From: Anaerolineae bacterium
Lineage (GTDB): Bacteria; Chloroflexota; Anaerolineae; JACIWR01
Direction: 5' to 3'
DNA length: 36,525 nt
Assembly: GCA_024653325.1 (NCBI GenBank)
Contig: JANLFX010000007.1
Coordinates: forward strand, 1 to 36,525
Shown: positions 1 through 36,525 of the stretch, one piece after another
Layout: each line of letters opens with the position of its first letter
Position numbering within the stretch: the stretch's first letter is position 1
Made by a program: the position numbers and the translations under genes
Notes under the pieces: model-generated
What the model saw: only the letters and a program-made list of their open reading frames with translations
Told to the model about the DNA's origin: nothing
Databases searched by the model: none

Positions 1-422
1 ACCCGACCAATGAATTGCATCTGCCGCTTTTTCTTCCCCCGTCGGCTGCGTTTGGGGTAGGGGGTAGGATCCACGATGCCGATCTTCTTCCCCCGATAGG
101 TCATACAGGAGCGGGCAGGCAATTGCGCCAGGACTTGATTGCGGAAACGGGCAAACAGCAGCGAGGCCGGATAGTCTACCTCAGTGAGGAACGAAGAGAG
201 AGCGGTCTCTGCTGTTTTCACCGAGTTGGCTCGTCCGTAGGGCAGAGCTTGCACCAGGAGATTGAGGCGCACACTGCCCGCTACAATGATGGCCAAGAGC
301 AACCAATTCATCCGCCGAACCGTGCGGGCATCCATGGGCCGATACTTCGGCACGGCCTGACGCATCAGGCTACACAGGGTGCGGGTGACCCAACCCCTTT
401 TATGTAGGGCTGCGCGACGCAT
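1..422 (-). CDS. DDE transposase, IS4-like (N-terminal part, cut by window edge)
   Basis: An uninterrupted frame starts at ATG 422, eight bases or fewer after a GGAGG ribosome binding site (428-432 on the minus strand), and runs off the left edge, giving 140 visible residues. The protein is very basic. Residues 112-130 read KKIGIVDPTPYPKRSRRGK, which resembles the segment around the first catalytic Asp of IS4-type DDE transposases (candidate Asp118), followed by a QFIGR motif. The hydrophobic stretch at 40-48 looks like part of a folded N-terminal domain rather than a secretion signal. Whether the element is complete cannot be told, and no terminal inverted repeat was identified on the visible side. 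The family call comes from motif resemblance only and could instead be a related DDE family. Confidence 0.6.
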   Translation of the reverse strand, partial: MRRAALHKRGWVTRTLCSLMRQAVPKYRPMDARTVRRMNWLLLAIIVAGSVRLNLLVQALPYGRANSVKTAETALSSFLTEVDYPASLLFARFRNQVLAQLPARSCMTYRGKKIGIVDPTPYPKRSRRGKKKRQMQFIGR

Positions 423-508
423 AGTCTACCTCCTATGAATTTGTCTTCGCAGCCCCTTATCATATCACAACTCGGAATTACTTGGAAACTGGAGTGTTTT
501 GCGCCCCC

Positions 509-546
509 AAAGTGCCCGGCGCTACGTTTGAGACACCGGGCACTTT
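509..546 (-). terminator. Hairpin downstream of the epimerase gene (possible terminator)
   Basis: AAAGTGCCCGG (509-519) and CCGGGCACTTT (536-546) form a perfect 11-bp stem with a 16-nt loop, beginning 16 bases after the epimerase stop codon. The T-run is short (three bases) on either strand, so it may be a weak bidirectional terminator. It could also belong to the end of the adjacent insertion sequence. Confidence 0.5.
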
Positions 547-561
547 CATCCATCGCTTTAT

Positions 562-1581
562 TTAGGAGACCGGCCGCGTCGCCGGGTGGTGTTTTGCCCG
601 TCTGAACTTGCGATGGGGCAGGTAGGGTGATTTGCTTAACAACCAACGGCGGACTATAGGGCGAAACACGCGGATCAAAAGTCGCCTGTATCCCAGCAAA
701 GCACTCATCTCCTGCACATAGTCGATGAAATCTCGGTGCTGGTAATGGAGAAGCTGCTGGCTTTCGGTGGTATCCACCCAGTCGGTGCAAAACGGTGTTG
801 AGCTGAACGCTTCTTCGGGCAGCATACCTACTCCCGTGGCCTCCAATACGCTCTGCACGATCTGGCGATAGTACAACTGACAACTGCGGCCTCCGCCGAT
901 GAGCAGGATTTTCCCCCATACCTCCTGGCTGCTGACCGCGTTGGCCAGGGCCAGCCCTACATCCCGAGTGTGCACGAACTCCATGCGATTGTTCAGAGGC
1001 ACATCGAACATGCCCGGGTCTAGCTTGATGGCCAGAGGAAGCGTGGCCGAAAGCCTGAGAATGGTCCATTCCAACCCGGAGGCCATGATCATTTGCTCGC
1101 ACTCCACCTTGTGGCGCGAATAATGTTCGATGGGCTGAACCGGATCCGATACCGTTCTGGGCGGCGCTTGATCCTGCGTTCTGCCGTAGATGTGATATGA
1201 AGAGGCAAAGATGATCTTTGGAGGTCGGGGCTGGGCTTTCATCGCTTCCAACAAGTTCTGGGTGCCGCCCACGTTGACCTCCCGCGCCCAATCGGGGCGG
1301 CTTTCCGATTCAATGCCGGTGGCCGACAGCTTGGGGATGATGAAAGCCAGATGGATCACCACCTCCTGATCGTGTAATGCCTCGACAATATCCTGCTGGC
1401 GGCGCAGGTCTCCCCATACCACTTCTACCTGTCCGCGGAATTTCTTGAGCAATTTTCGGGCCACTTTTTCGTTCGACCTGGTCTTGAGATCGAAGCATCG
1501 TACCGTGTGGCCTTGCTTGATCAGCTCTTCCAGTGTGCTTGTGCCGATGTTTCCGAAAGCTCCGGTAAGTAATACATTCAT
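562..1581 (-). CDS. NAD(P)-dependent epimerase/dehydratase (extended SDR)
   Basis: A 339-residue Rossmann-fold oxidoreductase of the extended short-chain dehydrogenase group. The N-terminal dinucleotide motif is GAFGNIG at residues 8-14, followed by an acidic-strand region (CFDLKT), the HLAF segment after strand 4, an ASSYHIYG active-site Ser region, and the catalytic YxxxK as HYSRHK. These features support nucleotide-sugar or related epimerase or reductase chemistry, but the substrate cannot be read. The chosen ATG at 1581 is nine bases after GAGGAG. An upstream ATG at 1617 is in frame and overlaps the tetR stop codon, and would add 12 residues before the Rossmann strand. The gene follows the TetR regulator in the same operon and is probably controlled by it. 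The C-terminal 40 residues are strongly basic. Confidence 0.85.
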   Translation of the reverse strand: MNVLLTGAFGNIGTSTLEELIKQGHTVRCFDLKTRSNEKVARKLLKKFRGQVEVVWGDLRRQQDIVEALHDQEVVIHLAFIIPKLSATGIESESRPDWAREVNVGGTQNLLEAMKAQPRPPKIIFASSYHIYGRTQDQAPPRTVSDPVQPIEHYSRHKVECEQMIMASGLEWTILRLSATLPLAIKLDPGMFDVPLNNRMEFVHTRDVGLALANAVSSQEVWGKILLIGGGRSCQLYYRQIVQSVLEATGVGMLPEEAFSSTPFCTDWVDTTESQQLLHYQHRDFIDYVQEMSALLGYRRLLIRVFRPIVRRWLLSKSPYLPHRKFRRAKHHPATRPVS

Positions 1582-1606
1582 ACCCATTTTCTCCTCGATT
1601 ATTTGT

Positions 1607-2209
1607 TCATTGGTCATTGGAACCTATACTGTCCAGTATCATACGTATGCCTTCCTGCGCTACTTGTCCCCAATCTGCTCCGTGGGGATCGAGCAAACCT
1701 TGCAGAACCAGGCCGACGGCCAGAGAAACGATGACCTGAGCCGTCGTTTCCGGTTCAATGGGCAGTATCGTGCCCTCGGCAATGCCGGCCTTGATCATGT
1801 CGGCAAAGAAAGCCTGGTAGCGCCGGTAGTGAGCGATCATCGCCTGCCAGACTGCCGGATCGTGCGCGGCTTTGGTCCAGAATTCCAGGAAAATCGGCAG
1901 TTGCCCATCCGCTGCCTGGAAGACCAGCCGGGCCATGCCAGCCATCCGCACCAGTCCTTCTGGAACGGTCTCCGCGCTGGCGCGGACTGTTTCCAGTTGC
2001 GTGTCCAGCTCTGCCAGCCAGCGGTTCAGCAGCTCCAGGAACACGGCTTGCTTGCTGGGGAAGTGGTGATAGAACGCCCCCTTGCTCACGTTAGCCAGAC
2101 GGCAGATCTCCGCCACGCCGGTGGCGTCATAGCCGTAACGGGCGAAACTTTCCTGTGCTGCTGTCAGAATGCGGGAGCGAGTCTCTTCTGCTCGTGGTTG
2201 TTGGCTCAT
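1607..2209 (-). CDS. TetR/AcrR family transcriptional regulator
   Basis: A 200-residue repressor-type protein. Residues 10-56 form the TetR DNA-binding domain: ILTAAQESFARYGYDATGV, then the recognition-helix segment VSKGAFYHHFPSKQAVF. The remaining helical ligand-binding domain is diverse and gives no effector clue. AAGGAGG precedes ATG 2209 at good spacing. The gene sits directly behind a consensus promoter and a 12-bp palindrome that is a likely operator, so it should be autoregulated. Its last codons overlap the alternative start of the epimerase gene, so the two are one transcription unit and the epimerase is the obvious candidate target. Confidence 0.93.
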   Translation of the reverse strand: MSQQPRAEETRSRILTAAQESFARYGYDATGVAEICRLANVSKGAFYHHFPSKQAVFLELLNRWLAELDTQLETVRASAETVPEGLVRMAGMARLVFQAADGQLPIFLEFWTKAAHDPAVWQAMIAHYRRYQAFFADMIKAGIAEGTILPIEPETTAQVIVSLAVGLVLQGLLDPHGADWGQVAQEGIRMILDSIGSNDQ

Positions 2210-2240
2210 TGATCCGCCTCCTTATTTTTACAGAAACAGA

Positions 2241-2252
2241 CCGACCGGTCGG
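2241..2252. promoter_or_regulatory. Palindromic TetR-type operator
   Basis: CCGACCGGTCGG is a perfect 12-bp dyad lying just downstream of the predicted start of transcription of the tetR operon and 32 bases before its start codon. Dyads of this kind are typical binding sites of TetR/AcrR proteins, and the placement would block promoter escape. Confidence 0.72.
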
Positions 2253-2262
2253 AATGATAATG

Positions 2263-2291
2263 ATTGTACCATGAACTCGTCCCTTTGTCAA
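2263..2291 (-). promoter_or_regulatory. Sigma70-type promoter of the tetR-epimerase operon
   Basis: On the minus strand TTGACA (2291-2286) is separated by exactly 17 bases from TACAAT (2268-2263). Predicted transcription start is near 2256, which puts the operator dyad at about +4 to +15. Confidence 0.8.
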
Positions 2292-2336
2292 GTTATTTTT
2301 TAGTGAGCGAGTTTTTTGTCCCTCTCATCCCCCTTG

Positions 2337-2414
2337 CCCCCTGCTCTCCCCGCAGCGGGAAGAGCAGGGGGAGAAGGCGTACTCCCCTTCCCGTTGCTCC
2401 ACTAGGGAAGGGGG
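2337..2414. repeat. Two GC-rich hairpins in the divergent intergenic region
   Basis: CCCCCTGCTCT (2337-2347) pairs with AGAGCAGGGGG (2361-2371). A second dyad, CCCCTTCCC (2383-2391) with GGGAAGGGG, ends at about 2413. The pair lies between the divergent tetR and yjbQ promoters. It looks like a degraded repeat element rather than a terminator, since no T-run follows. Confidence 0.5.
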
Positions 2415-2456
2415 CAGGGGGGAAATTACTCTAGATTAGGTCATCGGACGAAGGTG

Positions 2457-2465
2457 TGATATAAT
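2457..2465 (+). promoter_or_regulatory. Extended -10 promoter of yjbQ
   Basis: TGATATAAT is an extended -10 element (TG, one base, TATAAT at 2460-2465). A weak -35 such as TTAGGT lies at 2436-2441. Transcription would start near 2472 and give a leader of about 30 nt before yjbQ and the radical SAM genes. Confidence 0.55.
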
Positions 2466-2501
2466 AAGCAAAACTTGGCAAATGACAATGAGGAGGGTGA
2501 G

Positions 2502-2897
2502 ATGATTCGCTTGCAAGTACGCACGAGTTCTCATGCCGAACTGGTGGACATCACCGCCGAGGTACAGCGCGTGGTCAGGGAGTCTGGCGTGCAGCAGGGA
2601 ATATGTCACGTCTTCGCACCCCATACCACCGCCGGGCTGACGCTCAACGAGAATTGCGATCCCTCGGTGGCCGAAGACATCCTGATGGTTCTGGATAAAC
2701 TCGTGCCCTGGCGGGGGGGCTATCGTCACACCGAAGGCAATGCGGCGGCGCATGTGAAAGCCAGCCTGATGGGCAACTCGATCACAATGTTCGTTCAGAA
2801 CGGAACTCTGGCCCTGGGCACCTGGCAGGGCCTCTTTCTGGCCGAATTCGACGGCCCCCGCCAGCGTCAGGTGTGGGTCAAGGTTGTGAGTTGCTGA
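2502..2897 (+). CDS. yjbQ: YjbQ/UPF0047 family protein
   Basis: A 131-residue single-domain protein of the UPF0047 family, whose members are described as secondary thiamine-phosphate synthases; the physiological role is unsettled. Family signatures are present: HTTAGLTLNEN near residue 42, RHTEGNAAAHVKASLMG in the middle, and the closing LGTWQGLFLAEFDGPR. The His residues in the first two motifs belong to the conserved pocket. ATG 2502 is chosen because GAGGAGGG ends four bases upstream; an in-frame TTG at 2475 is less likely. The stop codon overlaps the start of the next gene (TGATG), so translation is probably coupled. Confidence 0.9.
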   Translation: MIRLQVRTSSHAELVDITAEVQRVVRESGVQQGICHVFAPHTTAGLTLNENCDPSVAEDILMVLDKLVPWRGGYRHTEGNAAAHVKASLMGNSITMFVQNGTLALGTWQGLFLAEFDGPRQRQVWVKVVSC

Positions 2898-4726
2898 TGC
2901 AAATTGATAATCGTTTGCTGGATAAGATTTTACCCGGCGTAACCATGCCGGCCCGCTACACGGGTGGTGAATGGAATAGCTTGGTCAAAGATTGGGACGC
3001 CGTGCGAGTCAGACTTGTTCTGGCTTATCCCGATGTGTACCAGGTGGGCATGTCCAATCTGGGGCTGATGATTCTATACGACATTGTCAACCGTCAGCCG
3101 GATTTTCTGGCTGAACGGACTTATGCGCCCTGGGTGGACATAGAAACGGCCATGCGCGAGGCTCGTCTGCCCCTTTACAGTCTAGAATCACGGCACCCAT
3201 TGGCCGAGTTCGATGTGTTGGGTTTCACCCTGCCTTACGAACTGAACTTCAGCAATGTGCTGAATATGCTCGATTTGGCGGGTTTGCCCGTGCTGGCGGC
3301 GGAGCGGACTGCGAATTGGCCATTGGTTATCGGCGGTGGGGTGGGCACGGTGAACGCCGAGCCTCTGGCCGATTTTTTCGATGCCTTTGTCATCGGTGAT
3401 GGGGAAGAGGTGGTCCTGGAGGTCCTGGATATTTGCGCCCAGGCCAGGGAGTCGGGGGCGCGAAAGCCGGAGCTGTTGCGGGCTCTGGCGGGCATTCCGA
3501 GCGTGTACGTGCCCAGTCTCTATCAGGTGACATACCACGACGATGGGACTGTGGCGGCGATCACTCCAACCGTGCCAGAGGCCAAGCCGCAGATTATCAG
3601 GCGCATTGTGACCCGTTTGCCCCCGCCGCCTGTAGCCCTGATCGTGCCTTATGTGCAGGCAGTCCACGACCGAGGGATGGTGGAGATCGCGCGAGGTTGT
3701 ACGGCGGGCTGTCGCTTTTGCCAGGCGGGGATGGTTTACCGGCCGTTGCGAGAACGCACGTTGCCGGAAGTGCTCGACGCCGTGGAGGCTATCGTTCGGC
3801 GGACGGGTTACGAGGAGGTGGCATTGGTGTCGCTGAATAGCGCCAGCCATCCCCAGATTGAGGAGATGGTGCGCGCGTTGACCGCCCGTTACAATCATCC
3901 GCCACTGGCCATCTCCCTGCCCTCGCTGCGCATTGACACCTTCTCCGTGCGTCTGGCGGCGCTTTTCCAGGGGCGGCGCAAGACGGGGCTGACCTTCGCC
4001 CCGGAGGCTGGCAGCCAGCGTTTGCGCGACGTGATCAACAAGCGGGTGACGGAGAAAGACCTGTTGACCACGGCTGAGGCGGCGTTCGCCGCTGGTTGGC
4101 AGCGGATCAAGCTGTATTTCATGGTTGGCCTGCCCACCGAGACGCTGGACGACGTGGTGGCTATTGTAGAACTCGTCCACAAGGTGCAGGCGGTGGGTCG
4201 CAGGTATCACGGGCGGCGGGCACAGGTTGGTGTCAGCGTGGCCACGTTCGTTCCCAAGCCCCACACACCTTTTCAGTGGTCACCGTTGGTAAGGGAAGGC
4301 GACTTGACGGCCCGCCTGGATTTGCTGCGGCGGGGGATCAGGGGGCGGGGGGTGCAGTTGAGTTGGCATGCCCCGCAGACCAGTCTTCTGGAGGCGGCCC
4401 TGGCCCGGGGTGACCGCCGCCTGGGACGGGTAATATATCGCGCGTGGCGGCTTGGGGCGCGCTTCGATGCCTGGCCGGAGCATTACGATTGGGAGGTCTG
4501 GCGGCGGGCTTTCAAGGAAGAAGGTTTAGATGCGGACTGGTATGCCCGCCGGGAGCGGTCGTTCTCCGAAGTATTGCCCTGGGAGCACATTGAGAACGGG
4601 GTGAGCAAAACATTTTTATGGGACGAGTACCAACGGGCGCTGCGGGGCGAGACATCCCCCGACTGTCGTGAGGTATGTTTGGGCTGTGGATTGGCGGAAA
4701 CGTTGGGTTGTGGGGGTAGTGGATGA
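2897..4726 (+). CDS. B12-binding-like radical SAM protein (TIGR03960 type)
   Basis: A 609-residue radical SAM enzyme of unknown substrate. An N-terminal cobalamin-binding-like region (about residues 35-190, with YPDVYQVGMSNLGL) is followed by the radical SAM core. The [4Fe-4S] motif is C268-x3-C272-x2-C275 within ARGCTAGCRFCQAG. The C-terminus has extra cysteines (CLGCGLAETLGCGG), perhaps for another metal site. The start overlaps the yjbQ stop by one base, and the end overlaps the next gene by four bases (ATGA). A GTG at 2873 is an alternative start. In many bacteria this gene and its partner sit just before rplU-rpmA, often with an RNase G gene, which suggests a link to RNA or ribosome biology. 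RNase G is missing here. Confidence 0.88.
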   Translation: MQIDNRLLDKILPGVTMPARYTGGEWNSLVKDWDAVRVRLVLAYPDVYQVGMSNLGLMILYDIVNRQPDFLAERTYAPWVDIETAMREARLPLYSLESRHPLAEFDVLGFTLPYELNFSNVLNMLDLAGLPVLAAERTANWPLVIGGGVGTVNAEPLADFFDAFVIGDGEEVVLEVLDICAQARESGARKPELLRALAGIPSVYVPSLYQVTYHDDGTVAAITPTVPEAKPQIIRRIVTRLPPPPVALIVPYVQAVHDRGMVEIARGCTAGCRFCQAGMVYRPLRERTLPEVLDAVEAIVRRTGYEEVALVSLNSASHPQIEEMVRALTARYNHPPLAISLPSLRIDTFSVRLAALFQGRRKTGLTFAPEAGSQRLRDVINKRVTEKDLLTTAEAAFAAGWQRIKLYFMVGLPTETLDDVVAIVELVHKVQAVGRRYHGRRAQVGVSVATFVPKPHTPFQWSPLVREGDLTARLDLLRRGIRGRGVQLSWHAPQTSLLEAALARGDRRLGRVIYRAWRLGARFDAWPEHYDWEVWRRAFKEEGLDADWYARRERSFSEVLPWEHIENGVSKTFLWDEYQRALRGETSPDCREVCLGCGLAETLGCGGSG

Positions 4727-5376
4727 ATCAGACAGAACGCTATCGTTTGCGCATCACCTTTGCCAGAGAAGAGACGATCAAGTACATATCCCATCTGGAT
4801 TTAGCCCGGGCCTGGGAGCGGGCTCTTCGCCGGGCGGGAGTGCCACTTGCCTATTCCCAGGGATTCAATCCGCGTCCGAAAATGGCTTTCGCGGCGGCGT
4901 TGCCGGTGGGCTATACCTCCAGTGCGGAGGTGGTAGACGTGTTTCTGGAAAAGTCTCTCTCTCCGCTGGATTTGGCTCATCGCTTGGCCAGTGTCCTGCC
5001 ATCTGGTCTGCGGGTGATTTCCATTGAGGAAGTGGAGCCAGGGCTGCCTGCGCTGCAATCGCAGGTGCGGGCGGTGGAGTATCGGGTGAGTGTGATGTGG
5101 GAAGGGGAGCGGGCGGACCTGGAAGCCCGGGTCGCCGCTTTGCTGGCAGCAACAACTTTGCCCCGCGAGCGGGTGCATAAAGGCCGGCGTCGCGCGTACG
5201 ACCTCCGGCCGTTGGTGGAGGCGTTGAGGGTAGAGGCAGAAGGTGCCGATGGTTATCGGTTGTGGATGCGCTTGGGTTATGGTTCTGAAGGCACGGCCCG
5301 TCCAGAGGAGGTGTTGGATGCGCTTGGTTTGGCGGATGTGCCTTTTAGTGTAGAGCGAACAGCTCTGCGAGTTTGA
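4723..5376 (+). CDS. TIGR03936 family radical SAM-associated protein (DUF2344)
   Basis: A 217-residue protein with the start typical of this family: RYRLRITFAREETIKYISHL, then a basic SQGFNPRPKMAFA segment at about residues 46-58. In some bacteria this domain is fused to the C-terminus of the preceding radical SAM protein. Here it is separate and translationally coupled to it (ATGA overlap), which supports a physical complex. The function is not established. Its stop codon TGA (5374-5376) lies inside the -35 box of the following ribosomal-protein promoter. Confidence 0.88.
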   Translation: MNQTERYRLRITFAREETIKYISHLDLARAWERALRRAGVPLAYSQGFNPRPKMAFAAALPVGYTSSAEVVDVFLEKSLSPLDLAHRLASVLPSGLRVISIEEVEPGLPALQSQVRAVEYRVSVMWEGERADLEARVAALLAATTLPRERVHKGRRRAYDLRPLVEALRVEAEGADGYRLWMRLGYGSEGTARPEEVLDALGLADVPFSVERTALRV

Positions 5377-5400
5377 CAAATTGTTGAAACCGGGTATAAT
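5373..5400 (+). promoter_or_regulatory. Strong promoter of rplU-rpmA-rpmE
   Basis: TTGACA (5373-5378), 16 bases, then TATAAT (5395-5400). The -35 box includes the stop codon of the upstream gene. Predicted start is near 5407, giving a leader of about 120 nt before rplU. Confidence 0.85.
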
Positions 5401-5406
5401 CATTTC

Positions 5407-5528
5407 ACGTGATCCCGGCTCCGGTCTGGTGGCGTTGCCTAAATGCCCAATGTCCGGAGCGCATTACGAATGGCGTTTGACATCTAGATCAGCCATTGAT
5501 TCAAGGTCTCTTCGGGAGGTGCAAAATC
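5407..5528 (+). promoter_or_regulatory. Structured 5' leader of rplU (possible L21 autoregulatory leader)
   Basis: The leader contains a long-range helix GCTCCGG (5418-5424) with CCGGAGC (5454-5460) enclosing a small GGC/GCC hairpin. Ribosomal-protein operons often carry such leaders as binding sites for their own product, and an rplU leader class is known from other bacteria. Only secondary structure is seen here; membership in a known leader family was not tested. Confidence 0.4.
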
Positions 5529-5840
5529 GTGTACGCTGTAATTGAAAGTGGTGGCAAACAATTCAAAGTCAGCGAGGGACAGTCGCTGGAAGTTGAGAGA
5601 TTGCCCTACGCCTTAGGCGAGCGGGTGGAGCTGGATCGTGTGTTGATGATCGCGGACGAGGCGGGAGTCAAGGTAGGGCAGCCCGTTGTTGAAGGGGCGA
5701 AGGTACTGGCTACGGTGACTCACCAAGGTAGGCGTCGAAAGATCCTGGTTTTTAAGTACAAGCCCAAGGAGCGATATCGCAGACGAGCTGGACATCGGCA
5801 GGCTTTCACTCGCCTGCGGGTTGATAAGATAGTGGTGTAG
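5529..5840 (+). CDS. rplU: 50S ribosomal protein L21
   Basis: A 103-residue protein, the usual length of bacterial L21. It starts YAVIESGGKQFKV and has the conserved KYKPKERYRRRAGHRQAFT region, matching the rRNA-binding C-terminal part of the family. The start is GTG 5529, nine bases after GGGAGG; a frame opening at 5496 would add an unlikely 11-residue extension. It is the first gene after the strong promoter and is followed by rpmA, the standard bacterial order. The ysxB gene that often lies between rplU and rpmA is absent. Confidence 0.97.
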   Translation: MYAVIESGGKQFKVSEGQSLEVERLPYALGERVELDRVLMIADEAGVKVGQPVVEGAKVLATVTHQGRRRKILVFKYKPKERYRRRAGHRQAFTRLRVDKIVV

Positions 5841-5860
5841 GGCGTTGGAGGTGATAAGCG

Positions 5861-6121
5861 ATGGCACACAAGAAAGGCGGCGGCAGCAGCCGCAATAACC
5901 GTGACAGCGAAGCCAAGCGGCTCGGCGTGAAAAAATTCGGCGGGGAATGGGTGCGGAGTGGAAATATTATCGTTCGTCAGCGAGGCACCAAATTCCATCC
6001 GGGCGAGAATGTGGGAATGGGGAAGGATTATACCCTGTTCGCCACGATTGATGGCTACGTTAAATTCGAGTTCGGGAGCCGGGGCAGAAAGAGAGTCAGC
6101 GTGTACCCGGAGCTTTCCTGA
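5861..6121 (+). CDS. rpmA: 50S ribosomal protein L27
   Basis: An 86-residue protein with the classic L27 start [20 protein letters not shown] and the conserved [22 protein letters not shown] core. Its N-terminus begins directly with MAHKKGG and lacks the cleavable N-terminal extension seen in many Firmicutes. GGAGGTGAT lies at proper distance from ATG 5861. It follows rplU by 20 bases in the same operon. Confidence 0.98.
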
Positions 6122-6158
6122 CATCAGTAAGCTATTCTGATAAGTGAGAAAGTGAGCT

Positions 6159-6497
6159 ATGAAAAAAGGTATTCATCCCCAGTATTACCCCAACGCCGTC
6201 GTGCATTGTAGTTGTGGCAATACGTTTACAGTGGGGTCTACACAAGCGGAGATCCACACCGATGTCTGCTCGGCGTGTCATCCCTTCTTCACCGGCGAAC
6301 AGCGGATCGTGGATACCGCCGGGCAGGTGGAGCGTTTTCTAAAGCGCCTTGAACGTCGGGATGAAATGCTGGCCGAGGAACCAGGCGAGGTAGCTGAGCA
6401 ACCGGAGAAGCCAGTAAAGGCAAGTACGCAAAAAAGAGTTAGGAAATCAGCCAGGCCTGCCTCGGCAGAGGCGACAGAGGTAGCGACCGAGGCTTAG
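6159..6497 (+). CDS. rpmE: 50S ribosomal protein L31 with a long C-terminal tail
   Basis: Residues 1-70 are a standard L31 ([31 protein letters not shown]). Zinc ligands are present as C17-x-C19 and C37-x2-C40, so this is the zinc-containing (C+) form. The family is usually about 66-75 residues. Here a tail of about 40 residues rich in Glu, Lys, Ala and Pro extends it to 112, probably disordered. The ribosome binding site is weak (GAGAAAGTGAG). It is the third gene of the operon, and a strong terminator follows. Confidence 0.95.
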
Positions 6498-6537
6498 TTG
6501 GACCCAATCAAGCGTGTTTTAAAATTGGGCAGGGCCT

Positions 6538-6576
6538 CGCGGGGCAGATACAAGTTAAATCTGCCCCGCGTTTTTT
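6538..6576 (+). terminator. Rho-independent terminator of the rplU-rpmA-rpmE operon
   Basis: CGCGGGGCAGAT (6538-6549) and ATCTGCCCCGCG (6559-6570) form a perfect 12-bp GC-rich stem with a 9-nt loop, followed by six T residues. Confidence 0.93.
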
Positions 6577-6577
6577 A

Positions 6578-6603
6578 GTAGGACAAGCTTAAACTTGTCC
6601 TAC
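6578..6603. repeat. GTAG/CTAC palindrome (REP-like), core GGACAAG
   Basis: GTAGGACAAG (6578-6587) and CTTGTCCTAC (6594-6603) form a perfect 10-bp inverted repeat with a 6-nt spacer. It begins two bases after the terminator T-run and ends just before the ribosome binding site of the next gene, so it would be near the 5' end of that mRNA. Confidence 0.7.
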
Positions 6604-6619
6604 AAAGGAGTGGCTGCTT

Positions 6620-7912
6620 ATGGAGGGCGCTCAAGAAGGCGTTTACCTGAAGACAACGTTGGATAATGGCCTGCGCATCCTGACCACGGCTATGCCTCAC
6701 ACTCGTTCGGTGGGACTGGCTTTTTTCGTTGGAGTAGGCTCTCGTTATGAGGCTGATGCCCAGGCCGGAGCTTCTCACTTTATTGAGCACATGGTATTTA
6801 AAGGCACAGAGAAACGCCCCTCGGCCAGGGAAATTGCCACTGCCATCGAGGGCATAGGGGGTGTGTTTAATGCCTCGACCAGCCACGAAATTACTGCTTA
6901 TTGGGCGAAAGTGGCTGCCCCTCATCGCTCGGTGGCGATTGATGTGTTGGTGGATATGTTGCGCCATGCCCGTTTCGATCCTGTGGAGATCGAAAAGGAA
7001 CGGCGGGTGATTATTGAGGAGATCAATCTTACCCTGGATACTCCTGACCAGCTCGTTTATCTGCTGATTGATGAATTGAGCTGGCCTGGTCACCCTTTGG
7101 GCCGGGATGTAGCGGGGACGCGGGAGAGTGTGAGCGCGTTGGACCGTCAGGCGTTGCTGGAGTACATCCGTCAGTACTACGTGCCGGGTAACGTGGTGAT
7201 CAGCCTGGCGGGTCAGGTAGAACACCAGGCAGTGGTTGACGAACTGGCCCATCTGCTTGATGGTTGGCATGACGGCGAGCGGAAAAGCTTTCTTCCTGCT
7301 GTGGACAATCAGACCTCGCCTCGTCTGCGGGTATATTACAAAGACACTGAACAGGCCCAGCTTTGTTTGAGCGTGCCGGGTCTGCGTCGTCTGCACCCGG
7401 ACCGTTTCGTGTTGCGCTTGCTCAACACCATCTTGGGAGAAGGAATGAGCAGCCGTCTGTTTCTCGAAATCCGTGAAAGGCTGGGGCTGGCCTATAGTGT
7501 GAGTTCGTATATCAACACGTTTGAGGACGTGGGCACAGTGGGAGCGTATGCTGGAGTGGATCCCGCACGCATCCAGCAAGCGATTCGCGCTATCCTGAGC
7601 GAGTGGGATCGCCTGCGGCGGGAGCCGGTAACCCAGGAGGAGCTGGACAAGGCGCGCGAGTATCTCAAAGGTCGGCTGCTATTGCAGATGGAAGATACGT
7701 TTAGTGTAGCTGCCTGGTTTGGGCAGCAGGAACTTATGTCCCCAGAAGAAGTGTTGACCGTTGACCAGGTAGTTGCTGAGTTAGACAAGGTCACAGTGAA
7801 TGATATACAGCGCCTGGCTCAGCAACTGTTCGTTGGCAGTAAGCTAAACTTGGCCGTAGTTGGACCGTTTGAGAACGAAGAGGCGTTCGGCGATTCTCTC
7901 AGTTGGTTATGA
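6620..7912 (+). CDS. M16 family zinc metallopeptidase
   Basis: A 430-residue pitrilysin/processing-peptidase type protein. The inverted zinc motif HxxEH is at H53-F-I-E56-H57 (ASHFIEHMVFKGT), with the distal metal ligand in the ERRVIIEEIN segment about 75 residues later. The C-terminal half is the inactive M16 repeat and includes RLGLAYSVSSY. Length and layout fit the single-chain bacterial M16B enzymes (YmxG/MPP-like) that act as dimers on unfolded peptides. No signal peptide is seen, so it is probably cytoplasmic. AAAGGAG is nine bases before ATG 6620. The specific substrate is unknown. Confidence 0.93.
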   Translation: MEGAQEGVYLKTTLDNGLRILTTAMPHTRSVGLAFFVGVGSRYEADAQAGASHFIEHMVFKGTEKRPSAREIATAIEGIGGVFNASTSHEITAYWAKVAAPHRSVAIDVLVDMLRHARFDPVEIEKERRVIIEEINLTLDTPDQLVYLLIDELSWPGHPLGRDVAGTRESVSALDRQALLEYIRQYYVPGNVVISLAGQVEHQAVVDELAHLLDGWHDGERKSFLPAVDNQTSPRLRVYYKDTEQAQLCLSVPGLRRLHPDRFVLRLLNTILGEGMSSRLFLEIRERLGLAYSVSSYINTFEDVGTVGAYAGVDPARIQQAIRAILSEWDRLRREPVTQEELDKAREYLKGRLLLQMEDTFSVAAWFGQQELMSPEEVLTVDQVVAELDKVTVNDIQRLAQQLFVGSKLNLAVVGPFENEEAFGDSLSWL

Positions 7913-7952
7913 ACCTCTGGGGACGGGCTGAGGTAAGAATTAGGGGGAAAAC

Positions 7953-8252
7953 GTGGTCAAGTTACTGTTGAGCTGGGATATCAAGCCCGGTTATGAATCC
8001 GAGTATTTCAACTTTGTGTATAGGGAATTCGGGCCGGGCCTGATCAAGCTGGGTATTCAGATCACCGAGGCGTGGTATACCGCCTTTGGATCAGGCCCAC
8101 AGATCGTGATCGGCGGGGTAGTGGAGACGCCGGAGAAGTTGTCCTCTATTTTGGATAGTGAGGAGTGGGCTGAGCTTTACAACAAGCTGTCGGGTTATAT
8201 AACCAATTATAACCACCGGGTGGTGCGGGCTACGGGACGGTTTCAGTTGTGA
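7953..8252 (+). CDS. Conserved-looking small protein, dimeric alpha/beta-barrel-like
   Basis: A 99-residue soluble protein starting at GTG 7953, with AGGGGGAAAAC directly upstream. The sequence (LLSWDIKPGYESEYFNFVYREF at the start, then IGGVVETPEKLSSILDSEEWAEL) alternates beta and helix segments like ferredoxin-fold dimeric alpha/beta-barrel proteins such as ABM or EthD-like families, but no family signature was recognised. It sits 40 bases after the M16 gene and 68 bases before a membrane protein and is probably co-transcribed. No function is assigned. Confidence 0.65.
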   Translation: MVKLLLSWDIKPGYESEYFNFVYREFGPGLIKLGIQITEAWYTAFGSGPQIVIGGVVETPEKLSSILDSEEWAELYNKLSGYITNYNHRVVRATGRFQL

Positions 8253-8320
8253 GGTGCCCGGCGAAGGCCCTGCGAAGGTTCAAAACTTGCGCAAGGCTTT
8301 ACCGGGGCGGGGAGGGCTGT

Positions 8321-9850
8321 GTGAAGGGAAGGTCGTTCTACTTGTTTTTCACCGTGTTTGTCAGTGGGATGACCACTCTTGCTGTTGAGCTCTCCGCTTC
8401 CCGATTGCTGGATCCGTACTTCGGCACCTCCAATGTGGTGTGGGCTAACCTGATTGGTCTGATTCTGGTTTATCTGACCGTAGGTTACTTCGTTGGTGGG
8501 CGTCTGGCTGACCGCTATCCGCGGCCCGAGGTTTTATACGGTATCACCGGCGCGGCGGCCCTCTGGGTGGGGTTGGTGCCGTTCGTCGCCCGTCCCGTTT
8601 TGTTGCTGGCCAGCCGGGGTTTCGCCACCTATAGCGTTGGCTTGCTCGCTGGTTCTTTTGTCGGGGTGTTGCTTCTGTTTGCCGTGCCGGTGACTCTCCT
8701 GGGATTCGTGTCCCCTTTTGCCATCCGTCTGGCCATGCGAGACGTGCGTTCGGCAGGCAACATCGCGGGGCAGATTTACGGTATTTCCACTTTAGGCAGT
8801 ATCCTCGGCACCTTCACCCCTGTACTGGTTTTGATCCCCAACATCGGCACCCGATACACCTTCTTGTTCTTTGCCTGCCTTTTGCTGCTGGTCTCCATTG
8901 GTGGATTGATCCGCGCTCGCAGCCGGATGGTGTGGGTATGCCTGGCTTTTCTGTTAATTCTCCTGGTTTTGGGCCTGCTCTCGCGCCGGACGCTGATCAA
9001 GCCGGCGACGGGGATGATCTTTGAGGCGGAATCGGCCTACAATTATGTACAGGTAGTGGAGGTGGGTGGTACGCGTTATCTGTTGCTGAACGAGGGTCAG
9101 GCGGTGCACTCTGTGTACGACCCTGACTCACTGGCCACTTTCGGCACGTGGGATTATTTTCTCGCTGCTCCGTTCTTCAACAAGCCCCTGTACACTCCGG
9201 ATCAGGTGCGCAGCCTATGTATGATTGGTCTGGCGGCAGGGACTACGCCCCGCCAATACACCGCCGTCTTTGGCCCGATCCCCATTGACGGGGTGGAGAT
9301 TGATCCGGTGATTGTGGACGTAGGCCGCCGTTTCTTTGCCATGACCGAACCCAACCTGACAGTGTACACTGAGGACGGCCGTTATTTTCTGACGCATACC
9401 CAGGCCCACTATGATGTGCTGGCCGTGGATGCTTATCGTCTGCCTTACATTCCCTTCCACCTGACAACGCACGAGTTCTTCGCCGAGGTGCGCGATCATC
9501 TGACCGAGAAGGGCGTGGTGGTCATCAACGTGGGGCGCACCGATACCGACTACAGTCTGGTGGATGCTTTGGCCACGACCATGAACAAGGTATTCCCCTC
9601 GGTTTACATTGTGGATGTGCCCGAGACTTTCAACAGCGTGGTGGTGGCCACTGCGCAGGAGACGCGGGCCGAGAATCTGGCTGCTAATTTGCCTGGCATC
9701 ACTGACCCTTTCCTGCATAACGTTGTCGCTCAGGCGGCTGCTCACCTGCGGCCGGTGGAAGGCACGGGACCGGTGCTCACTGATGACTGTGCGCCGGTGG
9801 AGCAATTATCGAATCTGCTTGTCCTGCGCTATGTGCTGCAAATGCACTGA
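8321..9850 (+). CDS. Membrane-anchored spermidine-synthase-like protein
   Basis: A 509-residue protein with about six to seven hydrophobic segments in residues 5-235 (such as LFFTVFVSGMTTLAVELSAS and LVYLTVGYFVGGRLADRYP), followed by a soluble domain resembling the spermidine synthase methyltransferase fold (DGVEIDPVIVDVGRRFF; AVDAYRLPYIPFHLTTHEFF). This two-part layout matches the fused-MFS/spermidine-synthase-like families. The glycine-rich AdoMet loop is replaced by GLAAGTTPR, so catalysis as a true polyamine synthase is doubtful. GTG 8321 follows GGAGGG by five bases. An in-frame GTG at 8249 overlapping the previous gene is an alternative. Confidence 0.82.
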   Translation: MKGRSFYLFFTVFVSGMTTLAVELSASRLLDPYFGTSNVVWANLIGLILVYLTVGYFVGGRLADRYPRPEVLYGITGAAALWVGLVPFVARPVLLLASRGFATYSVGLLAGSFVGVLLLFAVPVTLLGFVSPFAIRLAMRDVRSAGNIAGQIYGISTLGSILGTFTPVLVLIPNIGTRYTFLFFACLLLLVSIGGLIRARSRMVWVCLAFLLILLVLGLLSRRTLIKPATGMIFEAESAYNYVQVVEVGGTRYLLLNEGQAVHSVYDPDSLATFGTWDYFLAAPFFNKPLYTPDQVRSLCMIGLAAGTTPRQYTAVFGPIPIDGVEIDPVIVDVGRRFFAMTEPNLTVYTEDGRYFLTHTQAHYDVLAVDAYRLPYIPFHLTTHEFFAEVRDHLTEKGVVVINVGRTDTDYSLVDALATTMNKVFPSVYIVDVPETFNSVVVATAQETRAENLAANLPGITDPFLHNVVAQAAAHLRPVEGTGPVLTDDCAPVEQLSNLLVLRYVLQMH

Positions 9851-9872
9851 ACGTGTTGCGTGGCGCGTGGAG

Positions 9873-9901
9873 TTGCGGTAATGGCCGGAATGTGCTACAA
9901 T
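9873..9901 (+). promoter_or_regulatory. Candidate promoter of the serine operon
   Basis: TTGCGG (9873-9878), 17 bases, TACAAT (9896-9901). It would give a long 5' UTR of about 275 nt before the aminotransferase gene, containing the large inverted repeat at 9971-10120. Confidence 0.5.
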
Positions 9902-9970
9902 ATGAAGTAAAGCGCAATATCGCGATCATTCATCTACCCCCAGTAACTCACCTCGCACAACCTTCGTCCT

Positions 9971-10120
9971 GGTTGTTTTTCAGACTCAGTACATGGAAAA
10001 TCTGGCTTCCACGGGGGTTGGTAGTAGCGACTTCAGTCGCTTTTTCCCTGTGCTGGACGACTGAAGTCGTCACTACGAACCTGAATTTCCATCTACTGAG
10101 ACTGCTTCTGAAAACGAACC
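9971..10120. repeat. Large imperfect inverted repeat with nested REP-like palindrome
   Basis: Two arms of about 65-70 bases pair imperfectly: 9971-10040 against 10056-10120. The outer parts match as ACTCAGTACATGGAAAAT against the complement of ATTTCCATCTACTGAG, and the inner parts as GTAGTAGCGACTTCAGTCGC (10021-10040) against ACGACTGAAGTCGTCACTAC (10056-10075). The apex loop is 15 bases. The element has no coding capacity and occupies most of the otherwise gene-free stretch 9851-10184. It resembles a miniature inverted-repeat element or a composite REP. Confidence 0.72.
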
Positions 10121-10141
10121 CCGTCCCGATGGCGGGCGGGG
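10119..10141. repeat. GC-rich hairpin before the aminotransferase gene
   Basis: CCCCGTCC pairs with GGGCGGGG (one G-T pair) around a short loop, ending about 30 bases before the ribosome binding site of the aminotransferase gene. No T-run follows. Confidence 0.4.
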
Positions 10142-10184
10142 GGCAGATTTGCTCAAAACTAATTTTGCCGAAGGAGGTACAGCG

Positions 10185-11252
10185 ATGTACAAGAAACTTT
10201 TTATCCCCGGACCGACGCACGTGCGTGACAAAATCCTGCAGGCCCAGGCCGTGCCCATGATCGGCCACCGGGCCAAAGAGTACTCCGATTTGCAGGCCGA
10301 GGTCACTCCCAAGCTGCAGAAGCTGCTCTACACCAACCAGCGAGTCTACATGTTCGCTTCTTCTTCCACCGGTGTGATGGAGGGCGCGGTTCGTCAGGCT
10401 TCGACTAAGAAAGTGCTTAACTGCATCTGCGGTGCGTTCTCCAAGCGCTGGCACGAGATCACCCAAGACAATGGCATTCCCTGCGATGCCATTGAGGTGC
10501 CGGCAGGTCAGGCTACTACGCCGGAAGCGGTGGACGAGGCGTTGAGCAAGGGGGGCTACGATGCGATCACCGTGGTCATGAATGAGACCGCGACCGGAGT
10601 CATGAACCCGGTTAAAGAAATCGCCGCCCTGGTGCGCGAGAAGTACCCCGATGTTTTGATCTTGGTGGACGCGGTGAGCTGTATGGCCGGCGTCAAGATC
10701 GAGTTTGACGCCTGGGGCTTGGACGTGTGCCTGGCCGGCGTGCAGAAATGCTTTGCCCTGCCGCCGGGCCTCACTATCTGCGCTGTGAGTGATCGGGCAC
10801 GGGAGCGGGCTTTGCAGGTGCCCCATCCTGGTCATTACTTCTCTTACGCGCAAATGGATAAGAAATACGAGATCAACCAGACTCCAGCTACACCGGCCAT
10901 TAGCCTGATTCAGGCGTTGAACGTGCAAATGGATGACATCCTGGCCGAAGGGCTGGAGAATCGCTGGGAGCGACACAAGAAGATGGCCAAAATCGTCCAG
11001 GATTGGGCGCGCAAGTACTTTGCCCTTTATTCCGACGAGCGTTATCTTTCGCTCACCGTGACCAATGTCAAGAACACCCGCGGCATCAGCGTCAAGGATC
11101 TCAACACCGAATTGGGCAAGCGTGGAGCCATGATCTCCAACGGGTATGGTGAACTCAAGGAGAAGTGCTTCCGCATCGCTCACATGGGTGACCTGACGGT
11201 GGAGGACATCAATTGGCTGTTGGGCCAAATCAACGACATCCTGGGCCTGTAG
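10185..11252 (+). CDS. Class V aminotransferase (SerC-like / serine-pyruvate type)
   Basis: A 355-residue PLP enzyme. It begins MYKKLFIPGPTHVRDKIL, typical of the serine-pyruvate/alanine-glyoxylate aminotransferase group. The cofactor-binding Asp is D162 (ILVDAVSCM) and the Schiff-base lysine is K188 (LAGVQKCFALPPG). Next to phosphoglycerate dehydrogenase it most likely makes phosphoserine from phosphohydroxypyruvate, as members of this clade do in thermophiles that lack classical SerC. ATG 10185 follows GAAGGAGG at seven bases; a frame opening at 10149 has no ribosome binding site. Glyoxylate or pyruvate as amino acceptor is the main alternative. Confidence 0.9.
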   Translation: MYKKLFIPGPTHVRDKILQAQAVPMIGHRAKEYSDLQAEVTPKLQKLLYTNQRVYMFASSSTGVMEGAVRQASTKKVLNCICGAFSKRWHEITQDNGIPCDAIEVPAGQATTPEAVDEALSKGGYDAITVVMNETATGVMNPVKEIAALVREKYPDVLILVDAVSCMAGVKIEFDAWGLDVCLAGVQKCFALPPGLTICAVSDRARERALQVPHPGHYFSYAQMDKKYEINQTPATPAISLIQALNVQMDDILAEGLENRWERHKKMAKIVQDWARKYFALYSDERYLSLTVTNVKNTRGISVKDLNTELGKRGAMISNGYGELKEKCFRIAHMGDLTVEDINWLLGQINDILGL

Positions 11253-11277
11253 AGAGGCAGGAGTTGGAGGCGGATCA

Positions 11278-12189
11278 ATGAAACTGCTCATTTGTGACCC
11301 TACTGATATTGAGGCCATTGAGAAAATGCGCACGGCCGGCATTGAAGTGGATGTGCGCGATGACATCTCAGCCGAGGAGCTGATGAAAGTTATCCCCGTC
11401 TATCACGCCATGGTGGTGCGTAGCCGCACCAAAGTTCGCCAACCATTGATTGACGTGGCTAAGAACCTCAAGCTCATCATACGTGGTGGCGTAGGCCTGG
11501 ACAACATTGATGCGGACTACGCGTGTTCGAAAGGCATCACAGTGGTGAACACTCCGGCAGCCAGTTCCGTTTCCGTGGCCGAACTGACCATCGGTTACCT
11601 TTTCGCTTTGGCCCGGAAAATACCGGATGCCACGGCCTCGATGCGGGCCGGACAGTGGGAGAAGAAAGCGTTCAGCGAGGGCACTGAGTTGACCGGTAAG
11701 ACGCTGGGCCTGATCGGCTGTGGGCGTATCGGCCAGGAAGTAGCCAAAAGGGCAGCGGCACTGGAGATGAATGTGCTTTTCTACCGCCGCACTAAAACAG
11801 ACGTGCCCTACGCTACCCAGGTTTCGCTGGACGAGTTGCTGGCGAAATCTGACTACATCTCGTTGCACGTGCCGCTTACCGAAGAAACGTACCACATCAT
11901 TGGCGCGCCGGAGTTCGCCAAGATGAAGGATGGCGTGTATATCATCAACTGCGGACGGGGCGGCACATTGGACGAGGCGGCGCTTTACGAGGCCATTGTC
12001 AGCGGTAAGGTGGCCGGGGCTGCTTTGGATGTTTTCGAGGATGAAAAGGACGACCGGGGCAAGAAGCTGTTCACCCTGCCGCAGGTCATCGGCTCTCCGC
12101 ACATCGGCGCCGGTACCGTAGAAGCCACTGCTCGTGTGGGTGGTGAGGTGGCCGAATTGGCCATCGCTTTCTATCGTGAGAACTTCTAG
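11278..12189 (+). CDS. serA: D-3-phosphoglycerate dehydrogenase, short form
   Basis: A 303-residue D-2-hydroxyacid dehydrogenase. The NAD motif is GCGRIG at 147-152. The catalytic triad is visible as R227 (NCGRGGTLDE), the Glu in DVFEDE (254-256) and H275 (SPHIGAGT). It lacks the C-terminal ACT domain, so serine feedback through that domain is not expected. It follows the aminotransferase by 25 bases with GGAGGCGG before ATG 11278, and the pair covers the first two steps of serine synthesis. Confidence 0.92.
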   Translation: MKLLICDPTDIEAIEKMRTAGIEVDVRDDISAEELMKVIPVYHAMVVRSRTKVRQPLIDVAKNLKLIIRGGVGLDNIDADYACSKGITVVNTPAASSVSVAELTIGYLFALARKIPDATASMRAGQWEKKAFSEGTELTGKTLGLIGCGRIGQEVAKRAAALEMNVLFYRRTKTDVPYATQVSLDELLAKSDYISLHVPLTEETYHIIGAPEFAKMKDGVYIINCGRGGTLDEAALYEAIVSGKVAGAALDVFEDEKDDRGKKLFTLPQVIGSPHIGAGTVEATARVGGEVAELAIAFYRENF

Positions 12190-12191
12190 TT

Positions 12192-12256
12192 GCTGGAAGC
12201 TGGGTGCTGGGTGCTGGAAGCTGGATTTCCGGAAGCTAAGAGATTCAGCTTCCAGC
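12192..12256. repeat. Direct and inverted copies of GCTGGAAGCTG
   Basis: Two direct copies of GCTGGAAGCTG lie at 12192-12202 and 12213-12223, separated by GGTGCTGG units, and the inverse CAGCTTCCAGC is at 12246-12256. The rest of the spacer to 12300 is CTTCCA-rich low-complexity sequence. It separates serA from the DUF1015 gene without a T-run. Confidence 0.55.
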
Positions 12257-12310
12257 CTTCAACCCTTTAACCTTCCAGTCTTCCAACCCTCCATAAAACA
12301 GGAGTAAACC

Positions 12311-13633
12311 ATGGCCGAGATCTGCCCGTTTCGCGGCGTGCGTTACAATCCAGCGCGATTTTCAAAGCTGGATGTAGTGGTCAGCCAACCCTATGACCGG
12401 GTGCGCTACGGCTTGCAGGAAAAGTATTATGAGTTGAGCCCATATAACATCGTGCGCATCATCAAGAATAAAGAAGAGCCAGGGGACGACGAGCACCATA
12501 ACGTCTACACTCGCGCCCGTGACCATTACTACCAGTGGTTGAATGAGGGGATCCTTGTCCGCGAGGCACAGCCTGCCCTCTATGTCTATCATCAAGAATT
12601 TACCATTAACGGTGTACAGCGGGTGCGCAAAGCTTTCATCGCCGCGTTGAAACTGGTGGAGTTCGATGAAGGCACAGTGTTGCCCCACGAGCGCACTCTC
12701 GCCGGACCCAAAATAGATCGCCTTAATCTGCTGCGGGCCACGGCTACCAATTTTGAGTTGGTTTTCATGCTCTACCCGGATCCCGAGAATCGGGTGAATG
12801 TCCTGTTGGATGCAGCTATCGCCGACCGTGCACCAGAGGTGGATGCAGTAGAGCTTTATGAGAAAGACGTGCGCCAGAAAATGTGGGTGGTTACCGATCC
12901 AAAGACGATTCAGGCCGTGCAAGCAGCCATGCGGCCCAAGCGCAACCTCATCATTGCCGATGGTCACCACCGCTATGAAACGTCCCTCAATTATCGTAAC
13001 GAGATGCGCACTGCTTACCCCGATGCTCCGCCTAACGCTGCTTTCAACTACCGGGCGGTGGCGCTGGTCAGTATGGACGATCCTGGCCTGACCATCCTGC
13101 CTACCCACCGGGAGGTTCATGACTACGACGTGGTGCCGGCGGACGTGCTTCTGGAACGAGCAGCGTCCTATTTCGAGGTCATTCCCGTAGCCGACCAGAC
13201 AGCCTGTTTGGAGCTGATGGCGCGGCGGAGGAATGAACATGCCATCGGCTTCTACGCGGCAGGCAAGTATCACGTTCTGGTGCTTAGAGATGAGTCGTTG
13301 CTGGATCAATTGATCACCGAGGCGCGCGTGGCAGCCTGGAAGCGGCTGGACGTGACCATTCTGCACAAGCTGCTCATCGAAGGTGTAGCCGGCATTGACG
13401 ACCACCTGTTGGAGCAAAAGATACGCTATCACCGTGACCTGCAGGGGGCGGTTGATAACGTGGACCGTGGCGAAGGAGAGTACGTGTTCCTGCTCAACCC
13501 CACCAGAATCGGCGAAGTAAAAGCCTGCTCCACTCAAGGGGAAAAGATGCCACAGAAGTCCACGGACTTTTATCCCAAAATGATCTCGGGCCTGGTAATC
13601 TGCCCGGTGAACGCGGACGAAACTTTGTGTTAG
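12311..13633 (+). CDS. DUF1015 family protein
   Basis: A 440-residue protein with the start typical of DUF1015 (ICPFRGVRYNP, VSQPYDRV) and the family's hallmark IADGHHRYETSLNYR motif near residue 217. The biochemical role is not established. The family is repeatedly found beside SerA and SerC-like genes, as here, and no phosphoserine phosphatase is present in this operon, so a part in the last step or control of serine synthesis is an attractive inference. CAGGAG lies seven bases before ATG 12311. The C-terminus ends FYPKMISGLVIC, also conserved in the family. Confidence 0.88.
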   Translation: MAEICPFRGVRYNPARFSKLDVVVSQPYDRVRYGLQEKYYELSPYNIVRIIKNKEEPGDDEHHNVYTRARDHYYQWLNEGILVREAQPALYVYHQEFTINGVQRVRKAFIAALKLVEFDEGTVLPHERTLAGPKIDRLNLLRATATNFELVFMLYPDPENRVNVLLDAAIADRAPEVDAVELYEKDVRQKMWVVTDPKTIQAVQAAMRPKRNLIIADGHHRYETSLNYRNEMRTAYPDAPPNAAFNYRAVALVSMDDPGLTILPTHREVHDYDVVPADVLLERAASYFEVIPVADQTACLELMARRRNEHAIGFYAAGKYHVLVLRDESLLDQLITEARVAAWKRLDVTILHKLLIEGVAGIDDHLLEQKIRYHRDLQGAVDNVDRGEGEYVFLLNPTRIGEVKACSTQGEKMPQKSTDFYPKMISGLVICPVNADETLC

Positions 13634-15633
13634 TGTTGAATAGTGACATGTTGCCGTTGGCTTACCCTTACGATCGCCGGGCATTGCTGGCTGCCTGGCA
13701 GCAATTCACCCAACAAGGCACCTGCAACTTTGCTGCCCTGGATCCTGCCGTGATGCGTTCCTGGCAACGTTGTTGGCAAATCGGCCTGGACCCCTACGTT
13801 TCCCCCATGGCTATGCGCCGTGAGGATGCCGAGGCTCTGGAACGGCGGCGACATGCGCATTTTGACCTGATCGCCATTGCCCGCCCGTTTATGGAGGACA
13901 TCTATCAGTTTGTCGGGGAACGGGACATCGTGGTTTACCTGGCCGACCGGGACTCCTGTATCCTGGATGCAGTGGGCGATCCGTCATTGCGTGAATTGCT
14001 GCAGGGCAGGGGTTTTGACTGCGGGCTGTTGCTGTCCGAAGAACTCTGCGGCACTAACGCCACGGCCCTGGCCCTGAACGAAGGAGTGCCGGTGCAGGTG
14101 GCGGGACCTGAGCACTATTGCGTTGCTTTTCACGCTCTTACTGGTACGGCTGCTCCCGTCCTTGCTCCTGCTGGTGAGCTGATAGGCGTATTGAGCATAG
14201 TCACTTTGGAAAGCAAGGGCCATCCTCATACCTTGGGGATTGTCATGGCCGCGGCCAAGGCCATCGAAAATCAATTGCAGGCGGATCTAAGCCTGACGGA
14301 TGCGTGTCATCACTTGGCGGAATTAAATGCTGCTTTGCAGGCGATGAGCAAAGGGGTCGTTTTCCTCGATACCTATGGCCGGGTCACACACCTCAATGCT
14401 CGGGCTGGGGAAATTCTGGGTTTTCCCCACCGAAAGGCCATGGGCCGGGAACTGACTTCCCTGGTCAGGCTGCCCAGCGAGGTGGAGGGGGCGATAGCCC
14501 GGCAGGTTGCATTGGCCGAGAAGGAAGTTGTCTTCCGAACGGTGGATGGGGACAGGTCTCGTCCCTGCCTGGCGAGCGTAGACATTTTGAAGGATGGTTC
14601 TCAGTTGTTGGGCCTCATCCTAATGCTGGAGCATACTGCCGAGGTGCGGCGTCTGGTGCATCGCATGGTGGGCGCGCAGGCTCACTTTACCTTCGACGAT
14701 ATTCTGTGTCAGGATGCAGAGATGAAGCGGGTGGTGTCTTATGCGCGCATCGCTGCCCAGGGAGATTCCAATGTGCTTCTTCTGGGAGAAAGCGGTACCG
14801 GCAAAGAGATGTTTGCCCAGGCCATTCACAATGGTGGTCGGCGGGCTAAAGGCCCCTTCATCGCCATCAACTGCGCGGCCATTCCCCGTGAGCTGATGGC
14901 CAGCGAACTGTTTGGATATGAGGGAGCATTCGCCGGAGCCGGGAAAGAAGGCCGGCCTGGCAAGTTCGAGCTGGCCGAGGGGGGCACCATCTTTTTCGAC
15001 AACGTGGACTGTATGCCCCTGGATATGCAGGCTGGACTGTTACGGGTGATTGATACCAAGGAAATAGTCCGTTTGGGTGGCACGCGGGTCATCACCCTGA
15101 ACGTGCGTATCATCGCTGCTTCCAGCAACCTGGACCTGGCCGGCGAGGTGCAACGAGGGAACTTCCGTGCCGACCTGTTTTATCGCCTCCATGTTCTGAC
15201 TCTGACCATTCCACCGTTGCGCGAGCGCGGTAACGATATCCTCCTGTTGGTCGCCCATCTGATCGAGAAATTCTCCCGTCGGCTGGGAAAAACGGTGACC
15301 GTTTCGCCCGGGGCGATGGCTGTACTACAGTCCTATCATTGGCCGGGAAACGTGCGCGAGCTGGAGAACGTATTGGAACGAGCCATGCACATGGTCAGCG
15401 GCTCCGAATTGATGGTAGAGCACCTGCCCTATGAACTGCGCATGGCTACCATCGGTGGCACAGACGAGGCTATACTGACCCTGCGGGAAGCTGAGCGCCA
15501 GGCGATCATCCGGGCCGGGCGGGCGCTGCGGGGCAACACCACCAAGATGGCCGAGGCTCTGGGCATTGGGCGCACTACCCTGTGGCGGAGGATGAAGGAT
15601 TTCAATCTGTCGCCGGAGTCTTTCAGGGGATAG
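13627..15633 (+). CDS. dhaR: DhaR/AcoR-like enhancer-binding protein with altered AAA+ motifs
   Basis: A 668-residue regulator: N-terminal region with MRSWQRC (43-49), GAF-like sensor (about 75-215), PAS-like domain (about 230-340), AAA+ domain (about 355-590) and a Fis-type helix-turn-helix at the end (TKMAEALGIGRTTLWRRMKD, 639-658). Walker A is intact (GESGTGKE, 387-394). The sigma54-contact loop reads GAFAGA (433-438) instead of GAFTGA, and Walker B reads FFDN (456-459) where D-E is usual. It lies just before the glycerol/dihydroxyacetone genes and is probably their activator. E. coli DhaR is known to act at a sigma70 promoter. The start is uncertain: GTG 13627 overlaps the previous gene; GTG 13633 and ATG 13648 are alternatives, all with weak ribosome binding sites. 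Confidence 0.85.
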   Translation: MLVLNSDMLPLAYPYDRRALLAAWQQFTQQGTCNFAALDPAVMRSWQRCWQIGLDPYVSPMAMRREDAEALERRRHAHFDLIAIARPFMEDIYQFVGERDIVVYLADRDSCILDAVGDPSLRELLQGRGFDCGLLLSEELCGTNATALALNEGVPVQVAGPEHYCVAFHALTGTAAPVLAPAGELIGVLSIVTLESKGHPHTLGIVMAAAKAIENQLQADLSLTDACHHLAELNAALQAMSKGVVFLDTYGRVTHLNARAGEILGFPHRKAMGRELTSLVRLPSEVEGAIARQVALAEKEVVFRTVDGDRSRPCLASVDILKDGSQLLGLILMLEHTAEVRRLVHRMVGAQAHFTFDDILCQDAEMKRVVSYARIAAQGDSNVLLLGESGTGKEMFAQAIHNGGRRAKGPFIAINCAAIPRELMASELFGYEGAFAGAGKEGRPGKFELAEGGTIFFDNVDCMPLDMQAGLLRVIDTKEIVRLGGTRVITLNVRIIAASSNLDLAGEVQRGNFRADLFYRLHVLTLTIPPLRERGNDILLLVAHLIEKFSRRLGKTVTVSPGAMAVLQSYHWPGNVRELENVLERAMHMVSGSELMVEHLPYELRMATIGGTDEAILTLREAERQAIIRAGRALRGNTTKMAEALGIGRTTLWRRMKDFNLSPESFRG

Positions 15634-15744
15634 TGAACGTGGGGCGGGTTGCTGCGGGTTATACGATTTGAAAAGTGGTGTTTTAGAAAGAAACGAAGTG
15701 ATTTGGCAAGCTGTTCCAGTATGAAACCAAATGGGGCAAAATCC

Positions 15745-15772
15745 TTGACAAAGTCACTTTCCGATGTATAAT
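15745..15772 (+). promoter_or_regulatory. Sigma70-type promoter of the glycerol/DHA operon
   Basis: TTGACA (15745-15750), 16 bases, TATAAT (15767-15772); predicted start near 15779. No convincing -24/-12 sigma54 element is seen nearby. The 110 bases between dhaR and this promoter are AT-richer than the genes and are where an activator site would be expected, but no clear dyad was found. Confidence 0.85.
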
Positions 15773-15840
15773 GAGAATGGGTAATATGGCTTCTGCACAT
15801 CGCATCACAGAGCGGTAAGTGCCCGAGGGAGGGGTGAGTC

Positions 15841-15907
15841 GTGCTCAAGCGGGAGAGAGCACTGGTAGAAGCTAACTGGTTTTTATGGTATGCAGCTACT
15901 AGCCGAC
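15841..15907 (+). ncRNA. Structured leader RNA upstream of glpF (candidate cis-regulatory RNA)
   Basis: GTGCTC (15841-15846) pairs with GAGCAC around a 10-nt loop. GGTAGAAGCT then pairs with AGCTACTAGCC (one bulge, one mismatch) around a 20-nt loop. Together with the terminator-like hairpin after it, the leader has three successive stem-loops, the arrangement of an attenuator or riboswitch expression platform. No known riboswitch consensus was recognised. Confidence 0.4.
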
Positions 15908-15957
15908 TTACGGTGAGTGGCTGGTATTTATCTCTTGATGATTTAGAAGGCATCTGA
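15841..15957 (+). CDS. 38-residue Trp-rich leader ORF
   Basis: GTG 15841 follows GAGGGAGGGG (15825-15834) at six bases and opens 38 codons ending in TGA 15955-15957. The peptide has three Trp, two Tyr and a hydrophobic middle (NWFLWYAATSRLTVSGWYL), then LDDLEGI. It lies wholly in the transcribed leader of glpF, and its stop codon falls within the attenuator-like hairpin at 15946-15984. It could be a regulatory leader peptide, a genuine small membrane-associated protein, or chance within a structured RNA. No homolog is recognised. Confidence 0.45.
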   Translation: MLKRERALVEANWFLWYAATSRLTVSGWYLSLDDLEGI

Positions 15958-15993
15958 CCGAGCCAGGCTCGAGATGGTGTCTTCTTTTTGTTT
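15946..15993 (+). terminator. Attenuator-like terminator in the glpF leader
   Basis: GAAGGCATC (15946-15954) pairs with GGTGTCTTC (15976-15984), with two G-T pairs. After a symmetric 4x4 internal loop, CGAGCC (15959-15964) faces GGCTCG (15966-15971). TTTTTGTTT follows at once. It lies about 115 bases before glpF, within the same predicted transcript, so read-through must be controlled or partial. Confidence 0.6.
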
Positions 15994-16029
15994 CTCTAGC
16001 TCAAGGGGGAAAGGGGGTGATCGCTAGAG
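15994..16029 (+). other. G-rich hairpin after the attenuator
   Basis: CTCTAGC (15994-16000) and GCTAGAG (16023-16029) flank a loop containing two G5 runs (GGGGGAAAGGGGG). It may be an extra leader structure; the rest of 16030-16090 shows nothing recognisable before the glpF ribosome binding site. Confidence 0.35.
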
Positions 16030-16105
16030 GACGCAAAGGGATTGGTATTTTCAGTTCGTACTATCTGCACACACCAAGCCATGATTTGAAAGGAGAGAAC
16101 AAACC

Positions 16106-16882
16106 ATGATGGGAGAATTGATTGGCGAGGTCTTCGGGACCTTCATCCTGATCCTGTTGGGCGATGGCGTGGTCGCCAACGTCGGGTTGGCCCCCCGTCT
16201 GGCCTCACCAGCCTACAACTGGAATACCATAACCTTCGGGTGGGCCATGGCGGTGATGGTCGCGGTGTACGTGACCGGCGGCGTCTCCGGCGCGCACATC
16301 AACCCGGCGGTGACCCTGGCCCTGGCCGTGAAGCGCGGCTTCCCCTGGGCCAAGGTTGTCCCCTACTGGATCGCGCAGATCGTGGGTGCTTTCCTGGGTG
16401 CCCTGGGCGTGTACCTGTGCTACTTTGATGGTCTGGTAGCGGCCGGCATGCCTAACGTCTGGTGCACTGGGCCAGGCTCGGTCTTCGGGCAGGCTTTCTG
16501 GGGTGGCACCGGGGCAGCGAGCGTGGGAGCGTACTCGCTGGGTATCGCCGTCGTAACCGAGATTTTCGGCACCGCCGTACTGCTGTGGGGTGTCCTGGCC
16601 AGCGGTGATACGAAGAACCTGGGCGTCGGTGCCAACCTCGGCCCGATGGTGGTGGCTCTCACCGTGCTGGCTGTGGGCCTGTGCCTGGGCGGGCCCAGTG
16701 GCTACTCCATTAACCCCGCCCGTGACTTCGGCCCGCGCCTCTTCGGTTTGCTCGTTGGCACCAAGGGGCTGTTCAGCGGCCTCTACTGGTTGGTGGCACC
16801 GATCATTGGTCCGCTAATCGGCGCGGTCATTGGCGTCTTCACCTACGACTGGTTCGTGACCCCTGTCGTGTCCAAGAAATAA
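16106..16882 (+). CDS. glpF: Glycerol facilitator (aquaglyceroporin)
   Basis: A 258-residue MIP-family channel with six membrane segments and two half-helices. The two NPA boxes are N66-P-A68 (SGAHINPAVTLAL) and N203-P-A205 (SINPARDFGPR), with R206 and D207 after the second box as in glycerol-conducting GlpF rather than water-specific aquaporins. It allows passive glycerol entry; trapping would follow by GlpK, encoded three genes on. AAAGGAGAG precedes ATG 16106; ATG 16109 is an equivalent start. It is the first gene after the attenuated leader. The segment after TM3 (FDGLVAAGMPNVWCTGPGSV) is a family-typical extracellular loop. Confidence 0.96.
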   Translation: MMGELIGEVFGTFILILLGDGVVANVGLAPRLASPAYNWNTITFGWAMAVMVAVYVTGGVSGAHINPAVTLALAVKRGFPWAKVVPYWIAQIVGAFLGALGVYLCYFDGLVAAGMPNVWCTGPGSVFGQAFWGGTGAASVGAYSLGIAVVTEIFGTAVLLWGVLASGDTKNLGVGANLGPMVVALTVLAVGLCLGGPSGYSINPARDFGPRLFGLLVGTKGLFSGLYWLVAPIIGPLIGAVIGVFTYDWFVTPVVSKK

Positions 16883-16937
16883 CGCGGTTGGGCCGATTAA
16901 GGGCGAGGCTGCATCAAAGCTATCGTGATTGTCAATT

Positions 16938-16968
16938 GGGAGGGAAGGATTACCTCTCCTTCCCTCCC
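16938..16968 (+). other. Intercistronic hairpin between glpF and dhaK
   Basis: GGGAGGGAAGG (16938-16948) and CCTTCCCTCCC (16958-16968) form a perfect 11-bp stem with a 9-nt loop. Only TTCC follows, so it is more likely a partial terminator or an mRNA-stabilising element that sets glpF and dhaKL levels apart. Confidence 0.6.
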
Positions 16969-17012
16969 TTCCTAGAACCTGGGATTCGCCTGAATTGAAA
17001 GGAGGCGAAACT

Positions 17013-18086
17013 GTGAAAAAGCTGATAAACAAACCAGAGGATGTAGTGAGAGAAGAACTGGAGGGCATGGCGCTGGCCTTCCCAGATATGATCAAGGTGC
17101 ATTTTGATCCCAACTTTGTCTACCGCGCCGACGCTCCGGTCAAGGGCAAAGTGGCCGTCATCTCTGGTGGTGGCAGTGGCCACGAACCGATGCACGGTGG
17201 CTTTGTGGGCGTGGGTATGCTGGATGCGGCCTGCCCTGGCCAGGTCTTCACCTCACCGACTCCGGACCAGATGCTGGAAGCCACCAAGATGGTGGATGGT
17301 GGCGCAGGTGTGCTGCACATCGTCAAGAACTACAGTGGTGACATCATGAACTTCGAGATGGCCGCGGATATGGCCCGCTCCGAGGGCATTCGGGTGCTCA
17401 GTGTCATTATTGACGACGATGTGGCCGTAAAGGACAGCCTGTACACCCAGGGCCGGCGTGGTGTGGGTACCACGGTGCTGGCGGAGAAAATCTGCGGCGC
17501 CGCGGCAGAGAAGGGCTATGATCTGAAGAAGCTGGCCGATCTGTGCCGCAAGGTCAACATCAACGGCCGCAGCATGGGCATGGCCCTGACACCCTGTACA
17601 GTGCCCATGGCCGGCAAGCCCACCTTTACCCTGGGCGAGGATGAGATGGAGATCGGCATTGGCATCCACGGTGAGCCTGGTCGAGAGCGGATGAAACTCA
17701 AAACTGCCGACGAGATCACCGAAATGCTGGCTCTGTCCATCATCGAAGACCCGCCCTACAGGCGAACCATGCGCGAGTGGGATGAGGCCAAAGAGGAGTG
17801 GGTAGACGTTACTCTGGAGGATCCGCCTTTCAAGGCTGGGGATCAGGTGCTGGCCTTCGTGAATAGCATGGGCGGCACCCCGGTTATCGAGCTACCCATC
17901 GTCTATCGCAAACTGCATCAGGTCTGCGAGAAGAAGGGGCTGAAAATCGTCCGCAACCTCATTGGCCCGTACATCACCTCGCTGGAGATGCAGGGCTGCT
18001 CCATTACCCTGCTCAAGATGGACGATGAGCTGATCAAGCTGTGGGATGCGCCAGTTAAAACCCCGGGGCTGCGGTGGGGAATGTAA
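17013..18086 (+). CDS. dhaK: Dihydroxyacetone kinase subunit DhaK
   Basis: A 357-residue substrate-binding subunit of PEP-dependent dihydroxyacetone kinase. Family motifs are [16 protein letters not shown] (51-66), which shapes the active site, and GIGIHGEPG with His219, the conserved His that holds dihydroxyacetone as a hemiaminal. It receives phosphate from the ADP cofactor of DhaL, which is recharged by DhaM. GTG 17013 is chosen because AAAGGAGGC lies seven to eight bases upstream; an upstream opening at 16929 crosses the intercistronic hairpin. dhaL follows 62 bases later, and dhaM is 7.5 kb downstream. Confidence 0.96.
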
Positions 18087-18089
18087 AAC

Positions 18090-18131
18090 AATGACCAATG
18101 GTTCAATGACCAAATTGGCCCATTGGTCATT
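18090..18131. repeat. AATGACCAATGG inverted repeat between dhaK and dhaL
   Basis: AATGACCAATGG (18090-18101) and CCATTGGTCATT (18120-18131) are perfect inverse copies, and the spacer has a further AATGACCAA. The same word occurs at the tetR/epimerase junction (about 1609-1619, minus strand). It fills most of the dhaK-dhaL spacer. Confidence 0.6.
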
Positions 18132-18148
18132 CACAGGAGTGTATCTAT

Positions 18149-18787
18149 ATGCCTATCACTACTGACGACGTGATCGAATTCCTGCACCGCGCGGCAGACA
18201 TGCTTCACGAGAACAAGGAGTACCTTACCGAACTGGATTCGGCCATTGGCGATGCAGACCACGGCATCAACATGGACCGGGGATTCCAGACCATTCTGAA
18301 AAAATTACCCACGGTAGAGGACAAGGACGCCGGCACTATTCTCAAGACCTCAGGCATGGCCCTGGTGTCCAGCGTGGGGGGCGCAGGTGGTCCTCTCTAT
18401 GGCACGGCTTTTATGCAGGCTGGTATGGCCGTGGCGGGCAAGTATGAACTGACCGCTGAGGACCTCCTGGCGGCTCTGGATGCCGCACTCAAGGGAGTGA
18501 TGATGCGCGGCAAATCCAAGCCTGGCGAGAAGACCATGATTGATGCTATAGACCCGGCGGTGACGGCCATGCGCGAGGCGCTGGAGAAAGGGGCCACCAC
18601 TTTGCAGGCCCTGGAGCAGGCTACAATTGCTGCCGAACAAGGGATGAAGAACACTATTCCCATGATAGCCATGAAAGGCCGGGCCAGCTACCTGGGCGAA
18701 CGGAGCATCGGTCACCAGGATCCGGGCGCGACTTCCTCCTACCTCCTCATCCGTCTCATGACCGAGATGGCCCGAGAAAAACAGTGA
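18149..18787 (+). CDS. dhaL: Dihydroxyacetone kinase subunit DhaL (ADP-binding)
   Basis: A 212-residue all-helical nucleotide-binding subunit. The Mg-ADP ligands of the family are in place as D30, D35 and D37 (LDSAIGDADHGINM), along with the SSVGGAGGPLYGTAF loop (about 71-85) and the closing SIGHQDPGATSSYLL segment. In the PTS-dependent enzyme ADP stays bound and is phosphorylated by DhaM instead of being exchanged. CAGGAG precedes ATG 18149. It is co-transcribed with dhaK. Confidence 0.96.
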   Translation: MPITTDDVIEFLHRAADMLHENKEYLTELDSAIGDADHGINMDRGFQTILKKLPTVEDKDAGTILKTSGMALVSSVGGAGGPLYGTAFMQAGMAVAGKYELTAEDLLAALDAALKGVMMRGKSKPGEKTMIDAIDPAVTAMREALEKGATTLQALEQATIAAEQGMKNTIPMIAMKGRASYLGERSIGHQDPGATSSYLLIRLMTEMAREKQ

Positions 18788-18858
18788 GCCAAACGGCGCG
18801 TTGAGGAACGCGAGAGTTTAAATCCATTAGAAATCAGATCAGAAAGGAGAGAGAAACA

Positions 18859-20373
18859 ATGGCAAAGAAGTATGCCGCAGCAGTGGACCAGGGTACGACC
18901 GGTACTCGCTTTATGGTTTTTGACCATGCGGGGCAGGTGGTTGACTGGAAGTACCTGGAGCACGAGCAAATCTACCCGCAGGCTGGCTGGGTCGAGCACA
19001 ACCCGATGGAGATCTGGGCCCGCACCCAGGACGTGATTAACCTGGTTCTGAAAAATGGCAAGGTTGATCCCAAGGACATTGCGGCCATCGGCGTGACCAA
19101 CCAGCGCGAGACCACCATTATCTGGGACAAGCATACCGGCAAGCCCTACTACAACGCCATCGTCTGGCAGTGCACCCGCACCAAGGACATCTGCGATGAG
19201 CTGGCCAAGGATGGCGGTCAGGACCGCTTCCGCCCCAAGGTCGGTCTGCCTCTGGCCACCTACTTCTCCGGCCCCAAGATCAAGTGGATCCTGGACAACG
19301 TGGAAGGTGTTCGCAAGGCGGCGGAGAAGGGCGATGCCCTCTTTGGCAACATTGACACCTGGGAGATCTGGTGGCTGACCGGTGGCCCCAAGGGTGGCGC
19401 GCACGTGACCGACGTGACCAACGCCAGCCGCACCATGCTGATGAACCTGGAGACCCTGGACTGGGACGATGAGATCCTGAAGATCCTGGGCATCCCGCGC
19501 CAGATGCTGCCGGAGATCCGCCCCTCCAGCGATCCCAAGATCTACGGCTACACGCCCAAGGACGGGCCCTTCGGCACCGAGATCCCGGTATGCGGCGACC
19601 TGGGTGACCAGCAGGGTGCCTTTGTGGGCCAGACCTGCTTCAGCCCCGGCGAGGCGAAGAACACCTACGGCACCGGCTGCTTCATGCTGCTCAACACCGG
19701 CACCAAGCCCGTGCCCAGCAAGAGCGGTCTGCTGACCACATTGGGCTACAAGATCGGCGATCAGCCGGCGGTCTACGCCCTGGAGGGCTCCATCGCCATC
19801 ACCGGTGCGCTGGTACAGTGGCTGCGCGACAACCTGGGATTCTACGATTTCTCGAAACACATCGAGGATTACGCCCGGCAGGTGGAGGACAGCGGTGGCG
19901 TCTACTTCGTGCCCGCCTTCTCCGGCCTCTTCGCTCCCTACTGGATGAGCGACGCCCGCGGCGTGATCGTCGGCCTGACCCGCTTCATCAACAAGTACCA
20001 CATCTGCCGCGCTGCCCTGGAGGCCACTGCCTACCAGACCCGCGAGGTGCTGGATGCCATGGAGAAAGACTCCGGCGTGAAGCTGGCAGCCCTCAAGGTG
20101 GACGGCGGCATGGTCTACAACGAACTGCTGATGCAGTTCCAGGCCGACATCCTGGGTGTGCCGGTGGTTCGTCCCACGGTGGCCGAGACGACCTCGCTGG
20201 GCGCGGCCTACGCTGCCGGCCTGGCCGTCGGCTTCTGGAACAACCTGGAGGACCTGCGCGAGAACTGGGGTGTGGACAAGACCTGGGAGCCCAAGATGGA
20301 CGCTGAGACCCGCGCCAAGCTGTACAAGGGCTGGCTCAAGGCCGTCGAGCGCAGCATGCACTGGCTGGAATAA
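18859..20373 (+). CDS. glpK: Glycerol kinase
   Basis: A 504-residue FGGY-family kinase. The N-terminal ATPase motif is [11 protein letters not shown] (8-18), glycerol contacts lie in NQRETT (81-86), and the catalytic base is D250 ([11 protein letters not shown]), followed by [12 protein letters not shown]. It converts glycerol entering through GlpF to glycerol 3-phosphate. The loop that in Firmicutes GlpK carries the HPr-phosphorylated His (within YHFYG) reads [13 protein letters not shown] here and has no His, so direct PTS activation is not expected. AAAGGAGAGAG precedes ATG 18859. Third positions are more strongly C/G-biased than in neighbouring genes, consistent with high expression. Confidence 0.97.
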
Positions 20374-20415
20374 GAGTTGTCAGGCGAAGTGCGCTTGGCT
20401 TCCAGAATCCCCTGA

Positions 20416-20442
20416 GGGTGGGGGGTATCACACCCCACCCTA
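20416..20442. repeat. Hairpin after glpK
   Basis: AGGGTGGGG (20416-20424) and CCCCACCCT (20434-20442) form a perfect 9-bp stem with a 9-nt loop. No T-run follows; it precedes the terminator. Confidence 0.55.
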
Positions 20443-20456
20443 TGCACGAGGCGATA

Positions 20457-20490
20457 AGGGAAGACCTCCGCCGGGGGTCTTCCCTTTTCA
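20457..20490 (+). terminator. Terminator between glpK and glpA-like gene
   Basis: AAGGGAAGACC (20457-20467) and GGTCTTCCCTT (20477-20487) form a perfect 11-bp stem followed by TTTTC overlap. It probably ends most transcripts after glpK, so the downstream genes depend on read-through or another promoter. Confidence 0.78.
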
Positions 20491-20503
20491 ATGGACTTTC
20501 TCA

Positions 20504-20532
20504 GGCGTGGGTGGGATGGCATCCCGCCCGCG
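20504..20532. repeat. GC-rich palindrome before the glpA-like gene
   Basis: GCGTGGGTGGGATG and CATCCCGCCCGCG pair around a single central G (G-T pairs included), ending shortly before the ribosome binding site of the next gene. It resembles the other dispersed palindromes. Confidence 0.5.
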
Positions 20533-20557
20533 ATTGAGGTGAGAAGGGGAATTGAAT

Positions 20558-22045
20558 ATGGCTAACAAAAAATACGATGTTATCATTATCGGCGCCGGCG
20601 TGGTAGGGTGCATGGTGGCCCGCTTCCTGTCTCGCTACAAGCTGGACATTCTGCTCATTGATAAGGAAGCGGACGTGGGCATGGGAGCCTCCTCGGCTAA
20701 TACGGCCATCGTTCACGCCGGTTACGACCCCGTGCCAGGCAGCTTGAAAGCGATCATGAATGTGGCCGGCAATAGGATGTGGGACACGCTGGCCGGTGAG
20801 TTAAACTTTCCTTTTGAGAGACGAGGTGACTACGTAGTAGCTATTGGTGATGAAGAATTGCCCCTGCTGAATAACTTGTGGGAGCGAGGGGTCAAGAACG
20901 GTGTGCCAGGGATGATGATGCTTTCCGGCGATGAGGTTCGTCGCCGCGAACCCAACATCAACCCCAAAGTTAGCGGTGCGCTATGGGCCTCCACCGGGGG
21001 TATCTGTGATCCTTTTGCCGTGGTCATCGCCGCTGCCGAGAACGCCGTGCAAAACGGCGTCACTTTGATGCTGGAAACCGCCTTCGAGGACTTCGTGATG
21101 GAAGGCAATCGCATCGTGGGAGTGAAGACGAATCGCGGCACTTTTGGTTGCCGCTGGGCCATCAATAGCGCCGGTCTGTATTCCGACGTGGTGATGCACA
21201 AGGCCGGTCAGTATCCGGAGTTCAAGATCACCCCACGCAAGGGTGAGTACTACGTCTTCGACCGCGCGGAAATCACTATCAACAACGTGTTGTTCCCGGT
21301 GCCTACCCCCGTAACTAAAGGTATCCTGGTGACTACCACCATCCACGGCAACACTATCATCGGACCCAACGCTCAGGACATCCAGGATAAGGAAGACCGT
21401 TCGGTGACCAGGGAGGGGTTGGCGGAGGTGTGGAGAGATGCGACCAAGCTGGTGCCCAAGCTGGACTTGCGACATGTGATCGCCGTCTTCGCCGGACTGC
21501 GTCCTGGCGGGAACGCACCCTGCAAGACCCCTGGGGTGAATTATGGTCACGATTACATTATCGAGATACCGGAAGGCGTGCAAGGCTTTGTCAACCTGGG
21601 CGGCATCGAGTCTCCCGGCCTGACCTCTGCGCCAGCCATCGCCCAGCGAGTGATAGAGATGCTCAAGGACGCCGGGGAGAAGCTGGAGGAAAAGCGGGAC
21701 TGGGATCCTATCCGACCGGCGCGGCCTCGTTTCCGCGACCTGTCGCCGGAGGAGCAGAAGATACTGATCCGCAACGACCCGCGCTATGGGCGTATCGTCT
21801 GTCGTTGTGAGACCGTCACTGAAGGGGAGATCGTGGCCGAAATCCATGCCCCGATCCCGGCTCGCACTTACGATGCCATCAAACGCCGCACCTGGTTGGG
21901 CACCGGACGATGCCAGGGCGGTTTCGATACCCCGCGCGTGGTGGAGATCCTGGCTCGTGAACTGGGCATCTCCCCGCTGGAGGTGACCAAGAAGGGGCCC
22001 GGCTCGCAGTTCCTCGTCCGGCCCACTAAGGACGTGGAGGGGTAG
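20558..22045 (+). CDS. glpA: GlpA-like FAD-dependent glycerol-3-phosphate dehydrogenase with atypical BFD domain
   Basis: A 495-residue FAD-dependent oxidoreductase. The N-terminal dinucleotide motif is IIGAGVVGCMVAR (10-22), followed by the DAO fold. A C-terminal BFD-type [2Fe-2S] domain is marked by C415-R-C417-E and GRCQGGFD. The fourth cysteine ligand expected in that last motif is Asp457. It should oxidise glycerol 3-phosphate to DHAP and pass electrons on through the next gene product. ATG 20558 has AGAAGGGG upstream. With the next two genes it forms a GlpA/GlpB-like/DUF1667 set in which DUF1667 appears to replace classical GlpC. A close relative acting on another hydroxy acid is the main alternative. 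Confidence 0.88.
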   Translation: MANKKYDVIIIGAGVVGCMVARFLSRYKLDILLIDKEADVGMGASSANTAIVHAGYDPVPGSLKAIMNVAGNRMWDTLAGELNFPFERRGDYVVAIGDEELPLLNNLWERGVKNGVPGMMMLSGDEVRRREPNINPKVSGALWASTGGICDPFAVVIAAAENAVQNGVTLMLETAFEDFVMEGNRIVGVKTNRGTFGCRWAINSAGLYSDVVMHKAGQYPEFKITPRKGEYYVFDRAEITINNVLFPVPTPVTKGILVTTTIHGNTIIGPNAQDIQDKEDRSVTREGLAEVWRDATKLVPKLDLRHVIAVFAGLRPGGNAPCKTPGVNYGHDYIIEIPEGVQGFVNLGGIESPGLTSAPAIAQRVIEMLKDAGEKLEEKRDWDPIRPARPRFRDLSPEEQKILIRNDPRYGRIVCRCETVTEGEIVAEIHAPIPARTYDAIKRRTWLGTGRCQGGFDTPRVVEILARELGISPLEVTKKGPGSQFLVRPTKDVEG

Positions 22046-22047
22046 AG

Positions 22048-23322
22048 ATGTTAAAGCAGAAATACGACGTGATAGTCATCGGCAGTGGTCCGGCGGGCCT
22101 GGCGGCGGCCATCGAAGCCAAAAAGACAGGCGCCGAGGACGTGTTGATCATCGAACGCGCAAAAGAATTGGGCGGCATCCTGCAGCAGTGTATCCACAAT
22201 GGATTCGGTGTGGAAATCCTCAAACAGGACCTGCCCGGCCCTGCTTATGCTCAACGGTTCATAGATGAGGCTGAGCAACTGGGAGTGGAAGTTCTGCTCG
22301 ACGCCATGGTGCTGGACATCTCTCCCGCCCGGCATATCTACGCCATCAGCAAGTGGTCGGGGTTCGCGGAACTGGACGCGCGGGCCATCGTGTTGTCCAT
22401 GGGCTGTCGTGAGCGTACCCGGGCTCAAATCCGCATCCCTGGCACCCGACCGGCGGGCGTTTACACCGCCGGCACCGCCCAGCGTTTCGTGAACATCGAG
22501 GGGTTCATGCCCGGCAAGCGTTTCGTCATCCTGGGTTCCGGCGACATCGGCATGATTATGGCCCGGCGCCTGACCTTCGAGGGGGCCAAGGTGGAGCGGG
22601 TGCTGGAGATTATGCCCTTCCTCACCGGCCTGATCCGTAACTACGTGCAGTGCCTGTTGGATTTCAATATCCCCCTGCAGTTGCGGCATACCGTCAGCCG
22701 CATCATCGGCAACAGCCGCGTGGAGGCGGTGGAGGCAGTGCAGGTAGATGACAAGTGGCAGCCTATCCCCGGCACCGAGGAAATCATCCCCTGCGACACC
22801 TTGCTCCTTTCCGTGGGCTTGATCCCGGAGAACGAGCTTTCCCGCAAGGCGGGGGTAGCGCTGGATCCGGTGACCGGTGGGCCTTATGTGGATGAAGGGA
22901 TGCAGACCAGTGTGCCGGGTATCTTCGCCGCCGGCAATGTGGTGCACGTCTACGACCTGGTGGACTGGGTGACGGAGGCCGGGTTCCGGGCCGGACGCAG
23001 TGCCGCCAAGTTCGCCCTGGCCGAGCGCAAGCGAGCCGCCCGCCAGGTCAAGCTCCAGCCAGGGGATAACATCCGTTACATCGTCCCCCACGTGATGGAC
23101 AAGGAGAGCCTGGCCGAGGCGGATCAGCGGCTGCAGATGCGCGTCATCCAGCCCATTGAGGACAAAGTGTGGGTGGAGGTCCTGGACGGCGACAACCTGG
23201 TGACCCGTAAATCACAGCGTTACGTGCGGCCCGGGGAAATGGTCACCGTGGACATTCCGCAGAAGGCTTACGACGCCGTGCAGAAGGCCGATACCCTCAC
23301 CGTGCGCGTGGTCAGGCGCTAG
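22048..23322 (+). CDS. FAD/NAD(P)-dependent pyridine nucleotide-disulfide oxidoreductase family protein (GlpB-like partner)
   Basis: A 424-residue flavoprotein beginning two bases after the glpA-like stop codon with GGAGGGG overlapping the gene end. Two dinucleotide-binding motifs are seen: IGSGPAGLAAA (11-21) for FAD and ILGSGDIGMIMAR (about 167-179) for NAD(P). A GGILQQCIHNGFG segment follows the first motif, and SMGCRERTR lies near residue 113. The final 70 residues form a small beta domain. The family always travels with a GlpA-like protein and DUF1667 and probably carries electrons from glycerol 3-phosphate oxidation to NAD or another acceptor. Confidence 0.88.
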   Translation: MLKQKYDVIVIGSGPAGLAAAIEAKKTGAEDVLIIERAKELGGILQQCIHNGFGVEILKQDLPGPAYAQRFIDEAEQLGVEVLLDAMVLDISPARHIYAISKWSGFAELDARAIVLSMGCRERTRAQIRIPGTRPAGVYTAGTAQRFVNIEGFMPGKRFVILGSGDIGMIMARRLTFEGAKVERVLEIMPFLTGLIRNYVQCLLDFNIPLQLRHTVSRIIGNSRVEAVEAVQVDDKWQPIPGTEEIIPCDTLLLSVGLIPENELSRKAGVALDPVTGGPYVDEGMQTSVPGIFAAGNVVHVYDLVDWVTEAGFRAGRSAAKFALAERKRAARQVKLQPGDNIRYIVPHVMDKESLAEADQRLQMRVIQPIEDKVWVEVLDGDNLVTRKSQRYVRPGEMVTVDIPQKAYDAVQKADTLTVRVVRR

Positions 23323-23349
23323 GGAATGGTTGTCGAAGGAGAGTGAACG

Positions 23350-23724
23350 ATGGCTGAAGAGCTCACAAAACTGATCTGCATCACTTGTCCTGTGGGTTGT
23401 ACCCTGGAAGTGACCCATGAGGGGAAGACTTTGATCAAAGTGGAAGGCAATCAGTGCAAAAAAGGGGTGGATTACGCTGAAGGTGAGTTGACCGATCCGC
23501 GGCGGATGGTGACCAGTACGGTGAAAGTGCGTGGCGGGGTGTTCCCGCTGGTACCTGTGTACACCGCTGCTCCCATCCCCAAACCCTTGATCTTCGACCT
23601 GCTGGCTGAACTGCGCAAGGTAGAGCTCCAGGCTCCGGTGAAGGTAGGACAGGTGGTTTTGAAGAACGCTCTCGGTACCGGGGTGGACATTCTGGCCAGC
23701 CGCAATCTGCCGGCGGGCGATTAA
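23350..23724 (+). CDS. DUF1667 family protein
   Basis: A 124-residue protein with ICITCPVGCTLEV (9-21) and GNQCKKGVDYA (36-46), giving C-x2-C-x4-C-type cysteines that likely bind an iron-sulfur cluster or metal. The MVTSTVKVRGG segment is also characteristic. The function is unproven, but the gene is a constant partner of the two preceding flavoproteins. GAAGGAGAG precedes ATG 23350. It would form a three-subunit complex with them in the cytoplasm or at the membrane surface. Confidence 0.92.
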   Translation: MAEELTKLICITCPVGCTLEVTHEGKTLIKVEGNQCKKGVDYAEGELTDPRRMVTSTVKVRGGVFPLVPVYTAAPIPKPLIFDLLAELRKVELQAPVKVGQVVLKNALGTGVDILASRNLPAGD

Positions 23725-23733
23725 CCGGAAAAC

Positions 23734-23761
23734 GTAGGGGCGCAGCACATTGCGCCCCTAC
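23734..23761. repeat. GTAG/CTAC palindrome (REP-like), core GGGCGCA
   Basis: GTAGGGGCGCA (23734-23744) and TGCGCCCCTAC (23751-23761), a perfect 11-bp inverted repeat with a 6-nt loop (12 bp if the flanking C/G pair is counted), fills the gap between the DUF1667 gene and the next small gene. Confidence 0.72.
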
Positions 23762-23778
23762 GGGAACAGGATTGACTG

Positions 23779-24072
23779 ATGACGAAAGCCAAGAGGCGGG
23801 ATAAGAAACGTAAAGAGCAAGAATCACCGCCAGATCAGAGGCAACCGACTGTGGCCCAGCCTCAGGCAGAACGGCCCCGCAAGTTTACCTGGATTCCCTT
23901 GTGGGGCTGGGTTCTAATATTTCTCGTGCCTTTGCTTATCAGCGAGTATATGTTCTACGTGGTGGGGCGCACCGCGAGCATGATCATATTCCCGGTGGCC
24001 TGGATCGGATTTTGGATCGCGTTGATGCAACGATCGGGGTGGCCGATTCTCAAAAAACGCAAGGATGGGTAA
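23779..24072 (+). CDS. Small membrane protein, unknown
   Basis: A 97-residue protein with a very basic, hydrophilic first third (MTKAKRRDKKRKEQE, then a Gln/Pro-rich stretch), followed by two likely membrane helices at about residues 38-58 and 62-82 and a basic tail (KKRKDG). The charges put both ends inside the cell, forming a hairpin. The ribosome binding site is weak (GGAACAGG). No family is recognised. It lies within the glycerol/DHA region in the same direction, close to the next small gene. Confidence 0.65.
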   Translation: MTKAKRRDKKRKEQESPPDQRQPTVAQPQAERPRKFTWIPLWGWVLIFLVPLLISEYMFYVVGRTASMIIFPVAWIGFWIALMQRSGWPILKKRKDG

Positions 24073-24096
24073 CTGCGCGAGGAATGGAGAAGTTTC

Positions 24097-24279
24097 GTGA
24101 ACGAACTGCCGGGTCAGGTTCAAAAGGTTGAAGAAGAGCCGACTCCGCAGGAGGCTATGCCTGAGTCAGAATCTGGTGAGGAGCAGAAAAAGCGCAAAAT
24201 GCCCTCGCCCCTGGAGATGCTGTTCCGCGAGGCCGAGGTCATTGCCCAAAACCTGAAGGAAAGCGGTACTCGCCGCTGA
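24097..24279 (+). CDS. Small hydrophilic protein, unknown
   Basis: A 60-residue frame starting at GTG 24097 with ATGGAG a few bases upstream. Its first half is Glu/Pro/Gln-rich and probably disordered. The second half (PSPLEMLFREAEVIAQNLKES) would form an amphipathic helix. No homolog is recognised. It lies between two genes of the same strand with short gaps, which supports a real gene, but a spurious frame cannot be excluded. Confidence 0.45.
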   Translation: MNELPGQVQKVEEEPTPQEAMPESESGEEQKKRKMPSPLEMLFREAEVIAQNLKESGTRR

Positions 24280-24332
24280 CACAATTGTGCCTGGCCTTGG
24301 GCGTGGCGGGATCGCGAGGTGGGAGAGTGGAT

Positions 24333-25079
24333 GTGGAGGAGGTGATCCGTCGCCTGACGGCCGGCACCGAGAGGAACCGGGTTCAGTTTCGAGAAGGCTT
24401 TACCGATTTCGCCGCTCGACATGGCCTGTCCGATTGGGAGGGCTGGTTCAGTCCATACGACGACGAGACCTACTCCCAGGTTCTGCAGGACATCGGTCCA
24501 GACGATGTGGTTCTGGATCTGGGCGCGGGTGACCTGCGGTTGGCGCTGATGATGGCCGGGCGAGTGCGCCGTGTGTACGCCGTGGAGGTCAACCCCGTTG
24601 TGGTGGGAACGGCGCTCGGCATCATTGGTTTTGATTTGCCGCGTAATTTGCATGTCGTCTGTGCCAATGCCCTGGACGTGGCTATCCCGCCTGGGGTGAC
24701 TGTTGCCGTGCTGCTCATGCGCCACTGCCAGCACTTTGGCGAGTATTTCGAGCGGCTGCGGGCGGCAGGCTGCCGGCGACTGATCACCAACGCCCGCTGG
24801 AAGAGTGGGGTGGAGGTCATTGATCTGACGAAACCACGCCTGCCTTTTGCGGCCGTGCGGGAAGGCTGGTATGCCTGCCGGTGTGGGGCGGTGGGTTACG
24901 TAGGGCAGGGAGAGAATGCTGAATCTCAGGCCGTGGAAGTGGACGATTGCCCGGCCTGTCGAAAATGGAGAGGGGAAAATGAGGCTTCAAGGGAAACGAA
25001 TTGCCGCTTTGGTTGGCCCGGCATACGAGGACCTGGAGTTCTGGGTGCCGGTGATGCGCATGCAGGAGGAGGGTGCTGA
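24333..25079 (+). CDS. SAM-dependent methyltransferase-like protein with C-terminal zinc ribbon
   Basis: A 248-residue protein. AdoMet motif I is VVLDLGAGDLRLALMMA (about 57-73), followed by an acidic residue at the end of strand 2 (VYAVEVNP). Later cysteines CRCG and CPAC are spaced like a small zinc ribbon. GTG 24333 is favoured because GGGAG lies about eight bases upstream; GTG 24327 and 24342 are alternatives. The last 34 codons overlap the start of the DJ-1-like gene by 101 bases in another frame, an unusually long overlap. The substrate is unknown. Confidence 0.75.
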   Translation: MEEVIRRLTAGTERNRVQFREGFTDFAARHGLSDWEGWFSPYDDETYSQVLQDIGPDDVVLDLGAGDLRLALMMAGRVRRVYAVEVNPVVVGTALGIIGFDLPRNLHVVCANALDVAIPPGVTVAVLLMRHCQHFGEYFERLRAAGCRRLITNARWKSGVEVIDLTKPRLPFAAVREGWYACRCGAVGYVGQGENAESQAVEVDDCPACRKWRGENEASRETNCRFGWPGIRGPGVLGAGDAHAGGGC

Positions 25080-25509
25080 GGTCACTGTGGTGGGCCTCAA
25101 GGCGGGGGAGACTTACATGAGCAAGTCTGGCGGCCTGCCGGCCACAGCGGACGTGGCTGCCGATGACGTGAGTCCCGACGATTTCGATGCGGTGCTTGTC
25201 CCCGGCGGATGGGCGCCGGATAAATTGCGTCGCTACGAGGGAGTCACGTCCCTGGTGCGCGGTATGTACGAGCAGGGCAAGGTCGTGGGTTCCATCTGCC
25301 ACGCCGGGTTGGTGCTCATCTCGGCGGGGATTGTGCGCGGGATGAAGGCCACCGGGTCGTTGGGCATCAAGGATGACCTGGTCAATGCGGGGGCGGTATG
25401 GGTGGATGAACCGGCCTTTCGTCAGGGCAACGTGGTCTGGGGGCGGGTGGTGCCTGATATTCCAGCATATTGCCGCGAGCTGATGGCTGCCCTCACTTCT
25501 ACTGCCTGA
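24979..25509 (+). CDS. DJ-1/PfpI family protein
   Basis: A 176-residue single-domain protein of the glutamine-amidotransferase-like DJ-1/PfpI superfamily. The nucleophile elbow has C107-H108 (GSICHAGLVLIS), and the partner acidic residue is Glu17 or Glu20 (AYEDLEF). The VLVPGGWAPDKLR and GRVVPDIPAYCREL segments are typical of the PfpI branch. Likely activities are deglycase-, hydratase- or chaperone-like; the exact role cannot be read. Next to dihydroxyacetone and methylglyoxal-generating metabolism, a role in reactive-carbonyl detoxification is a reasonable inference. ATG 24979 follows GAGAGGGG. It ends 41 bases before dhaM. Confidence 0.9.
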   Translation: MRLQGKRIAALVGPAYEDLEFWVPVMRMQEEGAEVTVVGLKAGETYMSKSGGLPATADVAADDVSPDDFDAVLVPGGWAPDKLRRYEGVTSLVRGMYEQGKVVGSICHAGLVLISAGIVRGMKATGSLGIKDDLVNAGAVWVDEPAFRQGNVVWGRVVPDIPAYCRELMAALTSTA

Positions 25510-25550
25510 TCCGATTACGTATTGCGTGTTCTGTAGCAAGGGAGGTCAGA

Positions 25551-28073
25551 TTGGTCGGTATCGTCGTCGTAGCACACAGCCAGGAACTGGCGCAGGGCGT
25601 CTGCGCGCTGGCCAGCCAGATGAGCGCACGGGCCGATCTGCCCATTGCGGCTGCCGGTGGCCTGGAAGATGGCAGCCTGGGCACCAGCTTCGATAGAATC
25701 CAACAAGCGGTGGACGCCGTGTACAGCGATGACGGCGTCCTTGTTTTAATGGACCTGGGTAGCGCGGTGATGACCACCCAGATGTTGCTGGAGATGCTGT
25801 CCCCAGAACGGCGGGAGCGCATTCGTTTGAGCAACGCCCCTTTGGTAGAGGGAGCTATCGCTGCGGCCGTGGCCGCCTCCCTGGGCGACGATCTGGACAA
25901 GGTTCAACACGCCGCCGAGACCGCTATGGAGCTCCCCAAAATTCCTCAGGAAGCACCCCTTGCCCCTCCAATGGAAGCTGCACCTGCGCCAGCCGGCCCC
26001 TCGCGCAGCGTCGAACTGATTGTCCCTAACCCGGTGGGACTGCACGCCCGCCCTGCGGCCCTCTTCGTGCAGACCGCCGTCCAATTCAAATCGAAAATCA
26101 CCGTGCAGAACGTGTCTCAGAACCGGCAGCCGGTGGACGCCAAGAGCATGATGCAGGTGGCCAGCCAGGGCACTGCCCGCCAGGGTGAGCGCATTCGCAT
26201 CGTGGCTCAGGGCGATGACGCTGATGAGGCTATCGCCGCCCTGCGCGCATTGGTGGAGGCCGGTTTCGGCGAGATGGAAGGGGTGACGGCGCCACCCCGT
26301 CTCGCGCCGCCGCCGGTTCTGACGTTGACCGTTCCATCTGGCCCGCCTCCTTCCCGTGTGCAGGGGATCGGTGCATCGGAGGGATATGCTATCGCTCCGG
26401 CTTTTGTTTATCGGCGACCCGACCTGCGCGTGGAACAACGTCCGGTGGACGATCCTCAAGCCGAGATAAACCGCTTTCGGCAGGCGCTGGATGTCGCCAG
26501 CCAGCAGCTTGATGAAATACAGCAGCGAGTGTCCGCGGCTGCCGATGAGCAGACCGGGCGCATTTTCGAATTTCACCGCATGATGCTGGAGGACGCGGAA
26601 TTGCTCCGCGCCGTAGAGGGCAAGATTGCCGCCGAGCGCTGCAATGCCGAGTTTGCCGTCAGCGAGATCATAAGCCAATGGGTGAACCGTTTCGAGGGTC
26701 TGGGTGACGAATTGATGCGCGCCCGGGCCGCCGATGTGCGCGATGTGGGCCATCGGCTGCTGGCTATTCTCATGGGCGTCGAACAGCCCCAGCTCAGCCG
26801 GTTGCCAGAACCGGTTATCGTCGTAGCTGATGATTTAGTCCCTTCCGAGACGGCTCTCCTGGACCGGGAGCGGGTGCGCGGGTTGTGCACCGCGTTGGGC
26901 GGTTCCACCTCGCACACGGCGATATTGGCCCGCATGTGGGGCATCCCGGCGGTGGTCGGCCTGGGAGGGGCGATACTGACCGTGTCCTCGGGGATCACGC
27001 TGGCCTTGGATGGGGAAACCGGTGTGGTGGAGATAGACCCTTCCCCAGAGACGGTGAATGCCTATCGCACGCGCCAGGAGCGGTTGGCTACTGTGCAGGC
27101 TGTGGCCATGGAAAGAACCGAGGAACCGGCTGTTACCCGGGACGGGCGGCAGGTGGAGGTGGTGGCCAATATCGGGGACGTGGATTCAGCGCAAGAGGCC
27201 ATCAAGTACGGGGCGGAAGGGGTCGGATTGTTGCGCACTGAGTTCCTGTACCTGGAACGGACGACCCTGCCCGACGAGGAAGAACAGTTTGCTGCTTATC
27301 GGGCTATCGCTGAGGTGATGGGCCAGCGCCCGCTCATTGTGCGCACCCTGGATGTTGGCGGGGACAAACAGTTGCCATACCTGGACATCGGCCCGGAGTT
27401 GAACCCTTTTTTGGGCGTGCGGGCCATTCGCCTTTGCCTGGAAAGGCCGGATATTTTCCAACCCCAATTGCGGGCCATTTTGCGCGCTGGCGTGGGGCAC
27501 AACGTGAAAATCATGTTCCCCATGGTGGCCACTCGTGAGGAGATACTGCGTGCCCGAGAGGCTCTTGATCAGGCGCGGCGTAGCCTGGAAGCGGATGGCG
27601 TTCCGTTTGCCGATCAGGTGGAAGTGGGAATCATGGTCGAGACCCCGGCGGCGGCCATCGCTGCCGACATTCTCGCCCCAGAGGTGGATTTTTTCAGCAT
27701 TGGCTCGAACGATCTGACCCAGTATACCCTGGCCGTTGACCGGGGCAACGAGCGGGTGGGTTACCTCTACCATGCGCTGGACCCGGCGGTTCTGCGGTTG
27801 ATCCGCACCGTGATCGAGGCCGGGCACGCGGCGGGCAAGTGGGTAGGGGTATGCGGCGAGATGGCCGGTCAACGCATGGCGATTCCCATCCTGTTGGGTC
27901 TGGGGCTGGACGAGTTCAGCATGAATCCCCGCGCCATTCCCCTCGCCAAGCATTTGATCCGCCAGCTAGAGTATCGCCAGGCCCAAGCGCTGGCGCAGGA
28001 GGTGCTGGCCCTCAGAGATGTGGCCGAGGTCGAGGCGCGAATCTCGCAGTTTCTGAGTGATTTAGAAGCATAG
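25551..28073 (+). CDS. dhaM: DhaM-HPr-enzyme I fusion (complete PTS phosphorelay for DHA kinase)
   Basis: An 840-residue protein in three parts. An EIIA-Man-like DhaM domain (1-128) has H9 in VVVAHSQE. After an Ala/Pro-rich linker, HPr (152-243) has H165 in NPVGLHARPAA. After a Pro-rich linker, enzyme I (268-840) has H455 in GGSTSHTAILAR and the PEP-site residues RTEFLY and GVCGEMAG (C768). All three phosphohistidines are present, so phosphate can pass from PEP to EI, HPr, DhaM and then DhaL-ADP within one chain. Enzyme I looks full length, unlike the truncated EI part of E. coli DhaM. The start is TTG 25551, preceded by AAGGGAGG; no ATG fits. Confidence 0.95.
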   Translation: MVGIVVVAHSQELAQGVCALASQMSARADLPIAAAGGLEDGSLGTSFDRIQQAVDAVYSDDGVLVLMDLGSAVMTTQMLLEMLSPERRERIRLSNAPLVEGAIAAAVAASLGDDLDKVQHAAETAMELPKIPQEAPLAPPMEAAPAPAGPSRSVELIVPNPVGLHARPAALFVQTAVQFKSKITVQNVSQNRQPVDAKSMMQVASQGTARQGERIRIVAQGDDADEAIAALRALVEAGFGEMEGVTAPPRLAPPPVLTLTVPSGPPPSRVQGIGASEGYAIAPAFVYRRPDLRVEQRPVDDPQAEINRFRQALDVASQQLDEIQQRVSAAADEQTGRIFEFHRMMLEDAELLRAVEGKIAAERCNAEFAVSEIISQWVNRFEGLGDELMRARAADVRDVGHRLLAILMGVEQPQLSRLPEPVIVVADDLVPSETALLDRERVRGLCTALGGSTSHTAILARMWGIPAVVGLGGAILTVSSGITLALDGETGVVEIDPSPETVNAYRTRQERLATVQAVAMERTEEPAVTRDGRQVEVVANIGDVDSAQEAIKYGAEGVGLLRTEFLYLERTTLPDEEEQFAAYRAIAEVMGQRPLIVRTLDVGGDKQLPYLDIGPELNPFLGVRAIRLCLERPDIFQPQLRAILRAGVGHNVKIMFPMVATREEILRAREALDQARRSLEADGVPFADQVEVGIMVETPAAAIAADILAPEVDFFSIGSNDLTQYTLAVDRGNERVGYLYHALDPAVLRLIRTVIEAGHAAGKWVGVCGEMAGQRMAIPILLGLGLDEFSMNPRAIPLAKHLIRQLEYRQAQALAQEVLALRDVAEVEARISQFLSDLEA

Positions 28074-28112
28074 GGTAGGTGCGACGCACTTTACAAGTGC
28101 GTCGCACCTACC
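28074..28112. repeat. Perfect 18-bp GTAG/CTAC palindrome between convergent genes
   Basis: GGTAGGTGCGACGCACTT (28074-28091) and its exact inverse (28095-28112) are separated by TAC. It starts right after the dhaM stop codon, and its last base is the last base of the stop codon of the convergent gene, so it fills the entire intergenic space. It may serve as a bidirectional terminator. A related palindrome is at 31432-31466 and a half copy at 30450-30464. Confidence 0.85.
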
Positions 28113-29323
28113 TATATCCCCGCCTGATCGAAGAAGGTTTGGAACATCTCCACGTAATCCCCCGGCACGACGAGGCGATGGTTGCCCAGCGGATTGGTCA
28201 ACATTGCCTTCAGGTCCTCGTCCACCTGCACCAGAATCTGGCTGCGGCACAGGTCGCTTCGTTCCAGATTCTCGATTATCTCCCCGCCGCTCAGCCAGTA
28301 CCGGTCCAGCGCTGCGCCTCCTATTCTGAGCAACGCACATCGTCCCGGGAACAGCTTGCCGCGCACGCCCAGCCCCAGCCCCGATTCGAAATGCGTGGGC
28401 AGGCTGAAGGAGCTAACCAGAGTCATGGGCACCGTGCAGTGGGCCAAAATCATCTGATTGTGCTCCAGGTCCACGGCGGCGGGATTGCTCATGAAGGCGG
28501 CCTGGCCGGTCAGGTAGAAAGTGAGCATCATGCCGAACAGGGCGGGCACGTCGCCCTCGCAGGCGGCCGGGATGCCCTCATCGTTCAGGCGGGCCAGGGG
28601 CAGACAGCCTGTCTGTCCGAAGTCGCTCAACAAGTCGAAACAGCGCACGGTGAGCCCGTCTAACTGGTATTTCTCCTGGATTTTTCGCAAGGCGGTGTAC
28701 ATTCCCTGCACCCAGTCGAGGGATTCGGGCGCGTGAGCGGCGCAGGAGGTGGCGGACTGGGTTGCCTGTACCAGCCAGTCCTCATGTTGCGAGGTGGGTT
28801 GGATGAGTGCTCTCAGCTCGGCCATGGGCACCTCCACCAATTCGGTGCCCCAGCGCATGTAGACGGCGTCCGCGTCCACGTTGCTACCGATCAGCCAGTC
28901 CGAGGGGCGTCCGATAATCCCCAGTCGGCACTGGCTCAGGCGTTTCAGGGCGTGGGCGCTGCGCGTCAACAGGATAAGCCGCTCGGCTATGGCTTGTGGT
29001 GAGCCCTGGATGATCTCTCCCCGTCCACCCATGCTCAGCACGTAAGTGAGTATCTCCAGGGACGCGGCCAGCGAGTTCTCCCCGGGGTACACTAGCAGGT
29101 AGACCGGTCCGCTGATGTGTCGGTACAGGGTGCGGAACTGTTGTTCTGTGCCTCCGGTGCGCACGAAGTAAAGCCGCAGGTCCGTTGGCGGAGGCTGATC
29201 GGGAGTGCCCCACTCGAAGCGGAAGCCGCCCGACTGCTCGATCTCCCGCAGCCACGGCGTCTGTTGCGCCAAGCGGAGCGGGTCGTGCATGGGTGAGACC
29301 AGGGGAATGATGCCGATGTTCAT
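28112..29323 (-). CDS. Fucose/arabinose isomerase-fold protein, unknown substrate
   Basis: A 403-residue protein resembling the C-terminal half of the L-fucose/L-arabinose isomerase superfamily: PAACEGDVPALFGMMLTFYL, SNPAAVDLEHNQMILAHCT and a FPGRCALLRIGG segment. The Glu and His residues expected around the metal site (EGD, AHC) are present. The N-terminal domain is short and divergent. Such proteins are annotated broadly as fucose isomerase-like; no sugar genes lie nearby. ATG 29323 follows GGAGG and overlaps the rlmN stop codon (ATGA), so it is translated with rlmN. Confidence 0.75.
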   Translation of the reverse strand: MNIGIIPLVSPMHDPLRLAQQTPWLREIEQSGGFRFEWGTPDQPPPTDLRLYFVRTGGTEQQFRTLYRHISGPVYLLVYPGENSLAASLEILTYVLSMGGRGEIIQGSPQAIAERLILLTRSAHALKRLSQCRLGIIGRPSDWLIGSNVDADAVYMRWGTELVEVPMAELRALIQPTSQHEDWLVQATQSATSCAAHAPESLDWVQGMYTALRKIQEKYQLDGLTVRCFDLLSDFGQTGCLPLARLNDEGIPAACEGDVPALFGMMLTFYLTGQAAFMSNPAAVDLEHNQMILAHCTVPMTLVSSFSLPTHFESGLGLGVRGKLFPGRCALLRIGGAALDRYWLSGGEIIENLERSDLCRSQILVQVDEDLKAMLTNPLGNHRLVVPGDYVEMFQTFFDQAGI

Positions 29324-30390
29324 GGTTTACCTCCCGCAAGTGGGCCGGGTTGGCAACCCGACCTACGAAGTTGACCACAGCCGGCTTGAATGTCTATCCC
29401 CCGGCCCAGGCGCAAAGTGTTGGGCACGCGCAGGCGGTTAAGTTCCTCCTGAAAAACGCGCACCCGCCAAGGCGAGGAGGGTTTATATCCGCACTCGGCG
29501 GTGGGATTCAAGGGAATGAGATTGACGTGGTACAGCAGCCCTTCCAGCAGCGTGGCCAACTGGCGGGCCTGAGCTTTCCAGTCGTTGACCTCGTGGATCA
29601 GCGCGTACTCAAAAGTGACACGCCGGCTCGTGGCTTTGACGTAAGCGCGGCAGGCGGGGATGAGCTTGCCCAGGGGGTAGCGGCGGTTGAGGGGCACGAG
29701 TTGATTGCGTAGCTCGTCGGTAGGGGCGTGCAGCGAGATGGCCAGCCCCACCTGCAACTTTTCCTGGCTGAGGCGCTCGATGCCGGGCACTACTCCCGCC
29801 GTGGAGAGGGTGATCCGCCGCGCGCCCAGGTTAAAACCCCGTTCGTCGGTCAGCGTCTCGATGGCCTGCCAGGTGGCGTCGTAGTTCAACAACGGCTCGC
29901 CCATGCCCATGAGCACCACGTTGGTCAGGTGTTGACCTCGCTCCTGGAGCTGACGAGCGAAGTAAAGCACCTGCTCGACGATCTCGCCAGGGGTCAGGTC
30001 GCGCTCGAAACCGCTCTGCCCGGTGGCGCAGAAAGAGCAGCGGATAGGACAGCCCACCTGGGTAGAGATGCACACCGTGTGCCGCCGTTGATAGCGCATC
30101 AGCACCGCCTCGATGGTCTGGCCGTCGTGCAGGCGGAGGAGCACCTTGCGCGTCTGCCGGTCGGCGGAAACCAGCTCATTGAGCGGGGTGAGGGTATGCA
30201 GGGCGAGTTTATCGGCCAGACGCTGGCGCAGCGTCTTGGGCAGGTTGTGCATCTGCTCGTAGTCGTCTGCCAGGTGTTTGTAAACCCAATCCCACACCTG
30301 TTCGGCGCGGAAGGCGGGCTCGCCCCAGGAGGCGAGCAGGGTCTGGAGTTGGGGGTAGGTTAAGTCGAGAAGGTAATCGGAGTATGGCAT
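29320..30390 (-). CDS. rlmN: Dual-specificity 23S rRNA/tRNA adenine-C2 methyltransferase RlmN
   Basis: A 356-residue radical SAM methyltransferase. The cluster motif is C114-x3-C118-x2-C121 (GCPIRCSFCATG); VVLMGMGEPLLNY and ISLHAPTDELR are core family motifs; the methyl-carrying C338 is in IQAGCGQL. It methylates A2503 of 23S rRNA and A37 of some tRNAs. ATG 30390 is chosen because the protein family starts here; a longer frame to 30462 crosses the promoter. The last residues (342-350) are encoded by the palindrome at 29340-29366, which has apparently extended the protein to its present stop. Confidence 0.95.
   Translation of the reverse strand: MPYSDYLLDLTYPQLQTLLASWGEPAFRAEQVWDWVYKHLADDYEQMHNLPKTLRQRLADKLALHTLTPLNELVSADRQTRKVLLRLHDGQTIEAVLMRYQRRHTVCISTQVGCPIRCSFCATGQSGFERDLTPGEIVEQVLYFARQLQERGQHLTNVVLMGMGEPLLNYDATWQAIETLTDERGFNLGARRITLSTAGVVPGIERLSQEKLQVGLAISLHAPTDELRNQLVPLNRRYPLGKLIPACRAYVKATSRRVTFEYALIHEVNDWKAQARQLATLLEGLLYHVNLIPLNPTAECGYKPSSPWRVRVFQEELNRLRVPNTLRLGRGIDIQAGCGQLRRSGCQPGPLAGGKP
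29340..29366. repeat. GTAG-type palindrome inside the 3' end of rlmN
   Basis: On the minus strand GTAGGTCGGGTTG faces CAACCCGGCCCAC around one central base (near-perfect 13-bp arms). It codes for rlmN residues 342-350 and lies directly before the ribosome binding site of the downstream gene. Confidence 0.68.
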
Positions 30391-30399
30391 AGTAGTCTT

Positions 30400-30428
30400 A
30401 TCGTACCACAACTCATGCGTAATGGCAA
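30400..30428 (-). promoter_or_regulatory. Promoter of rlmN, possibly giving a leaderless mRNA
   Basis: On the minus strand TTGCCA (30428-30423), 17 bases, TACGAT (30405-30400). Transcription would begin near 30393, only about three bases before the rlmN ATG. No ribosome binding site is present, consistent with leaderless translation. Confidence 0.6.
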
Positions 30429-30449
30429 GTTCACCGCGCGTTCCCCCTG

Positions 30450-30464
30450 AGGTGCGACGCACTT
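30450..30464. repeat. Half copy of the AGGTGCGACGCACTT palindrome
   Basis: AGGTGCGACGCACTT matches one arm of the palindromes at 28074-28112 and 31432-31466; the second arm is missing here. Confidence 0.7.
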
Positions 30465-30470
30465 GTCTGC

Positions 30471-30503
30471 AGCCTCCCGCAGGCTCCGAGCCTGCGGGAG
30501 GCT
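30471..30503. terminator. 14-bp hairpin downstream of the HAD gene
   Basis: AGCCTCCCGCAGGC (30471-30484) and GCCTGCGGGAGGCT (30490-30503) form a perfect 14-bp stem with a 5-nt loop. A loose T-run (TTTATGCTTTT) follows on the plus strand only. It could end transcription from the minus-strand HAD gene without a T-run, or be another repeat element. The rest of 30504-30584 shows nothing recognisable. Confidence 0.5.
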
Positions 30504-30584
30504 TTATGCTTTTCCAAAGGTCATCACGGCCCTGCCTCTTGTCGCTCGGCTAGGCTGAGCAGGTGCAGTTTCTCGCGCTGTGCT

Positions 30585-31409
30585 TTAGAGCACTGTCAAC
30601 CATGCGTGGCGCAGGTGGTCAATGTCCTCAAAAACCAAATCGGGTTGCACCTCGCTGGCGGCCAACTCCTCGCGGGTGACCACGCCGGAGAGGACAAGGA
30701 TGGTGAACAGACCGGCGTTGATCCCGCCCAGGATGTCCGTCTCCAGGCGATCGCCGAGCGCGGCGGTGTGGGCCGGGTCGGCGGACATGCGCTTCAGGGC
30801 CATCTCGAACAGGATGGGCTCTGGCTTGCCGACAGTCAATGGGGTGATGCCGGTAGCCGCTTCAATGGCGGCCAGGATGGCTCCGTTGCCAGGCACGATG
30901 CCTTCCTCGGAGGGGAAGGTCTTGTCGGGGTTGGTGCCGATGAAGCGCGCCCCGGCACGGATGAGCAGCGTGGCCCGGCGCAGCTTGTCGTAGGTGACCT
31001 GGGTATCCATGCCGACCACAACGCAGGCCGCGTCCCGGTCGCTGACCTCGAAACCGTACTGGCGCATGGTCTCGGCCAGGCTCTCCGCGCCGATGACGTA
31101 GACTTTGGTGCCCGCCGGGGCGATGCTGGACAGGTAGTCCGCCGTGGCGATGCCGGAAGTGAAAATGTCTTCCGGGCTCACGGTGACGCCCATCCCTGCC
31201 AGCTTGGCCACGTACTCCTCAGGCGTGCGGCTGGAGTTATTGGTGGCCAGGGTGAAGCGAATACCTTTCTCGCGCATGAAGGCGAAGAAATCGGTCAGGC
31301 CGGGCATGGGCGCATTGCCGCGGTACAGCACGCCGTCCATGTCAATGATGAGATTGTGTATGTCTCGCAGTTTGGATAAGTCTGTAGCGGTGTAGTCTGA
31401 GTGTTCCAT
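30585..31409 (-). CDS. HAD-IIA family hydrolase (NagD/phosphoglycolate phosphatase-like)
   Basis: A 274-residue phosphatase. Motif I is D23-x-D25 in IIDMDGVLYRG, motif II is ATNNSSRTPEEY, the motif III Lys is in TVGKPEP, and motif IV is LGDRLETDILGGINAG. The C2-type cap between motifs II and III fits subfamily IIA, whose members hydrolyse small phosphorylated metabolites such as nucleotides, phosphoglycolate or p-nitrophenyl phosphate. ATG 31409 follows AAGGAG. A frame opening at 31445 begins inside the palindrome and is not used. It lies downstream of the YqeC-MocA gene. Confidence 0.92.
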   Translation of the reverse strand: MEHSDYTATDLSKLRDIHNLIIDMDGVLYRGNAPMPGLTDFFAFMREKGIRFTLATNNSSRTPEEYVAKLAGMGVTVSPEDIFTSGIATADYLSSIAPAGTKVYVIGAESLAETMRQYGFEVSDRDAACVVVGMDTQVTYDKLRRATLLIRAGARFIGTNPDKTFPSEEGIVPGNGAILAAIEAATGITPLTVGKPEPILFEMALKRMSADPAHTAALGDRLETDILGGINAGLFTILVLSGVVTREELAASEVQPDLVFEDIDHLRHAWLTVL

Positions 31410-31431
31410 GAAAACTCCTTGTTCCAGGTGC

Positions 31432-31466
31432 CAGGTGCGACGCACTTAAGAAGTGCGTCGCACCTG
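31432..31466. repeat. 16-bp palindrome supplying the stop codon of yqeC-mocA
   Basis: CAGGTGCGACGCACTT (31432-31447) and its inverse AAGTGCGTCGCACCTG (31451-31466) flank AAG. The TAA stop of the minus-strand YqeC-MocA gene starts in the palindrome centre, and its last residues QVRRTS are encoded by one arm. Confidence 0.82.
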
Positions 31467-32867
31467 AATCGCGCCTGAGTAATCTTCGACGGTGTCAATG
31501 TCTTGAAAGATGGCATCGCTCCCCACCTCCACCTGCTCGATGCGGGCCGCGTATTGGGCCAGGATAGCCCGCCCGCCCTGGTCGTCGCGGACCTGCAGCA
31601 GGGCGGGGAATGTCTCGCGGGCGAATAGCACGGGATTGCCACGCCGACCCCCATGCACAGGCACGACGACCGGTGCGCGCGTCTGACGGTAGCGTTGCAC
31701 GATGGCAGCGATGATCTCCGGCGTGATGGCCGGTTGATCGGCCAGGACGAAGAGCGCGGCCTTTATATCCTCTTCCAGCGCGGATAGCCCGACTTGCACG
31801 GAGCTACTCAGCCCTCTGGCGGGGTCGGGGTTGACGACTACCCGCGTTTCGGGGGGCGGAGGCTGGCTGCTCAGGTCCAGCGCGTCGAGGATCTGCGGGG
31901 CGTGGTGGCCCAGCACCAGCACCACCTGGTCCACAGGAGCGGAGCGCACGGTATCCACCACGTGCTGGAGCATGGGTTTGCCGCCCCAGGACAGCAATTG
32001 CTTGGGCTGACCCATGCGCGTGGAAGTGCCCGCGGCCAGAATGATGGCTGCGACGCGCTCCGGGGTGAAAACGCCTAGAACCGGCTTTTGAGCGCGCAGC
32101 GCCGCGACCACGACCCGTCCGATGGAAGGGTGAGCCAGCAGCAGGCGAGCGACTTTTTCCGCCTGCGGGGTGGGAGTGATTCCGCGACGCTGATGGAGCA
32201 GGGGGACGACGCGCGCCTGGGGTGGTGCACCTTTCAGTCCTCCCTGAGGATGAGCGAGCAGCTTGGCCACCATTTCCTCGGTTATTGCTGTGCCCTCGTC
32301 CACGGCCAGCAGTGCGGCGGCCAGGGCAGCGCGGTGGACGTACTCATCGGTCAACGGCTTACCCAGCACCTCCAGATCGGCCATGGGCACGAGCAGGGTG
32401 GTGCTGGCGGGCACTACCGGCTCGTAAGCGGCCGGAGCTTTGAGCAGGCGGTGTTTTGCCCCATCCGCTTCGACCAGGATGGTCACGCCCGGCAGGGCAG
32501 AGGCCAGGCGGTCAATCCATTCTGGCGGCGGCCCGGCGACCTTGTGAGCCTGCACCGCCCAGGGGTAAGAGGCCGCGAAATCAGGGTCGGCTTCGGTTAG
32601 TCGCCGGGCGGCGACGAACAACTTGGGGTACGACGCCAGCAGTTCGGGAGCGCGGGCCGGCAATTCCGCCTCGTCGTCCGTCACCAACAGTGCCTCGTCT
32701 GCGCGGGGGACAGGCTCGAAGATTTTGGTCGTCGTGGTGAACACAGCCCGTCCACCCGCAGCGGCAATCTCGTCCGCCAGGCGCATGGCGGCGGTGGTCT
32801 TGCCTCCCGCGCCGACCAAGGTTACCACGTCGCCGGGTTTAATGCTCAACGCTTCGTGAAGGTCCAC
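31446..32867 (-). CDS. yqeC: YqeC-MocA fusion (selenium/molybdenum cofactor maturation)
   Basis: A 473-residue two-domain protein. Residues 1-260 match YqeC, the putative selenium-dependent hydroxylase accessory protein, with a P-loop VGAGGKTT at 18-25 and ILVEADGAKHRLLKAP near 130-145. Residues 270-473 are a MobA/MocA-like nucleotidyltransferase with LAAGTSTRMGQPKQLL (277-292) and the metal Asp in VLADQPA (D377). MocA-type enzymes add CMP to molybdopterin for hydroxylases. In most bacteria the two are separate genes. The start is GTG 32867 with a poor ribosome binding site. It follows ygfK in the same direction, 245 bases away. Confidence 0.9.
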   Translation of the reverse strand: MDLHEALSIKPGDVVTLVGAGGKTTAAMRLADEIAAAGGRAVFTTTTKIFEPVPRADEALLVTDDEAELPARAPELLASYPKLFVAARRLTEADPDFAASYPWAVQAHKVAGPPPEWIDRLASALPGVTILVEADGAKHRLLKAPAAYEPVVPASTTLLVPMADLEVLGKPLTDEYVHRAALAAALLAVDEGTAITEEMVAKLLAHPQGGLKGAPPQARVVPLLHQRRGITPTPQAEKVARLLLAHPSIGRVVVAALRAQKPVLGVFTPERVAAIILAAGTSTRMGQPKQLLSWGGKPMLQHVVDTVRSAPVDQVVLVLGHHAPQILDALDLSSQPPPPETRVVVNPDPARGLSSSVQVGLSALEEDIKAALFVLADQPAITPEIIAAIVQRYRQTRAPVVVPVHGGRRGNPVLFARETFPALLQVRDDQGGRAILAQYAARIEQVEVGSDAIFQDIDTVEDYSGAIQVRRTS

Positions 32868-32971
32868 AGTTTAGGCTCGTTCACGATTCTCTCTACAATT
32901 AATTGCGAGATTTGTGGTGGTTCAGAATGGATGGGGGCTTTAGTCGGGCAACATACTGTTAACGAATATCC

Positions 32972-33019
32972 AACGAATAAACGAATAGACACGCGGTGAT
33001 AGTCATTCGTTTATTCGTT
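32972..33019. repeat. AT-rich inverted repeat between ygfK and yqeC-mocA
   Basis: AACGAATAAACGAATAGAC (32972-32990) and GTCATTCGTTTATTCGTT (33002-33019) pair with a single bulged base around an 11-nt loop. It lies downstream of ygfK and may act as a terminator or be a repeat of low-complexity ACGAAT words. The rest of 32868-33111 shows no gene. Confidence 0.6.
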
Positions 33020-33111
33020 CTACCATTCGTTGACAGAGAACTCGCCCGGATCAAGAGACGCTATTCATGGTGCATCCAGCACCTGATGCCATAGTTCCCA
33101 CATTGCCTGCA

Positions 33112-36100
33112 TCACATTTCAAAAGGCAGGAAGGGCAGGGAAGTGGTCACCCCTTTGAGGATGACGTACATCTCTGCCACGCCGAGCAGTGAGACCTCAC
33201 CCGCAAACTCTTGCTTCACCTGCGTTGCCATGATGTCGAGATTCTCAGGAGAAAGCTCCAGGCACAGGTTTTCATCCTCAAAAGTCACCGCGCCCTTTTG
33301 CAGCGATAGCCGGGCTTCCCGTCCTCCCTGGCGACTGCTGATCGTCCAGCCTCCTGCGCTGCGCTGGATGTGAAAGGCGTTATCTTCCTCCAAGGCGAAA
33401 TCACTTTCCTGGAGGAACAGCCGGGGCTTGTCCGTGTAGGGCTTGCCCTGGTGCACGCAGAAGGTCGCGCAGTTGCCGCACTCGTTGCAAAAATCGTCCA
33501 CGTGGATGATCTGGCGGCTTTGAGTGACGTGGAAGACCTCTTGCCCCTCGGTCTCTATCTTCCCTTGCCGGCAGACGAGGCGCGGCAGGGTGTATGTGAC
33601 TGGCGTGACGAAGAAGGCATAATTGGCCCGGTTGGGACACACCTCGACGCACTTGTCGCACAGGGCAGAGCATTGGAGGCAGCGGGCTGCTTCGCGGCGG
33701 GCGGCCTCCTCGGTCAGGGTTGCCTCCACCAACTCAAAACCTCTTCTCTGCTCGAGGGGGAGCAGCGCCGCGCCGTGCTGAAGTTCCTTCCGCGCCCGCT
33801 TCTGCTTGAGTGCCACGATGTCCGCTTCCGAGAGGCGGGGGAACTCGGTGGCGGGCCGGTCGGCACTCAGTCCCCACTGCTTGCAGATGGCCTCGGCGGC
33901 GCGCCGACCGTCGGCAATGGCTTCGATAATGGTCGCCGGGCCGCGGACGATATCCCCGCCGGCGTAGATGCCCGCCGCGCTCGTGGCGCAGGTCTGCGGG
34001 TCGGTGGGGATGGTGCCTCGCTCGCTCAGAGTGATGGCGCTGCCCTCGAGGAAGGTCACCTCGGGGCGCTGCCCGATGGCCACGATGATCGAATCGGCTT
34101 CGAGCTTGAACTCGCTGCCGGCGATGGGCACGGGACGGCGGCGACCATCTGCCTCCGGCTCGCCCAGGCGGTTGCGGACGCACTCCAGGGCGACCACTCG
34201 ACCCTTCTCCAGAATCACGCGGATGGGAGAGGCCAGCTCCTCCAGGGTCACCCCCTCATCCAGTGCTTCTTTGATCTCCTCCTCGATGGCCGGCATCTCG
34301 GCGCGGGTACGCCGGTAAACGATGATTACCTCGGTGGCGAGCCGTTTGGCGGCGCGGGCGGCGTCAATGGCTGAGTTACCCCCGCCGATAACCAGGGCGC
34401 GACGGCCCAGATCAACCCGCTCGCCCTGGCGCACTTTGGCCAGGAAGCTCAGAGCATCGTATACCCCCTGTCCATCCTCACCGGCAATGCCCATGCGGGC
34501 GTCTTTCTGCATTCCCGTGGCGATGTAGACCGCGTCGAAGCCCTGCTCTAAAAGCTCCTCCGGCGGGCTGATGATTGGGTGATTGAGTTCGATTGTGACC
34601 CCCAAGGTCTGGAGGCGCGCGATGTCCTCCTCGACGATTTCATCGGGCAGGCGGAAGGGCGGGATGGCCCAGCTTAACATGCCCCCTGGCTTGTTCCTGG
34701 CCTCGTAGATGGTCACCTCTACACCGTGCAGGGCCAGCACCCAGGCCGCCGCCAATCCCGATGGCCCGCTGCCGATAATCGCCACCTTTTTCGATTTGCC
34801 GACTCGCCGCTTTGCTGATTTGCTGATTTGCTGATTCGCTGATTCGCTGATTTGCTGATTTGCTGATTCGCTGATTTGCTGATTCGCTGATTTGAAAGCG
34901 GCGAAGCGCTTCAGGGCACGGATGGCCACCGGCTGATCGTAGTTGTTGCGCGTGCAGCGGGTCTGGCACAGGTGGGTGCAGGCGTAGCCGGTGACGCCGG
35001 GCAGCGGGTTGCGGGCCAGGATCACGGCCAGTGCCTTGTCGTACTCGCCCTGGGCGATCCACCAGGCGTACTCCGGCACGTCCTGGCGGATGGCGCACTG
35101 TTCCACGCAGGGAGCGACGACGCAGTCGAAGGGGCCCAGCCCGCTTGCGACCTTGGGCAAGCCATAGGGGTGGTAGTCCTTCTTGTAACGGGGCTCTGTC
35201 AGCGCCCGCGCCGCCTCGCGCTCCAGGTTGGCCAGCCTGTCCCCGGCCAGTTCCTCCAAATTCCTCGCCCCGCGTTCCTGCATGTCCTCTTCCAGGTTTT
35301 CCAGGTATTGCCGCATCCGCGAGTAGCCCCCCGGCTTCAGCAGGTCCGAGACCACGGTCACCGGGCGAGCGCCGCAGGCCAGGATGTTCGTCAGATTGAA
35401 AGCGTCGGCTCCGGCTGAGTATGAGACGTTGAGGGCACCATTGAACTCATGGGCCAGCTTGTTGAACAGATTCATGGTGATGGGATACAGCGCGCGCCCC
35501 GACATGTACATCTCCTCGCCGGGGAGCAGGCCCTTGTGATTGGCCATAGCCAGCGTGTTGCTCAGCTTGATGCCGAAGCTCAGCCCCTGGGCAGCCGCCA
35601 CCGCCTGCAGGGATGTGATCAACTCCACGGCGCGGTCGTATTGCAAATCGTGGTCGAACACCCTATCGGGGATGTGTATCTCGTGGAAGCCCAGGTGCTC
35701 GTGCAGGATGTGCATCACCGCGTCCTTGCCCAATAGGGTAGGATTCAGCTTGACCGTGGTGTGCAGGCCGCGCTGTTCCATCAGATATTTGGCGATGGCC
35801 TCGATCTCGTCCGGCGGGCAGCCGTGCATGGTCGAGAGAGTGACGTTGTTGGTGATGCGAGTGGGGATGTCCAGCCCGGCGAATTGAGGGAACCGCTTTT
35901 CGAGGAGGGCTTGCATCTCGGCGATTTCCGCGGATGCATCCTGTAGACGATCCATGAAGCGGGTCATGCGTGGGTGCTGGATGCCCTCCAGATTGTAGCC
36001 CACGCTCATGTTGAAAATGGTGCCGAAGGGCACGCGACCCTCGAAGCCCAGCATCCGGCGCAGCACGTGGATCAGCACCCAGGCCTTGATGTACTCGCTG

Positions 36101-36465
36101 GCCGATTGCTCCAGCTTCAGCTCCTGTGACCACTCGACGTTGTAGCCCTCGTCCTCCATGTCAATGCAGGGGCGGGGTATCTCCAGCTCGTCCATGATCT
36201 GCACCGTCTTCAGTTCGATGAAGCGTCCGCCGGAGAGCCAGGCGCAGACGATGTTCTGGGCGAGCTGGGTGTGCGGCCCGGCTCCTGGTCCGATGGGCGT
36301 GGCCAGGTAATGACCAAAGAGGTCGGTGATGGCGTAGGGGCTGTCTGGCCTGGGGGTGTAAAAAAGCGAGCGATGAATGCCGAATATCGTCTGATTGGCC
36401 TCGTATTCTTTCACAATCCAGTCGAGAAGCACTTCCAACGGTTGCACGTTCATTCTATCGGACAT
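33112..36465 (-). CDS. ygfK: YgfK-type iron-sulfur flavoprotein (putative selenate reductase subunit) with internal octanucleotide repeat
   Basis: A 1117-residue protein. The N-terminal 430 residues are a TIM-barrel-like domain (FGHYLATPIGPGAGPHTQLAQN, STMHGCPPDEIEAIAKYL). A cysteine-rich linker follows (CVEQCAIRQDVPEY, CTHLCQTRCTRNNYDQP) as in GltD-like proteins. Then comes a GltD-like FAD/NAD(P) domain with IIGSGPSGLAAA (562 onward) and VIGGGNSAIDAAR, and a C-terminal 4Fe-4S part (CLQCSALCDKCVEVCP, CNECGNCATFC). This is the YgfK layout of selenium-dependent molybdenum hydroxylase loci. Residues 525-556 are a tandem SANQQISE repeat in the linker. ATG 36465 follows GAGGAGG. Its usual hydroxylase partners would lie outside the window. 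Confidence 0.93.
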   Translation of the reverse strand: MSDRMNVQPLEVLLDWIVKEYEANQTIFGIHRSLFYTPRPDSPYAITDLFGHYLATPIGPGAGPHTQLAQNIVCAWLSGGRFIELKTVQIMDELEIPRPCIDMEDEGYNVEWSQELKLEQSASEYIKAWVLIHVLRRMLGFEGRVPFGTIFNMSVGYNLEGIQHPRMTRFMDRLQDASAEIAEMQALLEKRFPQFAGLDIPTRITNNVTLSTMHGCPPDEIEAIAKYLMEQRGLHTTVKLNPTLLGKDAVMHILHEHLGFHEIHIPDRVFDHDLQYDRAVELITSLQAVAAAQGLSFGIKLSNTLAMANHKGLLPGEEMYMSGRALYPITMNLFNKLAHEFNGALNVSYSAGADAFNLTNILACGARPVTVVSDLLKPGGYSRMRQYLENLEEDMQERGARNLEELAGDRLANLEREAARALTEPRYKKDYHPYGLPKVASGLGPFDCVVAPCVEQCAIRQDVPEYAWWIAQGEYDKALAVILARNPLPGVTGYACTHLCQTRCTRNNYDQPVAIRALKRFAAFKSANQQISESANQQISESANQQISKSAKRRVGKSKKVAIIGSGPSGLAAAWVLALHGVEVTIYEARNKPGGMLSWAIPPFRLPDEIVEEDIARLQTLGVTIELNHPIISPPEELLEQGFDAVYIATGMQKDARMGIAGEDGQGVYDALSFLAKVRQGERVDLGRRALVIGGGNSAIDAARAAKRLATEVIIVYRRTRAEMPAIEEEIKEALDEGVTLEELASPIRVILEKGRVVALECVRNRLGEPEADGRRRPVPIAGSEFKLEADSIIVAIGQRPEVTFLEGSAITLSERGTIPTDPQTCATSAAGIYAGGDIVRGPATIIEAIADGRRAAEAICKQWGLSADRPATEFPRLSEADIVALKQKRARKELQHGAALLPLEQRRGFELVEATLTEEAARREAARCLQCSALCDKCVEVCPNRANYAFFVTPVTYTLPRLVCRQGKIETEGQEVFHVTQSRQIIHVDDFCNECGNCATFCVHQGKPYTDKPRLFLQESDFALEEDNAFHIQRSAGGWTISSRQGGREARLSLQKGAVTFEDENLCLELSPENLDIMATQVKQEFAGEVSLLGVAEMYVILKGVTTSLPFLPFEM
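34813..34892. repeat. Ten-copy 8-bp tandem repeat inside ygfK
   Basis: Ten contiguous units of YGCTGATT (Y is C or T; AATCAGCR on the coding strand) span 80 bases with no other mismatch. Two decayed units, TGCCGACT and CGCCGCTT, adjoin at 34797-34812. Because 8 is not a multiple of 3, gain or loss of one unit shifts the ygfK frame, while three units add eight residues (SANQQISE). Confidence 0.95.
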
Positions 36466-36525
36466 GATTCCTCCTCAAATTGCGAATTGCGCATCGCGTT
36501 ACCCCTTGTGGGCGACGTCATGGGG

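Follow-up and report, generated by a model that had tools for sequence, protein, structure and literature searches.

A candidate ribosome-mediated transcription attenuator in the leader of a glpF-dhaK operon in Anaerolineae

A terminator lying between a promoter and the first gene of an operon raises the question of whether transcription is regulated at that point and, if so, by what. Such an arrangement was found in the 36,525-nucleotide stretch of DNA analysed here (the window, from contig 189 of a 3.86 Mb assembly), in which the gene order is a dhaR-like regulator, the leader, glpF, dhaK, dhaL, glpK, and a G3P oxidase-like gene. The genes relevant to the leader are:

13627-15633, + strand: dhaR-like regulator gene (NF008485, 529.6 bits, slightly below the cut-off of 551)
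16106-16882, + strand: glpF, encoding a MIP-family channel, with its own Shine-Dalgarno (SD) sequence, AAAGGAGAG (TIGR00861, 171.7 bits)
17013-18086, + strand: dhaK (TIGR02363)

For comparison, 39 glpF loci were assembled, each with up to 600 nt upstream of glpF. The relatives in which GlpF was found are Chloroflexota, mostly of the class Anaerolineae, and include a sister species (G001) with a glpF protein 95% identical to that of the window. A search for further relatives in the orders of G275, G022, and G086 yielded no new glpF loci, and a search of plasmid DNA gave no match. In the window, dhaR is itself preceded by an open reading frame (ORF) of 440 amino acids (12311-13633) with no match in NCBIfam, and the opposite strand carries an ORF of equal length at 12362-13684.

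Three elements lie upstream of the leader:

15680-15694, no strand assigned: putative DhaR operator, upstream copy, GTTTTAGAAAGAAAC, two mismatches to GTTTCANNNTGAAAC
15713-15727, no strand assigned: putative DhaR operator, downstream copy, GTTCCAGTATGAAAC, one mismatch to GTTTCANNNTGAAAC
15745-15772, + strand: sigma70-type promoter, TTGACA-16-TATAAT, 12/12 consensus positions

The consensus sigma70 promoter claimed in the preliminary description is thus present with every consensus position matched. The same site was the best promoter-like site of the region in a separate scan, and many relatives carry a perfect or 11/12 promoter at the equivalent place. The two operator copies are 33 bp apart in the window, and about 20 Anaerolineae loci have paired GTTTCANNNTGAAAC palindromes, 31-33 bp apart, ahead of the glpF promoter; a best copy with at most one mismatch was found in 20 of the 39 loci, versus 0 of 780 shuffles. 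The pair occurs mostly at loci with an adjacent dhaR and is mostly missing from loci without a visible dhaR end upstream (e.g., G059, G086, G024), so the paired palindromes at 15680-15727 are probably a DhaR operator, with binding by DhaR predicted from this distribution. In sigma54 activators, the motif GAFTGA is found at a place where the DhaR-like protein, like that of the sister species, has GAFAGA (14923-14940), a substitution that fits activation of a sigma70 promoter.

Downstream of this promoter, the leader carries an intrinsic terminator:

15945-15985, + strand: intrinsic terminator hairpin, -19.7 kcal/mol, z = -3.78, 1 of 200 shuffles as stable
15984-15993, + strand: U-run of the terminator, CTTTTTGTTT, read directly

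The hairpin is directly followed by TTTTTGTTT, and glpF begins about 110 nt past the terminator. Conservation and covariation of the leader stems in relatives had been set as a test in the preliminary description. In the sister species, the terminator keeps 15 of its 15 pairs, with three double-sided changes, and a hairpin further upstream (15894-15922) keeps 11 of 11, with two double-sided and three one-sided changes—that is, all pairs are kept in the two structures together, with five double-sided changes. When the pairing partner was shifted by 1-3 columns in the same alignment, at most 58% of the terminator remained paired. Column shuffles on two-sequence alignments were powerless (61/500 and 123/500) and are not counted as evidence, so the weight is carried by this slide control and the folding z-scores. 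The terminator-like hairpin with a T-run (15946-15993) that had been read by eye is accordingly borne out by both its stability and its conserved pairs.

U-run terminators between the promoter and glpF were found in about half of the loci (19 of 39, anchored), both with and without a neighbouring dhaR. Their sequences vary by family: one terminator, GACACC...GGTGTTTTT, is common to G059, G086, and G024, and another, GATACCGC...GCGGTATTTTT, to G201, L047, and L048, with further, different terminators in G248, G122, G249, G319, G333, and G377, and in G022 a hairpin of 18 pairs followed by a weak U-run. Most terminator-bearing loci have a strong promoter-like site upstream of the terminator, and no promoter-like site above shuffle level was found downstream of it in any of them. 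This recurrence, together with the lack of a promoter-like site past the terminator, supports the earlier suggestion of regulated read-through. A terminator at this position could also be non-regulatory, ending either dhaR read-through or a short RNA, with glpF expressed from constant partial read-through. A simple terminator scan detected no other terminator between dhaR and the promoter, as such a function would lead one to expect; the scan found none at all and missed even 15945-15985, probably because of its internal loop. Against a non-regulatory role, the terminator lies 3′ of a strong promoter, no promoter-like site follows it, and the placement of a leader ORF stop codon, described below, would be left unexplained. 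It also recurs at loci without a visible dhaR end upstream (G059, G086, G024, G275, G248), on which ground its reading as the dhaR terminator was rejected. A non-regulatory terminator is therefore considered unlikely, and the terminator-bearing leader is very likely a real attenuator.

What, then, would open the terminator? The preliminary description had listed two hairpins upstream of the terminator and a G-rich one after it, and had proposed an undescribed metabolite-binding RNA. The corresponding elements are:

15787-15874, + strand: branched 5′ stem-loop, closed by GGCUUCUGC/GGUAGAAGCU, z = -2.05
15894-15922, + strand: hairpin within the leader ORF, z = -3.35, 0 of 200 shuffles as good
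16010-16021, + strand: extended SD sequence, AAAGGGGGTGAT, 84 nt upstream of glpF

The two upstream hairpins are indeed present (the fold of 15786-15876 reaches -32.9 kcal/mol, with 9 of 200 shuffles as good). The G-rich hairpin (15994-16029) is at chance level (z = -0.37); its G-rich part is the extended SD, which is conserved among relatives in which the hairpin is not obvious. Taken as a whole, the leader folds with no unusual stability (z = -0.96). A riboswitch, with the terminator under the control of an aptamer made up of the two 5′ hairpins and binding glycerol, DHA, G3P, or DHAP, is suggested by the succession of two hairpins and a terminator ahead of a metabolic operon of a type that makes a metabolite sensor plausible. 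However, the part of the leader preceding the ORF is 41% identical to that of the sister species, as against 95% for the glpF protein, and identity rises to 54% within the ORF, 71% over the terminator, and 76% in the part next to glpF; of the leader, blastn recovers in that genome only the final 100 nt. The closing stem of the 5′ stem-loop is predicted at a different place there, and an aptamer-like conserved core is not seen across families. Furthermore, no Rfam match was obtained for the window leader (at gathering thresholds or E ≤ 10) or for 12 relatives (at gathering thresholds), in agreement with the earlier statement that no known riboswitch consensus is recognisable. Because identity rises toward glpF, the reverse of what an aptamer would give, and Rfam is silent, a riboswitch is very unlikely; the conserved features are instead those of an apparently translated ORF whose stop codon lies at the terminator. 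Rfam likewise gave no support for a GEMM-like GGACGCAAAG noticed by eye near 16026.

The extended SD was found as a match of at least 10/12 upstream of glpF in 22 of the 39 loci, versus 10 of 780 shuffles, at roughly 80-165 nt from glpF in most loci. It was considered as the ribosome binding site of a second leader ORF and rejected, since no start codon at a proper spacing follows it in the window and no conserved frame was found in relatives. The genome contains the exact element 19 times, in about 8-9 cases upstream of genes with their own SD, including several lipoprotein or membrane-protein genes at a distance of 75-180 nt. As RNA, AAAGGRGGTGAT is thus found at 16010-16021 and at 18 other places (L152-L169), a long way 5′ of genes, often for lipoproteins or membrane proteins, that have an SD themselves, and may possibly act as a genome-wide mRNA stabiliser. 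By analogy, it seems to resemble the STAB-SD of Bacillus thuringiensis cry3A, an SD-like sequence about 100 nt 5′ of the gene that does not initiate translation (PMC4113751), and it seems to be a general feature outside the attenuator.

Disruption of the terminator by a non-ribosomal protein bound to the leader has a precedent in the glpFK and glpD leaders of Bacillus subtilis, in which GlpP acts on an operon of the same type, with promoter, leader terminator, and gene arranged as here (PMC9604022). In contrast, GlpP (PF04309) was detected in 0 of 32 genomes (the source genome and 31 relatives), while the positive control, B. subtilis, was detected, and on this ground GlpP itself was rejected; moreover, no shared protein site is visible, because the terminator sequence differs between families. 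A non-ribosomal antiterminator protein is thus improbable, if less so than a riboswitch.

The leader had also been described as untranslated, which is wrong or at least unsupported, since it contains a short ORF preceded by a strong SD:

15825-15838, + strand: SD preceding the leader ORF, GAGGGAGGGGTGAG, pairing with the anti-SD at -13.4 kcal/mol, the strongest in the leader
15841-15957, + strand: leader ORF of 38 codons, GTG to TGA (15955-15957), predicted translation (V/M)LKRERALVEANWFLWYAATSRLTVSGWYLSLDDLEGI

The arrangement in the window is GAGGGAGGGGTGAG-TC-GTG, and AAAGGGGGGTGAG occupies the equivalent SD position in the sister species. The GTG lies at about +61 relative to a transcription start site (TSS) near 15779, the start region is enclosed by the 5′ stem-loop, and the TGA sits within the 5′ arm of the terminator.

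Whether the stop position is a general feature was assessed by a blind rule, by which each of 12 terminator-bearing leaders contributed a single start codon, the one having the most favourable SD energy; selection was by SD alone because the ORFs must not be chosen to fit. The resulting stop codon fell at -12 to +14 nt from the 5′ edge of the terminator in 8 of the 12 leaders, an interval set after the data had been seen, compared with a mean of 2.7 in dinucleotide shuffles, which reached at least 8 in 2 of 1000 trials—counts that overstate independence, because the 12 leaders are partly related. In five of these eight ORFs, the start score is as good as or better than -7 kcal/mol (2/1000 shuffles). 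Ten loci have their ORF start between TSS+46 and TSS+62, and in seven loci Leu is encoded directly after the start (G000, the source of the window, and G001, G022, G275, G059, G086, and G024). In G120 and G076, two species of another family, the leader ORF is kept and a clear U-run terminator is missing; their peptides share PWAGRRG, encoded with four synonymous third-base changes (CCG/CCA, GGG/GGA, AGG/AGA, AGA/AGG) and no others. Some leaders depart from the pattern: the frame continues through the terminator in G024 and G248, the ORF of G275 has a weak SD and was spotted by eye outside the blind rule, and the three leaders of family f53 would need leaderless initiation, with the start codon coinciding with the transcription start or adjacent to it. 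Between families, the peptides share no motif except a Met-Leu start, and this divergence leaves no arrest motif visible. Stop placement, start position, the Leu codon, and the synonymous changes together make translation of the leader ORF likely.

The leader thus has a short, SD-bearing ORF, a terminator before the first gene, and an ORF placed to affect that terminator, as in leader-peptide attenuators. We therefore favour, with moderate confidence, a ribosome-mediated transcription attenuator in which a ribosome at the leader stop codon occludes the terminator. RNA polymerase would start near 15779 and copy the short ORF with its strong SD before reaching the intrinsic terminator, whose 5′ arm contains the leader stop codon. 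The footprint of a translating ribosome extends about 12 nt past its codon (PMC4833913), so a ribosome positioned at this stop would cover the base of the terminator, and polymerase would continue into glpF-dhaK-dhaL-glpK. If the leader were untranslated, if the ribosome lagged or stalled early, or if it were released before synthesis of the 3′ arm, the terminator would form and transcription would end. Occlusion of an intrinsic terminator by a ribosome has been documented for B. subtilis tlrB (PMC6851288), and prevention of intrinsic termination by the ribosome is known more generally in coupled transcription-translation (PMC5021804).

A different use of the same ORF would be classical amino-acid attenuation, in which ribosome stalling at Trp codons frees an antiterminator and Trp shortage turns the operon on. 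Indeed, the SD-chosen ORFs contain 19 TGG codons in frame, versus 6 and 8 in the other frames (2-3/1000 shuffles; 9.6 ± 2.7 expected from shuffles without in-frame stops), and all 12 terminator-bearing leaders, with some ORFs picked by position, contain 25 versus 8 and 10. Trp is the most over-represented of the 20 residues in the leader ORFs, with a z of 3.4 that is borderline after correction for 20 residues, becomes weak with one leader per family, and comes from a test made because the enrichment had already been noticed. This roughly twofold enrichment is suggestive only, and the ORFs of G059 and G024 contain no Trp codon. Classical attenuation is further opposed by the stop codons, which lie at the terminator and not well upstream of it, and by upstream pairing of the terminator 5′ arm, which was no better than chance in the 12 leaders; an antiterminator of GGCUGGU with ACCGAGCC, attractive by eye, was likewise no better than shuffles. 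In the window, the Trp codons (13, 16, and 28) lie so far upstream that a ribosome stalled at one of them would not cover the terminator at 15945, and such a stall would count as an early one. With Trp codons too distant and no antiterminator pairing better than chance, the evidence favours occlusion at or near the stop codon over the classical trp logic, which is highly improbable here.

The gene content of the genomes is also relevant to Trp. No match to TIGR00564 (trpE) was found in the source genome, the sister species, or 19 other Anaerolineae, suggesting tryptophan auxotrophy in many of the genomes examined. Of the 13 genomes in which a leader ORF is present, 12 (all but G377) lack trpE; among the remaining 18, 8 have it above the cut-off, and G387 is a further, partial case. 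Within genus g43, G394 has trpE and no leader ORF, and three genomes without trpE have a leader ORF (with a weak SD in G100). This association, confounded by phylogeny and incomplete genomes, is a lead, and could be cited in favour of classical Trp attenuation as well. Judged from sequence, Trp-tRNA supply is the sole candidate for a specific signal. It is conceivable, if rather doubtful, that in Trp-auxotrophic Anaerolineae a leader peptide defined by nothing but its Trp codons and stop position couples the glycerol/DHA uptake operon to Trp-tRNA supply. The logic would then be inverted: a fully translated leader would keep the terminator open, and Trp-tRNA shortage would close it.

Most known cases of leader-peptide attenuation concern amino-acid and resistance genes, and a limited literature search found no leader-peptide attenuator described in Chloroflexota or at such an operon. 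Because position and codon content are conserved while the peptides have diverged, sequence-based RNA or peptide searches would miss such leaders. Among known systems, B. subtilis tlrB (yxjB) and similar stalling attenuators have a short translated ORF directly 5′ of an intrinsic terminator, and a ribosome near the ORF end prevents the terminator base from forming, both as proposed here; however, tlrB is induced by tylosin and contains a conserved arrest motif, RXR, whereas the glpF leaders have no visible motif and precede a metabolic gene (PMC6851288). In the tnaC and speFL leaders of E. coli, whether a catabolic operon is transcribed depends on a ribosome at the stop codon of the leader, and the peptide likewise contains Trp residues, but these are arrest peptides with conserved residues, unlike the glpF leader peptides, and the tna terminator is Rho-dependent, whereas that of the glpF leader is intrinsic (PMC8429421). 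The B. subtilis glpFK and glpD leaders likewise have a conditional intrinsic terminator between the promoter and glycerol genes, but they need the RNA-binding protein GlpP, absent here, and a leader ORF is not described as part of their system (PMC9604022). A ribosome-based glpF-dhaK attenuator in Chloroflexota would thus be a solution independent of Bacillus GlpP, linking carbon uptake to the state of translation.
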